Below, in pieces: positions 1 to 64,000 of a stretch of DNA of 64,000 bases. The notes under the pieces are model-generated. The model was not told the origin of the DNA, searched no databases, and worked only from the letters and a program-made list of their open reading frames with translations. The position numbers and the translations under genes were made by a program. The DNA is from Limnobacter humi (GTDB lineage: Bacteria; Pseudomonadota; Gammaproteobacteria; Burkholderiales; Burkholderiaceae_B): positions 496,001-560,000 of the forward strand of contig NZ_JANIGO010000001.1 of NCBI RefSeq assembly GCF_024518835.1. The letters run 5' to 3'. The stretch's first letter is position 1. Each line of letters begins with the position of its first letter.

Positions 1-2
1 CC

Positions 3-599
3 ATGGAAGAAATGTCCACCTCGGTGGCCCAGAACACCGACAATGCCAAGGTGACTGAAGGCATGGCCTCCACTGCCGCCCAACAAGCCCGGGAAGGCGG
101 GAATGCTGTGGCGTCCACCGTGTCTGCCATGCGTGACATTGCCGAGAAAATCGGCATCATCGACGACATTGCCTACCAAACCAACATGCTGGCCCTGAAC
201 GCCGCCATTGAAGCAGCACGCGCCGGTGAACATGGCAAAGGGTTTGCCGTGGTCGCCACCGAGGTGCGCAAACTGGCTGAACGCAGCCAGGTGGCCGCAG
301 CAGAAATTGGACAGGTGGCAACCAACAGCGTCGAACTGGCTGAACGGGCTGGCGAGCTGTTGGGCCAAATGGTGCCAGCCATTACACGGACCGCTGACCT
401 GGTGCAGGAAATCACCTGTGCATCGCAGGAGCAAACCGTGGGGGTGGAACAGATCAACAGCGCCATGCAACAGATGAGCCAGATCACCCAGCAAAACGCT
501 TCGGCCTCCGAGGAGTTGGCTGCCACAGCAGAACAGATGTCGGCCCAGGCCAGCCAATTGGCCGACGTGATGTCTTTTTTCAAGACCCACACCGCCTGA
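3..599 (+). CDS. Methyl-accepting chemotaxis protein, C-terminal part (5' end outside window)
   Basis: The visible 198 residues are the cytoplasmic signalling domain of a chemoreceptor, the coiled-coil hairpin that docks CheA and CheW. The highly conserved hairpin tip is present at about residues 50-95, including [20 protein letters not shown] followed by [13 protein letters not shown] and EVRKLAERS. After it comes a long heptad-rich return helix ending SFFKTHTA. The sensor and membrane part must lie to the left of the window, so the ligand cannot be guessed. The reading frame is open to the window edge, and the first ATG at base 3 is probably internal. No CheB/CheR-binding pentapeptide is seen at the C-terminus. 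Confidence 0.95.
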
Positions 600-620
600 T
601 CACTCGAAAACCCTGAGACT

Positions 621-643
621 GCAAACGCCACAAAAGCGTTTGC
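621..643. terminator. Stem-loop downstream of the chemoreceptor gene
   Basis: An 8-bp perfect inverted repeat (GCAAACGC / GCGTTTGC) with a 7-base loop lies 22 bases after the chemoreceptor stop. No clear T-run follows, so it may be a weak or Rho-assisted terminator, or an mRNA 3' end stabiliser. Confidence 0.4.
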
Positions 644-668
644 ATTCTCGCAGTTGCAACGCGAGAAT
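644..668. promoter_or_regulatory. 25-bp near-perfect palindrome, operator-like
   Basis: The arms are ATTCTCGC and GCGAGAAT. The core GTTGCAAC is itself palindromic, so the whole site is a 12-bp dyad with a single extra A in the left arm. It abuts the previous stem-loop and lies 24 bases before the MFS start codon. A weak sigma70-like pair, TTGCAT (640-645) and GAGAAT (663-668) with 17-bp spacing, overlaps it. This would suit a repressor site for the transporter. The assignment is inferred. Confidence 0.4.
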
Positions 669-670
669 CC

Positions 671-687
671 AATCTCCCCCGGAGATT
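671..687 (+). promoter_or_regulatory. Hairpin that covers the MFS ribosome binding site
   Basis: AATCTCC and GGAGATT form a 7-bp stem closed by a CCC loop. The 3' arm contains GGAG, the only Shine-Dalgarno sequence for the ATG at 692 (7-base spacing). If it folds in the mRNA, it would hide the ribosome binding site. Confidence 0.4.
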
Positions 688-691
688 GATC

Positions 692-1906
692 ATGTTTGCA
701 AACATCCGCCGCCCTGAAGTGCTTCCCATCGTGCTGGCTGCGGCTGGCATTCTCATGGTCACCATGGGCATTCGCCAGTCCATGGGCCTGTTCATCAGCC
801 CCATCAACCAAAGCACAGGCCTGGGCATTGCCACCATCAGTTTTGCCTTGGCCATTGGTCAGTTTGCCTGGGGTGCCATTCAACCGGTTGCAGGCGCAGT
901 GGCCGACCGCTATGGGCCCAAGCCCGTGTTGCAAGGTGGCCTGGTGCTGCTGGGCCTGGGTTGCCTGCTGACCGCCTTTGTGAACAGTGCATGGATGCTG
1001 GTGCTGTCAGCCGGTTTGCTGGCCGCCATCGGCTCCGGGGCTGGCAGTTTTTCGGTGTTGATTGGCGCTGCAGCCCAACGCCTGCCTGCCGATGCGCGGG
1101 GCACTGCATCCGGCATCATCAACGCAGGCGGATCGTTTGGGCAATTTGTGTTTGCACCCCTGCTGCAGAAATTGATCCAATGGCTGGGCTGGATGGGTGC
1201 CATCGGGTCCATGCTGTTGGTGGCGCTGGCCACCCTGCCCCTGGTGAACAAGGTAACCGGCCAAGGTGTGATTGCTGACAGCGCCAACCAGGCGACCGAT
1301 GGCGGGCTGAAACAGGCGGTGTCGCACAGCCTGAAAGACCCCAGCTACCTGCTGCTGCATGCCGGTTTTTTTACCTGCGGATTTCACATTGCATTTTTGG
1401 TGACGCACCTGCCTGGCGAGGTGGCCCTGTGCGGCCTGCCCGCCAACGTGGCCAGTTGGTCGTTGGCCATCATCGGATTGGCCAATATTGCAGGCAGTTT
1501 GCTGGTGGGCCAACTGATTTCCAAACACCGCAGCAAAATGATCCTGGCCGTGATGTACGGCTCACGCAGCCTGTTGATCATTGCCTACCTGCTGCTGCCC
1601 AAAACCGACTGGACCTTTTACGCCTTTGCGGCAGGGCTTGGGTTTACCTGGTTGGCCACGGTGCCCCCCACGGCCTCGCTGGTGGGCAAACTGTTTGGCA
1701 CGCGCTACCTGGGCACGCTGTTTGGGCTGACCTTGCTGTCGCACCAGGTGGGCGGCTTTTTGGGGGCCTGGCTGGGTGGCTTGGCCATGGTGGAATTTGG
1801 CAATTACCAGTGGATGTGGATGGCCGATATTGCCCTGGCAGCGATGGCCGCTGTGGCGAACTTGCCGATTCGGGAAGCGCAGATGCGGGTTTCAGTGGCG
1901 GGGTGA
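692..1906 (+). CDS. MFS transporter (monocarboxylate/oxalate-formate-antiporter-like)
   Basis: This is a 404-residue integral membrane protein with about 12 hydrophobic segments, the usual length for a 12-TM major facilitator. The inter-helix 2-3 loop carries the family signature (GAVADRYGPKP, about residues 68-78). The N-terminal half resembles the monocarboxylate / oxalate-formate-antiporter type of MFS protein. The substrate is unknown. I chose the ATG at 692 because GGAG stands 7 bases upstream. A TTG at 686 in the same frame would place the start inside the Shine-Dalgarno hairpin. The three inverted repeats directly upstream suggest dedicated regulation. The gene is not in an obvious operon. 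Confidence 0.85.
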   Translation: MFANIRRPEVLPIVLAAAGILMVTMGIRQSMGLFISPINQSTGLGIATISFALAIGQFAWGAIQPVAGAVADRYGPKPVLQGGLVLLGLGCLLTAFVNSAWMLVLSAGLLAAIGSGAGSFSVLIGAAAQRLPADARGTASGIINAGGSFGQFVFAPLLQKLIQWLGWMGAIGSMLLVALATLPLVNKVTGQGVIADSANQATDGGLKQAVSHSLKDPSYLLLHAGFFTCGFHIAFLVTHLPGEVALCGLPANVASWSLAIIGLANIAGSLLVGQLISKHRSKMILAVMYGSRSLLIIAYLLLPKTDWTFYAFAAGLGFTWLATVPPTASLVGKLFGTRYLGTLFGLTLLSHQVGGFLGAWLGGLAMVEFGNYQWMWMADIALAAMAAVANLPIREAQMRVSVAG

Positions 1907-2229
1907 GTTCGGCACTGCACAGTTACCTCGCGCTTGACTGCAGCGCTGCGCGTACACCTCGCCCAGAAAAGCGTCCCGCGCATTCCCTCCCCTTTGCGAC
2001 GGTCCATTTGTATTTCCCTCCCTGAGCCTCACGATCGCTGAGGTCGACCCTCCAAAAAGCGAGTCGGGATCGACCTCTGGTCCAGCCTGAAGGCTTGGCC
2101 CACCGCGCCTGTTTGGCACGCTCGGGCCAATGGCCCTGACTGTCGCTGCAGGGAAGGGAACAGCGCATGCCGCTTAGCCGGTGCGGTAAAAGCCGGGGAA
2201 ATACCACACTGAAAATAATCTAAATTCAA
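1907..2229. other. Gene-free stretch between the MFS gene and the restriction operon
   Basis: I see no convincing gene in these 323 bases. The plus-strand reading frame that crosses it is out of frame with the MFS gene and has no family features. One short dyad, CCTCA...TGAGG (2027-2043), is present. The stretch is the left boundary of the restriction island and shows no transposase remnant, integrase or obvious attachment repeat. Confidence 0.5.
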
Positions 2230-5200
2230 TCAAATCGCTCCACCCACCCCCTTGAACTTTTCCACAAAGGCCGCAATTTTCCGGAAAACACCTTGCTTTT
2301 TAGTCAAGTATTGCGGATTGAGCGGGCTCATTTTAGGCAGTACAGCATTAAGCTCTGTACCGCTTTCACTGGCAAATTCCCGCTTGAGCGAGGCAGCAAT
2401 ATAGCGTTTGGCCGCCTCGGCGTTGAGGCCCTCAGTGCTGATCAATTCCTGCGCTTCACGCTGCTGTTCGGCTTGGGCAAAGGTGAAGAACGCATCAATC
2501 ACACTGGCTTTGTCGTTGATTTGGTCTAGATCCGTCTGGTTGATGAAGTCCACCAGCAAGCTCTCTTTGGCGCGGTTGCCCAAGCTCGCTCGTATGACTC
2601 GGCGTACTTCATCCACCAGCTCAGACTTGCTCTTAATTTTCTTGTTGTGCTCAAAAATCAGCTCCAGGATGTAATCCAGATTGATTTCCTGTGATTTGAG
2701 CAGATCCACCTCAAAGACCACATCATCCCAATCGATCGTGGATTTTTCTTTCTCGGCCCCCGCCCTCTCTCGGCGTAGCCAGTCGCGTACATCGTTGTAG
2801 GTCGAGCGGTAGTCCTGCACCTTCCGTTCGGCTGGGAGTGTGATGGCTTGGATCGCGGTCAGGTCTTCATCACTCAGATAGTGCTTGGCCTTAAACGCCT
2901 CCACTGCGGCAGGGTCGGCAAGATCGACGCTTTGCAAGGCTTTCAAACTGGCAAATTCGTCATAATTCTGAAGGATATTCTCTGCGCGCAGATATTCACC
3001 GAACAGCTTGGCGAAAGCTTTTTTATCGGACTCCTTTTCAATGGCCGAGGGGTCGGGAAAGCGTGCTTCCAGTTCCCGCACCACATCCATAAAGCCCCGC
3101 CGCGCCTCACCAGTGGCCGCATCGGTGAAGCCTTCCATGTACTCTTTGTAGCTCTTCTCCAGCACCACGTTCTTGGTGTTTTTGTCGCCAAACAGGGTGA
3201 TGGCATCAATGGTCGCCTGCTCCAGGTCGCGGAAGGTAACAATATTTCCGAAGGTTTTGGTGGCATCAAAAATGCGGTTGGTGCGCGAGTACGCCTGCAT
3301 CAGCCCATGGAAGCGCAGGTTTTTATCCACAAACAAAGTGTTCAGTGTGGGGGCATCGAAGCCGGTCAGGAACATACCCACCACAATCAACAAGTCGATT
3401 TCTTTGGCTTTTACCTGCTTGGCCAGATCACGGTAGTAGTTCTGGAAGCCATTGCTGTCCACGCTAAAATTGGTTTTGAATAGTGCGTTGTAATCTGCAA
3501 TGGCTGCGCTCAAGAACTCCTTGGCGCTGCTGTTCATGGCAGACACATCAAAGCTTTCGTCCTGAATGTCGCCAATCGCATCCTGCTCCTCGTTGGCAGC
3601 GAACGAGAAGATGGTGGCCACCTTTAATCGCCTGTCGCCGCCCTTCTGCAACTCCCTGAAAGACTCGTAATACAGCTTTGCAGCGTCCACGCTGCTGACG
3701 GCAAACATGGCGTTGAAGCCCTTGTTGCCCGCTTGCAGGCGGTGGGTTTTTTGCCGAAAGTTGTTCAGGATGTACTGCGTGATTTCGCGTATGCGGTCAG
3801 GGTGAAGCAGGGCCTCCTTGTTTTCTGCGGCACTCAGTTTTTTCTCATCCTGCTCGGTCTCGATGGCCTTGAACTGCGGGCGTACGGCGTTGTAGTCCAC
3901 CTTGAACTTCAATACCTTTTCATCGCGGATTGCGTCGGTGATGACGTAGGAGTGCAGCTCCCGCCCAAACACACTGGCGGTGGTCTCTGCACCCAGTGCG
4001 TTATCCGTGAATATCGGCGTGCCAGTGAAACCAAACTGGCAGAACCGTTTAAACTTCTTCCTCAAATTCTTCTGCGCTTCACCAAACTGGCTGCGGTGGC
4101 ACTCATCAAAAATAAACACCACCTGCTTACGGTAAACGGGCAGGTCAGCCTCGCTCTTCATCAGGTTGTTCAGCTTCTGGATGGTGGTGACAATAATCTT
4201 GTTGTCGTCTTTCTCCAGGTTACGCTTCAACCCCGCCGTGCTGTCCGAGCCATTCACGCTGTCCGGCGAAAAGCGCTGATATTCCTTCATGGTCTGGTAA
4301 TCCAAATCCTTGCGGTCTACCACGAAAAATACTTTGTCGATGAATTCAAGCTCGGTGGCCAAGCGCGCGGCCTTAAAGCTGGTCAATGTCTTGCCTGAGC
4401 CCGTGGTGTGCCAGATAAAGCCGCCGCTTTCCGTGTTGCTCCAGTTTTTGGTCTGATGACTGCTCTTGATCTTCCACAGAATGCGTTCCGTGGCGGCAAT
4501 TTGGTACGGCCGCATTACCAGCAAGGTGTCGCTGGTGTCAAACACGGAGTAACGCAGCAGCACACTGAGCAATGTGTGTTTTTGAAAGAAGGTGGCTGTG
4601 AAGTCTTTCAGGTCCTTGATGAGCGTGTTGTCCGCCCTGGCCCAGTTCATGGTGAAGTCGAAGCTATTCTTGTTGCGCTGCGTGGTGTTGGCAAAGTAAC
4701 GGCTGTCGGTGCCGTTGGAAATTACAAACAGCTGCAAATACTTGAACAGGGAGTGATTGCTGTTAAAGCTTTCTTTGCTGTAGCGGTGCACCTGGTTAAA
4801 AGCTTCGCGAATGGCCACACCGCGCTTCTTCAGCTCCACCTGCACCAGTGGCAGGCCATTGACCAGAATCGTGACGTCATAACGGTTGGCATGCGTGCCG
4901 GTCTGCTCAAACTGCTTGATCACCTGTACCTTGTTGCGGGCAATATTTTTTTTGTCCAGCAGGTAGATATTCTGTATACGCCCATCGTCAAACACAAAGT
5001 CGAAAATATAGTTGTCGTGAATCTTTCGGGTTTTTTCGACAATGCCATCACTGGGCTTGTCCAACCAAGTTTCCACAAACCGTTGCCACTCGCCGTCAGC
5101 AAACTGCACGTTATTCAGTGTTTGCAGTTGCTCACGCACATTGGCCAGCAGGGCCTCGGGGGTGTTCAGTGCGGGCAGGTATTCATAGCCTTGATGTTGC

Positions 5201-5328
5201 AAATCCCGAATAAACTCACGCTCCAGATCCCCCTCACTTTGGTAGCTTTCGGCGACCATCCATTCCCGGGTGTAGCTGTCCAGCACGATAAAGTTTTTGG
5301 ATTCGGCGATGGTTTTGTAATCTGCCAC
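2230..5328 (-). CDS. hsdR: Type I restriction enzyme, R (endonuclease/translocase) subunit, type IC
   Basis: HsdR is the motor and nuclease subunit that translocates and cuts unmodified DNA in complex with HsdM and HsdS. From the GTG start the protein has 1032 residues, close to the ~1038 of EcoR124I. The PD-(D/E)xK nuclease motif is seen as YDVTI then VELK, with D151, E165 and K167, the same numbers I recall for EcoR124I. Walker A is HTTGSGKT (K313), followed by the DECH box in [11 protein letters not shown] and the SAT-like motif FTGTPI. I chose GTG at 5328 because AGGGGG stands 6 bases upstream and because it restores the family residue numbering. A TTG at 5352 is also possible but would overlap the upstream gene. 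It is the last gene of the operon and looks intact. Confidence 0.97.
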
Positions 5329-5348
5329 TGGATTCCCCCTGTGCGCTC

Positions 5349-5951
5349 TCAAACAAAATTGCGCTTGAATTTTTCGTGATTTTGAATGTTACTTTGAATG
5401 TCCGCTGCGTCCCAAATTTGCAATTCCCACGGAAAGTAAAAATTGCTTTTGTTCTTGAAATAAACATGCAAACCGCGATAGCCTTCCTTGTCGCGCAAAT
5501 ACCAGTTTTTCAGCTCTAGTTCGTTTTCCCAATCATCCAGGCAATCCATCACGGTTTTTACGTCTGCTGCGCCTAGGATAATGCGTGCACCAAAAATATC
5601 GTTCAGCCAGTTATTGACCGGGTATTGATCCTCACGGCTTGAAAAGCGTGCAATCTTGTCATCAATGCTTTCACGGGTTTTCACACGGTAAAAATATTTG
5701 ATGTCGATGTTCGCCGTCATCAGATAATCATTGATGCTTTCGTGCAAAGCGAGGCGGTACGTGTAAATATGGGGCGCGGGCACATGCGCGATGGTGCGGG
5801 AGAGGTTGATTTTTTGAATTCGACCGGTCTCAAAATAATTACTTGAGAATTCATGGTGTACGCGATTTATTTCGCTGACCAGCTGCTTGGTCTGATTAAT
5901 TTTATCCATATTTGCGACCCTTATTGGCTCATGATTTTTTGATTTGCCCAT
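5349..5951 (-). CDS. Stand-alone RelA/SpoT-type nucleotidyltransferase inside the restriction operon
   Basis: The 200-residue protein carries the core motifs of the (p)ppGpp-synthetase fold in the right order: RVKTRES (89-95), DIFGAR (118-123), YRGLH (158-162) and ELQIWD (176-181). These correspond to the R-x-K...S, D-x2-G-x-R, Y-R-S-x-H and E-x-Q blocks of RelA/SpoT synthetases. There is no HD hydrolase, TGS or ACT domain, so it resembles small alarmone synthetases and toxSAS toxins. The ATG at 5951 overlaps the TAA of the upstream ATPase gene by one base, which points to coupling. ATG 5909 (MDKINQ), preceded by AAGGG, is an alternative start. The gene ends 20 bases before hsdR. Whether it makes (p)ppGpp/(p)ppApp or modifies tRNA CCA ends cannot be told. 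Base composition is more AT-rich than in the core genes around the island. Confidence 0.75.
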
Positions 5952-7189
5952 TACACATGCGCCTCTCCATTGGCATCGGGCTGACAAAATCGATGTTGTT
6001 CAATCAAGCCCTTCACCAGCTTTTCCAGAACCTGCTTCTCTTCGGGCTTCAGTGGTGCCACCTCCTCGGCGGCATGCTTGGAATGACTTGAGTAGTTCAC
6101 AATCCGCTTTGCAAACGGATTGGGCAAGCCATCCTCAGTTTTCGGTAATAGATATTCCCACCTTTTGTAGCCAAGGAATGTCGCTGTTTTTTCCAGAACA
6201 TTCCGAAGCAGATTGAAGTGATACTTCTCGATCTGCCCGTTTTTGATGACTTCCTGAAGCTGTGATAGCAGATGCAGATGATATGCAAAAGGGGAGTCGT
6301 TTTGCTGCTGCACCAAGTGAAGACTACCATCCTGGTTTTTTTCTAACCGTGACTTGCTGAACCATTTGGATTTCCAGCTGTAGAGGTCGGTTTTTTCGTC
6401 GCTGCCGAACTCGTTGCACAGAACATTGAAGAACAGTGGGTTGTGCGTTGTAATAATAAACTTGACAGTGGACTTGTTTGATTTAACCAGCTGCGCCAAA
6501 TCCACAGCCAACTGAATCACGTGGTTATCGTCCAAAGAACTAACGGGATCATCAATGAACACATACTCCAAGTCATCAAATGGAGTGGGTTCGGGATAGT
6601 CCGGTTGAACATCGTTCAGCGTGAGAACAGCCTGCTCAAGCAAACTGTAGAAAACACTCCAAATGAAGATGCTTTCTTCTCCCTTGGAAATTTTAAGTTT
6701 CTCCGAGTGTGTTGTATCACCGCTCTGAATCGAAAACGTGACTTCTGAGAAGGCTTGAATGGTTATTTCTACTTCTTCACCGCTTTTGTTTTTAGACTTT
6801 TCCTTTCGCTCTGCGTTGAAGCGTGGCGTTAGCTTGTCGTTGGTGTAACGCTGAAACGTCGTGATGACGTTCATGTCTTGGCCTTGATCCTTCAGCACCC
6901 AATCCGTAAATGTGTTGGGCTGAATTTTGAGCTTGGGCTCAGCATTTTCTTCCAGATCATTGTCCCAATAGAACAGGTCTTCGGTGAAGGCGTTGTAGTA
7001 GAGAATCTTGTTGCGTGATAACTCGGGTGTGTCGCTTTCGTCACCGCCGGTAGTTTCAGGTACGATCAGTTGCTTGAATTCTCTCGACAAACGCGTTTTG
7101 CCCGTACCGTTGAAGGCGTAGATTAGTTGAACCTTCGGGGTATTTGGTGTGCTCAGTTGCTGAGCAATTTCCGTCAGCGTTTTACCCAT
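5951..7189 (-). CDS. AAA/ABC-type ATPase, PrrC-like anticodon nuclease candidate
   Basis: The protein has 412 residues. The N-terminal two thirds form an ABC-type ATPase: Walker A AFNGTGKT (25-32), an ABC signature-like ISKGEES (167-173), Walker B YVFIDDP with D-loop SSLDD (209-221), and the switch His in IITTHN (H249). The C-terminal ~150 residues contain R329-x3-E333 and H369, an arrangement like the R-x3-E...H catalytic triad of the tRNA-Lys anticodon nuclease PrrC (as I recall, R320/E324/H356 in a 396-residue protein). PrrC also sits between hsdS and hsdR of a type IC system, exactly this gene's position. It starts 1 base after the hsdS stop and overlaps the RelA/SpoT gene by one base. 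Alternatives are a RloA-type or other AAA_13 ATPase without nuclease activity. Confidence 0.7.
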
Positions 7190-7190
7190 G

Positions 7191-8480
7191 CTATGCCGCT
7201 ACGTCTTCGGGCTTGGGAAAACTCAGCAGCAAATCGCGATAATACGCGTATTGCTTCTGGCGCAGTTCGATTTCGCGGGGCAAGCCTTCAGTGAGGGAGT
7301 TGGTGAGGGCGTCGAATTTATCGAGGATGGCGGCGATGCGGGCTTGTTCGGCGAGTGATTTTTCAGGGTCGTCAGCGTAGGGAATTGGAAGTTTGAAGCC
7401 TTTGATAATGCTTGAATTCAGATCACCTCTAGCACCCTGGCCTAACGCCTTAATATTTTCATAGTTGAAGCTTACCCAGTGAAAGACGTAGCGGTACAAA
7501 GCCTTGGCACTATCAATCGCCAAACAGCCGCAGTGCTGATTAGTTGTCAAAGGTATCTTATTGATCGCGGACCTACCCGCGGTTGCTCCGGATATGGCAA
7601 TGATTACGCAATTTGCTGGAATCCACTTTGCCGCGGAATTTTCTAAAGCCTTCTGCGTAATCTTGACATCAGTGCTCTCGATGTCAGAAAACTTGACTTC
7701 TTGAGTTCTTAGCCAAGGAATATCTCCACCATCGTAATACTCTGGTTTGCCAGCTGTTGGCGTGCCACCTGAGTACCATTTTTTCGTAACATCCCCCAAC
7801 GTCTTCCACTCCACCTCCCCGTCTTCAAAACTCAACAACTTGTCACGATAGTAGTTGTATTGCTTCTTGCGGGCTGTAAGCTCGGCTGTAAGCTCGGCTG
7901 TAAGCTCGGCTGTAAGCTCGGTGAATGCGTCCAGAATGCGGACGATTTCGGCTTGAATTTCAAGCGATTTTTTGGGGTTTTCTGGGCAGGGGATGGGGAT
8001 CTTAATTTTCGCCATGTCTGTGGCTGAAACATCAATCACTTTTGTTCCTTTTGCATATTTCCGTTTTGCTCCAGAAAACTCTTCTGTTTGCGTGAAGTAC
8101 GCGAAGTATTTTCCGAGCAAACATCTCCCCGGCTTTAGCACAGTGGCATGCCCGCCCGTTACGGCTTGGTGCTCTCCTAAATAAACAAGCGATTTGCCAA
8201 CATCTTCAAAGTTTTCACTTGTATTTGTAATGACAACATCACCCTTATCCACCTTCCTTAACTGCTTGGCCAAATCGGGGGAGACGAAGGATTTTGTTTG
8301 CTTGGTGGATAAGCCGTAATAGGTGTAAATCTGACCGTAGTGTATGGCGGGAACACCTGTGTCGGTGAAGTCTTTCTTTTGTAGCCCGTTGCCACGAAGC
8401 AACTCACCAAGCGCCCCCAGCGCCTTCCACTCCACCGCAACCCCATCCAGCAGCCTGTCCAAATAATTCGTATCACTCAT
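7191..8480 (-). CDS. hsdS: Type I restriction enzyme, S (specificity) subunit, type IC
   Basis: HsdS recognises the bipartite target DNA and holds two HsdM subunits. The 429 residues show the expected two target-recognition domains (about 15-180 and 222-390), each followed by a conserved helical spacer. The spacers are visible as similar segments [12 protein letters not shown] (207-218) and [12 protein letters not shown] near the C-terminus. The central spacer contains four perfect ELTA repeats (188-203), as in EcoR124-type enzymes, where TAEL copy number sets the length of the non-specific gap in the target. The gene overlaps the rhuM-like gene by 8 bases and ends 1 base before the ATPase gene. 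The target sequence cannot be predicted from here. Confidence 0.96.
7872..7919 (-). repeat. Four perfect tandem copies of a 12-bp repeat inside hsdS
   Basis: The unit read on the coding strand is GAGCTTACAGCC, four identical copies without a mismatch, coding ELTA each time. Because the unit is a multiple of 3, gain or loss of a copy by slippage keeps the frame and changes the distance between the two recognition domains. In the EcoR124 family two versus three such repeats change the non-specific spacer from 6 to 7 bp (established knowledge). Confidence 0.97.
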
Positions 8481-9513
8481 CGCGCCGTCCTTGCTTGCCG
8501 CCTCGGCCAGGTTTTGTTTTTCCTTCGATTTTTTTCTGCACCTGTTTCACGGTCTCCAAAAACACTGCTTCCACATCAGAAGGCTGCGCAGCCTGTTGAG
8601 CGCGGAATTTGGCGTATTCGGTTTCGGCGTGGGCCAGCGCATCTTGGTGGCTGACCGAGCCCGCGCCTTGCAGGGTTTTGCCGCCCATGGCGGTGATAAG
8701 CTGCGTCAGGTGCGCCAGCCAGTCTTTCATGTAGGTGGGTTCGTGGTTCATGGCGCGGAATTCGGCGGCATCGAAGTAGGCCGACACCAAGGTGTTCAAA
8801 CGCTTGAGCTCGTTGGCATCCAAATAGTTTTTGGCATTGCCTACTTCAGCCTTGGTGGGCTGGCTGCCCGAGAAAGACAGCAAACCCATGAAAGGCTTAC
8901 CCGCATCGGCGCGCTGAGCAATCACTTCGGCTGCCGTTTGGCCATGGGCGGCGTAATGCAGTTTGTTTTGCACGGTCTTGAAGAACAGCAGGCTGGCTTC
9001 GGCCTTGGGATCGTAATCGACGCTGGTGGCATACAAGTCGAGCACTTGGCGGTACAGCACCTTTTCGCTGGAGCGGATGTCGCGAATGCGGTCCAGCAGC
9101 TCTTTCCAGTAGGTGCCCCCACCTAGGTTCTTTAGACGGGCATCGTCCATGGCAAAGCCCTTGACGAGGTACTCACGCAGGCGCTCGGTGGCCCATATGC
9201 GGAACTGCGTGCCTTGCCGGGACTTGACCCGGTAGCCGACAGAGATGATCACATCAAGGTTGAAGTGCTCCACGCGGTAGGTTTTGCCGTCGGCGGCAGT
9301 TGTTGCAATTTCTGCAACAACTGCCTCTCGCTGCAACTCGCCATCGGCAAATACGTTGGTAATGTGCCGGGAGATGGTGGATTTGTCACGCCCCAAGAGA
9401 TCAGCCATCTGGTTCAGCGACAGCCAGACTGTGTCACCGTCAAGCCGGACATCAATGGCCGGTGCGTCACCACGTTGGTACAAGACGATTTCGCCGCCCG
9501 CTTGCTTACTCAT
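8473..9513 (-). CDS. RhuM family protein within the restriction operon
   Basis: This is a 346-residue protein of the virulence RhuM family, whose members are often found inside type I restriction loci; their biochemical role is unknown. An N-terminal helix-turn-helix-like segment (about 31-52, [20 protein letters not shown]) follows a short beta-rich start. Next come the family segments [18 protein letters not shown] and [14 protein letters not shown]. The C-terminus is basic ([12 protein letters not shown]). I chose ATG 9513, with GGAG upstream. A longer frame would run back into hsdM. It overlaps hsdM by 8 bases and hsdS by 8 bases, so all three genes are probably translationally coupled. 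It could be a DNA-binding modulator of the system or a toxin-like partner. This cannot be decided here. Confidence 0.88.
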
Positions 9514-11074
9514 CCTGCGCTCCTTCAATCTCCGCCACAATGGCATCAATGTCCTTGCGCAATTGGTCAATTTTAGCGACGGTGGTTTTCAGCTCGGCAT
9601 TGAGCTGTGCAATGTTCACCACCTCGCGGTTGTCCTTGGCCTCCACATAGCTGCTGACTGACAGGTTATAGCCGTTGGCGGCAATCTGCTCAAACGGCAC
9701 AGACTTGGCAAAATGATCGATGTTCGCTTTGCTGTCGAACACCGCCATAATCTGGTCGATGTGCGTATCCAGCAAAGCGTTGTTGTTGGTCTCTTTCTTG
9801 AACAGGCCACTGGCATCAATAAACTGGGTGGTGGTGTCTGTTTTGTGCTTGGACAGCACCAAAATGGTAACGGCGATGGTGGTGCCATAGAACAGATTGG
9901 GCGCCAGCGATATCACTGTTTCCACATGGTTGTTATCCACCAGGTATTGGCGAATTTTTTGTTCGGCCCCACCCCGGTAGAAAATGCCGGGGAAGCAGAC
10001 GATGGCAGCCCGCCCCCTGGCCGAAAGGTAACTCAGCGCGTGCAGCACAAAGGCAAAATCAGCCTTCGATTTGGGTGCCAGCACGCCGGCCGGGGCAAAA
10101 CGGTCGTCGTTGATGAGGGTGGGGTCGTCGCTGCCTATCCACTTGACGGAATATGGTGGATTGGACACGATGGCATCGAAGGGTTTGTCATCGCCAAAAT
10201 GCGGCTGGGTAAGGGTGTCGCCCAGCTGGATGTTGAATTTGTCGTAGTTGACGTTGTGCAGGAACATGTTCATCCGCGCCAGGTTATAGGTGGTGTGGTT
10301 CAGTTCCTGGCCGAAAAAGCCGTCTTCGATGATGTGGGCGTCAAACTGTTTTTTGGCTTGCAGCAGCAGCGAGCCAGAGCCGCAGGCGGGGTCGTAAATC
10401 TTGTTGATGCTGCTTTGCCCGTGCATGGCCAGCCGGGCGATTAGCTTGGATACCTGCTGAGGTGTAAAGAACTCGCCCCCCGACTTGCCTGCATTGGCGG
10501 CGTAGTTGGAGATCAGAAACTCGTAAGCATCGCCAAACAGGTCGATTTGGTTTTCTTCAAAATCACCCGCTTTGGAATCGCCGAAATCCAGTTCAGCCAC
10601 CCCTTTAAGCACAGCGGCCAGGCGGGCGTTTTTGTCTTTAACGGTGTTGCCCAGGCGGTTGCTGGTGGTGTCAAAGTCAGCAAACAGGCCACGGATATCG
10701 CGCTCGGAAGGGTAACCCAGGGCAGACGCTTCAATGGCTGCAAAGATGGCGGCCAAGTCCGTGTTCAGGCTTTCGTTGGTGTTGGCACCAGCGACCACAT
10801 TGGCAAATAGCTGGCTGGGGTAGATGAAGTAACCCTTGGTTTTGATGGCGTCGTCTTTGATGTCTGGCGTAATAACATGGTCGGAAAGCTCTGCGTAGTG
10901 AATGCTTTCGTCACCACCTTCGATATAGGCCGCAAAATTTTCGCTGATGAAGCGGTAAAAAAGCGCTCCCAGTACGTACTGTTTGAAATCCCAACCGTCT
11001 ACGGCGCCGCGCACGTCGTTGGCAATTTGCCAAATGCGGCGTTGAAGTTCGGCTCGTTGTTGGATACTTGTCAT
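9506..11074 (-). CDS. hsdM: Type I restriction enzyme, M (adenine methyltransferase) subunit, type IC
   Basis: HsdM transfers a methyl group from S-adenosylmethionine to N6 of adenine in the target and, with HsdS, forms the modification enzyme. The 522 residues match the type IC family in length. The SAM-binding motif I is seen as DPACGSGS (228-235) and the catalytic motif IV as NPPY (305-308). An N-terminal helical domain ([20 protein letters not shown]) precedes them. It is the first gene of the six-gene operon. Upstream lie two direct repeats of ATATTGTTC, one of them directly before the start codon, which may matter for expression. Confidence 0.97.
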
Positions 11075-11111
11075 ATATTGTTCCCGCTACAGTGCGTGTT
11101 ACATATTGTTC
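11075..11111 (-). promoter_or_regulatory. Two direct repeats in the hsdM leader
   Basis: The 9-mer ATATTGTTC occurs at 11075-11083 and again at 11103-11111, 28 bases apart. The first copy ends right at the hsdM start codon. Direct repeats in this position could bind a regulator of the operon, but no controller gene is recognised nearby except possibly the rhuM-like gene. Confidence 0.3.
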
Positions 11112-11214
11112 GCCGCATTCTCCATGACTTTCTTCCACTCCGCAATTTGAACTAATACCCACTGCTTCAACGCTAAGTCCATACAGTGATGCGTATGGAT
11201 AAACACAAAAACGG

Positions 11215-11255
11215 CAAACAAAAAATCCCGATAGACAGATCGTCCACCGGGATTT
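11215..11255 (-). terminator. Rho-independent terminator of ssb
   Basis: On the minus strand an 8-bp stem AAATCCCG / CGGGATTT (11223-11230 with 11248-11255) is followed by TTTTTTGTTT. It lies 27 bases past the ssb stop and separates ssb from the restriction operon. Confidence 0.8.
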
Positions 11256-11281
11256 CATACACAGAATCTTCTGGATATGAC

Positions 11282-11767
11282 TTAGAACGGAATGTCGTCG
11301 TCCAGATCCGCCACGCTTTGGGGCGCACTGCGCTGGGGTGCAGAGCGCATGCCACCGCCACTGGAACGGCTGGGTGCTGGTGCTGAGTCAAAATCACCGC
11401 CACCGCCCATGGACGCGCCACCACCACCGCCGTCACGGCCACCGAGCAACTGCATCTGGTCAGCCACAATTTCAGTGGTGTATTTGTCTTGGCCCGACTG
11501 GTCTTGCCACTTGCGGGTTTTCAGACGGCCTTCAATGTACACCGAGCGGCCTTTTTTGCAATATTCACCAGCAATTTCAGCCAAACGGCCGTAAATCACC
11601 ACACGGTGCCATTCGGTTTCTTCTTTCTTTTCGCCTGAATTTTTGTCTTTCCAGCTGGATGTGGTGGCCAACGACATATTGACCACGGCGCCGCCATCGG
11701 GCAGGTAACGCACATCGGGGTCCTTGCCGAGGTTACCGACCAGGATGACTTTGTTGACTGAGGCCAT
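11282..11767 (-). CDS. ssb: Single-stranded DNA-binding protein
   Basis: SSB coats single-stranded DNA in replication, recombination and repair and recruits partners through its tail. The 161 residues show the OB-fold (about 1-108, beginning [20 protein letters not shown]). A Gly-rich linker follows, and then the acidic tip DLDDDIPF that binds partner proteins. The ATG at 11767 is chosen because the family always starts at this point; the frame runs on upstream without homology. It sits beside an MFS gene with uvrA further on, the arrangement usual in Burkholderiales. Confidence 0.98.
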
Positions 11768-11829
11768 GTGTGAATTGCTCCAAGAATGGTAGTGTTCAAA
11801 TGCGGGAAAACGGATGCGACGACAACGGC

Positions 11830-13065
11830 TCAGGCCGAAGCCACCGCCTGGGGTGCAGCACGGGCAGGCAGCGCGCGGATACCAGCGGCTAGCAACAGCC
11901 ACACCACCACACACGCCAAGATGCCCTCAAACACGCCATGGGCCCCCACATGCCTGTAGGCCAAACCGCCCAGTGCGCCACCGGCAAACAGGCCCAACGC
12001 CTGAGATGTATTATATACACCCAGGGCCAACCCCCTGTGACTGAGTGGTGCCACCCGTGACACCCAGGCGGGTAACGTGGCCTCGAGCAAATTGAAGCTG
12101 ATGAAGTAGGCCAACAACAGTGCCACCAGCACCCAGCCATGTTCGGCCAACACGACAAAGCCCAGTTGAACCGCAGCCATCAGGCCAATCGCACCCAGTT
12201 TGATCACCTTGTTTTTGGCCTTTTTTTCAGACCACACCATGAGCGGCACCATCAACAGGAACGAGCCCACCACCACGGGCAAATACACCTTCCAGTGCTG
12301 GGCCAGGGGAAGGTCCAAACCACTGACCAGCAAACCGGGCACCACGACGAACATGGCCATTTGCGTGAGGTGCAGCATGAAAATGCCCAGGTTCAGGCGC
12401 AGCAAGTCGGGCTGGGTGAGTACACGAAATGACTCGCCCCAACTGCCGGCCAACTTGCGGGTTTGTTCTTCCAGGGTGACGTGGGGCAACTGCCACACAA
12501 CCACGGCAATGGCCAGCAGGCTGAGCACCCCGGTCAGGCCAAACAACCCGTCCAGACCGAAAAACTTGTACAACACCGGCGACAACACCAGCGACAATGC
12601 AAAGGTAACCCCGATGGACGCGCCAATCATGGCCATGCCTTTGGAGCGGACTTCATCGCGGGTGACATCGGCCAGCAAAGCGGACAAAGCCGCTGAAATG
12701 GCACCGGCCCCTTGCAAGGCCCTGGCCCACACCAGCTGCTCAACCGTGTGGGCTTTGAAACCCAAAAAGCAACCGGCTGCAAACACCAACAAGCCCGCAA
12801 CAATGACAGGCCTGCGCCCCACCCGGTCAGACGCCCAACCCAGCGGAATTTGCATGCAAGCCTGCGCCAGCCCATAAATACCCATGGCCAAGCCCACCAG
12901 GCTGGTGTTGTTACCACCGGGAAGCCCTTTGGCATGCAGGGCAAAGACGGGAAGAATCATGAACATGCCAAACATGCGCAAGGCATAGATGCTGGACAGC
13001 CAGACGGCGGCTTTGCGCTCGGTGGGCAACATCGTGAAAGCGTCGGGGGTGGTGCTGCGGCTCAT
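11830..13065 (-). CDS. MFS transporter, YajR-like
   Basis: This is a 411-residue membrane protein with about 12 hydrophobic segments. The loop 2-3 motif is [13 protein letters not shown] and the segment [23 protein letters not shown] is typical of YajR-like drug/proton antiporters. It lacks the C-terminal cytoplasmic domain of YajR. Loss or export of which substrate is unknown. The start is uncertain: ATG 13065 (MSRSTTPDA), ATG 13107 and ATG 13032 are all in frame and none has a good Shine-Dalgarno sequence. It lies between ssb and uvrA, a conserved neighbourhood in this order of bacteria, and is divergent from the hydrolase gene. Confidence 0.88.
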
Positions 13066-13215
13066 GAAAACACTGTGGGCGGTGGGTGGACTGGTGCCAG
13101 CAAACATTCTTCAAACGGCACTGACCGACAATCCCATATGGTATCAGGAATAAAGATCGACTTAATTTTTCGGGCTTACTGTCACCAGTGTTGTTGACCA
13201 ACCCACGATTGTCCG

Positions 13216-14088
13216 ATGATTGATTGTTTGAATCTGCCAGCGGGACCGCACTGTGTCGTGCTGGTTCACGGCCTGGGGGCCAACCAGCTTGAATTGAGCA
13301 AACTGGCCCAGGCGTTGCACCGTGAGGGGTTTTCGGTGGTGGTGCCCTGCATACCCGGTTACACCATGAACACTGGCGAGGCCGATTATGTGGCCTGGCA
13401 GCACACACTGGAACAACGGTTGCGCCAGTTGAAAGCGCGTTTCAACACCGTGTCCCTGGTCGGCTTGTCCATGGGCGCCACGCTGAGCCTGCAAGTGGCT
13501 GCACGGGTGAAGGTGGATGCGCTGGTATTGCTGTCCATCTGCCTGGCCTACGATGGCTGGAGCATGCCCTGGTACAGCGGCCTGATGCGCTGGGCCCGCT
13601 ATATTCCGTTTGCGCGTCGATTCAAATTGCTGGAAAAAGAGCCATATGGTGTCAAGAACACCGACCTGCGCGCCATCATCAAAAAATCCATGCAAACCCA
13701 CCATGTGTCGGAGTCGGGTGTGGAAGCACTTGAATTCCGCTTGATTCTCAATGGCTTTGAATTGATTCGGGCCACTCGGCGCCTGTTACACACCGTTGAA
13801 TCGCCCACCCTGTTCATCCACGCGGTGGACGATGAAGTGGCCCACATTCGCACCCCGGAATGGGCATTTAAACACATCGCCGCCGCCACCAAGGAATTCA
13901 TTTACCTGGGTGACTGTTACCACATGATCACGGTTGACAATGAACGGGAGCAGGTCAAACACGCCGTGTCACGCTTTCTCAAAGAACGGATGAATGCAAC
14001 AGTGGGAGCCCCGGTGTTTGATGTGCCGGACATTGTGTCACCGGAATTGCGCCGCAGCCTGCGCCGCCAAGCCAGGGAGCGTGTGTGA
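13216..14088 (+). CDS. Alpha/beta hydrolase (carboxylesterase-like)
   Basis: The 290-residue protein has the alpha/beta-hydrolase fold. The oxyanion-side motif is VLVHGLGAN (15-23), the nucleophile elbow GLSMG has Ser85, the acid is D205 or D206 in HAVDDE, and the base is H236 in CYHMIT. This size and the early HGLGA motif suit monoglyceride lipase or carboxylesterase Est30-like enzymes. The true substrate is unknown. The start ATG 13216 lacks a clear Shine-Dalgarno sequence. The stop overlaps the start of the next gene (TGATG), so the two are probably translated together. Confidence 0.87.
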   Translation: MIDCLNLPAGPHCVVLVHGLGANQLELSKLAQALHREGFSVVVPCIPGYTMNTGEADYVAWQHTLEQRLRQLKARFNTVSLVGLSMGATLSLQVAARVKVDALVLLSICLAYDGWSMPWYSGLMRWARYIPFARRFKLLEKEPYGVKNTDLRAIIKKSMQTHHVSESGVEALEFRLILNGFELIRATRRLLHTVESPTLFIHAVDDEVAHIRTPEWAFKHIAAATKEFIYLGDCYHMITVDNEREQVKHAVSRFLKERMNATVGAPVFDVPDIVSPELRRSLRRQARERV

Positions 14089-14606
14089 TGGACATTCGAA
14101 ATGCCAGTGACTGGTCGGCCTACAGCAGCGACCAAAAACTCGTGGGCTCATTGGGCCTGATCTTGCTGTCAGTTGTGCTGCACTGGTTGTTAAACCCGTG
14201 GGCCGATGGTGTGGATTTTTTTTACCTGTTTGCCACGGTGGGGCTGGTCAGCACCTACGGATTTGGCTACCGCTGGGGCCTGTTCACAGCCCTGGCCGGC
14301 TTCATGGCCTGTCAATGGTTGCTCAAGCCGTCGGTGTATGTGTTCGACGGTATTTCACCCCATGAGTGGTGGGCGCTGGGCGACTTTGCCCTGGTCGGGC
14401 TAAGTGCCATTGTGCTGATTGAGCGCTTGCAGCGGCTTCGCTACCACCAGAGCCTGGTCATGAAAGTGATGAACTCCCGTCACCAGGCCATGCTCTACAT
14501 GGATAACCTGCGTCAACACCAGGCCCGGGAACATCAACGCATCAAGGCGGATATGGACGCTCTGCGGATGACGGTGGGACAGGGAGAGAAAACCCAATTA
14601 CACTAA
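14088..14606 (+). CDS. Small membrane protein with DUF4118-like sensor domain and coiled coil
   Basis: The protein has 172 residues. Four closely packed hydrophobic segments (about 20-110) resemble the DUF4118 transmembrane block of KdpD-type sensor kinases. A long charged, heptad-like helix to the C-terminus follows. There is no kinase, receiver or enzyme domain behind it. The start ATG at 14088 shares one base with the stop of the hydrolase gene; a GTG at 14085 is in frame. It may be an orphan membrane anchor or sensor working with the hydrolase. That is a guess from coupling only. Confidence 0.65.
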
Positions 14607-14639
14607 TGGGTTGGCCTCCAAGTCCTTTTGCTGTATTGC

Positions 14640-17522
14640 ATGAATTCCATCCGCATTCGGGGTGCCCGCACCCACAACCTGAAAAACATTTCGCTGGACT
14701 TGCCGCGCGACTCGCTGGTGGTGCTCACCGGCCTGTCGGGCTCGGGCAAAAGTTCACTGGCCTTTGACACCCTGTATGCCGAGGGCCAGCGCCGCTATGT
14801 GGAAAGCCTGTCGGCCTATGCCCGGCAATTTCTGCAACTCATGGAAAAACCGGATGTGGACCTGATTGAGGGTTTGTCTCCAGCGATTTCCATTGAGCAA
14901 AAGGCCACCAGCCACAACCCGCGTTCCACCGTGGGCACCGTCACTGAAATTCACGACTACCTTCGCCTGCTGTTTGCCCGTGCCGGCACGCCCCGCTGCC
15001 CCGAGCACGACCTGGAACTGAGCGTGCAAACCGTGAGCGAAATGGTGGACACGGTGCTGGGTTGGCCGGAAGACACCAAGGTGATGATTCTGGCCCCGGT
15101 ACTGAACCAGCGCAAAGGCGAACACAGCGAACTGATGAACGACCTGCGGGCGCAAGGCTTTGTGCGGGTGCGGCTGAAAGCGGGGCCCAACGCCCAGGCC
15201 GAGGTGGTGGAACTGGACCGCCTGCCAGCGCTGGACAAGCACCACAAACACGATTTGGACGTGGTAGTGGACCGGTTGAAAGTGCGCATGGATGCCCGCC
15301 AGCGCCTGGCAGAAAGTTTTGAAACCGCACTGCGGCTGACCGATGGCAAAGCGATTGCGCTGAATTTGGACAGCCAACAGGAAACCCTGTTTTCCAGCAA
15401 GTTTGCCTGCCCGGTGTGTGACTACAGCCTGACAGAACTGGAACCCCGGCTGTTTTCATTCAACAACCCGGCGGGTGCCTGCCCGGTGTGTGACGGCCTG
15501 GGCCATGAAACCTTTTTCGATCCGCTGCGCGTGGTGGCCCACCCCGAGGTGTCGCTGGCTGCGGGTGCCGTGAGCGGCTGGGACCGGCGCAATGCCCTGT
15601 ATTACCAAATGATGCAAAGCCTGGCCGCCCATTACGGCTTCGATCTGGAAACCCCCTGGAATGAGCTGCCCGATGATGTTCAGCAGGTGGTGTTGTACGG
15701 CTCGGGCAGCGATGAGATTACCTTCACCTACCTGAGTGAACGCAGCAAGCCGGTGTGCAAAACACACGCCTTTGAAGGCATTGTGACCAACCTGGCGCGG
15801 CGGCACCGCGACACCGATTCCTCCGCCGTGCGGGACGAACTGGGCAAGCTGATGGCGGTGCGGTCTTGCCAGGCCTGTGGTGGATCGCGCCTGAAAACTG
15901 GCGCACGCCACGTGTTTATTGGCGATGCTGAACAGCGCAAAGCCCTGCATGAAGTGACCGAGCTACCCATCCAGAAATGCCTGGACTATTTCAGCAGCCT
16001 GCAGATGCGCGGGGCCAAAGGCCAAATCGGCGAGAAAGTCATTTCCGAAATTAAAGCCCGTCTGCAGTTTTTGAATGATGTGGGCTTGAACTACCTCACG
16101 CTGAACCGCAGTGCCGACACCTTGAGTGGGGGCGAAAGCCAGCGCATTCGCTTGGCGAGCCAAATTGGTTCAGGCCTGACCGGCGTGATGTATGTGCTGG
16201 ATGAACCCTCGATTGGCCTGCACCAGCGGGACAATGACCGCCTGATTCAAACCTTGCTGCGCTTAAAGAACCTGGGCAACACGGTGCTGGTGGTGGAGCA
16301 TGATGAAGATGCCATTCGCTGCGCCGACTATGTGGTGGACATGGGCCCTGGCGCTGGCGAACACGGTGGCCATGTGGTGGCCGCAGGCACGCCTCAGGAA
16401 ATATTGGACCACCCGGATTCGCTGACGGGCAAATACCTGGGCGGTGTGTTGAGAATTGACCGCCTGTCGCCCCTGCGCAAGGTTGACCCAGCGCGCAAAC
16501 TCACTGTGCACGGTGCCCGTGGCAACAACCTGAAAAACGTCACCGTGGACATTCCCGTGGGGCTGTTTGTGTGCGTCACCGGGGTATCCGGCTCGGGCAA
16601 ATCCACCCTGATCAACGACACCCTGCTGGCCGAAGCAGCGCGACAACTGAACCGTGCCCATTCCGAAGCGGCCCCACATGACCACATCGCCGGGCTGGAA
16701 CATTTCGACAAAGTGATTGCTGTGGACCAAAGCCCGATTGGCCGCACACCCCGCAGCAACCCAGCCACCTACACCGGCCTGTTCACGCCCATTCGGGAGT
16801 TGTTTGCTGGCGTACCCGCCGCCCGCGAACGGGGCTACGATGTGGGCCGCTTTTCGTTCAACGTGAAAGGCGGGCGCTGCGAAGCCTGCCAGGGCGACGG
16901 TGTGGTGAAGGTGGAAATGCATTTTCTGCCCGACATGTACGTGCCCTGCGATGTGTGCCATGGCAAACGCTACAACCGCGAAACCCTGGAAATTCTCTAC
17001 CGGGGCAAAAACATTTCCGAAATTCTGGACCTCACCGTAGAACAGGCGCTGGAGGTGTTTGCCGCTGTACCCACCATCTCCCGCAAGCTGCACACCTTGA
17101 TGGAAGTTGGCCTGGGTTATATTCGCTTGGGCCAATCGGCCACCACGTTGTCGGGCGGTGAAGCACAACGGGTGAAGCTGTCGCTGGAGCTGTCCAAACG
17201 TGACACTGGCAAAACCCTTTACATTCTGGATGAACCGACCACGGGCCTGCACTTCCACGACATCGCCTTGTTGCTGAAGGTGCTCAACCCTCTGGTGGAA
17301 CAGGGCAACACCGTGCTCGTGATTGAGCACAACCTGGATGTGATTCGCTGTGCAGACTGGATCATCGACATGGGCCCGGAGGGCGGCGATGGCGGCGGCA
17401 CCGTGGTGGCTGAAGGCACACCGGCGGATGTGGCCAAAAACAAAGCCAGCCACACCGGGCGCTTTTTGAGCAAGATGATGAAACACATGGAACAGCAACG
17501 CGAGGGAGGACACACCGCATGA
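14640..17522 (+). CDS. uvrA: Excinuclease ABC subunit A
   Basis: UvrA is the damage-recognising ATPase of nucleotide excision repair and loads UvrB. The 960 residues hold two ABC ATPase modules, with Walker [10 protein letters not shown] near the start and GVSGSGKST in the second half. The signature motifs are [12 protein letters not shown] and [11 protein letters not shown], and Walker B is seen as VLDEPS and ILDEPTTG. Two zinc-finger Cys sets are visible (CPVCDYS...CPVCDG and CEACQGDG...CDVCHG). I chose ATG 14640 ([14 protein letters not shown]), the family start, over an in-frame TTG at 14628. The end overlaps the MscS gene by ATGA. Confidence 0.98.
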
Positions 17523-18373
17523 CGTTCAATTGGCATCAATGGATGGACCGGATTGAGGATTCCAAATGGGTGGAATGGACCACGCTGGGCATCAAGTTTG
17601 TGCTCATTCTGGTACTCGCCGCCGTGGTGTTGAAAGTGGTGAAAGTGTTTATTGGCCGGGTGGGAAAACGCCTGCAAGCCAAAGCGGCCACGCGGGGTGA
17701 ACGCAAGCGCATCGAGACCTTGATGCGGGTGTTCAAGTATGTGGCCAACATCGTGATCATGATCATGGGTGTGCTGGCCGCACTCAATACCATCGGCATT
17801 TCAATTGCACCCATGCTGGCTGCAGCCGGTGTGGTGGGCATTGCCGTGGGCTTTGGTGCGCAAAGCCTGGTGAAGGATTACTTCACTGGCATTGTGTTGC
17901 TCATTGAAAACCAGATCCGTGTTGGTGATGTGGTGACACTGGACAACCGCACCGGCACCGTGGAAGAAGTGACGCTGCGCTACGTGCGCCTGCGCGACGC
18001 AGAGGGCAATGTGCACTTTGTGCCCAATGGGGTGGTGAGCTCGGTCACCAACATGTCCATGGGCTTTTCGTATGCGGTGATTGATGTGGGCATTGCCTAC
18101 AAAGAAAATGTGCAGCGTGCCATGGCATTGATGGATGAAGTGGGCCAAAGCATGTTGAACGAGGAGCCATGGAAAAACCAGCTGATGGGCGAATTCATGG
18201 TGATGGGTGTGCAGATGCTGGGCGACTCATCCGTGGTGATCCGCTGCCGGTTTAAAACAGTGGGTGGTGAACAGTGGGCCATCCGCCGGGAGTATTTCCG
18301 GCGCATCAAGCTGGTGTTTGACCGGGAACAAGTGGAAATTCCCTTCCCGCAAATGACCCTGCACCGCGCCTGA
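17519..18373 (+). CDS. Mechanosensitive ion channel, MscS family
   Basis: The 284-residue inner-membrane channel would open on membrane tension and release solutes during osmotic downshock. Three hydrophobic helices are seen. The pore-lining third helix is [20 protein letters not shown] (about 98-117), with the Gly/Ala packing pattern and the AQSLVKD hinge of the family. The beta domain contains [19 protein letters not shown]. The length matches E. coli MscS (286). Its ATG overlaps the uvrA stop, so it shares that transcript. The end faces the histidine kinase gene 7 bases away. Confidence 0.95.
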
Positions 18374-18380
18374 ATACTGA

Positions 18381-19745
18381 CTAAATCCCGTTGGGCAGCA
18401 CAATGATGAAACGCAAGCCGCTGGGTTGAACCAACTCAGCGGACAGGGTACCGCGATGCCGCTCAATACCCCGCTTGGCAATGGCCAGACCCAAGCCCTG
18501 GCCTGCCTTGTCACCGTGCTTGAAGAAGGGATCAAAAATCTTCGAAAGCAACTCAGAGGGTACACCTGGCCCACGGTCTTCTATGGACACCGTCAAGCCT
18601 GTTGGATGGGCCGCAACGGCCACCAGAATGGTTTGACCAGCACAGCTGTGTTTGATGGCATTGCGTAAAATGTTGTCAAAACTGCGCATGAGCAGCTCCG
18701 GTTCACACGGGGCAGTCCAGTGTTCAACCGCGTTGTTGTACAGCACTTCCACGCCATGGGACCCCGCCTCAAACCGGGCATCTTCCACCACCTGGGTCAG
18801 CAGCTCCATCACATCCTGCTCTGCTTCGGGCTCACCCTGTGAGCCTGAATCCAGTCGAGACAAGCGCAGCAATTCATCAATCAAGTTGTCCAACCGCTCT
18901 GCCTCCAACTCAATGCGGCTCAAGCTTTGTTCCAGTTGTGCCGGGTTTTGCCGAGCCAAACCAGTGGCCAAATTCAGGCGGGCCAGTGGCGAACGCAACT
19001 CATGCGACACATCATGCAGCAGTGCCTTTTGTTGATTGATGCGCAACTGCAGTTCATGGGCCATCAAATCGAAGCCTTGCAGGAGTTGCCCAACCTCGTC
19101 GCCTTTGCCAGCGCTGTGTTTGCCATCGGTCAGCCGAACACCGAGGTCACCGGCCGATGCGGCACGAAACGCTTTTCGCAGTCGGGTTAATGGTCGACTG
19201 AAGTAATACGCCAATACCCCAGCAAACAACATGCTGGCCACAAACACCACCAGCCAATTCACCCACGGCATGGGTGGCAACAAGGGGGGCTCTGGTTTTT
19301 TTCGAGGCTTGGCCACATCGCCTGGCACGGGTGGCTTGGGTTTGGGAATGAACAACACCCAGCGTGTTTGATCGGGGTCGGTGGTGACCACGATGCCCGA
19401 TTCCTCCAAGTCACCGGCGTCCAGCGCCTTTTGTACGCGCGCCTGCAACTCGGCGGGTACGGCCCGGTCCAGCAGTTCCTCACCATCTTCACTCACCGCG
19501 TACACCGGCACTGGGCCGCCGGTGCGATGGTGGTTGCGGGTCAGCAATTCTTTCAGCGCATCGGGCCCTTTGCCCTCCAGCACTGCCTGGGTGGACTCCA
19601 ACAAAAACTGGGCGCGTGGACCTTCGGCCAGATCACGAAGGGATGGATCTTCCCGCAAGGCATGCAACACCACGCCGGTAAGCCCGGCGGCCACAAACAG
19701 ACACAACCAGAAGGCAAGAAAAAATTTCCAGAACAGGGTGCGCAT
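18381..19745 (-). CDS. cpxA: Sensor histidine kinase, CpxA-like
   Basis: This 454-residue membrane kinase would sense envelope stress and phosphorylate the response regulator encoded next to it. An N-terminal membrane segment (FWKFFLAFWLCLFVAAGL) and a second one (WLVVFVASMLFAGVLAYYF) enclose a periplasmic domain with a Pro-rich stretch. HAMP, the dimerisation helix with phospho-acceptor His in DVSHELRSPLARL, and the ATPase domain (N box NILRNAIKHS, G boxes EDRGPGVP and GQGLGLAIAKRG) follow in order. ATG 19745 (MRTLFWKFF) is chosen because the longer frame adds 28 residues without family features. It lies 16 bases behind cpxR. Confidence 0.9.
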   Translation of the reverse strand: MRTLFWKFFLAFWLCLFVAAGLTGVVLHALREDPSLRDLAEGPRAQFLLESTQAVLEGKGPDALKELLTRNHHRTGGPVPVYAVSEDGEELLDRAVPAELQARVQKALDAGDLEESGIVVTTDPDQTRWVLFIPKPKPPVPGDVAKPRKKPEPPLLPPMPWVNWLVVFVASMLFAGVLAYYFSRPLTRLRKAFRAASAGDLGVRLTDGKHSAGKGDEVGQLLQGFDLMAHELQLRINQQKALLHDVSHELRSPLARLNLATGLARQNPAQLEQSLSRIELEAERLDNLIDELLRLSRLDSGSQGEPEAEQDVMELLTQVVEDARFEAGSHGVEVLYNNAVEHWTAPCEPELLMRSFDNILRNAIKHSCAGQTILVAVAAHPTGLTVSIEDRGPGVPSELLSKIFDPFFKHGDKAGQGLGLAIAKRGIERHRGTLSAELVQPSGLRFIIVLPNGI

Positions 19746-19761
19746 GGGGGGTGCTGTGCCT

Positions 19762-20454
19762 TTAGCGCAAGCTGAGCTGGTAACCTTGCCCGCGAATGGT
19801 GTGCAGCGCCAACACGCTGTCAGTGGCATTCAGGTTCAGCTTGTTTCGCAGCGCGCTCATGTGTACGTCAATGCTGCGGTCAAAACGCTCCAGCTTGCGG
19901 CCCAACCCTTGCTCGCACAGCAGGGCTTTGCTGACCACTTCGCCAGCGTGACTCATCAGCACCTCGAGTACATTGAACTCGGCACTGGTCAACTCCACGG
20001 GCTCTTCATTCAGGCTGGCTTTCCGTTTGCTGGAATCCAGGCTCAAGGGGCCAAGCGTGCGGGCAACCCGTGCAGTGGTGCTGTTGGACGACTCGGCAGT
20101 TCGGCGCAAAATGGCCCGAATGCGGGCCACAATTTCCCGGGGCATGCAGGGTTTGGGCACATAATCGTCAGCCCCCAGCTCCAGCCCCACAATTCGATCG
20201 ATATTGTCGCCGCGGGCGGTCAGCATCAACACCGGTACTTCACTGCTTTGACGCAAGGTTTTCAGGGTGTCCAAACCATTTTGCTCACGCATCATGACAT
20301 CCAGCACCACCAGGTCAACGCCGCCTTGCTGAATCCGGTTCAACCCATCCAGTGGGTTAGCACAATGTTCCGCATCAAACCCTTCACCACGCAGGTATTC
20401 ACACAGCAATGTGCCCAGTTCAATGTCGTCGTCAATGTGGAGAATGCAAGTCAT
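19762..20454 (-). CDS. cpxR: Response regulator, CpxR-like (OmpR family)
   Basis: The 230-residue two-domain regulator has a receiver with acidic pair D9/D10, phospho-acceptor D52 (LDVMM), T79 and K101. A winged-helix DNA-binding domain (about 130-228) follows. Segments such as LELGADDYVPKP, REIVARIRAILRR and RFDRSIDVHMSALRNKL are very close to E. coli CpxR. The residue after the conserved Lys-Pro is Cys (KPC) where Phe is usual. It lies directly upstream of cpxA and divergent from the cpxP-like gene, with a CpxR box between them, so autoregulation is likely. Confidence 0.93.
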   Translation of the reverse strand: MTCILHIDDDIELGTLLCEYLRGEGFDAEHCANPLDGLNRIQQGGVDLVVLDVMMREQNGLDTLKTLRQSSEVPVLMLTARGDNIDRIVGLELGADDYVPKPCMPREIVARIRAILRRTAESSNSTTARVARTLGPLSLDSSKRKASLNEEPVELTSAEFNVLEVLMSHAGEVVSKALLCEQGLGRKLERFDRSIDVHMSALRNKLNLNATDSVLALHTIRGQGYQLSLR

Positions 20455-20530
20455 GGGGCTTCAAACGCGTCAACCAATGCCCACAGTGTACCGTTGGAAA
20501 GGAAGTGGCCCCAAGCTGCACCCTGGCGGG

Positions 20531-20545
20531 TTTACTTTTCTTTAC
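20531..20545 (-). promoter_or_regulatory. Perfect CpxR box between cpxR and cpxP
   Basis: On the minus strand the site reads GTAAAGAAAAGTAAA, which is the CpxR consensus GTAAA-N5-GTAAA without a mismatch. It stands 77 bases before the cpxR start and 93 bases before the cpxP start, so it can serve both promoters. Confidence 0.85.
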
Positions 20546-20638
20546 CCGCTTGATGGCCTGCTTTACAGGCCTGGTGTGCAAGATGGGCACCGTGATGCAG
20601 TTGCATCCATTGCATGAACAACACAAGGAGTAATGCAC

Positions 20639-21181
20639 ATGACCACACGCGTTGAACACACCAACACTCGCCATGTATACCGATGGCTGGCCGCCAGTGC
20701 GTTCGCCCTGGCTTTGCCCTGGGGAGCAGCCCAGGCAGCAACTCCCAACGCTGGAGACGCCACTGCTGCCCCTCCACCGCCCCACGAGATGCGGGGTGGC
20801 CCTGGGCATGGACCAGAGCGACGTGAACACGGCCCCATGGCCATGCTCAAAAAGCTGAACCTGACCCCGGAGCAAGATACACAGGTTAAGCAGATTCTGG
20901 ACAAACAGCATGCCCGGATGGAGGGACGACGCGAAGCCCACAAAGCCCACCATGCTGAGATGCGGGCCTTGGTGGAAAGCGACACCTTCGACCAAGCCAA
21001 AGCGACCCGACTCATTCAGCAACAACAGCAGCAGGAGCTGAATGACCGGCTGGCCATGTTGCAAACCCAGCATGATATTTACAAGGTATTGACGCCAGAG
21101 CAGCGCAGCAAACTGAAAGCACTGGAAGAGCGCCGCGAGCAGCGCTGGAAAGATCGTGATGCGAAAAAACCAGCGAAATAA
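20639..21181 (+). CDS. cpxP: Periplasmic CpxP/Spy-family protein
   Basis: The protein has 180 residues with a signal peptide ending about AQA-33. After a Pro/Gly-rich linker come the two LTxxQ motifs that define the family, LTPEQ at 75-79 and 151-155, set in long charged helices. CpxP-type proteins bind the sensor domain of CpxA and damp it, and act as weak chaperones for misfolded envelope proteins. ATG 20639 is chosen because AAGGAG lies 8 bases upstream; an ATG at 20633 would be only 2 bases from it. The gene is divergent from cpxR and shares its CpxR box. Family members can also act as metal sensors (CnrX/ZraP), but the neighbours favour CpxP. Confidence 0.9.
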   Translation: MTTRVEHTNTRHVYRWLAASAFALALPWGAAQAATPNAGDATAAPPPPHEMRGGPGHGPERREHGPMAMLKKLNLTPEQDTQVKQILDKQHARMEGRREAHKAHHAEMRALVESDTFDQAKATRLIQQQQQQELNDRLAMLQTQHDIYKVLTPEQRSKLKALEERREQRWKDRDAKKPAK

Positions 21182-21225
21182 CTCGCCACTTTTTATGGGT
21201 TGTCACACTCTCCTCAACCCATGAA

Positions 21226-21260
21226 AAAACCCCGAGAGGCACAAGGCCTTTCGGGGTTTT
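21226..21260. terminator. Bidirectional terminator between cpxP and gltD
   Basis: The perfect stem AAAACCCCGA / TCGGGGTTTT (21226-21235 with 21251-21260) is extended by AGGC / GCCT towards the loop. It carries A-runs on one side and T-runs on the other, so it can end both convergent transcripts. Confidence 0.88.
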
Positions 21261-21283
21261 GTTCTTTGCAATGCCAGATGTGA

Positions 21284-22771
21284 TTAGCGCGGCAATACAG
21301 TGGCACCCATCAGGTATTGGTCGACCTCGCGAGCAGCCTGACGGCCTTCGCGAATGGCCCACACCACCAGCGACTGGCCGCGGCGCATGTCGCCCGCTGC
21401 AAACACCTTGTCCACGTTGGTGCGGTAGCAGCCTTCACCATCGGTGGTGGCTTTGGCGTTGCCCCGGTTGTCTTTCTCGACACCGAAGGCTTCCAGCACG
21501 CTCTTGGCGGGGTTGGTAAAGCCCATGGCAAACAGCACCAGGTCGGCGGCAATTTCAAATTCGCTGCCAGCCACTTCCTGCATTTTCATTTGGCCGGTGG
21601 CTTCGTCCTTCACCCATTCCACTTTGGCGCACAGGGCGGCTTTCACATTGCCTTTGCCGTCATCGATGAACTTCTTGGTGGTCACAGCGAAATCGCGCTG
21701 AACACCTTCTTCGTGGGAAGACGAGGTGCGCATTTTCATGGGCCAGTAAGGCCACACCAACGGCTTGTTTTCATGCTCGGGGGGCTGGGGCATCAGTTCA
21801 ATCTGCACCACTTGCTTGGCACCATGGCGGTTGGACGTTCCCACACAGTCGGAACCGGTGTCACCACCGCCAATCACGAGCACGTTTTTCTTGGTGGCCA
21901 GAATTTGGTCTTTCAGCTTGTCACCGGCATTCACGCGGTTTTGCAGGGGCAGGAATTCCATGGCGAAGTGCACGCCATTCAATTCACGGCCAGGCACGGG
22001 CAAATCGCGCGGCACTTCAGAACCACCGGTGAGAATCACCGCATCGAACTGCTTCATCAGTTCTTTGGGGCTGATGCTTTCTTTGGCCAGGTTGGCAATG
22101 CCACCTTCCACCAGTTTTTCGCCCACAAACACGCTGGTCTTGAAGGTCACGCCTTCGGCTTCCATTTGCTTGACGCGGCGGTCAATGTGGCTCTTCTCCA
22201 TTTTGAAGTCGGGAATGCCATAGCGCAGCAAGCCACCGATGCGGTCGTTCTTTTCAAACACGGTCACGTCATGACCCACGCGGGCCAACTGCTGGGCAGC
22301 GGCCATGCCGGCAGGCCCGGAGCCCACCACAGCCACTTTCTTGCCGGTTTTTGCAGCAGCCGGCTGGGGCACCACCCAACCATTGGACCAACCCTTGTCG
22401 ATAATCGCATGCTCAATCGACTTGATGCCCACGGGTGCCTCGTGAATGCCCAACGTACAGGCGGCTTCGCAGGGTGCTGGGCAAATGCGGCCGGTGAACT
22501 CGGGGAAGTTGTTGGTGGAATGCAGCGTGTTGAGCGCATTCTGCCAATCCTGCTTGAACACCAGGTCGTTGAAGTCGGGAATGATGTTGTTGACCGGACA
22601 ACCGTTATTGCAAAACGGAATGCCGCAGTCCATGCAGCGTGCGCCCTGCACTTTGGCTTGTTCGTCGGTCAGCGTCAGCACAAATTCCTTGTAGTGCTTC
22701 ACGCGCGCCTGGGGAGCCTCGTATTGCTCCTCCTGGCGTTCAAATTCCATAAAACCGGTGACTTTTCCCAT
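21284..22771 (-). CDS. gltD: Glutamate synthase (NADPH), small subunit
   Basis: GltD takes electrons from NADPH through FAD and iron-sulfur clusters and passes them to GltB for glutamate synthesis. The 495 residues show the N-terminal Cys-rich cluster region ([14 protein letters not shown] and CPAPCEAAC). Then comes the FAD-binding fold [13 protein letters not shown], the NADPH fold [11 protein letters not shown], and the C-terminal FAD contact [18 protein letters not shown]. It lies 41 bases after gltB, and the pair forms an operon. Start ATG 22771 is preceded by GAGGA. Confidence 0.97.
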
Positions 22772-22812
22772 TTCTTAAATCCTCATAAACAGGCAATCTG
22801 CCCCGTTGTTCT

Positions 22813-25800
22813 TCAAGCGGCCACTTTGGCGCCAGACTGCGCTGCCACATAGAGCTCTTTCAGTGCGCGGCGGTATTCGGTCGGGAATACCTTGACGAAC
22901 TTCTTGCGCTCTGTGGCCCAGTTGTCCAGGATGTCCTTGGCGCGCGGGCTGCCGGTGTAGCGGGCATGGCGTTCAATCAAGCCTTTCAGGATGGCTTCGT
23001 CGGTTTGACGTTCTGCTCCCCGGGCCACGCTGTGCCAAATTTCCTTGTCGCCCTTGGCTTCCTGCTCACTGGCGGTTTGCACACCTTCCAGCTCCACCTG
23101 CGCCATGTTGCAGCGCTTGGCGAACAAGCCATCGATGTCGTAGACGTAGGCCAAGCCACCGCTCATGCCCGCAGCAAAGTTGCGGCCAGTTTGGCCCAAC
23201 ACCACCACGGTACCGCCGGTCATGTATTCACAACCATGATCGCCAGTGCCTTCAATCACGGCCGCAGCACCCGAGTTGCGCACGGCAAAACGCTCGCCAG
23301 CCACACCACTCAGGAATGCTTCACCCGCAATGGCGCCGTACAGCACGGTGTTGCCCACAATCATGTTCTCGAAGCTTTCGCCGCGGAAGTCGTTGGTGGG
23401 GCGCACAATGATGCGACCACCCGACAGGCCCTTGCCCACGTAGTCGTTGCCTTCACCCACCAGGTCGGCGGTAATGCCGTGGGCCAGGAAGGCACCGAAG
23501 GACTGCCCGGCTGTGCCGGTGAACTGGATGTGGATGGTGTCGTCGGGCAACCCTTCATGGCCATAACGCTTGGCCACTTCACCCGACAACATGGCACCGG
23601 CGGTGCGGTTCACGTTCTTGATCGGGGTAATGAAGGAAACCTTCTCGCCCTTGTCCAGCGCGGGTTTGGCTTGTGCAATCAGCTTCTGGTCCAGGGCCTT
23701 GTCCAAGCCATGGTCCTGCGTGCCCGTGTGGCGCAGGGGTTCGGTGGTGCCGGTGGGCACCCACAGCAGGCGGCTGAAATCCAGACCCTTGGCTTTCCAG
23801 TGGGAAATGCCCTTCTTCATGTCCAGCAGGTCGGCACGGCCAATCAGCTCTTCAAAGCTGCGAATGCCCAGCTGCGCCATGATTTCGCGCACTTCATTGG
23901 CCACGAAGAAGAAGTAATTCACCACGTGCTCGGGCTTGCCGGTGAACTTCTTGCGAAGCTCGGGGTTTTGTGTGGCCACGCCCACGGGGCAGGTGTTCAG
24001 GTGGCACTTGCGCATCATGATGCAGCCTTCCACCACCAGCGGTGCGGTGGCAAAGCCAAATTCATCGGCACCCAACATGGCACCAATCACCACGTCACGG
24101 CCGGTTTTCATCTGGCCGTCCACTTGCACGCGAATGCGTCCGCGCAGGCCGTTCAGCACCAGGGTTTGCTGGGTTTCAGCCAGGCCGAGTTCCCAGTTGG
24201 TACCGGCATGCTTAATAGAAGACACTGGCGATGCACCGGTACCACCGTCCTGACCCGCGATCACCACGTGATCGGCCTTGGCCTTGGACACACCAGCAGC
24301 AATCGTACCCACACCCACTTCCGACACCAACTTCACAGACACGGAGGCTGCTGGGTTCACGTTTTTCAGGTCGTGAATCAGCTGGGCCAAGTCTTCAATC
24401 GAATAAATGTCGTGGTGCGGTGGTGGGGAAATGAGGCCCACGCCAGGCACGGAGTAACGCAGCTTGCCGATGTAGTCGGACACTTTGCCACCGGGCAACT
24501 GACCGCCTTCACCAGGCTTGGCACCCTGGGCCATCTTGATCTGGATTTGATCGGCCGAAGTCAGGTATTCGGCGGTTACACCGAAACGACCGGAGGCCAC
24601 CTGCTTGATGCGCGAACGCAGGCTATCACCTTTCTTCAAGGGGAAGTCAGCCACCACCACATCGCCCAGCTCGCTCTTCAGCGTAGCGCCTTCGGCAATG
24701 GGGCCATTGCCTGGACCAAACTTTTCCAGACCCGCACGCAGCTCGGTGCGGTAACGCTTGGCGTCCTCGCCACCTTCACCGGTGTTGCTCTTGCCGCCGA
24801 TGCGGTTCATGGCCACAGCCAGTGTGGAGTGTGCTTCGGTTGAAATAGAACCCAGCGACATGGCGCCGGTTGCAAAGCGCTTCACAATCTCTTCAGCCGA
24901 TTCCACTTCTTCAATCGGAATGGCTTTGGCGGCGTCCACACGGAATTCAAACAGACCACGCAGCGTCATGTGGCGCTTGCTTTGGTCGTTGATGATTTGC
25001 GCGTATTCCTTGTAGGTGTTGTAAGTGCCGCTGCGTGTGGAGTGCTGCAATTTGGCAATGGCATCGGGGGTCCACATGTGCTCTTCACCCCGGGTACGCC
25101 AGGCGTATTCGCCACCGGCGTCCAGCGCGCCAGCCAACACGGGGTCGGGGCTGAAAGCGGCCTGGTGAATGCGGATGGCTTCCTCGGCCACTTCAAACAC
25201 ACCAATGCCTTCCACCTTGGTGGGTGTGCCGGCAAAGTAGGCGTCGATGAAGGCTTGGTTCAAACCCACCGCTTCAAAAATTTGCGCGCCGGTGTAGCTC
25301 ATGTAGGTGGAAATGCCCATCTTGGACATCACCTTCATCAAGCCCTTGCCCACCGCCTTGATGTAGTTGTACACGGCCTTCTCGGGGCTCAGGTCGCCAG
25401 TCAAGCCCTTGCTCATGTCGGCAATGGTTTCCATGGCCAAATAGGGGTGCACGGCTTCGGCGCCGTAACCGGCCAGCAATGCAAAGTGGTGTACTTCGCG
25501 GGCAGAACCGGTTTCAACCACCAGGCCGGTGGACGTGCGCTGGCCTACTTTGACGAGGTGCTGGTGAATGGCCGATGTGGCCAACAAGGCGGGAATGGCG
25601 ACGTGGTCACGGTCCACCAGACGGTCGGAAATGATCAGGATGTTGGCACCGTTGTTCACGGCGTCGCGCGCTTCGGCACACAGGGAAGCCAAACGGGCCT
25701 CAATGCCTTCCTTGCCCCAGGCCACGGGGTAGCAAATGTTGAGTTCATGGCTCTTGAACTTGCCGCCCGTGAACTGCTCGATGTTACGGATTTTGGCCAT

Positions 25801-27534
25801 GTCCTTGGAGGTGAGCACAGGCTGGCCCACTTCCAATCGCATCGGCGGGTTGATGTTGTTCAGGTCCAGCAGGTTGGGCTTGGGCCCAATGAAGCTGTTC
25901 AAGCTCATCACGAGGTTTTCGCGGATCGGGTCGATCGGCGGGTTGGTCACCTGGGCAAACAACTGCTTGAAGTAGTTATACAGGGGCTTGAGCTTGTTGG
26001 ACATGACGGCCAGCGGGCTGTCGTTGCCCATGGAACCGGTGGCTTCTTCAGCCGACACCAGCATGGGCGCCATCAGGAACTTCAGGTCTTCCTGGGTGTA
26101 GCCAAACGCTTGCTGGCGGTCCAGCAGGCTTTCACGCGGCTGTACAGGCTCGGGTTGGCCTTCCACTTCATCCAGCTTCACGCGGATGGTGTCAATCCAC
26201 TGCTTGTAGGGCTTGGACGACGCGAGCTGATTTTTCAGTTCGTCGTCGTTGATGATGCGGCCGGCTTCCATGTCGATGAGGAACATTTTGCCGGGCTGCA
26301 GGCGCCACTTCTTGACGATTTTGCTTTCGGGAATCGACAGGGTGCCAGACTCTGAAGCCATCACCACCAGGTCGTCTTCGGTCACGATATAACGGGCGGG
26401 GCGCAGGCCGTTGCGGTCCAGCGTGGCACCAATCTGCTTGCCGTCGGTGAAGGCCAGGGCGGCGGGGCCGTCCCAAGGTTCCATCATGGCCGCGTGGTAT
26501 TCATAGAAGGCGCGACGGTTGTCGTCCATCAGGGTGTGCTGTTCCCAAGCCTCAGGCACCATCATCATCATGGCCTGTGCAATGGGGTAGCCAGCCATGA
26601 CCAACAGTTCCAAGCAGTTGTCGAAACAGGCGGTGTCGGACTGGCCCTCAAAAATCAGCGGGTAGAGTTTTTGCAGGTCATCGCCCAACACGGCGCTCTT
26701 CATCACGCCTTCACGGGCGCGCATCCAGTTGAAGTTGCCCTTCACGGTGTTGATTTCACCGTTGTGGGCCAGCATGCGGTAGGGGTGGGCCAATGGCCAT
26801 TCGGGGAATGTGTTGGTCGAGAAGCGCTGGTGAACCAGGGCCAGGGCTGACACGCAGCGGGCATCTTGCAGGTCGAGGTAGTACTCGCCCACCTGGTTGG
26901 CCAGCAGCAGGCCCTTGTACACAATGGTGCGGGCGCTCATGGAGGGGGTGAAATATTCGGTGCCGTGGGCCAGGTTCAGGGCCTTGATGGCGTGCACGGC
27001 GCGCTTGCGGATCACATACAGTTTGCGCTCCAGGGCATCGGTCACCATGATGTCGCGGCCACGGCCAACAAACACCTGGCGAATCACCGGCTCTTTGGCG
27101 CGCACGGTGGGGCTCATGGGCATGTCAGCATTCACCGGCACATCACGCCAGCCCAACAACACCTGGCCTTCGGCCTTGATGGCGCGCTCCATTTCCTGTT
27201 CGCAGGCGATGCGGGACGCGGTTTCTTTCGGCAGGAACAACATGCCCACGCCGTATTCACCGGCTGGTGGCAGTGTCACGCCCTGCTTGGCCATTTCTTC
27301 GCGGAAGAAGGCATCAGGAATTTGAATCAGGATACCGGCACCGTCGCCCATCAATGGGTCGGCACCCACGGCGCCCCGGTGGTCCAAGTTTTCCAGAATT
27401 TTCAGGCCACTGGCGATGATGTCGTGGGTCTTCTTGCCCTTGATGTGGGCCACAAAGCCCACGCCGCACGCGTCGTGTTCGTATTCTTTGGAGTACAGGC
27501 CGTGTTGTTCGGCTGCCTGGCGAATGTCTTGCAT
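22813..27534 (-). CDS. gltB: Glutamate synthase (NADPH), large subunit
   Basis: GltB makes two glutamates from glutamine and 2-oxoglutarate. The 1573 residues give the normal architecture: class II amidotransferase with the nucleophile Cys23 in DACGVGF (exposed after propeptide removal), central domain, FMN-binding synthase domain ([25 protein letters not shown]), 3Fe-4S Cys set C-x5-C-x4-C in [12 protein letters not shown], and the C-terminal GxGxG beta-helix domain. ATG 27534 is chosen because GGAG lies 8 bases upstream; the frame also has a TTG two codons earlier. It is the first gene of gltBD. Confidence 0.98.
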
Positions 27535-27670
27535 GTGCAATCTCCGGAATGCGGAGGACTGTTCGCCGGCCTGAAATGGGTGAGGCGCAACAAATCCCCA
27601 TGAAATTCAGGGTCTTTGACCCAAGTGAACACGCACTGTACTGCAGTGCGGCATGCAGATCAAGGAAAAT

Positions 27671-27728
27671 AAATGGGGTCTGACCCCATTTTAGAACCCC
27701 CACCCCAATTTATAAAATTTAATTGGGG
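27671..27728. repeat. REP-like palindrome pair next to the RAYT-family gene
   Basis: Two dyads lie side by side. The first is AAATGGGGTC/TGACCCCATTT (27671-27691). The second is CCCCAATT / AATTGGGG (27703-27710 with 27721-27728), with AT-rich bases between. The GGGGTC-GACCCC core is of the kind found beside RAYT genes. They sit 35 bases past the end of the RAYT-like gene, between it and gltB. Confidence 0.7.
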
Positions 27729-27762
27729 ACAGACCATTGAAAAATGCACACTATTCGTGCAT

Positions 27763-28464
27763 TCAGCGCACAGATTCGGCCTTGGGGGGTCGTCCGCGCG
27801 GCCGCGGGCGGGCCGAGCGGTTGGCCAAAAGGTCCACCTGCTGGAAAAAGGCGTCGTCACTCCACAACCAGCCTTTGTGAATGCACTCGCTCAGCTCGCG
27901 CTGGTCCCTCTCGGAAAACCCCTGCTCACTGAACTGGCGGTATCGGCTTTGGCGTTCAAATGGCGTATTGCCCAATGCCCAGTAACTGGGCAAATCGGCC
28001 AGCCAAGCTTCATTCACCACGCCGGCATGGGCGGCATAGCTGCTCCAGGGGTAGGTGGCCAGGTCTAGGGTTTGATGCACCCGCAGGGCCAACTGCTCGA
28101 CAAACAGGCAGGCCTTCAAACTGCGGGACCCCGGCTGCACCACGGTGGACTTGAACCGGGGCTCCCACACGGGGCCACCCAATGCTGGCTGTGCGTCTTT
28201 GATGACTGGCGAAAAATGCCGATTGAGGTTTTGCACAAACCGACCGGCCTGTTGGGCATCATTGACCTGCAGCATGACCATGGCACCCACGGTGGCCAAA
28301 CCATAGGCATGCACCTGCACACCCTCTTCCCGTGCACTCACCGGCAGGCGGTCGCGAAAAAAGGCAAAGGCCTCGCGGGTTTTGAATACATCCTGTCCAC
28401 CCACGCCCTGCAGCTCCAACACCACTGGGCACTCCGGGATGAAAAGACGAGCCTGCCGGGCCAT
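27763..28464 (-). CDS. RAYT-family (REP-associated Y1 transposase) protein with lost catalytic motifs
   Basis: The 233 residues follow the layout of Y1-type REP-associated transposases: MARQARLFIPECPVVLE at the start, RFVQNLNRHF, PVWEPRFKSTVV, YPWSSYAAHAG and a basic C-terminus PRPRGRPPK. The residues needed for single-strand DNA transposition are missing. The H-u-H motif position reads VGAMVMLQV instead of a NHxHLL-type sequence, and the Tyr-containing segment before ELNPVRA reads CLFVEQLALRV. The reading frame is nevertheless open over the full family length. It could be a domesticated REP-binding protein or a dying gene. It follows dgt at 16 bases on the same strand. Confidence 0.8.
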   Translation of the reverse strand: MARQARLFIPECPVVLELQGVGGQDVFKTREAFAFFRDRLPVSAREEGVQVHAYGLATVGAMVMLQVNDAQQAGRFVQNLNRHFSPVIKDAQPALGGPVWEPRFKSTVVQPGSRSLKACLFVEQLALRVHQTLDLATYPWSSYAAHAGVVNEAWLADLPSYWALGNTPFERQSRYRQFSEQGFSERDQRELSECIHKGWLWSDDAFFQQVDLLANRSARPRPRGRPPKAESVR

Positions 28465-28480
28465 GGGCGTTGCGGCCGGT

Positions 28481-29617
28481 TTAGCCAGGCAGGCCAGGCA
28501 CCGACAGGCGCTGGTGTTCTTTCATGGCATAGCGGTCAGTCATGCCAGCAATGTAATCGGCAATGGCGCGGGGCGCATCGGTTTGGGCGCGCTGGAAAAA
28601 CTGTGGGGGCAGCAGACGCGGGTCTTCCATGAAGGTGGCAAACAGGTCTTGCACCACCCGCCGCGCTTTCATGGTTGCGCGCAACACCTGGTAATGCTGG
28701 TACAGGCTTTTGCGCAAAAAAGCTTTCAACTCGCGATTGAGCTCGGCCATCTCATCGCTGAAGCCGATGAGTGCTGGGGCTTGCTGAACATCGGCCACGC
28801 AAGTGGGCTGGTGCTGTTGAATGCGTCGGTCCGACTCGGCCAACAGGTCGGACACCAAGGCATTGATGACCCCGCGCACGGTTTCGTGAATGAGACGTCG
28901 GCCTTCCAGCTTGGGATGACGTACCAACACGCGGTCCAGGTGCAACTTGAACAGACGCACCTCGGCACACTGTTCCAGTGAGATGAGGCCTGAACGCAGC
29001 CCATCGTCAATGTCGTGGTTGTTGTAGGCAATTTCATCGGCCAGGTTGGTGACCTGCGCTTCCAGCACGGGGCGGCGGTTGTCCAGAAAGCGCTTGGCCA
29101 CATCACCCAAACGCTCGGCATTGGGGCGGCTGCAGTGCTTCAAAATGCTTTCGCGGGTTTCAAAACACAGGTTCAACCCGTTGAAGCTGGCGTACTTTTC
29201 TTCCAGGTCATCCACCACCCGCAGGCTTTGCAGGTTGTGCTCAAACCCACCGTGGGGCTGCATGCAGTCGTTGAGCGCGTCCTGCCCGGCATGGCCAAAC
29301 GGGGTGTGGCCAAGGTCGTGCGCCAGGGCAACCGCTTCGGTCAATTCCTCATTCAGGCCCAGGTTGCGGGCAATGCTGCGGGCCAGTTGGGCCACTTCCA
29401 GACTATGGGTGAGGCGGGTGCGGTACAAGTCGCCCTCGGTGTTGACAAACACCTGGGTTTTGTATTCCAACCGGCGAAATGCTGCGCTGTGAATGATGCG
29501 GTCGCGATCGCGTTCAAACTCGGTGCGGCCAAACGGCGGCTCCTCATTGTGCACACGGCCTTTGGTGTTGGCCGACGACACCGCATAGGGCGCCAGGTTG
29601 CGCTCAAAGTCCAGCAT
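28481..29617 (-). CDS. dgt: Deoxyguanosinetriphosphate triphosphohydrolase-like HD protein
   Basis: This is a 378-residue HD-domain dNTP triphosphohydrolase, which splits dNTPs to nucleoside and triphosphate and helps balance the DNA precursor pool. Metal ligands are H71 ([10 protein letters not shown]), H100-D101 (AHDLGH) and a later Asp in [12 protein letters not shown]. The GHTPFGHAG motif follows the HD pair. The length and start fit the shorter dGTPase-like class of Burkholderiales rather than E. coli Dgt (about 505). It follows aroB at 18 bases in the aro-pil cluster, a conserved betaproteobacterial order. Confidence 0.95.
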
Positions 29618-29635
29618 GGCGGCCTCGCACGTCCA

Positions 29636-30730
29636 TCAATCTCCTGCACCCAGCTCAAGCAGGGTTTGCCGCACCAGCGCTTCGTCGGCAGGTGATGTGT
29701 TGGCTTTGCCCAGGCCATTGAGCAACACGTATTTAATGGCACCGGCGTCGTTCTTCTTGTCGTGCGCCATCAATTCCATGAATTTGTTCACGCCCAGTTT
29801 GGGCGGCATGGCGGGCAGGCGGGCCTGAATGACCACCTTTTTCAACCGGGCCGACTCCTCGGCACTCAAACGCCCCATGCGTTTGCACAACTCGGCGGCA
29901 ATCACCATGCCGCAGCCCACCGCCTCGCCGTGGTACCACTGGCCGTAACCCATGCCGGCTTCAATGGCATGGCCAAAGGTGTGGCCAAAATTCAGAATGG
30001 CACGCAAACCACCTTCGCGTTCGTCTTTGGACACCACATCGGCCTTGATTTCGCAACTGCGCTTGACCACCAGCGCCAACAATTCTGCATCGCGGTTCAA
30101 CAGGGCGGGCATGTTCTGCTCCACCACGTCCAAATACGCCGTGTCGGCAATCGCGCCATGCTTGATGATCTCTGCCAATCCACAGCTCAGCTCACGGTCC
30201 GGCAATGTATTCAGGGTTGCAATGTCGGTGATCACCAGTTGGGGCTGGTAAAAAGCCCCGATCATGTTTTTGCCCAGCGGGTGGTTGATGCCCGTTTTAC
30301 CGCCCACCGAACTGTCCACCTGGCTGAGCAAGGTGGTGGGTACCTGGATAAACGGAATCCCACGCATGAAGGCTGATGCAGCAAAACCGCCCATGTCGCC
30401 AATCACGCCGCCGCCCAAGGCCACCAGCACGGTTTTGCGGTCACAGTGGTGTTGCAACAGTGCATCAAATACCCGTTGCAGGGTGGGCCAGTCCTTGTAT
30501 TCTTCCCCGTCAGGCAAGGTCACCGTGTGCACTGCTTTGGCCCCGGCCTCCCGCAAGGTTGCATTCAGGCGGTCGGCATACAGAGGGCCCACCGTGGTGT
30601 TGGTGCACACCATCACCGTTCGACCGCTCACGACGGGCGCAAACAGTTCAGCACGGGCCAGAAGGCCGTTGCCAATGTGTATGGGGTAGCTGCGATCCCC
30701 AAGGTCCACGTTCAAACTGTGCATGCTCAT
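29636..30730 (-). CDS. aroB: 3-dehydroquinate synthase
   Basis: AroB converts DAHP to 3-dehydroquinate, the second step of the shikimate pathway, using NAD and a divalent metal. The 364 residues show the NAD-binding Gly-rich segment [15 protein letters not shown], the substrate segment [19 protein letters not shown], and the metal ligands E in GLAEIIKHG and His in [10 protein letters not shown] and YHGEAV. The ATG at 30730 overlaps the aroK stop by ATGA; ATG 30724 is an alternative. Confidence 0.98.
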
Positions 30731-31269
30731 TTGCTTCCCACGGGGCTGCTGGATTTGTCCAAACCCACAGCCTGACAGATTTTTCCCACCAGTTGCGACA
30801 CCGGCTGACGACCGGTTTCGACCACCACGTCGGCCACTGACTTGTACAAGGGCAGGCGCAGGGCCAACAACTCTTCGATTTTTTTGCGCGGGTTGGGCCC
30901 TTGCAGAAGAGGCCTATTTTTATCCAAACGGGTGCGCTGGTAAAGTTCGCCTGCTGAGGCGCTCAAATACACCACGGCGCCGACCCGCTTGAGGGTAGTG
31001 CGGTTTTCCTCGGCCAGCACGATGCCTCCACCAGTGGCCACGACCAGACCGGCACGCCCTTCCAGGCCCGTCAACACATGGCTTTCGCGGCGGCGAAAGC
31101 CGGCCTCACCCTCGATTTCAAAGATGGTGGGAATGCTGACCCCGGTCTGCTGTTCAATCAGGTGGTCGGTGTCCACAAATTCCCAAGACAGATGTTTGGC
31201 CAAGGCCTTGCCGACTGTGCTTTTGCCGGCACCCATCATGCCCACTAGCACAATGCATGGATTAGACAC
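30727..31269 (-). CDS. aroK: Shikimate kinase
   Basis: AroK phosphorylates shikimate with ATP. The 180 residues show the P-loop GMMGAGKST, the shikimate-binding DTDHLIE and FRRRE, the Walker B-like ATGGGIV and the lid Arg segment DKNRPLL. The start is GTG at 31269, which gives the family N-terminus SNPCIVLVG; no in-frame ATG is nearer. It is coupled to aroB and follows pilQ, as in many proteobacteria. Confidence 0.97.
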
Positions 31270-31319
31270 TTCATCAAATATTGATCGTCAATCAATGCAT
31301 TGTACGGGAAAGCAAGCGA

Positions 31320-33422
31320 TCAGGAGTCTTGCAGCACCACGGGGGTCAAGAAGATGAGCAGTTCCGCCCGGCGCTTGCTGCTGGTGGTTCCCTTGAACAA
31401 TTGGCCCAGCAGGGGCACATCGCCCAAGCCAGGTACCTTGTCATTCTTGGTGTTGTCCTCTTCCTCAAAAATGCCGCCCAACACCACCGTACCACCATCG
31501 CTGACCAGCACTTTGGTTTTCACCCGACGGGTGTTGATGGCTGGGCCGTTGGCCGTGGTCACACCCACGGAATCTTTGGACACATTGACCTCCAGCAGGA
31601 TGGTGCCATCGGGTGAGATCTGTGGTGTGACGTCCAGCTTCAGGTTGGCCTGCTTGAACTCAACGGCCGTGGCACCGCTGCTGGTGGCAATTTGGTATGG
31701 AATTTCGGTGCCCTGTTCAATCAGCGCGGGCTCCTTGTTGGAGGTGATGACACGCGGGTTGGACACGGTGCGAACCCTGTCCTCACTTTCCAACGCTCGA
31801 AGCTGCAGATTGATCAAGCGTGTGGAGGCCTTGTTGTACAAGGTGTAGGCCAACACATTCCCGGCCTCGGAGCCACTGTCGATGAACCCCTTTTTGCCAA
31901 AAATGTCACCAATGTCGCCAAATGCCTTGGCGCGGCTATCTGTGGCCCGCACGCGCGCACCCAACTCGCGCGACACGGTGGTATCGGCCAATACCACCTT
32001 GGCCTCGATCATCACCTGTTTCACCGGTTTGTCCATGCTCTGGATGATGGCGCGAATTCGCTCGATCCGGCTCGGGGTGTCCTGTATGAAAATCTGGCTG
32101 GTCCGCTCATCGGACAAAATAGTGCCTCGCGATGAGAGCAGCTTGGAGTCTTTGGACTTGATGATGTTCACCACCTCCGCCGTTTTTTGGTAACTCACCA
32201 GAAAACTGCGGGACACCAGTGGCTCCATGTCATCCTGCGCGCGCCGGTTGGCGGCTTCCAGCTGATCGGCTCCAGCATCTGTGGGATTGGACACCAGCAA
32301 CACATTGCCCGACTGACTGGAAATCAAACCCTTTGAACGCAGCACGATGTCCAGTGCCTGGTCCCATGGCACATCTTTCAGGTGCACCGTCACCTTGCCT
32401 TGAACGGCATCACTGACGACCAGGTTCATCTTGGTGAACTCAGCAAACACCTGCAGCACCGTGCGAATGTCAGCCTCTTTGAAATCCAGGCTGATCGGTC
32501 GACCAGTGTAACGTGCAAGCAAGCTATTCAATTCACTGGCCGGTGTGACAGTGGGTTTGCCAGACACTGCACCCCCCACCGAGGGGTTGGTGCCTTCGGC
32601 GGCCACGTGAACAGGCTTGAAAACAATGTCCAACTGCGCGCCCTGCTGGCGCAGTTGGTGCTGCACGCCAGCGCCGCGAAGCTGCAACGTCAGGGCCTCA
32701 TCACCAGTCTGGATTTGCACTTGACCGATGCGCCCGGAGGGCGAGTTGCCGGGCTGCAGGCCAGTCGCCTTGGCCATGGAAACCAACGGAAAGCGGAACC
32801 GATAGCGGTCCTGCTTGATGAAAGTGTCCAGCTTCACGTCGCTGCGGTCAAAGTCCAGGCGCAACACATCCGACTCACCTTCCGTCAACCAGCTTGCTGC
32901 CTGCAACAGAACACTTTGCGGACGGTCCAGCGCCTGTTTGCCCAAGGCTTTGGCTACAACAGGCTTTAACTGGCTGTCGTCGGCCAGGTTTGAACCCAGC
33001 TCGGTGCCAGGAACAAACGGCCGAGGCCCCCGAAACACCAGTTTCAGGTCTGTCGGGCTGTCCGACTTGGTGACCGTGTAGCGATTGTTCATGCCAATCA
33101 CCAAGCGGCTTTGACCCTCGGTATCCATCCACTGAAGACTGCTCAACCGGCTGTCTTTGGGCAAGCTGGGCGATGCCACCGCATGTTGAATGGGCTCCAG
33201 AAACTGAATCACCTGCCGATCCGGATTGCCGATCTGAAACATCCGAACGGCCTTTCCCAACCCGTCAGAGAATGTCAGAGTGACCACCGTGTGGTCTGGG
33301 GTCTCCTCCAGGTCCAGGCGTTGAACGGTGGCTGCAAGTGCAGCGGGTGCCCAGATCAAACCAGCGGCACAACACCACAACAACAGGGTTTTCCGGATTG
33401 CCTTGATGGAACAGGTTGGCAT
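31320..33422 (-). CDS. pilQ: Type IV pilus secretin
   Basis: PilQ forms the outer-membrane ring through which the type IV pilus passes. The 700 residues begin with a signal peptide (LLLWCCAAGLIWAPAALA). AMIN domains (about 30-260) bind peptidoglycan. An N0/STN-type segment (ISLDFKEADIRTVLQVFAEFTKMNLVVS) and an N1 domain precede the C-terminal secretin domain with VPGLGDVPLLGQLF and ELLIFLTPVV. The Shine-Dalgarno sequence GAGGA is 6 bases before ATG 33422. It is the last pil gene of the operon pilMNOPQ. Confidence 0.97.
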   Translation of the reverse strand: MPTCSIKAIRKTLLLWCCAAGLIWAPAALAATVQRLDLEETPDHTVVTLTFSDGLGKAVRMFQIGNPDRQVIQFLEPIQHAVASPSLPKDSRLSSLQWMDTEGQSRLVIGMNNRYTVTKSDSPTDLKLVFRGPRPFVPGTELGSNLADDSQLKPVVAKALGKQALDRPQSVLLQAASWLTEGESDVLRLDFDRSDVKLDTFIKQDRYRFRFPLVSMAKATGLQPGNSPSGRIGQVQIQTGDEALTLQLRGAGVQHQLRQQGAQLDIVFKPVHVAAEGTNPSVGGAVSGKPTVTPASELNSLLARYTGRPISLDFKEADIRTVLQVFAEFTKMNLVVSDAVQGKVTVHLKDVPWDQALDIVLRSKGLISSQSGNVLLVSNPTDAGADQLEAANRRAQDDMEPLVSRSFLVSYQKTAEVVNIIKSKDSKLLSSRGTILSDERTSQIFIQDTPSRIERIRAIIQSMDKPVKQVMIEAKVVLADTTVSRELGARVRATDSRAKAFGDIGDIFGKKGFIDSGSEAGNVLAYTLYNKASTRLINLQLRALESEDRVRTVSNPRVITSNKEPALIEQGTEIPYQIATSSGATAVEFKQANLKLDVTPQISPDGTILLEVNVSKDSVGVTTANGPAINTRRVKTKVLVSDGGTVVLGGIFEEEDNTKNDKVPGLGDVPLLGQLFKGTTSSKRRAELLIFLTPVVLQDS

Positions 33423-33424
33423 GT

Positions 33425-33931
33425 TTAGTCCTCGTTGGGTGTGGGTGTGTTCAAGTACAGGGTGACCGGTCGGTTGGTATCCGTGGGGGTGATGGGCGAC
33501 AACACCACGCGTGCGTCATCCACTTTGTCGACACGCCACTGCTGGTCCAGCACAGCACCCACGGCCACCACCTGTTCCCGGGTACCATCATTCAAAATCG
33601 CCACACGCTTCATGCCTGCGCCAATCAGACCCGTCATGGTCCACTTCGAAGCACCAGGCCCGGCGGTTGAAGCAACCACCCGGTCACCTTTGAGGGATTG
33701 CTCCAGCAAACGGCCATCAATGGCTGGAAGCGGGGGTTTGGGTGGCGGGGTATAGCGCAACGTACTGGGGTCGGGTGCCTGGTAGGACTGACTGCGAACC
33801 AGCCGCTGCTCAATCACTTGCATTTTCTCGGCATGCAAAGCAGCCGGGCTGTCGGCGATGCCAAGCCAGGGACTGATCAAAAAGCCAATCAGCAGGTCCA
33901 ACACCCAAAAACCGGAATCAGTGTTGATCAT
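33425..33931 (-). CDS. pilP: Type IV pilus assembly protein PilP, without a lipobox
   Basis: PilP links the PilN/PilO inner-membrane pair to PilQ. The 168 residues have one N-terminal hydrophobic stretch (WVLDLLIGFLISPWLGIA), a Pro-rich linker, and the C-terminal beta domain (MTGLIGAGMKRVAILNDG and QVVAVGAVL). PilP is usually a lipoprotein, but this protein contains no Cys at all, so it is probably anchored by its uncleaved N-terminal helix. ATG 33931 has GGAGAG 5 bases upstream. It overlaps pilO by 14 bases. Confidence 0.9.
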   Translation of the reverse strand: MINTDSGFWVLDLLIGFLISPWLGIADSPAALHAEKMQVIEQRLVRSQSYQAPDPSTLRYTPPPKPPLPAIDGRLLEQSLKGDRVVASTAGPGASKWTMTGLIGAGMKRVAILNDGTREQVVAVGAVLDQQWRVDKVDDARVVLSPITPTDTNRPVTLYLNTPTPNED

Positions 33932-34538
33932 GTGAACTCTCCGGCTTGTCCTGCGTTGGCACCAACTGGGCGTAGGCATTCAGAACGCCACTAAGAACCC
34001 AGGATTTTTCAGTGGAACGCCACTGCAACTCAAATGAATCCAGATTGGCCTGCCGCGTCATGCTGGCCACCAGATTCGGAAACCTGGACATGGCACGCCC
34101 AGAACCCGACACGCCCACCTTGACCGGTACCACGCGCATTACATCGAGATTTTTCGCCTCTGTCGGTTCAAATTCGGCCAGTTTTAATTCACTGCCCTGC
34201 ACCGTGGCATTGAGTCGAGACAGGAAAATCGTCAGCTCTTTGTCGTCAGGCAATGATTTCTGAAGCGCGGGGATTTCCACGCGAAGTTTTGCCAGTTCGT
34301 CTTCAATGGTGGGCTGCTCCACCAGCAAGGCCGATTGTTTTTCCAGTTGACTCACCAGGTCGGCAATGGCCTGCTGGTTCAGCGCCGACTGCTCCAGTTG
34401 TCCGCGCCACAAGGCCACATACAACAGCACGAGCAACACCAGTGCGGTGACCGCAACCGCCTTCCTGCGCCGGCGGGGCTGAAGCAGGTGGATGGTTTGC
34501 CAGACGTGGGCCAGTCTATCGGTTGTTGGGTGTGGCAT
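33918..34538 (-). CDS. pilO: Type IV pilus assembly protein PilO
   Basis: The 206-residue bitopic inner-membrane protein pairs with PilN. A short basic N-terminus, one membrane helix (VAVTALVLLVLLYVAL), a coiled coil (about 50-100) and a ferredoxin-like periplasmic domain are seen. ATG 34538 is chosen because AGGAG lies 7 bases upstream; a TTG two codons earlier is in frame. It overlaps pilN by 23 bases. Confidence 0.93.
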   Translation of the reverse strand: MPHPTTDRLAHVWQTIHLLQPRRRRKAVAVTALVLLVLLYVALWRGQLEQSALNQQAIADLVSQLEKQSALLVEQPTIEDELAKLRVEIPALQKSLPDDKELTIFLSRLNATVQGSELKLAEFEPTEAKNLDVMRVVPVKVGVSGSGRAMSRFPNLVASMTRQANLDSFELQWRSTEKSWVLSGVLNAYAQLVPTQDKPESSHDQH

Positions 34539-35133
34539 CCGCAAGCTCCTGTGCTGGTGGCGATGCTGAACTGGGCGAACTCAGGTGCATCTTCATGTCA
34601 AATTCATGGCGATTACCATCCACCGACGGACCGTCCAAACCTGTTTGGCGAAGCCTGACCACTTCGACCTGTGTAAACAGTCCGCGACGCATTTCCAGCT
34701 GGTGAACCCAGGCGGTAAAGCTGGTGATGGACGCCGTGGTGCCAGACACCTGCAACCAACCATCCTGAAATGTGATCTTGCCCACCTCGGTGGTCTCGGG
34801 AAATCCATTCTCCAGCGCAGACACCATCACACTGGCCAGCATCGCCTTGTCCTGCACGGACCGGAGAGCCAACACCTGCTCGCGCAGCTTCTTCAGCTCG
34901 GCTTTCATGGCCTCCACGCGGCTCACGCGTTGCGCAATTTTCTGCTGCGTGTCACGCAGTCGGTCCTGATAAGCCTGTTGTTCATCCAGCTGCGAAGACA
35001 TCCAATGACTCACCCCGGCCAATGCGGACACCACCAAGGCCAGGCTCACGAACATCTCGGCCATTACCCGCCGACGTAGGCGGTTCATGCTGCCTTGCCG
35101 GTAGGGATACAAATTGAAAACAATCAAGCGCAT
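34516..35133 (-). CDS. pilN: Type IV pilus assembly protein PilN
   Basis: The 205 residues start with the conserved cytoplasmic PilM-binding peptide: here IVFNLYPYRQ replaces the usual INLLPYR. One membrane helix (FVSLALVVSALAGVSHWM) and a coiled coil followed by a periplasmic fold complete it. GGAGG precedes ATG 35133 by 7 bases. It overlaps pilM by 10 bases. Confidence 0.94.
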   Translation of the reverse strand: MRLIVFNLYPYRQGSMNRLRRRVMAEMFVSLALVVSALAGVSHWMSSQLDEQQAYQDRLRDTQQKIAQRVSRVEAMKAELKKLREQVLALRSVQDKAMLASVMVSALENGFPETTEVGKITFQDGWLQVSGTTASITSFTAWVHQLEMRRGLFTQVEVVRLRQTGLDGPSVDGNRHEFDMKMHLSSPSSASPPAQELADATPNNR

Positions 35134-36113
35134 GGCAAGGCCTCCAATGCACCAAATGGCATCACATCCTCATGCCAGTGCGCCTGCAATTCGCGACGGG
35201 GCGGTGAATTGACCCACAACGCAGACAGCACCGCGCTTCGGCGAACAATCACCTCCACCCCTTTGGACGCCATCAACTCGCCACCGAGGATCAGGCGGGG
35301 GGGCAGTGCGTCGCTGGCCGCATGGTCCCTGCTCCAAATCGACACCAGTTTTTCCATGGCAGACACGGCCTGTACGGCAGAAAAACCCTCCTCGCTGGCA
35401 TCGGCCGATTCGTGCAGCAACAGGCCTTCGCTGTAAACCCGAAGGGCAATTCGGTGGGCCCATAGTTGACCATGCAATAAAATGGTTCCGTCGGCTGCGT
35501 CGGCCTGGTCCCGAAGCGTTTGCAGATAACCATTCAAACCCGCCAAGGTGTTGGCGGTAACGCCGAAGCACTCCAGCTTGAGTTGCTTGCAGGCCTGCTG
35601 AACCTGCGCGATATACCGCTGGTCAATACCGGCAACCGCCAGGCTCATGGACCCATCATTCAACATCGCTTTGGTTTGCCAGTCATACGCCATGGACACT
35701 GCCGCATCTCCAACCACGGTGTCCAGCAAGTCCTCAATCTGGAAGCGGATAGACTGCTCGCTGTCGTCCTGGCGTGTCTGAATCTCACCAAAGTAAACCC
35801 AGTTGTCGGGCAGCCCGATCACCACACCTTCCGGCTTTGGGGTGGCCTGGCCCAAGGAACCGATCACCCGGCGCAACAGCGTGGTCATGAGCTCCCCATT
35901 CAGATCGCCCTCGGCCGTCTGCAGGGCCAGGGCCATGGACTCTCGACCGCTGGCGTGAATGGACTCAAACCGGTAAACGCCGCCGCGGGTTGCGACACGG
36001 CCGCACACCCAACGCACAGATGACTCGTCCACGCAAATGGACAGGGCCGTCCGCGTGCGGGAACGTGACCAGTTGCTGAATTGCAACAATGCACTGGGTA
36101 ATGGAATGCGCAT
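35124..36113 (-). CDS. pilM: Type IV pilus assembly protein PilM
   Basis: PilM is the cytoplasmic actin/FtsA-like ATPase that binds the PilN N-terminus. The 329 residues match the family length, and the first half shows an actin-like N-terminal fold (LSICVDESSVRWVCG). The later segment ILLHGQLWAHRIALRVYSEG corresponds to the second nucleotide-binding strand, though the usual DIG-type Asp is not obvious, so ATP binding may be weak. ATG 36113 is chosen over GTG 36143. It heads pilMNOPQ and is divergent from mrcA. Confidence 0.9.
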   Translation of the reverse strand: MRIPLPSALLQFSNWSRSRTRTALSICVDESSVRWVCGRVATRGGVYRFESIHASGRESMALALQTAEGDLNGELMTTLLRRVIGSLGQATPKPEGVVIGLPDNWVYFGEIQTRQDDSEQSIRFQIEDLLDTVVGDAAVSMAYDWQTKAMLNDGSMSLAVAGIDQRYIAQVQQACKQLKLECFGVTANTLAGLNGYLQTLRDQADAADGTILLHGQLWAHRIALRVYSEGLLLHESADASEEGFSAVQAVSAMEKLVSIWSRDHAASDALPPRLILGGELMASKGVEVIVRRSAVLSALWVNSPPRRELQAHWHEDVMPFGALEALPCA

Positions 36114-36171
36114 ACAAAGGACACCTGAAATAGCCGTATCCACAGCGTAGGACCAAGCGCAGCACGTTCAA

Positions 36172-36221
36172 ACCCTCAAGTGAGGGTCCAACCGCAAGGG
36201 GGAGGGGCTGGAGTCCCCCTT
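36172..36221. promoter_or_regulatory. Two inverted repeats between pilM and mrcA
   Basis: ACCCTCA-AG-TGAGGGT (36172-36187) is a compact 7-bp dyad. AAGGGGGA / TCCCCCTT (36196-36203 with 36214-36221) forms a second one. They lie in the shared upstream region of the divergent pil operon and mrcA. They could be a regulator site or leader hairpins of mrcA. Confidence 0.4.
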
Positions 36222-36231
36222 CAGGTTTTGA

Positions 36232-38799
36232 ATGATTTTGAGGGCTACAATGTGGGCTCCTTTATCCACAAGAAGCCAATCCACTGTGGTTACCACCAAA
36301 AAGAACAAGGTTGCCTTGCGCAACAAGGGTTTTATTGCAACCGGCCTGCTGATCCTAGCAGGGCTTGCCGCAGCAGGGGCCCTGTTGCTGGGTGTTGCCC
36401 TGTCCATGATCTTCCCCAAACTGCCATCCCTGGACAGCCTGACCGACTATCGACCCAAGGTTCCACTGCGTGTGGTCACCAGCGACGGCGTACTGGTTGC
36501 TGAGTTCGGTGAAGAACGCCGCCGCCCGGTTAGCATCAGCCAAGTTCCCCTCATCATGCAGCAGGCCATTTTGGCCGCTGAAGACGACCGGTTTTACCAG
36601 CACGGCGGCATCGACTTCATGGGCGTGGCCCGTGCCATGGTCACCAACCTCGTGACCGGAGGACGTGCTCAAGGCGCCAGCACCATCACCATGCAGGTGG
36701 CGCGCAACTTCTTCCTGACCCGCGAAAAAACCTGGACTCGAAAACTGTACGAGGTGCTGCTCTCCTACAAGATTGAAAGCAAGCTGACCAAAGACCAGAT
36801 TCTCGAGCTGTACATCAACCAGATTTACCTGGGTCAACGGGCGTATGGCTTTCAAGCCGCTGCACAGGTGTACTACGGCAAACGGCTTCAGGACATCAAC
36901 GCCGCCGAGGCAGCCATGCTGGCAGGCTTGCCCAAAGCGCCGTCGGCCTACAACCCCATCGTGAACCCCAAACGCGCTCGAGTACGGCAAGAGTACGTGC
37001 TGCGCCGCATGCACGACCTGAATTACCTAAATGACGTCCAGTACAAACAAGCGGTGGACTACCAACTGGTGTTGCGCAACCGCAAAAATGGCGACGACCC
37101 TGATGCGCCCAGCGATGTGGCCAATGCCGACTACGCAGCCGAAATGGCCCGCCAGGCTGCCGTCGAAATTTTCGGTGAAGATGCATATACATCTGGCGTG
37201 ACGGTCACCACCACCTTGATTTCTGACGAGCAACGCGCAGCCCGCCGTGCACTGCGCAACACCGTGATGGACTATGAGCTGCGTCAGTATTTCCGTGGTC
37301 CAGAGGGCTTTATGGAATTACCGGCCGATCCGGCTCAGGCCGAAGATGTGATTGCCGATGGCATTGGTGACTATCCAGACTACGGCTTCCTGGAAAGTGC
37401 CGTGATCCTGTCAGCTGATGCGAAAGAAGTGGTGCTGTCCCAAGGCCATGGCGAAACCATCAAACTGAGTGGCGCCAGCCTGAAACCCGCAGAAAGCTGG
37501 CTCAATGAGCGAGCCCCAGCCAACAAACGCTTGAAGCGGGGTGCAGTGGTTCGTTTGCTCAAGCGCAAAGACCAGCCCATCATGTTGACGCAACTGCCGG
37601 AAGTAGAGGCCGCTTTCGTATCGGTCAACCCGCACGACGGGGCCATTCGTGCATTGGTTGGCGGCTTTGAATTCTCCCGCAACAAGTTCAACCACGTCAC
37701 GCAATCCACACGCCAGCCAGGCTCATCGTTCAAGCCTTTTGTGTATTCCGCCTCACTGGAAAAAGGCGTGATGATGACCACCATCGTCAACGATGCACCG
37801 ATTTTCGTACCGGCCGATGTTCCCGGCGGGCAGGACTGGAGTCCCAAAAACTACGATGGCAAATACGATGGCCCCATGCAGTTGAAAGACGGCCTGGCCA
37901 AATCCAAAAACATGGTGTCCATCCGGGTGCTGCAAAAAATCACCCCGCAATATGCGCAAAAGTGGGCCATGAACTTCGGCTTTCCCGAGTCGGCAGTTCC
38001 CCCCTACCTCACCATGGCTTTGGGTGCTGTCACTACAAACCCTTTGCAGCTGGCCAATGCCTATGCCGTGTTCGCCAACGGGGGCTATCGCATCAATCCG
38101 TATCTCATCGAGAAAATCACCGATGGCAGCGGCCGCGTGGTTGCCCGCGCCAAACCCGCAGTGGCCGGTGAAGAGGCCAACCGCGCCATCGACGAGCGCA
38201 ATGCTTTTGTGATGAACCGCCTGCTTCGCGGCGTGGTGGAACGTGGCACGGCCACCCGTGCACGCGCACTGAACCGCAACGACATTGTTGGCAAAACCGG
38301 TACCACCAACGACAGCCACGACGCTTGGTTTGCAGGCTTCAACAAAGACATCGTGGGAATTGCTTGGGTGGGCTATGACCAGCCCCGCAACCTGGGTGCC
38401 CGAGAAACCGGTGGTGGCCTGGCACTGCCCATGTGGATTGATTACATGAAGGTTGCCCTCACCCACTCACCAGAAACCCCGCTGGTGGTACCACCGGGTG
38501 TTGAGCAAATCAACGGCGATTACTATTTCAGTGAATTCACGCCGGGCAACGGTGGCATTGCACGGATTGACGCTGCGGGTGGCGAAACCGGTGGTGAAGG
38601 TGGTGATGTACCCGGCCTCTTCAACTTCCTGAAAGGCTTGGGCAATGTGTTCAGCGGTGACGGAGCCCCAGCCAAACCCATCGGCAACACCGGTGGTGAT
38701 GGCACGGTTATTCCTGCGCCAGAGCCTGCTCGCCCCAAAAACCAGCAAAGCCAACAACAGCCGAAAGACGAGATTGAGCGCCTATTCGGCAATCGGTAA
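36232..38799 (+). CDS. mrcA: Penicillin-binding protein 1A (bifunctional transglycosylase/transpeptidase)
   Basis: PBP1A polymerises and cross-links peptidoglycan in the periplasm. The 855 residues have one N-terminal membrane helix (TGLLILAGLAAAGALLLGVAL). The GT51 glycosyltransferase has its catalytic Glu in AAEDDRFYQHGGID and the segment ASTITMQVARNFFL. An OB-like insert follows, then the transpeptidase with SSFKPF, SKN and KTGTT. A Gly/Pro/Gln-rich tail ends it. The start is uncertain: ATG 36232 gives an odd N-terminus, and GTG 36286 (VVTTKKNKVALRNKG) is a plausible later start. It is divergent from pilM, an arrangement common in proteobacteria. Confidence 0.95.
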   Translation: MILRATMWAPLSTRSQSTVVTTKKNKVALRNKGFIATGLLILAGLAAAGALLLGVALSMIFPKLPSLDSLTDYRPKVPLRVVTSDGVLVAEFGEERRRPVSISQVPLIMQQAILAAEDDRFYQHGGIDFMGVARAMVTNLVTGGRAQGASTITMQVARNFFLTREKTWTRKLYEVLLSYKIESKLTKDQILELYINQIYLGQRAYGFQAAAQVYYGKRLQDINAAEAAMLAGLPKAPSAYNPIVNPKRARVRQEYVLRRMHDLNYLNDVQYKQAVDYQLVLRNRKNGDDPDAPSDVANADYAAEMARQAAVEIFGEDAYTSGVTVTTTLISDEQRAARRALRNTVMDYELRQYFRGPEGFMELPADPAQAEDVIADGIGDYPDYGFLESAVILSADAKEVVLSQGHGETIKLSGASLKPAESWLNERAPANKRLKRGAVVRLLKRKDQPIMLTQLPEVEAAFVSVNPHDGAIRALVGGFEFSRNKFNHVTQSTRQPGSSFKPFVYSASLEKGVMMTTIVNDAPIFVPADVPGGQDWSPKNYDGKYDGPMQLKDGLAKSKNMVSIRVLQKITPQYAQKWAMNFGFPESAVPPYLTMALGAVTTNPLQLANAYAVFANGGYRINPYLIEKITDGSGRVVARAKPAVAGEEANRAIDERNAFVMNRLLRGVVERGTATRARALNRNDIVGKTGTTNDSHDAWFAGFNKDIVGIAWVGYDQPRNLGARETGGGLALPMWIDYMKVALTHSPETPLVVPPGVEQINGDYYFSEFTPGNGGIARIDAAGGETGGEGGDVPGLFNFLKGLGNVFSGDGAPAKPIGNTGGDGTVIPAPEPARPKNQQSQQQPKDEIERLFGNR

Positions 38800-38811
38800 A
38801 CGCTGGGCCAA

Positions 38812-39141
38812 TCAGGCCATGGGCGGGCAGCTCACACCGATCTGCCCGCTCAGCAGTTCCACAAAATGCACCGGGAAGGGCTTGGCGGTTTTGGTATCCA
38901 GCCACTGGCCATTGTTGTGCACGTAGTGAAAACCACCAGCGCGGGCGGCGAGCCACAATTCATGGTTGGCCACCTGGCTGTTCAAAATCATCTTGCCATG
39001 GGCCTCAAAATCCAGGGTCAGCACATTGCCGGAGCGGCTTGAATCCGCATCCAGATCGAGTGCATCCACCAGAGATTCAATATACTCTTCCACTTGAATG
39101 AGCGTGGAATCCACCAAGGCCTGGAACTCAGTATCTGTCAT
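38812..39141 (-). CDS. cyaY: Frataxin-like iron-sulfur cluster assembly protein CyaY
   Basis: CyaY modulates cysteine desulfurase during iron-sulfur cluster assembly. The 109 residues match the family: an acidic first helix (EEYIESLVDALDLDAD) that binds iron, then the beta sheet with DFEAHGKMILNSQVANHELWLAA and the final YVHNNGQWLDTKT. Its ATG shares the four bases CATG (39139-39142) with the lptM start on the other strand. It faces mrcA with a 12-base gap. Confidence 0.96.
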   Translation of the reverse strand: MTDTEFQALVDSTLIQVEEYIESLVDALDLDADSSRSGNVLTLDFEAHGKMILNSQVANHELWLAARAGGFHYVHNNGQWLDTKTAKPFPVHFVELLSGQIGVSCPPMA

Positions 39142-39349
39142 GAAAACATCACCTTTGATTGTTGCGCGTCGCGCCCTCTTGATGCCCGTGTTGGTGCCAA
39201 TCCTGGCTGCGCTTGCACTAACCGCCTGCGGTCAGCGTGGCCCATTGATGCTGCCCCAACCGCCAGCCCCCCTGCCCAAACCAGCCGGGTACGACAAGGC
39301 ACAGCAACAACCGGCACCGCAACCGGCACAAACCCCTGCGCAACAATAA
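39140..39349 (+). CDS. lptM: LPS translocon maturation lipoprotein LptM-like
   Basis: The small lipoprotein has 69 residues: a signal peptide with lipobox LTAC-G followed by QRGPLMLPQPP, the LptM/YifL signature (CGQxGPLxLP), and then a Pro/Gln-rich tail. LptM assists disulfide maturation of the LptDE outer-membrane translocon. Starting at ATG 39140 gives a proper signal peptide; an in-frame ATG at 39098 would run through the cyaY gene. It lies 42 bases before lysA, a neighbour pair common in proteobacteria. Confidence 0.9.
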   Translation: MKTSPLIVARRALLMPVLVPILAALALTACGQRGPLMLPQPPAPLPKPAGYDKAQQQPAPQPAQTPAQQ

Positions 39350-39391
39350 ACCCACGGGGCCCCATGCCCCGTTACCGTTCGAGATTCTACC

Positions 39392-40696
39392 GTGACCGAC
39401 ACCACCGTAAACCCCAGTAGCCTGTCTGATCAACTGCAAACAGATTCTTCCGGGCAACTCACCTTCGAAGGCGCAGCCTTGAACAGCCTGGCAGCACAGT
39501 TTGGCACACCGCTGTATGTGTACTCTGCACAGGCCATTCGCAGCGCGTACCAAAGCTATGCCAAAGCCTGCGAAGGCCTGGCCGACGTCACCATTTGCTA
39601 CGCCATCAAAGCCAACTCCAACATCCACATACTGAAGTTGCTCGCCGATGAAGGTGCAGGCTTCGACCTGGTGTCTGCAGGTGAACTTGCGCGCGTGCTG
39701 GCCGCTGGTGGCAACCCAGCCAAAGCCGTGTTTGCGGGTGTAGGCAAGTCGGTGGATGAAATTGAATACGCGCTGAAGGCGGGCGTGGGTTGTTTCAACG
39801 TGGAGTCAGCCGCCGAGATGGTGCGCATTGGTGAGGTTGCACAGCGTCTTCAAATCAAGGCCAATGTGTCGGTGCGCGTCAATCCCGATGTGGATGCCAA
39901 AACCCACCCCTATATTTCCACTGGCCTGAAAGAAAACAAGTTTGGTGTGTCCATGGCGGCTGCGCCGGTTGTCTACGCCCATGCCCATCAACACCCCTGG
40001 TTGTCGGTGCACGGCATCGACTGCCACATTGGCTCACAACTGACCGATGCCAGCCCCTACTTCGATGCGCTGGACCGTGTGCTGGCGCTGCTGGACCAAT
40101 TGGCTGCACAAGGCATTGTGGTCAACCACCTTGACCTGGGAGGCGGTATTGGCATTCGCTACCGCGATGAAACACCTCCGAAACCCGCCGATGTGTTGCC
40201 CAAGCTGATTGCCCGGGTCAAGACTTGGGCCACAGCACAAGGCCGCAGCATGCCCAGCTTGTCGTTTGAGCCCGGACGATCCATCGTGGGCAATGCCGGT
40301 GTGTTGCTGACCGAAGTCGAGTTCCTCAAAGAAAACGAAGGCAAGCATTTCGCGATTGTGGACGCCGCCATGAACGACCTCATGCGCCCGGCCATGTACG
40401 AAGCCTTTCATGGTGTGGTGGCCGTGAAACCCAACCCGACTGCCCAAGCCAACACCTACGACGTGGTGGGCCCCGTGTGTGAGTCAGGCGATTGGCTGGC
40501 CCGCAACCGTGAACTGGCGATTGAACAAGGCGATGTGCTCGCCATTCTGTCAGCTGGGGCCTATGGTCAAACCATGGCCTCCAACTACAACAGCCGTGGC
40601 CGCGCAGCCGAAGTGTTGGTGGAAAACGGCCAGGCCCGGCTTATTCGCCGGCGGGAGACGATTGAAGACCTGCTGCGCCCCGAGCAGGACGTTTAA
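39392..40696 (+). CDS. lysA: Diaminopimelate decarboxylase
   Basis: LysA makes L-lysine from meso-diaminopimelate with pyridoxal phosphate. The 434 residues show the PLP Lys K73 in CYAIKANSN, the Gly-rich phosphate-binding segment LDLGGGIGI, EPGRSIVGNAG and the catalytic Cys in GPVCESGD. The start is GTG 39392. The last 56 bases overlap the end of msrQ on the opposite strand. Confidence 0.97.
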   Translation: MTDTTVNPSSLSDQLQTDSSGQLTFEGAALNSLAAQFGTPLYVYSAQAIRSAYQSYAKACEGLADVTICYAIKANSNIHILKLLADEGAGFDLVSAGELARVLAAGGNPAKAVFAGVGKSVDEIEYALKAGVGCFNVESAAEMVRIGEVAQRLQIKANVSVRVNPDVDAKTHPYISTGLKENKFGVSMAAAPVVYAHAHQHPWLSVHGIDCHIGSQLTDASPYFDALDRVLALLDQLAAQGIVVNHLDLGGGIGIRYRDETPPKPADVLPKLIARVKTWATAQGRSMPSLSFEPGRSIVGNAGVLLTEVEFLKENEGKHFAIVDAAMNDLMRPAMYEAFHGVVAVKPNPTAQANTYDVVGPVCESGDWLARNRELAIEQGDVLAILSAGAYGQTMASNYNSRGRAAEVLVENGQARLIRRRETIEDLLRPEQDV

Positions 40697-41285
40697 GCCA
40701 CCACAAGCGCAAACCCAGCAACACCCCCAGCACGGCTGCATAGCTCAGCGGCCGTGCAAGCAGGTTTTTATCCATCTTCAACCACGTGAAATGCAGCACG
40801 GCCAGGGGCACGGCCAAGTACACCGCGCGGTGCAACACCTTCCACCGGGCAGCGCCCAAACGCTTCACCACGCGTCTCGGTGAAGTGCAGGCCAATACCA
40901 ACAACAGCGTGAATGCAGCCATGCCCAACATCACATACGGGCGTTTCACCAAGTCGGCCAGCAGCTCACTCCACAGCAGGCTGCGGTCCAGCACCGCATA
41001 AATCAGCACGTGCAAGGCCGCATACGCAAAGCCAAACAAGCCCAGGGTGCGCCGCAGGGGCGCCACAAAACCCCAACCGGTCCATTGACGCAACGGCGTC
41101 ACCGCCAGCGAAGCCAGCAGCAGGATCAAGGCCCAACTGCCGGTTTCATGCTCCAGCGTTTCCACCGGGTTGGCACCCAGTTCAATCGCCAAGGCTTTGG
41201 CCATCAGCCAGGCCAAGGGCAGGCTGACCAACACCCAAACCAGGCGGCGCAGCGTTTGGGGTTGTCGCCACTGGTTTAAAACCAT
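40641..41285 (-). CDS. msrQ: Protein-methionine-sulfoxide reductase heme-binding subunit MsrQ
   Basis: MsrQ is the heme b membrane protein that feeds quinol electrons to MsrP. The 214 residues show about six hydrophobic segments of the YedZ/ferric-reductase-like fold. His residues suited to heme ligation are in [27 protein letters not shown]. It overlaps msrP by 10 bases, and its 3' end overlaps lysA antisense by 56 bases. Confidence 0.94.
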
Positions 41286-42328
41286 TTCTTCAAATCCAGC
41301 CCGGCGTACAAACCCTGCACGGCTTCAGCATAGCCATTGAACAACTCTGTTTTTCGGCGGGGTGCAAACAGGCCGCCCAAGGCGCCCTCACCCAAACGCC
41401 GCTCGGTGGCCTGGCTCCAGCGGGGGTGGTCCACCATCGGGTTCACATTCGAGAAAAAACCATACTCACGGGGTGCGCTGTCATTCCAGCTGGTCGGCGG
41501 TTGCTTCTCGGTCAAGCGTATGCGCACAATCGACTTGATGCTCTTGAAACCATACTTCCAGGGCAGCACCATGCGAATCGGCGCGCCCGACTGGTTGGGC
41601 AACACCTTGCCATATTGCCCAAAGGTGAGCAGTGCCAACTCGTGCATGGCTTCGTCCATCCGCAGGCCCTCTTTGTACGGCCAGTCCAGCACCGGCGAGC
41701 GCAAACCTGGCATTTGCTGCGGGTCGGCCAGGGTTTCAAAGGCCACAAACTTGGCGCGCGAATTGGGCTCGACCGCCTTCAATAACCGCGACAACGGGTA
41801 ACCAATCCACGGCACCACCACCGACCAGGCTTCCACACAGCGAAACTTGTAAATCCGCTCTTCCATCGGCGCCAACTTCAACAGATCTTCAATCGCAAAA
41901 GTGCGGGGCCTGTTGCACTCGCCCTCCACCACCACGCTCCACGGCCGGGTTTTCAGGCTCAGCGCATGGCGGGCCGGGTCCGACTTATCGGTGCCAAATT
42001 CATAGAAGTTGTTGTAGGTGGTCACCAGCGATGAATCCGTCACTTTTTCCAACGTGGCCCACCGGTTGTTTTTGGTCGCGGGCAAATCGGCGCATTCCGC
42101 CAAGGCCACAGACCCGGCAATTTTCACTTCAGCACGTGCCACAGTCGCAGCACCCAGGGCACCCACAACTGCCGCACCCACTCGACCGGCAGCAGCCAAG
42201 CCTTCCAAGGGCCCAGCCACCGAACCCGCCCCCAGCGCCTGAATCAGTTTGCGCCGTTGATTGAACACCGCTTCCGGCGTCACATCGTTGTCGCGGTATT
42301 TGTCCCAATCGGATCGTCGAAAAGCCAT
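41276..42328 (-). CDS. msrP: Protein-methionine-sulfoxide reductase catalytic subunit MsrP
   Basis: MsrP is the periplasmic molybdopterin enzyme that repairs oxidised methionines in envelope proteins. The 350 residues begin with a Tat signal ([13 protein letters not shown], residues 23-35, with a long Ala/Gly-rich stretch). The molybdenum ligand Cys164 stands in [14 protein letters not shown], and the C-terminal GLDLKKWF is the family's. A stem-loop covers the bases just upstream of the ATG, and its G-run is the only Shine-Dalgarno candidate. Confidence 0.96.
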
Positions 42329-42329
42329 G

Positions 42330-42366
42330 AAAAACCCCCAAGTCTGTTTGTCAGCACTTGGGGGTT
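42330..42366 (-). terminator. Terminator hairpin directly before msrP
   Basis: An 11-bp perfect stem AACCCCCAAGT / ACTTGGGGGTT (42333-42343 with 42356-42366) is followed on the minus strand by TTTTTC and then the msrP ATG. It should end the ccsB transcript, yet it also contains GGGGG, the only possible ribosome binding site of msrP. Confidence 0.8.
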
Positions 42367-42409
42367 AGTCTATTGCATCGGCAATTCGTTCAGCCCATGC
42401 AGGCCGGTT

Positions 42410-43753
42410 TTACAACTCGCCGTAGGAATGCAAACCTGACAGGAACATGTTCACGCCCAAAAAGGCAAACCCAGTCACCAGCAAACCCACCAGTGCCCAG
42501 TAGGAGGCCACCACACCGCGCAGGCCCTTGACCAACCGCATGTGCAGCCAGGCAGCATAGTTCAACCACACCACCAAAGCCCAGGTTTCCTTGGGGTCCC
42601 ATTGCCAATACGCACCCCACGCTTCCGCAGCCCACAAGGCTCCGAGAATCGTCGCCACCGTGAAGAATGCAAAGCCCACGGCGATGGACTTGTACATCAC
42701 ATCATCGAGCACTTCCAGCGAGGGCAAGGCTTCGGCAATCCGCTTGCGCGCCAGCAAAATACCGCCCACCACCACACAACCCACACCAAAGTATGCGGCC
42801 CAATAAATGGGCAAACCACCACTGCGGAACACCAGCGGCTCCAGGAACATCAACACGCCCAGTGCCGCAGTGGGCGCCAGTGCTTTGATGCTGGATGCCT
42901 GCGCATGCACCTTCAGCAGGTAGGCAAAAGCCACCATGGCCGCCAGCGAAAATGTGCCGTAGCCGATGAAGTTCGCCGGCACGTGGATTTTCATCCACCA
43001 GCTTTGAAGGGCTGGCACCAACGGCTGAATGGCATAGGCCTGGCGCTCAACACCATACCAAGCCAAAAAGCCCACCGCCGCCACCACCACCAGCAATACG
43101 AAAGCACCCAACTGGCGTGTTTTGTACACCTGCTCGTAATACAGGTAATACAAGCCGGTAATCAGCGAAAACAGCACAAACACTTCATACAGGTTGGACA
43201 CGGGAATGTGGCCCACATCCGGGCCGATCAGGTAGCTTTCATACCAGCGTACGAACAAGCCGGCAAAACCCATGGCGACCGCGCCCCAGGTGGTGGCTGT
43301 ACCCACAAACGATGCTGTGGGTGACTTGCCCAGCAAGCCAATCCAGTAAGAAGCTGTCGCAATCACAAACAGCACCCCCATCCACAAAATCGCCGACTGG
43401 CTGGACAAGAGGTATTTCAGGAAGAACTTGCGCTCTGCAGCAGCCAACTCACCGCCATAACTGGCGATCGACAGCAACGCCATGGCTGCCACCGCCACCA
43501 TCAGCACTTTCAGCGAGCTCCAGCGGTAGGCCATGTAGGCCGCCACCGGCACAACGCTCCACAAAATGCCAATTTCGTAATAGTCCATGAAGGCTTTGTA
43601 TTGCTCTGTGGCGTATCCGGCCGCAGCCACCAACAGCGCTGTAAACAACCAGTCAGTCCAGTGCAGCGGCTTTGAAAACCAGCCTGCCTTGCGCGTTGGC
43701 GTTACACCCTGACCATCGACTGTCGGTGCGCGTTCCACCCATGTTGAACTCAT
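42410..43753 (-). CDS. ccsB: Cytochrome c biogenesis protein CcsB (CcsA/ResC-type)
   Basis: With ResB this protein forms the system II heme exporter and ligase for c-type cytochromes. The 447 residues have many membrane helices. The Trp-rich heme-handling segment is visible as WGAYWQWDPKETWALVVWL, with His residues in MKIHVPANFIGYG and in LNYAAWLHMRL. It overlaps resB by ATGA. Confidence 0.96.
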   Translation of the reverse strand: MSSTWVERAPTVDGQGVTPTRKAGWFSKPLHWTDWLFTALLVAAAGYATEQYKAFMDYYEIGILWSVVPVAAYMAYRWSSLKVLMVAVAAMALLSIASYGGELAAAERKFFLKYLLSSQSAILWMGVLFVIATASYWIGLLGKSPTASFVGTATTWGAVAMGFAGLFVRWYESYLIGPDVGHIPVSNLYEVFVLFSLITGLYYLYYEQVYKTRQLGAFVLLVVVAAVGFLAWYGVERQAYAIQPLVPALQSWWMKIHVPANFIGYGTFSLAAMVAFAYLLKVHAQASSIKALAPTAALGVLMFLEPLVFRSGGLPIYWAAYFGVGCVVVGGILLARKRIAEALPSLEVLDDVMYKSIAVGFAFFTVATILGALWAAEAWGAYWQWDPKETWALVVWLNYAAWLHMRLVKGLRGVVASYWALVGLLVTGFAFLGVNMFLSGLHSYGEL

Positions 43754-45924
43754 GACAACCCTTCTCCCTTCAATCCATGCACCGCTGTGGGTGTATCCGC
43801 TTTGGCGCGGGCATTCAATTCGCTGACCATCTGGCCAAATTCTTTTTCAAAGTCGAGCGTGCGGCGTGTGGTCGACATGCCCATCATCACTTTCGAACCC
43901 TGCTCTGCCGGTGTGACCCAGAAAAACACCCGGCGTTCACGAATGTAGAACATTGAAAATACGCCGATGACCAAAAACAGACAACCGGCATACACCACCC
44001 ACTGCCCCGGGGCTTTGGCCACCTGGAAGACACTGGCCTTCACTTCCTTGAACTGATCGAGCTGAAACATCACCGGTGCGCCGTACAGCGACAAGTCCGA
44101 CAAGGCAATTTGCGCATCCTGCACAAAACGGCCATGCACCTCATTGGGCTCGGCACGCGGCAAACCAGCCCGTTCACGGGACAGTTCGTACACTTCCCAC
44201 ATGGCCCCCTGCAGCAGGCGAATAATCACGTCGCTGGCTTTTTCACGCTCGGCCTCGGGCACAGTCTGCTCAATGAACTGGGCAATGGCGGTCAAGCCTG
44301 CCACACCACCTTGCGTGCCCGCAAACCGGTCCAGTGCGCGCTTGGCGCTCTCAGCCACACTGTTGACCAAATCGGCCGACTCACCCCGCTTTCCAAAGGC
44401 CTGCTCTGCAAATCGCCGGGCGGCCTCTTTGCGCACACCCTCATTTTGCAAAGCCGCCCGCAAGCGCATAAAACCGTCCAACTGGCCTTGGTCATCCACC
44501 GGCAACCGCAGGTATTTGAATGAATCTGCCGGGGTATCGCGCACACCGGTCAGGTAATAACGCCCACCATCCAGCGACACGGGCAACATGTAGTTGTGAA
44601 ACTCCCGGGCCTGCCCTGATGCATCTCGCAGCTTGTAGGTGATGGCTGGGCCAATGTTGGTCGGCCGTGTGGCCGAGTGGCCTTTCACACCGGGGCCCAA
44701 CACACTGGCCAGGTTGTCCTTGAAAGGCTTCATGCCATCGCGGGTATCCTTCAGCGCAGCCTCGACGGCCTCTTTGGAATTGTCGGTGGGCATTTGCTCC
44801 ACATTGATGGCTTTGAATCCCGCAAATTCCATTTTGTACGGCAGGTTCAGCGGCCCCAGGTTGGTGGACGTGCCCACCGTGCCTTCCAGGTCCACCCGGT
44901 AATCACGGTCACCGGTCAAGGGAATGCCCTTCAATTGCAGCTGGGTGCCTCCATCGTCAAAACTGGACTGATACACCGTCACGCCTTTGTAAATCAGCGG
45001 CTTGTTCACCTCAATGGTGGCATCAAAGCGGGCCTTGGTGGCAGGGTCAAACACCTGCACATCGCTGGCGAACAGCTTGGGCATGCCTGTGCTGTAAAAG
45101 TCGATGCGGAACTGCTTCAGCGTGAGTTCAAACGGCAGGTCCTGAATCAACAACCCATGGTCGGTGTTCAACACCGCCACGCGGCTGGTTTCTCCTTCCG
45201 GCAACAGCAAGTTGGCCCGGTAGCTGGGGTTGGCTGTGCCCAAACGCGACGCCTCGGGAATGCCCGATGAAATGGCCTCGCCACCCACTGGCTGCTTGCC
45301 CAGCGCCCACACCGCCACCTTCAAGGGCACGCCGCTGTCCAACAAACCACCCACGCAAATGACAATAATCGCCATGTGCGTGGCAATGTAACCAAACCGG
45401 TTACCACTGCCCGCCTTGGCCGCCACCAGGGTTCCATGGCCGCGTGTATCCAGCTTGACCTTGAAACCCTTGTGGGTCAGCCACTCCGACACAATGCCCG
45501 GCAGGGCTTGGGCGCTCTCGGCGAATTGCCCTTCCCAGCGGTGGGCAAATGCCTTCAAGCTGCCCTCGCGCAGGTTTTCGCGGTACACCCGCATCTCGTG
45601 GATCATCTTCGGTGTGTTGCGGTACACGCACAGCGAGGTGGACACCACGAGGAATGCCATTACCGCAATAAACCATGGGGCGTTGTAAATCTGGAAAAGG
45701 CCCATGGGCTGAAAAAATTCCGCCCAGAATGGCCCAAACTGGTTGACGTAATTCACCCAAGGCTGGTTTTGAGAGACCACCGTGCCAATGGCCGAGGCAA
45801 TACAAATCAGGGTCAACAGGGAGATGGCAAAGCGCATCGAGCCCAGCAACTCCATCAAGTTCGACCAGAATCCTTGCCTTGTCGGCCGTCGGCTATTCTC
45901 GGAAACGTCCACAACCCCGCTCAC
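43750..45924 (-). CDS. resB: Cytochrome c biogenesis protein ResB (Ccs1)
   Basis: The 724 residues show four membrane segments: three near the N-terminus (FAISLLTLICIASAIGTVV, WFIAVMAFLVVSTSLCVY, MAIIVICVGGLLDSGV) and one near the C-terminus (WVVYAGCLFLVIGVFSMF). A large periplasmic domain lies between, as in Ccs1 proteins. The start is GTG 45924 with GGAGAG 5 bases before it. It precedes ccsB and follows the cytochrome gene's terminator. Confidence 0.95.
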   Translation of the reverse strand: MSGVVDVSENSRRPTRQGFWSNLMELLGSMRFAISLLTLICIASAIGTVVSQNQPWVNYVNQFGPFWAEFFQPMGLFQIYNAPWFIAVMAFLVVSTSLCVYRNTPKMIHEMRVYRENLREGSLKAFAHRWEGQFAESAQALPGIVSEWLTHKGFKVKLDTRGHGTLVAAKAGSGNRFGYIATHMAIIVICVGGLLDSGVPLKVAVWALGKQPVGGEAISSGIPEASRLGTANPSYRANLLLPEGETSRVAVLNTDHGLLIQDLPFELTLKQFRIDFYSTGMPKLFASDVQVFDPATKARFDATIEVNKPLIYKGVTVYQSSFDDGGTQLQLKGIPLTGDRDYRVDLEGTVGTSTNLGPLNLPYKMEFAGFKAINVEQMPTDNSKEAVEAALKDTRDGMKPFKDNLASVLGPGVKGHSATRPTNIGPAITYKLRDASGQAREFHNYMLPVSLDGGRYYLTGVRDTPADSFKYLRLPVDDQGQLDGFMRLRAALQNEGVRKEAARRFAEQAFGKRGESADLVNSVAESAKRALDRFAGTQGGVAGLTAIAQFIEQTVPEAEREKASDVIIRLLQGAMWEVYELSRERAGLPRAEPNEVHGRFVQDAQIALSDLSLYGAPVMFQLDQFKEVKASVFQVAKAPGQWVVYAGCLFLVIGVFSMFYIRERRVFFWVTPAEQGSKVMMGMSTTRRTLDFEKEFGQMVSELNARAKADTPTAVHGLKGEGLS

Positions 45925-45988
45925 TCACACTCTCCACACACTGCAAACTTCTGTTGGTTTGGCATGGTCCGGCTGTCTCGCCAGACTC

Positions 45989-46019
45989 AAAAAAAAGGGG
46001 CCTTGCTCAGCCCCTTTTT
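45989..46019 (-). terminator. Rho-independent terminator of the cytochrome c4-like gene
   Basis: On the minus strand the stem AAAAAGGGGC / GCCCCTTTTT (46010-46019 with 45992-46001) has an 8-base loop and runs into eight T residues. It lies 23 bases after the cytochrome stop. Confidence 0.9.
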
Positions 46020-46041
46020 GACCACCTTGTCATTCAAACGT

Positions 46042-46701
46042 TCAACGCAAACCGGCAATGTAATCCGACACGGCCTTCATTTCACGGTCCGACAACTTGG
46101 TGGCAATCGCAGTCATCTGCTCACTGTTGTGGCGGGTGCCCTCGCGGAAAGCCACCAACTGGCTTTCGGTGTACTGGGCATGCTGACCACCCAGCCGTGG
46201 GTACTGGGCAGGAATGCCCGCACCGTTGGGGCTGTGGCAACCGGCACAGGCAGGCACTTTCTTCTCGGCAATGCCGCCGCGGTAAATCTTTTCACCCAAA
46301 GCCAGGGTGTCTTTGTTGCGGGCCACACCGGGTTTCATGGTTTGGGCCGACAAATAAGCGGCCACGTTTTTCATGTCTTCGTCGGACAGTTGGGCCGCAA
46401 AACCGGCCATCACTGCGTTCTCACGCAGGGCCTTGTCCTGGCCTGGCTGGGCCTTGAAATTGGACAACTGCTTGGCAATGTACTCGGCGTGCTGACCAGC
46501 CAGCTTGGGATACAACGCGGCCGAGGCATTGCCATCGGCACCGTGACAGGCTGCACACTGTTGCTCAACAATGGCCTTGCCCTTGTTGGCATCGGGCTTG
46601 GCAGCCTTCGCAGGTTCATTGGCCTGAACGGCAGACAGCAGCAAAAAAGAAGCGGCAACCGTGGCGGCAAATCGCGTAATCAACGTCGGCTTGGTCAGCA
46701 T
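46042..46701 (-). CDS. Di-heme cytochrome c4-like protein
   Basis: The 219-residue periplasmic protein has a signal peptide (FAATVAASFLLLSAVQA-N) and two c-type heme sites, CAACH and CAGCH, each in a class I cytochrome domain of similar build (YPKLAGQHAEYI and YPRLGGQHAQYT repeat each other). Such proteins carry electrons from the bc1 complex to terminal oxidases. ATG 46701 is chosen since the longer frame only adds a non-homologous piece. Its neighbours resB and ccsB make its heme attachment machinery. Confidence 0.95.
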   Translation of the reverse strand: MLTKPTLITRFAATVAASFLLLSAVQANEPAKAAKPDANKGKAIVEQQCAACHGADGNASAALYPKLAGQHAEYIAKQLSNFKAQPGQDKALRENAVMAGFAAQLSDEDMKNVAAYLSAQTMKPGVARNKDTLALGEKIYRGGIAEKKVPACAGCHSPNGAGIPAQYPRLGGQHAQYTESQLVAFREGTRHNSEQMTAIATKLSDREMKAVSDYIAGLR

Positions 46702-46816
46702 GTCAAACCCATCAAAAAGTGTTGAAGCGGCAGGAAACCAGCCCTTTTGGGCAAAGTTTTCTACAAACCTCAGATTATAACCACGCAATCTGCGCGTATG
46801 CATCTAAAATGATTGC

Positions 46817-48468
<1,652 letters not shown>

Positions 48469-48475
48469 CACCACC

Positions 48476-49552
48476 GTGCGCTGGACGCTGTTCACCGCAC
48501 AGGGGCCCACGCCACTCAGTGAGGCCCCCAGCACCCTGCCACAACCCGGTGTGGATGCAGAGCAGCCATTTTTGTGGCTGGACACCGACCTGGACGAAGA
48601 GCTGAGTTGGCTGCCCGCGGTTGAAGCCATCACGGGCCTGCGCATTGACGAACTCCACGTGGAAGACCTCGGCAACCCGCTGCACCCCAGTCACCATGAC
48701 CGCGGTGAGGGCTACAGCCGTCTAATCCTGCGCACGCTGAGCAACCGGCCCCTGTTCGATGAGGCGCACCGCCTGTCCATCAAAACCCGGCCCAGCTACT
48801 TTTTGGTCTTTGACCGCTTGCTGGTCACCCACCGGGCGCGGGACAGTCGCACCTTTCAGTCGGCTGAACACTACCTGACGCAAGTTCGAGAACACCAAAC
48901 CGGGCTCACTGGTCGAGCTCTACCGGCGGCCGAACAGTTTTTGCAATTCAAAAAACTCCCCAGCAGTCCGGAAGAACTCGCCACCCAGCTCATCAGCAAT
49001 CTGGTCGACCGCTTCTTGGCGTTTCGGGTTGAGCTGTCGGACCGACTGGAACGCTGGCAGCGGGATTTGCTCAGCCCCCGCAAACGGTTTGAAGATTGGA
49101 ATGCCTTGCTGGCAGCCCGGGCCGAATTGAACAAGCTGGAGTCCATGGCCGAAGACCACCACGATGCACTGCGCGATTGGTCCGAAGACCTGGAGAAACG
49201 TCAAAGCCCCAGCCGGGCCGTGTTGGTGAATTTGGCCGACACCCAAGAACACGTGAAGCGGCTCATCAAACTGGCCGACCGCCTGGGGGCCAACACCGAG
49301 GCCGCCGTTCAACTTCATTTTTCGGCGACAGCCCACAAAACCAATGAAATCGTGACGGTGCTGACCATGCTGTCTGCCGTATTCATGCCGCTCACCCTCA
49401 TCACCGGGCTGTTTGGCATGAATTTCTCCAACATGCCATGGCTGGCAGAGCCCTGGGGGTTCATGGCCTGCATGGGCTTGATGGGCCTGTCCACCATCGC
49501 CTCGGTGGTGCTGATTTGGCACATTCGGCGCCAACAACACCTCAAAAAATAA
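48476..49552 (+). CDS. CorA-family divalent cation transporter
   Basis: The 358-residue protein has a large cytoplasmic N-terminal domain with a long helix, then two membrane helices near the C-terminus. The selectivity loop is GMNFSNMPW, a CorA-type GMN motif. The second helix ends in the basic RRQQHLKK tail. It may carry Mg2+, Co2+ or Zn2+ (CorA/ZntB superfamily). The start is GTG 48476, 7 bases after hemB. The link to a Mg-type HemB is suggestive only. Confidence 0.93.
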   Translation: MRWTLFTAQGPTPLSEAPSTLPQPGVDAEQPFLWLDTDLDEELSWLPAVEAITGLRIDELHVEDLGNPLHPSHHDRGEGYSRLILRTLSNRPLFDEAHRLSIKTRPSYFLVFDRLLVTHRARDSRTFQSAEHYLTQVREHQTGLTGRALPAAEQFLQFKKLPSSPEELATQLISNLVDRFLAFRVELSDRLERWQRDLLSPRKRFEDWNALLAARAELNKLESMAEDHHDALRDWSEDLEKRQSPSRAVLVNLADTQEHVKRLIKLADRLGANTEAAVQLHFSATAHKTNEIVTVLTMLSAVFMPLTLITGLFGMNFSNMPWLAEPWGFMACMGLMGLSTIASVVLIWHIRRQQHLKK

Positions 49553-49562
49553 ACCAGTTGTT

Positions 49563-51563
49563 TTACTGCAGTCCGACCAACGGGCGCACGGTGCTCAAGG
49601 TGGCCGCAAACTTCTCCGCATTTTGAAAACCGATCACCCGGAATGCATCGGACTGAGCCCCGGCCGGGAAAAACAAAATCGCTGGCGGGCCAAACAACTT
49701 GAATTGCTTCATCAATGCCTGGTCAGCCGGCGTGTTGGCGGTCACATCCACCTGCAACAGGCGCACACCGCTCAAGCGTTGCTGCACCGTGGGGTCCACC
49801 AAGGTGAACAGTTCAAACTCTTTGCAACTCACACACCAATCGGCATAAAAGTCCAGCATCACCGGCTGCTTGCTTTGCGCAATGGTGGCCAACGCGTTGG
49901 CACTGTCCACTCGCTCAAACAGGCTGTGCACAGCGCCGCCCGCTGGCTGGCTTGATGCAGTGACTGTCCGCTGGCCACCCAGCCCTACACCTGCCAAGGG
50001 GGTCAGTAAACTTTGGGAACCACTGAACAAACCCACGGCGTAAGCCGATGCAGAAATTGCACTGAGCAAGGCGAATGCTCGGCCCAGCGCCATGGCTGTC
50101 AGGCTCATGCTTTGAGCCCGCTCCACACCGCTCCACAACGCAGCCGCCACCAGTGCGCCCAACACAGCCCACAAGGCCATCACCACCGGCACTGGCGTCA
50201 CGGGTGTGGCTGTCCACACCGCCAAAGCCAGCAGGATAAAACCAAAGGCTGCCGACACCCAACTCATCCACTGGCCCGCTTTGGGCAACACAGTGCCAGC
50301 ACCCGCAGCAAACAACACCAGTGGCAACCCCATGCCCAGGGCCAGCACAAACAGGGCTGCACCACCCAGCAGAGCATTGCCCGACTGGCCAATGTACAAC
50401 AGAGCCCCAGCCAAGGGCGGCGCCACACACGGACCGAGCAGCAAGGCAGACAGCATGCCCATCACCAACACGGGCACAAACTGCCCGCCCTGCAAGCGGC
50501 CGGTTTTTTCTTGAATCCAACCTTGCAAGCCCGACGGCAACTGCAACGAATAGCCCAACAACAGCGCAACACCCAGGCCCGCCAAAACGGCAGAAAACGA
50601 CCACAGCACGGGCGGTTGCTGCAAGGCCACCACCAGGCTCTGCCCACTCAGGCCGGCCACCACGCCCAGCACTGCATAGGTCGAGGCCATGCCCACCACA
50701 TACATCAACGCCAGCAACAAGGGTTTGACTTTACCGGCCGAGGTGGACGCACCACGCCCCACCTGCTGCCCCACCACCAAACTGCTCACAATTGGCAACA
50801 TGGGCAAAGTACACGGCGTGAAAGCCAGCAGCAAACCCAAGCCGAAGAAGATGGGCAACACCACGGCCGCCGATTGACCGGACAAACGTTGCGCCAAGGA
50901 ATCGGCCTCATTGGTCGGGTTAACCGGCCCCACATTGGACGGTGACGATCGTGCCATCGCCGATTGTCCATCCGATCCAGGCTCAGCAGCCGTTGATGCC
51001 GCACTACCCCCCAACCACGCGCCCAGGGCCTGCTTTCCAGACCCCAAGGCTTTGCCCAACAACCCCCCGCTGGCCAGCGTTAATTCGGTGGGCTGAGGTG
51101 GATAGCACAGCCCCGCATCGGCACACCCCTGGCTGATCAACTTCCCCAACGACTGAGGTGTTTGTCCGCTCGGCAATCCTGCCGTAGCCATGGAATACCG
51201 AAGCTGAAGATTCAACTCACCGCGCAAGGCTTCAATGTTTTCCTTCAAAAATTCATCGAATTTTTGATCACCCCGAGGCAAATCAACGAAGGCCAGTTCC
51301 TGAACACCCGCAGCGGGCTCTAACCTGAAGCGTTCCCGGTACAGGTAATAGCCCTGCGCAACTTCAATTCGCACATCCATGAGGCAGTTTTGACTACAAC
51401 TCGGGTCTAGCGCACTGACAGTCACTTTAAAGGCCTGTTCTGGCGGCAGGAAATCATCGGCGGCCAGGGCGTTCCCCCCAAACCCCAACAGGCAGAGTAT
51501 CGCAACCGGCAGCCATGCCACTGTTGCCTTCAACCACTGGCCACGCATCCACACTGCCTGCAT
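49563..51563 (-). CDS. dsbD: Thiol:disulfide interchange protein DsbD
   Basis: DsbD moves reducing power from cytoplasmic thioredoxin across the inner membrane to keep periplasmic thiols reduced. Cytochrome c maturation is one use. The 666 residues contain a signal peptide and the nDsbD domain with its Cys pair in GCADAGLCYPP. Eight or so membrane helices carry FTPCTLPMLPI and GPCVAPPLAGAL, and the C-terminal thioredoxin domain has DWCVSCK. ATG 51563 has GAGGTG 6 bases upstream. It begins 1 base after the cutA stop. Confidence 0.97.
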   Translation of the reverse strand: MQAVWMRGQWLKATVAWLPVAILCLLGFGGNALAADDFLPPEQAFKVTVSALDPSCSQNCLMDVRIEVAQGYYLYRERFRLEPAAGVQELAFVDLPRGDQKFDEFLKENIEALRGELNLQLRYSMATAGLPSGQTPQSLGKLISQGCADAGLCYPPQPTELTLASGGLLGKALGSGKQALGAWLGGSAASTAAEPGSDGQSAMARSSPSNVGPVNPTNEADSLAQRLSGQSAAVVLPIFFGLGLLLAFTPCTLPMLPIVSSLVVGQQVGRGASTSAGKVKPLLLALMYVVGMASTYAVLGVVAGLSGQSLVVALQQPPVLWSFSAVLAGLGVALLLGYSLQLPSGLQGWIQEKTGRLQGGQFVPVLVMGMLSALLLGPCVAPPLAGALLYIGQSGNALLGGAALFVLALGMGLPLVLFAAGAGTVLPKAGQWMSWVSAAFGFILLALAVWTATPVTPVPVVMALWAVLGALVAAALWSGVERAQSMSLTAMALGRAFALLSAISASAYAVGLFSGSQSLLTPLAGVGLGGQRTVTASSQPAGGAVHSLFERVDSANALATIAQSKQPVMLDFYADWCVSCKEFELFTLVDPTVQQRLSGVRLLQVDVTANTPADQALMKQFKLFGPPAILFFPAGAQSDAFRVIGFQNAEKFAATLSTVRPLVGLQ

Positions 51564-51564
51564 A

Positions 51565-51900
51565 TCAAACACCTCGAATCCAATCCAAGTAAGGCGCATG
51601 CCCGTCATCCGCCTTCACAAACAACAATTCCGGCAATTCATACGGGTGCAAATCGGTCCAAACCATTTTCATGGCATGCCGCTGCGCATCGGTGCACTTC
51701 ACCATCAACAACACCTCGGGTGTTGTCTCCAGTTGACCTTGCCACACATAGACCGACCTTGCACCGGGCAGCAGGGTCACACACCGCGCCAACTGTTCCT
51801 GCACCAGACGGTGTGCCAAGGTCTGAGCATCCGCCTCATTTCCAACCGTGGTGTAGGCCAGCCAAACTGCCGCACTGTCCATCGGTTCAGCATCACTCAT
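51565..51900 (-). CDS. cutA: Divalent cation tolerance protein CutA
   Basis: The small trimeric CutA1-family protein has 111 residues, with LVQEQLARCVTLLPGARSVYVWQG and the C-terminal HPYELPELLFVKADDGHAPYLDWI typical of the family. Its precise role is unsettled: copper tolerance was proposed. ATG 51900 has AGGGG 8 bases upstream. It is followed by dsbD (cutA-dsbD order as in E. coli). Confidence 0.96.
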   Translation of the reverse strand: MSDAEPMDSAAVWLAYTTVGNEADAQTLAHRLVQEQLARCVTLLPGARSVYVWQGQLETTPEVLLMVKCTDAQRHAMKMVWTDLHPYELPELLFVKADDGHAPYLDWIRGV

Positions 51901-51914
51901 GAACAACACCCCTC

Positions 51915-52697
51915 TCAGGACACTTTGGCAAAGCGTCGTTCACTCAATTGCACAGCACCCCACATGCCCAATCCGGTATAGACCAACATACCCAACAAAA
52001 GTGCCGGCATGGCCGAAAATCGATGATCATGCAAAGCCCGCATGCAATCCACCACCAGGGACAGCGGCAAGCACTGCGCCAACCACTGAAGCCACTCTGG
52101 AAACTGACGTCTCGGGAAAAATGCACCCGATAAAAATGTCTGCGGCGTAATAAACAAGGTGAAATAGAACATGAAGAAGTCGTAGCTGGGTGCACGGGCA
52201 TTCACGCACAAACCCAGTGCGGCATACATCACGCAGGCCAGCGCCAGCAAACACCAGCCCACCAACCAAAACAGGCCATCCCCCACACCCAGCAAAGCCA
52301 GCACCACCATCATGCACGCCGTGCTGATGCAGCCTTTGGCCGCCGCCCAAAAGCACTCCCCCAGCACCACTTCGCGCAAACGCACGGGGGTGTTCATGAT
52401 GGACTGCCAGGTCTTCTGAACCTGCATTCTGGAAAATGCTGAATACAGCGCCTCAAAGGTGGGCGCATTCATTGCGCTGATGCACACTGCACCCACTGCC
52501 AAGTATTGCAAATAGGGTTGTCCCTCCACTGTATTGACCAACGAACCCACGCCCAACCCGAAAGCCATGAGTGCCATGACCGGGTCAATCACGTTGGCCA
52601 TCAGCGACGCAGCAGCCAACTTGCGCCACACCAGGGCATTGCGTCGCCACACCTGCACAATCGCCGAGGCATTCACACCAAACCAACGCTCTAGCAT
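51915..52697 (-). CDS. ABC-2 type transporter permease, NodJ family
   Basis: The 260-residue membrane protein has about six hydrophobic segments of the ABC-2 fold (DPVMALMAFGLGVGSLV, MMVVLALLGVGDGLFWLVGWCLL, FFMFYFTLFITPQTFLSGAFF). NodJ-type permeases work with NodI ATPases, originally described in lipo-oligosaccharide export. In non-symbiotic bacteria the substrate is unknown. ATG 52697 has GGAGG 6 bases upstream and starts 1 base after the ATPase stop. Confidence 0.92.
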   Translation of the reverse strand: MLERWFGVNASAIVQVWRRNALVWRKLAAASLMANVIDPVMALMAFGLGVGSLVNTVEGQPYLQYLAVGAVCISAMNAPTFEALYSAFSRMQVQKTWQSIMNTPVRLREVVLGECFWAAAKGCISTACMMVVLALLGVGDGLFWLVGWCLLALACVMYAALGLCVNARAPSYDFFMFYFTLFITPQTFLSGAFFPRRQFPEWLQWLAQCLPLSLVVDCMRALHDHRFSAMPALLLGMLVYTGLGMWGAVQLSERRFAKVS

Positions 52698-52698
52698 G

Positions 52699-53649
52699 TC
52701 ACTCCTCCCCACCCTCGTTGAACTGCCTATCCAGCGCGCGGCCTGTCAAACGGAAAAATACATCTTCCAGATTGCCCGGCCTGAACAAGCACTCCACCTC
52801 CGCAGGACGTTCCACCCGAATGCGCTCCAAAGCCCGGCTGGCTGTCTCATTGCGCAAAAACACCATCTCGCCCCGGTGCTCCTGCTCAGTTGCGGCAACA
52901 CCCAAGCGGTCATTCAAATAGGCTGCAGCACCAGCACCCCACACTTCCAGAACCTGGGTGCCCACATGGGTTTCAATCAATGCCCGAGGCGTGTCCAAGG
53001 CCACCACGACACCACCGTTTAACACAGCCACACGGTCTGCCAAACGCTCGGCTTCATCCATGTCATGGGTGGTCAACAAGATCGCCATCCCTTGGCGTTT
53101 GAGGGCCAACAAGCCGTCCCACATGCCATGTTTTGCGGTGGGGTCCAGGCCCGTGGTGGGCTCGTCCAGAAACAGCATCTGCGGACCATTGACGAGCGAA
53201 CGCGCCAGCATCAGTCGGCGTCGCATGCCACCCGACAATGCACTCACTGCATCATCTCGCCGGTCGCTCAAGCGCGCAAAACCCAATAGCTCAATGGCAC
53301 GCTCACGAAGCACGGCACCTTGCAATGAGAAATACCGACCATACACCTGCAGGTTTTCAATCACGGTGAAGTCCGGGTCCAGGGAGTCGTATTGCGGCAC
53401 CACGCCGACCTGGGCACGTGCCAAATGCCCCTGAGCCCCCATGTCATACCCCAACAGCTGAACCCGACCTGCCGTCGCAACACTCAAGCCCAGGGCCAGT
53501 GACACGGTGGTGGATTTGCCAGCGCCATTGGGACCCAACAGCGCCACACATTCACCACGGTGCACTGCCAGGTTTAGCCCCTTGAGCACTTCCCGGGCAC
53601 CATACCGCTTGACCACATTGTCCAGTTGCAACACCGGCGGTTGTGCCAT
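52699..53649 (-). CDS. ABC transporter ATP-binding protein, NodI family
   Basis: The 316-residue ATPase has Walker A GPNGAGKST, signature LSGGMRRRL, Walker [13 protein letters not shown] and the switch His in LLTTHDMDEA. A ~70-residue C-terminal extension is typical of DrrA/NodI-type ATPases. ATG 53649 (MAQPPVLQLDN) gives the usual N-terminus; in-frame ATGs at 53658 and 53670 are possible. It pairs with the permease gene just downstream. Confidence 0.93.
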   Translation of the reverse strand: MAQPPVLQLDNVVKRYGAREVLKGLNLAVHRGECVALLGPNGAGKSTTVSLALGLSVATAGRVQLLGYDMGAQGHLARAQVGVVPQYDSLDPDFTVIENLQVYGRYFSLQGAVLRERAIELLGFARLSDRRDDAVSALSGGMRRRLMLARSLVNGPQMLFLDEPTTGLDPTAKHGMWDGLLALKRQGMAILLTTHDMDEAERLADRVAVLNGGVVVALDTPRALIETHVGTQVLEVWGAGAAAYLNDRLGVAATEQEHRGEMVFLRNETASRALERIRVERPAEVECLFRPGNLEDVFFRLTGRALDRQFNEGGEE

Positions 53650-53672
53650 GCTATTCATCCATTCAAACATCC

Positions 53673-53711
53673 ATAAAAAATGCCGTGTTGGCTTAACGCT
53701 AACACGGCATT
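53673..53711 (-). terminator. Terminator of the ribosomal alpha operon after rplQ
   Basis: On the minus strand an 11-bp stem (AATGCCGTGTT / AACACGGCATT, 53701-53711 with 53679-53689) is followed by TTTTTTA. It lies about 95 bases past the rplQ stop and directly upstream of the NodI gene. Confidence 0.88.
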
Positions 53712-53806
53712 CTCATTTTACGGCCTCGCATCACCCCATTTCATTCATCCAGCATGCGCCGCTGGGAATACATCGGAATGTGCCCGGCCCGTAACCGGCA
53801 ATCGGC

Positions 53807-54205
53807 TTACGCCTGCTCTTCGGCCACTTCAACCATTTCGGCAGTCTCAGGACGATCCACCAGTTCTACCAAAGCCATCGGCGCGTTGTCGCCCTTGCGG
53901 AAACCGAACTTCAGTACGCGCATGTAACCGCCAGGGCGGGTTGCGTAGCGAGGGCCAATTTCCTCAAACAACTTGATCACCATTTCACGGTCGCGCAGAC
54001 GGGAAAACGCCAAACGCTTGTTGGCCAGCGTGGGGGTCTTACCCAGCGTGATCAGGGGCTCAGCAACCTTGCGCAATTCTTTGGCCTTGGGCAGGGTTGT
54101 TTTGATGACTTCGTGCTTGAGCAGAGCATTGGTCAGGTTTCTGAACATGGCCAAACGGTGGCTGCTTGTGCGGTTCAGCTTACGCAATCCGTGACGGTGA
54201 CGCAT
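53807..54205 (-). CDS. rplQ: 50S ribosomal protein L17
   Basis: The 132-residue protein lines the region near the peptide exit tunnel. [17 protein letters not shown] is the family start and the body is conserved. The acidic tail ([13 protein letters not shown]) extends slightly beyond the E. coli protein. It is the last gene of the alpha operon, 33 bases after rpoA. Confidence 0.99.
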
Positions 54206-54238
54206 TTTTAATATCCTTCAATCAAACAAACGCTAAGC

Positions 54239-55219
54239 TCAGGGCTTATCGAGACCGGCGGGTGGCCAGTTTTCAAGTTTCATTCCGAGTGTCAGACCAC
54301 GGGCGGCCAACACCTCCTTGATTTCATTCAGAGACTTGCGACCCAGGTTGGGGGTCTTCAACAGCTCGTTTTCAGTGCGCTGAATCAAGTCACCGATGTA
54401 GTAAATGTTTTCAGCTTTCAAGCAGTTGGCTGAACGAACAGTCAGTTCTAGATCATCCACAGGGCGCAGCAGGATTGGATCAACCTGCGGAGCGCGGGAT
54501 ACAGCCTCTGGCTCTGCTGTGTTTTCCAATGCGGCAAAAACAGACAACTGCTCAACCAGAATGCGTGCTGCCAAACGAATGGCTTCTTCAGGCGACAGCA
54601 CACCGTTGGTATCGATGAACATCACCAAACGATCCAAATCCGTACGTTGTTCAACACGAGCGCTTTCAACCGAGTACGACACCCGCTTCACAGGGCTGAA
54701 TGAGGCATCCAATACGATGCGACCAATTGCCTTGCTGGGTTCATCTGGAAAACGACGGACTGTCCCAGGAACATAACCACGGCCTTTTTCGACCTTGATC
54801 TGCATGTCCAACTTGCCACCTTGCGACAGGTGGGCAATCACGTGATCAGGGTTCAACACCTGCACATCGTGTGGCAACTCAATATCACCGGCAGTTACCA
54901 CACCTTCCACTTCGCGCTTCAAGGTCACGGTCACCACATCACGCGATTCCAACTTGAATACAATGCCTTTCAAGTTCAGCAGCAAGTCAACGACGTCTTC
55001 CTGCACACCATCCAAGGTGGAGTATTCATGGACCACACCCGCAATCGACACTTCCGTGGGGGCATAACCAATCATCGACGACAGTAGAACGCGACGCAGC
55101 GCGTTGCCCAGAGTGTGGCCGTAACCACGCTCAAAGGGCTCCATCACAATCTTGGCGGCGCTGTGGCCAACCGACTCCACTTCAACAATGCGAGGCTTCA
55201 GCAAACTAGCATTAAACAT
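54239..55219 (-). CDS. rpoA: RNA polymerase subunit alpha
   Basis: The 326 residues comprise the dimerising N-terminal domain (about 1-230, with [20 protein letters not shown]) and, after a flexible linker, the C-terminal domain that binds UP elements and activators (residues 245-315, [17 protein letters not shown] and [18 protein letters not shown]). The length is normal. It stands in the usual place between rpsD and rplQ. Confidence 0.99.
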
Positions 55220-55296
55220 TCAGAATCCTTGTCAATACCCTCGGCTCGTTACACCGATAAGGCTGGGGACTGTTAACGAACAGATTAGAGACTCAA

Positions 55297-55920
55297 TCAG
55301 CGTGAATACAATTCAACGATGAGGCTTTCATTGATTTCCTGAGACAGGTCAGCACGATCCGGCAATGCCTTCAGTGAGCCTTCCAGTTTCTTGGAATCAA
55401 CCGACAACCAGATGGGGAAACCGTTGGATTCAGCCAGACCCACGGATTCAATAATCCGCGATTGGGTCTTGGACTTGTCGCGCACGGCAACCACGTCGTT
55501 CACCTTCACAACGTAAGACGGAATGTTCACGGGCTTGCCGTTCACCAAAATCGCCTTGTGGCTAACCAGCTGACGTGCTTCAGCCCGGGTGGAGCCAAAG
55601 CCCATGCGGTAAACCACGTTGTCCAGACGGCTTTCCAACAATTGCAGCAGCGTTTCACCCGTGTTGCCCTTGCGGCGAGAAGCCTCTGCGAAGTAACGGC
55701 GGAACTGACGCTCCAGAATGCCGTACATGCGCTTCACTTTTTGCTTTTCACGCAACTGTTGACCGTAGTCAGAGGTACGCGCACCGGAAGTACGGCCATG
55801 CTGACCAGGTTTCGAATCGAGTTTGCACTTGGAATCCAGCGCACGGCGTGCGCTCTTCAAACCAAGATCGGTGCCTTCACGGCGAGACAACTTACACTTT
55901 GGACCAGTATATTTAGCCAC
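55297..55920 (-). CDS. rpsD: 30S ribosomal protein S4
   Basis: S4 binds 16S rRNA early in assembly. The 207 residues show the S4 RNA-binding domain ([19 protein letters not shown] and [15 protein letters not shown]). The start is GTG 55920 with AGAGGT 6 bases upstream. In E. coli S4 represses the alpha operon; I did not find the matching pseudoknot by eye. Confidence 0.99.
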
Positions 55921-55991
55921 TTGAAAACCTCTTTCATTACGCGACGGTAAAGTCGCCTCAGTCCGCCTGCGCGAACAATGGTCTTAAAAAA

Positions 55992-56387
55992 TCAGATGCG
56001 TCGACGCTTGGGAGGACGGCATCCGTTGTGCGGGATTGGGGTGATGTCAGAAATGCTCGTCACCTTGATGCCCAATGCGTTCAGTGCACGAACGCTGGAC
56101 TCACGGCCTGGGCCTGGTCCTTTGATCAGCACTTCAACAGTCTTAATGCCGCATTCCTGCGCGGCCTTGCCAGCCACTTCCGCAGCCACCTGTGCAGCAA
56201 ACGGGGTTGACTTGCGTGAACCCTTAAAGCCCTGAGCACCCGATGTGGACCAAGCCAAGGCGTTGCCTTGACGGTCTGTGATGGTGATGATGGTGTTGTT
56301 GAACGAAGCGTGTACGTGCGCGATACCGTCAGAGATGTTCTTCTTGACTTTCTTGCGAGCACGGGTGTTTGCGGTACCTTTGGCCAT
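55992..56387 (-). CDS. rpsK: 30S ribosomal protein S11
   Basis: The 131 residues include [20 protein letters not shown] and the C-terminal [15 protein letters not shown], family hallmarks. The protein lies on the 30S platform near the mRNA exit. It follows rpsM at 26 bases. Confidence 0.99.
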
Positions 56388-56413
56388 TTGGCAAGTCTTC
56401 CTTTAAATCCAGA

Positions 56414-56779
56414 TTATTTCTTCAGGGCGATACCGGCGCGCTTCGGACCCTTGCGAGTGCGAGCGTTGGTACGCGTACGCTGACCACGAACAGGCAAGCC
56501 CTTGCGGTGACGGAAACCACGATAGCAGCCCAGGTCCATCAGTCGCTTGATGTTCATGGTGATTTCGCGGCGCAGGTCACCTTCAGTCAGGTACTTGGCC
56601 ACTTCATCACGCAGCTTTTCCAGATCCGTATCGTCCAGATCCTTCACCTTTTTGTTTTCGGCGATGGAAGTCACTGCACAAATCTTCTTGGCTGTCGAAC
56701 GACCAATGCCATAAATCGCAGTCAGACCGATCACGGTGTGCTGGTGGCTTGGAATGTTAATACCGGCAATACGAGCCAT
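56414..56779 (-). CDS. rpsM: 30S ribosomal protein S13
   Basis: The 121 residues start [20 protein letters not shown], and the basic tail ends [12 protein letters not shown]13 contacts the 50S subunit and P-site tRNA. It is the first ribosomal protein gene of the alpha cluster, 15 bases after rpmJ. Confidence 0.99.
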
Positions 56780-56794
56780 GGAAATCCCCTTTTA

Positions 56795-56908
56795 TTAACC
56801 TTGACGCTGCTTGTGGCGCGCGTCAGAACAAATCACACGGACCACGCCTTTGCGCTTGATCACTTTGCACTTTCTACAAATTTTCTTAACAGAAGCCTGA
56901 ACTTTCAT
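56795..56908 (-). CDS. rpmJ: 50S ribosomal protein L36
   Basis: The 37-residue protein reads [20 protein letters not shown] at its start and ends in ARHKQRQG. The four zinc ligands C11, C14, C27 and H32 are present, so this is the zinc-binding (C+) form. It was found by reading the gap between infA and rpsM. Confidence 0.98.
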
Positions 56909-56931
56909 GGCGAACTCCAAAAAGAACCAAA

Positions 56932-57150
56932 TTACTTGGCTCGAAATACAATTCGTGCCCTGGACAAGTCGTACGGCGTGAGTTCCACCGTCACTTTGTC
57001 ACCCGGAAGAATACGAATGTAATTCATTCGCATTTTTCCGGAAATATGACCGAGCACCACGTGACCATTTTCCAACTTGACCCGGAAAGTGGCGTTGGGC
57101 AGGTTTTCAACCACCTCACCCTGCATTTGGATAACGTCGTCTTTAGACAA
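56932..57150 (-). CDS. infA: Translation initiation factor IF-1
   Basis: IF-1 blocks the ribosomal A site during initiation. The 72-residue S1-like OB fold matches E. coli IF-1 in length. The start codon is TTG (57150) with GAGG 6 bases upstream, in frame with [12 protein letters not shown]. It is placed between secY (3 bases away) and rpmJ. Confidence 0.98.
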
Positions 57151-57153
57151 TCC

Positions 57154-58482
57154 TTACCTCGTCAAACCGGAGCCCTTGAAACTGGACTTCTTCAAGAGAC
57201 TTTCATATTGCTGAGACATCACGTAGGCCTGAACCTGTGCCATGAAATCCATCGCAACGACCACAATAATCAGCAGCGATGTGCCACCGAAGTAAAAAGG
57301 AACTTTGAAGCCCAGAACCAGAAATTCTGGCAACAAACACACCAAAGTGATGTAAGCGGCACCAACCAGGGTCAGGCGCATCAACACGCGATCGATGTAA
57401 CGAGAAGTCTGCTCACCAGGGCGAATGCCAGGAAGAAAGGCACCACTCTTTTTCAAATTGTCAGCAGTCTCACGGCTATTGAACACGAGTGCCGTGTAAA
57501 AAAAACAGAAAAACACGATCGCGCTGGCGTACAACAACATGTACAGCGGGTGGCCAGGGGACAGTGTTTGCGATACTTCCTTCAGGAATCCAACAACCGC
57601 GCCACTGCCGGATCCAAACCAGCTGGTCAGCGTGGCTGGCAATAAAATGATGCTCGAGGCAAAGATCGGCGGAATCACGCCAGCCATGTTCAACTTCAGC
57701 GGCAAATGAGAGGTTTGACCCGCATATACCCGATTTCCCACCTGTCGCTTTGCGTAGTTCACGGTAATTTTTCGCTGACCGCGTTCGACGAACACCACCA
57801 GATAGGTCACCAACACCGCCAAAACACATACCAGCACGGCGACCAGTGAGCTCATGGCTCCAGTCCGAACCAACTCGAACAATCCACCCAACGCACCGGG
57901 CATGCCTGCAGCGATACCGGCAAAAATCAAAATCGAAATTCCGTTACCCAATCCACGCTCGGTGATTTGCTCGCCCAGCCACATCAAGAACATGGTACCG
58001 GTCACCAGCGAAACGGCCGTCGTGAACCGGAAAGCCAAACCGGGATCGATTACCAAACCTTTCTGTGACTCCAAGGCAACCGAGATGCCGATTGCCTGAA
58101 AAGTGGCCAAAAAGAAGGTGCCGTACCGCGTGTACTGCGTTATCTTTCGCCGACCAGCCTCACCCTCTTTCTTCAAAGTCTCAAGCTGTGGGACCACCAC
58201 CGACGCCAGCTGCATCACGATCGACGCAGAGATGTAGGGCATGATTCCCAAAGCAAACACCGTGAAGCGGGACAACGCCCCCCCCGAGAACATGTTGAAC
58301 ATGCCGAGGATGCCACCTTGCTGAGTATTGAACAGCTGCTTGAGCTGCACTGGATCAATACCCGGTACCGGCACATGCGCACCGATCCGGTAAACGATCA
58401 AGGCGAGCAGCAAAAACACCAAACGCTTACGCAAATCGGTGAATTTGCCAGAGGAAGCCAGAGCTGATGGGTTCAAAGCCAC
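57154..58482 (-). CDS. secY: Protein translocase subunit SecY
   Basis: SecY forms the channel of the Sec translocon with SecE and SecG. The 442 residues have ten membrane helices, the plug region [21 protein letters not shown], and the conserved cytoplasmic loop segment near [16 protein letters not shown]. The start is GTG 58482. It follows rplO at 12 bases. Confidence 0.99.
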
Positions 58483-58494
58483 GCGTGTCTCTCT

Positions 58495-58929
58495 TTAAGC
58501 GTTCACTGTTCCACCGGCCGCCTGAATGGCTGCCAATGCACCCTTGGTGGCTTTGATACCGCTCAAAGTAACAGCACGCTTGATTTCGCCAGCCAAAATG
58601 ACCTTCACCGACTGCGTACCAGCAGGAACGAGGCCAGCTTGCAGCAACGTTAGCAAATCGATTTGGTCAACAGCCAACACATCCAAATCCGTCAAACGAA
58701 CTTGTGCATTGAACTGTGCAGTGCGAGAAGTAAAGCCACGTTTGGGAAGACGACGATGCATGGGCATCTGACCGCCTTCAAATCCCACTTTGTGGAAACC
58801 ACCACTGCGGGATTTTTGACCTTTGTGACCACGGCCTGCTGTTTTTCCCCAGCCGGAACCGATACCACGGCCCACACGCTTCTTGGGAAATTTACTGCCT
58901 GGTGCTGGAGCAATTGTATTGAGTTCCAT
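58495..58929 (-). CDS. rplO: 50S ribosomal protein L15
   Basis: The 144 residues start [20 protein letters not shown] with the Gly-rich [16 protein letters not shown] segment. Its ATG overlaps the rpmD stop (TAATG). Confidence 0.99.
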
Positions 58930-59111
58930 TACGCAGCCTCTACTTTCAACAGGTACGACACCTTGTTAATCATTCCACGAACCTCGGGCGTATCAACCAA
59001 GATACGACTGTGGTTCAAACGACGCAGACCCAGACCGCGAACGGTGGCACGATGGTCTTCTTTGGTGCCGATAATGCTTTTAACCAGCGTTACCTTGACT
59101 TGTGCACTCAT
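58929..59111 (-). CDS. rpmD: 50S ribosomal protein L30
   Basis: The 60-residue protein contains [20 protein letters not shown] and [20 protein letters not shown], the complete L30 fold. It lies between rpsE and rplO. Confidence 0.99.
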
Positions 59112-59113
59112 GA

Positions 59114-59638
59114 TTAGGCCTCAAACAATTTTTCAACTGAAAGACCGCGCTTGGCAGCGATTTCAGCAGGTGTTTGCAGCTTGGACAGAGCGTCCAGTGT
59201 TGCACGCACCAGGTTGTAGGGGTTTGAAGAACCGTGGCTCTTCGCAACAATGTTACGAACGCCAACCACTTCCAAAACAGCGCGCATCGGGCCACCAGCG
59301 ATCAAACCGGTACCTTCCTGTGCGGGCGCCAAAAACACCTTGGATGCGCCGTGGCGACCTTCAACGGTGTGATGAATAGTGCCGTCACGAAGGGACACCT
59401 GCTCCATCTGGCGACGCGCTTGTTCCATGGCCTTCTGAACAGACACCGGCACCTCACGGGACTTGCCCTTGCCCATGCCAACACGGCCATCACCATCACC
59501 GACCACCGTCAGCGCTGCGAAACCGAGAATACGACCGCCCTTGACCACTTTGGTCACGCGGTTCACGGCAATCATTTTTTCCTTCAGGCCGTCATCACGG
59601 GCCTCTGGAGCCGCATTTTTACCTTGCATTCTTGCCAT
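59114..59638 (-). CDS. rpsE: 30S ribosomal protein S5
   Basis: The 174 residues have the N-terminal double-stranded RNA-binding domain ([17 protein letters not shown]) and the S5 C-terminal domain. S5 acts in decoding accuracy. A short basic extension [17 protein letters not shown] precedes the core. Confidence 0.99.
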
Positions 59639-59647
59639 GATAACCCC

Positions 59648-60010
59648 TTAGAATTTCAAGCCAGCTTCACGAGCGGCGTCTGCCAACTCTTTCACACGAC
59701 CATGGTAAGCAAAACCCGACCGGTCAAAAGCAACCGCGGAAATGCCCTTGGCGAGTGCCCGCTTGGCAATTTCCGCACCAACAGCAGCTGCAGCGGCTTT
59801 GTTGCCGCCGGTTTTACCCGCCATTGCGGCACGCACTTCTTTGTCCACAGTCGATGCAGAGGCCAACACCTCACCACCGTCTGCAGAATGAATCGCAGCG
59901 TAGATGTGAGAATTGGTACGATAGACGCACAGACGGGTTGCACGCGCCAAGGCAATGCGCTTCCGGGTCTGTTTTGCACGACGCAGACGTGCTTCTCTCT
60001 TAGTTTCCAT
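59648..60010 (-). CDS. rplR: 50S ribosomal protein L18
   Basis: The 120-residue 5S rRNA-binding protein starts with [19 protein letters not shown] and ends [20 protein letters not shown] followed by EAGLKF, as the family does. Confidence 0.99.
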
Positions 60011-60028
60011 GATGGTCCTCTATGCGCC

Positions 60029-60562
60029 TTACTTCTTCTTGGTCTCTTTAATTACCACGTGCTCGTTCGCATACCGAACACCCTTGCCTTTATAAGGCTC
60101 TGGCGGACGGTAGCCGCGAATTTCAGCAGCAGTTTGACCAATCACTTGTTTATCGGCGCCCTTCAAGATAATCTCGGTGGGGGTCGGCGTTTCAGCCTTC
60201 ACACCCGCGGGCAGTTTGTGAACAACCGGATGGGAGAAACCCAGCGCCAAATTCAGGGAATCGCCCTGGACGGCCGCTTTATAACCCACGCCAACCAGTT
60301 GCAACTTGCGCTCGAATCCCTTGCTGACACCCAACACCATGTTGGCCAACAAGGCACGGGCTGTTCCTGCCTGGGCATTGGCTTCGGTGGTGTCTGCAAC
60401 AGGCTTCACAGACAAAACACCGTCGGCAAAGTTGGCCGCAACCAGCGGATTAACAGACAATTTCAATTCGGCACTACCGCCCTTGACGGATACGTTCTGA
60501 CCACTGATGGCCACCTGAACGCCGGAAGGTACGGAAATAGGGGCCTTGGCTACACGAGACAT
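60029..60562 (-). CDS. rplF: 50S ribosomal protein L6
   Basis: The 177 residues form the two homologous L6 domains and end with the conserved [17 protein letters not shown] segment and a Lys-rich tail. It binds the sarcin-ricin region of 23S rRNA. Confidence 0.99.
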
Positions 60563-60575
60563 GTTCCCTTACTCC

Positions 60576-60971
60576 TTAAGCCACCAGGCAAATAACTTCG
60601 CCGCCAATGCCGGAAGCACGGGCTTTGCGATCAGTCATCACGCCTTTGGATGTCGATACAATGGCAACACCAAGGCCGTTCATGACCTCAGGAATGTCGT
60701 CCTTGCCCTTGTAAATGCGAAGACCTGGCTTTGATACGCGCTCGATCTTCTCAATGACTGGGCGACCTGCATAGTATTTCAGCTCAATGCTGAGCACCGG
60801 CTTTGCTGCCTCACCCACAACCGAGAAACTCTCGATGTAGCCTTCGTCCTTCAGGACCTTAGCGATTGCCACCTTCAATTTGGAAGAAGGCATTTCAACC
60901 GTCGCCTTATCAACGCCTTGCGCATTGCGAATGCGTGTCAGCATGTCGGCGATTGGATCACTCATACTCAT
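60576..60971 (-). CDS. rpsH: 30S ribosomal protein S8
   Basis: The 131 residues start [18 protein letters not shown] and end with the conserved [20 protein letters not shown] 60971 has AAGGGG 7 bases upstream; ATG 60965 is in frame two codons later. In E. coli S8 represses the spc operon at rplE. Confidence 0.99.
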
Positions 60972-60982
60972 ATCTGAACCCC

Positions 60983-61288
60983 TTACCAGCTAGCCTTGGT
61001 GATACCAGGAATCTCACCACGCATGGCAATCTCACGGATCTTGTTACGGGCCAAACCGAACATACGGAATGTGCCACGGGGACGACCTGTCAGCTCACAG
61101 CGATTGCGCTGACGAGTCGGGCTTGCATTGCGAGGCAGAGCCTGCAGCTTCAAACGCGCTTCGTAACGCTCAGCTTCAGTCACGGACTGATCCTTCACGA
61201 TCTTATTTAATGCTTCACGCTTCGCCGCATACTTCTTGACCAAGGCTGCACGCTTTTTTTCACGGTTAATCAAAGCCAGTTTTGCCAC
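60983..61288 (-). CDS. rpsN: 30S ribosomal protein S14
   Basis: The 101 residues are the long, zinc-free (C-minus) form: the CxxC pairs of the short form are absent, and [20 protein letters not shown] is present. It lies between rplE and rpsH. Confidence 0.99.
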
Positions 61289-61296
61289 GTTACACC

Positions 61297-61836
61297 TCAG
61301 TTGCGGAACGGAAACTTGAAAGCGGCCAACAGGGCTTTCGCCTCATCGTTGGTTTTCGCCGTCGTCGTCACACTGATATTCAAACCACGCAGAGCATCGA
61401 TCTTGTCGTATTCGATCTCAGGGAAAATGATCTGTTCTTTGATACCAATGTTGTAATTGCCACGACCATCGAAGGATTTGCCGGACACGCCACGAAAATC
61501 GCGAACGCGAGGAAAAGCCACAGTGATCAATCGATCCAGGAATTCATACATCTTTGGACCACGCAGTGTGACCATGCAGCCCACCGGATAACCCTCACGA
61601 ATCTTGAAACCTGCAATCGCCTTTTTGGCGCGAGTCACCACAGGCTTTTGACCAGCAATCTTGGTCAAGTCGCCCACAGCGTTTTCAATAATCTTTTTGT
61701 CATTCACCGCCTCACCCACACCCATGTTGAGCGTGATCTTCGTGATGCGAGGCACTTCCATGACGGACTTGTAACCAAACTGGCTGGTCAACTGACCCAC
61801 CACCTCGGTTTTGTAAAACTCTTGGAATCGAGACAC
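61297..61836 (-). CDS. rplE: 50S ribosomal protein L5
   Basis: The 179-residue 5S rRNA-binding protein starts at GTG 61836 (family start SRFQEFYK), with GAGGGG 6 bases upstream. An ATG ten codons earlier would overlap rplX by 20 bases and adds no homologous residues. [19 protein letters not shown] and the C-terminal [16 protein letters not shown] are as expected. Confidence 0.98.
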
Positions 61837-61846
61837 GATAAACCCC

Positions 61847-62161
61847 TCAGTTGGCCAGCTGGGCACCGGTTTTCACCAGAACCCGCACAGACTTGCCATC
61901 CACCTGCTTGATCGCAACGCGCGACGGCTTACCTGTTTCTTTGTCAAACAAACTCACGTTGGACTGATGGATGGGCATGGTTTTATCAACCACACCACCG
62001 GTCTCGCCCTTCATGGGGTTCGGCTTTTGGTGCTTCTTAACCACATTCACACCCTCAACAAGCAAATGCTCATCGTCGATGCGGGCCAACACAACCCCTT
62101 TCTTGCCTTTAAACTTGCCAGTCAACACCAACACTTCGTCGCCTTTGCGGATTTTGTTCAT
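61847..62161 (-). CDS. rplX: 50S ribosomal protein L24
   Basis: The 104-residue assembly initiator protein has the KOW motif at its start ([20 protein letters not shown]). It follows rplN at 7 bases. Confidence 0.99.
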
Positions 62162-62168
62162 ATTGACC

Positions 62169-62537
62169 TCACAGAACCTCAGGCGCCAAAGACACGATCT
62201 TCATGAATTTCTCATTCCGAAGCTCGCGAGTCACTGGGCCAAAAATACGGGTACCGATGGGCTCCAGCTTTGCATTCAGCAAAACGGCCGCATTGGAATC
62301 GAATTTGATCAGCGCACCATCTGGGCGACGTACGCCTTTTGCAGTGCGAACTACAACTGCATTGTAAATTTCGCCTTTCTTGACACGGCCACGTGGGGCC
62401 GCATCTTTGATGGACACCTTAATGATGTCGCCAATTCCGGCGTAACGGCGCTTGGAACCACCAAGAACCTTGATGCACATGACTGAGCGCGCACCCGTGT
62501 TGTCGGCCACATCGAGCCGTGATTGCATTTGTATCAT
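62169..62537 (-). CDS. rplN: 50S ribosomal protein L14
   Basis: The 122 residues include [20 protein letters not shown] and end [12 protein letters not shown], typical of L14. AAGGA lies 6 bases before ATG 62537. It is the first gene of the spc operon, with its own promoter in the 138-base gap after rpsQ. Confidence 0.99.
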
Positions 62538-62631
62538 GGATTGTCCTTACCAACTTAGCCGTTTTGGGCAACGCCTAGCGACGTCTTTTGCCATCAACTG
62601 CCAGTCTTGGTCCCGCATGGGTTGAAAAGAT

Positions 62632-62652
62632 AGCCTGCAATAATAGCAGGCT
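62632..62652 (-). terminator. Stem-loop at the S10/spc operon boundary
   Basis: The 7-bp stem AGCCTGC / GCAGGCT closes a 7-base loop. On the minus strand it is followed by ATCTTTTC, so it may terminate some S10-operon transcripts. It encloses the -10 box of the spc promoter in its loop. Confidence 0.5.
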
Positions 62653-62668
62653 TGTACCACTCGATCAA
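62640..62668 (-). promoter_or_regulatory. Sigma70 promoter of the spc operon (before rplN)
   Basis: On the minus strand TTGATC (62668-62663) and TATTAT (62645-62640) are separated by exactly 17 bases. Transcription would start about 95 bases before rplN. The position between rpsQ and rplN matches the S10/spc boundary of E. coli. Confidence 0.75.
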
Positions 62669-62675
62669 GCGAAAA

Positions 62676-62948
62676 TCAGATGACTTTCGCTTTCTCCAAC
62701 ACTTTTGTCACACTCCAGGATTTTGTCTTGGAAATTGGACGACCTTCTGCGATTTCCACCAAGTCACCTTCAGTCACTTCATTGGATTCATCATGGGCGG
62801 TGTATTTGTGGGTTTTGACGACATATTTGCCATACACAGGGTGTTTGATGCGGTTTTCAACGGCAACGACCACAGACTTGGTCATCTTGTCGCTCACCAC
62901 ACGTCCCACCAGCGTACGCTTCAAACTTACTTTGGCTTCGGTGCTCAT
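62676..62948 (-). CDS. rpsQ: 30S ribosomal protein S17
   Basis: The 90-residue OB-fold protein contains [19 protein letters not shown] and [19 protein letters not shown]. Its ATG overlaps the rpmC stop (ATGA). It is the last gene of the S10 operon. Confidence 0.99.
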
Positions 62949-63139
62949 GCGGACCTCTTCAACTGAGTCATCACTGTCTTCACACGTGCGATGTCTTTAC
63001 GTACTTTGGACAATTGGGAAGTATTGGACAACTGCTGTGTGGCTACCTGCATGCGCAGGGAAAACTGTGCACGCAGCAGATCCTCCAGCTCCTTGGTCAG
63101 TTCTGCTGCACTTTTACTGCGCAATTCAGACGCTTTCAT
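62945..63139 (-). CDS. rpmC: 50S ribosomal protein L29
   Basis: The 64-residue helical protein starts [18 protein letters not shown]. Two ATGs follow each other (63142, 63139); the second has GGAGG at 6 bases and gives the family start. Confidence 0.98.
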
Positions 63140-63141
63140 CA

Positions 63142-63558
63142 TTAACCTCCAATCTGACGGGTTACGAACACCGTGCGCAATGGCAACTTGGCTGCGGCCA
63201 AGCGGAAAGCTTCCCGAGCGAGTTCTTCACTAACACCATCCATTTCGTAGAGCACCTTGCCGGGCTGAATCTCAGCAACGTAGTACTCCACGTTACCCTT
63301 ACCATTGCCCATACGAACTTCCGCAGGTTTGTTGGTAATCGGCTTGTCCGGGAACACTCGAATCCAGATTTTCCCGCCACGCTTGATGTGACGAACCATG
63401 GCTCGGCGTGCAGATTCGATCTGACGCGCGGTCAATCGGCCACGATCGGTCGATTTCAGTCCGAACTCACCAAAAGAAACATCGGCGCCACGTGTGGCCA
63501 GACCGGTGTTGCGGCCCTTGTGCTCTTTTCTATATTTGCGACGTGATGGCTGTAACAT
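63142..63558 (-). CDS. rplP: 50S ribosomal protein L16
   Basis: The 138 residues start [17 protein letters not shown]. Two consecutive ATGs exist (63561, 63558); the second has AGGAG at 6 bases. L16 helps to position tRNA at the peptidyl-transferase centre. Confidence 0.99.
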
Positions 63559-63571
63559 CATGCGCTCCTAA

Positions 63572-64000
63572 TTACTGTTCAGCGGAAGATCCAGCGGATG
63601 CTTCCTCTTTGTTGGAACCACTTGCACCATCTTTACGAGGCTTGCGGGCACCCGTTGGACGAGATGATGGACGGCGTGGACGACGCTCTTCTTTTTCCTG
63701 CTCAACCGGCGCAGCAGCCACTTCACCGCGACCCAGGTTATCGCCTTTATAAACCCAGACTTTAATCCCGATGATGCCGTAGGTGGTCGCAGCTTCGCTA
63801 GTTGCGTAGTCGATATCAGCGCGCAGGGTATGCAAAGGCACACGACCTTCGCGATACCATTCTGTACGGGCGATTTCAATGCCGTTCAATCGGCCGGACG
63901 ACATGATCTTGATACCTTGGGCGCCCATGCGCATGGCGTTTTGCATCGCCCGCTTCATGGCACGGCGGAACATGATGCGCCGCTCGAGCTGCTGGGAAAT
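63572..64000 (-). CDS. rpsC: 30S ribosomal protein S3, C-terminal part (5' end outside window)
   Basis: The visible part covers the C-terminal domain ([20 protein letters not shown] and the conserved [17 protein letters not shown]) and a long charged tail. The tail of about 50 residues after GEVAAAP is rich in Glu, Arg and Ser and extends past the E. coli protein. The frame is open to the window edge. Confidence 0.98.

Follow-up and report, generated by a model that had tools for sequence, protein, structure and literature searches.

Here we describe a gene of Limnobacter humi whose product, here called X, is a RAYT-related protein of the TIRYT type that has lost its catalytic residues. X was probably captured as a DNA-binding regulator of gltBD, with a transposon end serving as its operator and DNA cutting having become dispensable. 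For the wider group we lean, with less assurance, towards a scenario in which a Burkholderiales clade regulates its assimilation of ammonia by means of a captured HUH-type transposase, the transposon's own end having been turned into the gltB operator; the operator would have been in use before catalysis was lost, and that loss would then have occurred independently at least three times. The evidence comes from the window, a stretch of 64,000 nucleotides of the L. humi genome (contig NZ_JANIGO010000001.1, positions 496,001 to 560,000), and from comparison of the locus across related genomes.

On the minus strand of the window, dgt (dGTPase-like; 28481..29617) ends 16 nt 5' of X (27763..28464) and is followed, beyond X, by gltB, encoding the glutamate synthase large subunit (22813..27534); both neighbours are presumably dgt and gltB, names that we assigned on recognising the protein sequences. 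The start of gltB is probably the ATG at 27534, the ORF caller having taken an upstream TTG at 27540. Locus comparison identifies gltB as the conserved neighbour of X in relatives. Two features mark the end of the protein, a basic, AT-hook-like tail that falls under the Pfam cut-off (codons R-G-R-P-P-K, 27781..27798, minus strand) and, further inward, the C-terminal signature of the lineage found in the gltB slot (Y161-W162-A-L-G-N-T-P-F169, 27958..27984, minus strand). The initial annotation had described the frame as intact over the family length, and X is indeed open across 233 codons, subclass 2.1 of the TnpA-Y1 family having a median length of 238 aa in the excerpted part of its survey (PMC6006769).

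That X has lost both the HUH motif and the catalytic Tyr, another point of the initial annotation, is confirmed by alignment with catalytically intact relatives, some of them at the same locus. Codons V59-G60-A61-M62 (28279..28290, minus strand) stand opposite N-H-V-H of intact slot relatives in the HUH column, and F121-V122-E123-Q124-L125-A126 (28087..28104, minus strand) opposite Y-I-D-Q-N-P in the catalytic Y-x-x-x-N-P column, the codons having been checked in both cases. G60 and M62 replace HUH, F121 replaces the catalytic Tyr and Leu the metal-ligand Asn, so that X retains neither His, nor the Tyr, nor the third metal ligand. Catalytic residues at shifted positions, which would have undone that point, were ruled out by the alignments and by a scan of the whole protein: the HUH motif has not moved, because X contains no H-x-H anywhere.

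Single-sequence searches with X against Pfam, NCBIfam and the PDB returned no transposase, no Y1_Tnp and no PDB match, and a Y1_Tnp search of the host genome gave no match; Y1_Tnp was matched by 5 of 30 family members, and a family profile reached the PDB entries of ISDra2 TnpA (2xm3, E 2.4e-4) and E. coli TnpAREP (4er8, E 1.6e-3). The Y1 transposase core fold is predicted to be present in X on the basis of an AlphaFold model (pLDDT 88.8, pTM 0.86) whose best structural match is 4er8 (Z 13.8, 2.8 A over 154 residues; Foldseek E 6.2e-6). The C-terminal part modelled alone reached pLDDT 68, too poor for a structure search, and the intact slot copy L019, from the same place as L095, shares 32% identity with X over residues 1-229, indicating full-length homology, to which a tree joining X with intact members also points. 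After the Y1 transposases, the next structural matches of X were Thg1-type tRNA-His guanylyltransferases (Z ~7), a likeness that perhaps reflects a shared palm-like fold only.

A protein search found X in 41 of 60 genomes, host included, and relatives at ~30% identity include catalytically intact RAYT-type proteins, some lying directly 5' of gltB. Among the 15 other Limnobacter genomes searched, 13 match X; the frame has no stop in 12, and in one (G015) a TAA follows the last conserved residues. The two without a match are 85% and 65% complete. Within the genus, the stop codons or frameshifts that the initial annotation would have counted against its reading were thus not seen, apart from that TAA beyond the conserved part. 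Profile searches extended the family to 99 of 121 genomes of the window's family and 61 of 120 of the order. With any family match counted as X, 98 of the 121 genomes hold both X and gltB, 17 neither, 5 gltB only and 1 X only. In one genome (G134, locus L084) X occurs without gltB and its signature reads YR.GNTPL, as if it were relaxing after target loss.

For classification we used 28 loci from the 60-genome search, 100 from the profile searches, 80 named loci (the best 80 of at least 592 relatives) and 20 from outside the order; with the fragment L060 dropped and 23 duplicates (same first 200 residues) removed, 227 loci gave 204 distinct proteins. Catalytic residues are damaged in 141 of these, all of slot type, of which 139 carry the GNTP/GDTP signature and the other two read DDTPF; gltB lies just 3' in the fetched locus of 119. 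Eleven of the 204 are intact and lie at gltB, all with the signature YWxLGNTPF, and 52 are intact copies at other loci, with neither the signature nor gltB in the fetched locus, four of these loci having little downstream sequence. Named damaged forms include Limnobacter, Burkholderia, Paraburkholderia, Caballeronia, Trinickia, Massilia, Undibacterium, Noviherbaspirillum and Aquabacterium; intact slot forms include Collimonas plus MAGs named Glaciimonas and Herminiimonas. Slot copies with one motif left also exist: L108 and L206 have lost Tyr and kept HUH, and eight distinct copies have lost HUH and kept Tyr.

Some members of the slot lineage depart from the common form. Eleven Paraburkholderia slot proteins (L145, L147, L149-L151, L153, L155, L162, L178, L192 and L193) measure 326-347 aa, exceeding the others by ~100 residues yet retaining the signature. 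The draft G065 contains two slot-type copies (L044, L045), each adjoining gltB and each with DDTPF instead of GNTPF, and is possibly a mixed bin. Locus L152, from a record titled Rhodospirillales, shows the order aroB-dgt-X-gltB plus the operator, and is probably a misnamed MAG.

A tree of 109 rows was built without the catalytic columns; it takes one row per genus in family f1, keeps six Limnobacter loci and the extra copies L039, L045 and L064, leaves out L041, L069, L076, L085, L091, L092 and L133 (truncated, split or of another subclass), and draws 25 rows from the 80 named loci and no row from the 20 loci outside the order. In this tree a single clade (98%) unites 28 intact copies from other loci; the slot copies fall outside it, as does the intact non-slot row L132, on a very long branch. 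With no regain allowed, catalysis was lost 7 times on the best tree, 5 times with branches below 80 collapsed and 3 times with only starred branches kept.

Comparison of substitution rates between relatives, a check that the initial annotation had proposed, shows X to be under purifying selection, with dN/dS medians of 0.06-0.12 in damaged lineages. By the NG86 method, and with pairs kept only at 0.05<dS<1.5, the median was 0.085 for Limnobacter (26 of 78 pairs in the usable range), 0.061 for damaged copies of the Burkholderia/Paraburkholderia group (987 of 990 pairs), 0.123 for four other genera of the family (41 of 45 pairs) and 0.064 for intact Collimonas (3 of 3 pairs); L018 stood outside the Limnobacter set, and Undibacterium and f31 gave zero usable pairs.

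Between X and gltB the window carries two operator-like sites. The proximal one, AAATGGGGTCtGACCCCATTT at 27671..27691, is a palindrome that presents both half-site orientations and is terminator-like on the minus strand; the distal one, GGTCTGTCCCCAATTAAA at 27718..27735 on the minus strand, is of TIR type, its reverse complement holding GGGGACAG, an instance of GGGGWSAS. Next follow a predicted gltB -35 box (TTGATC, 27658..27663, minus strand) and, across a 17-bp spacer, a predicted -10 box (TACAGT, 27635..27640, minus strand). The REP-like palindromes that the initial annotation saw beside the gene are therefore real as structures, AAATGGGGTC/GACCCCATTT lying at 27671-27691 and a partner at 27718-27735; their being REPs did not hold, since the genome search it suggested found the palindrome core exactly once in 3.2 Mb. 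Genome-wide, the site motif showed no excess of matches in the host (6 versus 8 in a reversed-pattern control), which together with the single copy rules out the REP reading, and GGGGWSASACC was matched 4 times versus 17 in its reversed-pattern control. As the control exceeds the matches, only the local pair is unusual, not the word itself. Other single matches to the site motif, at C24:48347, C12:371549 and C12:373037, are candidate second targets, their number being not above control. Of the suggestion that X performs a non-catalytic job such as binding REP sequences, the part that stands is selection, as seen in dN/dS, with DNA binding the best guess at the job; in place of REPs there is a two-site element at a single locus.

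Both sites of the window fit GGGGWSAS. Across Limnobacter the exact word is found in only 4 of 15 loci, and GGGTCAGACC occupies the same place in the X-gltB gap of 14 of the 15 distinct loci. The X-gltB gaps of other lineages contain lineage-specific versions of the site pair, differing in flavour from one lineage to another. An EM motif search started from random windows and trained on 27 of 55 groups converged on G.T.TGTCCCTAATTAAA; groups were genera inside the window's family and single genomes or loci outside it, and a promoter was called positive when its summed two-site score exceeded the 99th percentile of 560 shuffles. By this measure the element was present in 26 of the 27 groups used for training, in 27 of the 28 remaining groups and in 128 of 131 gltB promoters adjacent to X, with L050, L131 and L210 below threshold; one strong site can suffice, the weaker site reaching no more than 5 bits in 15 of the 128, a set with many Paraburkholderia-type promoters. 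Because some of the remaining groups lie near ones used in training, the test was repeated across families, with first-order resampling as the control: a motif learned from 26 groups outside the window's family picks out 25 of 26 genera within it, a motif trained inside marks 26 of 26 groups outside, and both mark 0 of 25 order-level gltB promoters that lack X.

The sites also keep a regular arrangement. Of 149 promoters, 91 have the site cores inverted at 40-42 bp and 26 have them direct at 47-49 bp, 9 show other spacings and 23 have no called pair; under relaxed scoring an inverted pair 41-42 bp apart emerges in 16 of these 23, nearly all of Burkholderia/Paraburkholderia type, and each of the 16 has the promoter pattern in its usual position. 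The pattern TTGnnn-N17/18-TAnnnT follows the proximal site in 116 of the 117 standard-spacing promoters (7.2 expected), beginning 21-23 nt past the proximal core in all 91 inverted pairs and 14-15 nt past it in 22 of 25 direct pairs. The distal site thus lies ~62-64 nt 5' of the -35 box in both layouts, and a site pair with near-fixed geometry before the predicted gltB promoter is evident from these promoter comparisons. The proximal Limnobacter palindrome contains both half-sites, which suggests how one layout could become the other.

Excerpts of Di Nocera et al. (PMC3733652) place GGGGWSAS in the repeats that flank TIRYT genes, and in the portion of Quentin et al. (PMC6006769) bearing on them most TIRYT are assigned to subclass 2.1 and found without REPs. 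With no TIR in its training set, the operator motif exceeds 9 bits upstream of 27 of the 52 intact other-locus copies (1.3 expected), downstream of 14 (0.8 expected) and on both sides of 9 (0 expected); thus the operator resembles the transposon ends of the family. Perfect inverted repeats of at least 12 nt span the gene in 24 of these 52 copies, versus direct repeats in 5, and GGG[AT][CG]A lies within 18 of the 24. Upstream of X, GGGGWSAS occurs in 0 of 15 Limnobacter loci, and upstream of the other damaged slot copies TIR-type motifs occur in 3 of 124, below the 13.0 expected, so that no more than one end has been preserved. X accordingly does not have the flanking pair of terminal inverted repeats that marks TIRYT; its sites lie downstream only.

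X is remote in a number of genomes: it lies 2.7-45 kb from gltB, across on its other side, more than 6 kb off (Undibacterium) or on a separate contig. All 26 of these cases (16/16, 2/2 and 8/8) retain the element at gltB; since it persists after X has moved, it is not simply a leftover beside the gene. Scored with the matrix from other families, 15 of 16 remote cases pass; one remote case (G085) has a single clear site, its weaker site reaching no more than 5 bits. At the level of sequence, then, the sites match the TIR motif and are retained when X is remote. In one Limnobacter lineage (G003; loci L016, L139 and L235) an insertion splits X from the operator, which stays before gltB, 2.7 kb off.

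Where X is missing, the sites are nearly always missing as well. Across genomes without slot-type X, 1 gltB promoter in 30 carries the element; by group, it was found at gltB in 0 of 25 examined order-level genomes without slot-type X and in 0 of 4 X-less genomes of genus g2. The 25 derive from 39 X-less order-level genomes with a gltB match, loci having been obtained for 28 and L282-L284, with a distant GltB, being excluded; G144 and G146 were counted as X-less by elimination. Family members occur elsewhere in 13 of the 25, only part of those copies having been typed, so an intact relative does not bring the sites with it. In 14 of the 25, dgt lies directly 5' of gltB, an arrangement that looks like the empty insertion site of X. 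The genome G027 (locus L236) has the operator pair and no X detectable even at E 10; this draft of 120 contigs is 97% complete, and the case reflects either an assembly gap or a loss of X with the sites retained. On the gltB tree X and the sites each change state 4 times, and the well-supported branches supply 2 independent contrasts, a number with which a sign test of the link between X and the sites cannot reach significance. Phylogenetically the association of X and sites in these sequences is weak, depending on few independent events and having one exception (G027).

A mechanism consistent with these data would begin with a RAYT of the TIRYT kind (subclass 2.1) inserting between dgt and gltB in the ancestor of one large Burkholderiales group. 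Its downstream terminal inverted repeat would have landed before the gltB promoter and become a two-site operator, and a single insertion could have supplied both gene and sites. X would have retained the fold, the recognition of the repeat and the C-terminal domain with its lineage signature YWxLGNTPF, and would regulate gltBD from next door or from afar, probably upstream of RNA polymerase; provided that the promoter prediction holds, the sites are located around -98 and -50 to -58. That X binds the site pair is our inference from this arrangement, and it may likewise control gltB transcription in a direction to be judged from the same geometry. The simplest form would be a protein dimer on two sites upstream of RNA polymerase, hence X would probably be an activator; a repressing or looping role is possible. 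Once binding was under selection, the cutting residues may have been free to drift and been lost several times independently, and the presence of the sites at intact slot copies suggests that their use predates the loss of catalysis.

Several other explanations of the same data deserve weight. The site pair might be the operator of another, unrelated gltB regulator, X being merely an old neighbour conserved for other reasons. This is unlikely, though it would account for X often lying kilobases off while the sites remain at gltB, for the sites of G027 without a detected X and for the small number of independent joint changes of X and sites; against it stands the resemblance of the motif to the TIR motif of X's intact relatives (the GGGGWSAS consensus of the excerpted PMC3733652), and the sites are absent both from genus g2 (0/4), which has gltB, and from 25 of 25 examined order-level genomes without slot-type X. 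Slightly more doubtful is the idea that X still performs a task on single-stranded DNA or RNA, such as binding hairpins at forks or in mRNA, with the link to the gltB promoter being secondary. The E. coli relative processes folded single-stranded REPs, as the accessible part of PMC8266576 has it, and the predicted fold of X is kept; against this, motif matches in the host genome are not above control, the direct-repeat lineages have no perfect palindrome and the sites lie upstream of the predicted transcription start.

Two further readings make X or its palindrome a relic or a by-product. AAATGGGGTCAGACCCCATTT followed by ATTTTCC gives a terminator-like score on the coding strand, and the palindrome lies just 3' of X in most fetched loci, as would suit an intrinsic terminator of a dgt-X unit or a leftover transposon end without a present role. 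We regard either as very unlikely: a terminator needs no conserved sequence, no second near-fixed site and no fixed distance to the -35 box, 26 promoters have direct repeats, the element is still at gltB with X elsewhere (26/26), and a neutral leftover would hardly last across a large part of the order. The second site, the conserved spacing and the fixed promoter distance rule out a terminator as the sole explanation. Decay of a transposase kept by chance is scarcely credible; the catalytic residues are gone and a handful of family members at other places are cut short or interrupted by stops, yet the dN/dS medians, the match in 99 of 121 family genomes and the open frames speak strongly against it and rule out a pseudogene, and the frame was retained through several independent catalytic losses.

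Lrp and IHF belong to protein families other than RAYT, and X, being RAYT-related, differs from both. They are of interest here because in E. coli gltB is under transcriptional control by known factors: the excerpted PMC1784095 has Lrp and IHF controlling transcription of gltBDF. In what was available of PMC3733652 and PMC6006769, X resembles TIRYT, that is TnpA-Y1 subclass 2.1 or RAYT group 1, in length, core fold, C-terminal extension, low copy number and GGGGWSAS-type repeats, and intact members occur at the same gltB slot; unlike TIRYT, X has lost HUH, Tyr and Asn, and its repeats are downstream only, doubled and in a near-fixed frame to the promoter. The closest structural match of X, with Z 13.8 across 154 residues, is E. 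coli TnpAREP (4er8), a catalytic protein associated with multicopy REPs; X lacks both the catalytic residues and the REPs, and carries an additional C-terminal part. The 2017 study by Bertels et al. is said to be the main paper on RAYT groups. In Nunvar et al. 2010 (PMC2817692), in the part available, HUH and Tyr were conserved in the authors' own RAYT set, and the excerpt of Quentin et al. (PMC6006769) states that sequences without HuH/Y motifs or a complete core were set aside as probably non-functional, 722 of 924 being kept. Among the matches listed in the open-licence literature we found no link between a transposase and gltB and no RAYT-derived regulator. The nearest published idea found, judging from excerpts of PMC13418256, is that of the TldR proteins, nuclease-dead TnpB regulators, which in principle present the same case of a transposon protein inactivated several times and turned into a regulator tied to a host gene. 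TldR proteins are RNA-guided and derive from TnpB, whereas X goes back to a Y1/HUH-type protein and would act through a DNA operator resembling its transposon end.

RAYTs have been described as domesticated proteins whose cellular job is open; if the proposed role of X is correct, one branch of them gains a job, a target gene and a DNA site, and with a concrete job, a named target and a named site the question of RAYT function would become directly testable. Members without HUH and Tyr, set aside by survey as probably non-functional, could then be selected genes, and X would be a DNA-operator counterpart to the RNA-guided TldR. From a physiological standpoint, soil- and plant-associated Burkholderiales would possess an unsuspected regulator of nitrogen assimilation. 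From an evolutionary one, the steps that lead from a mobile element to a transcription factor would be readable in living species.
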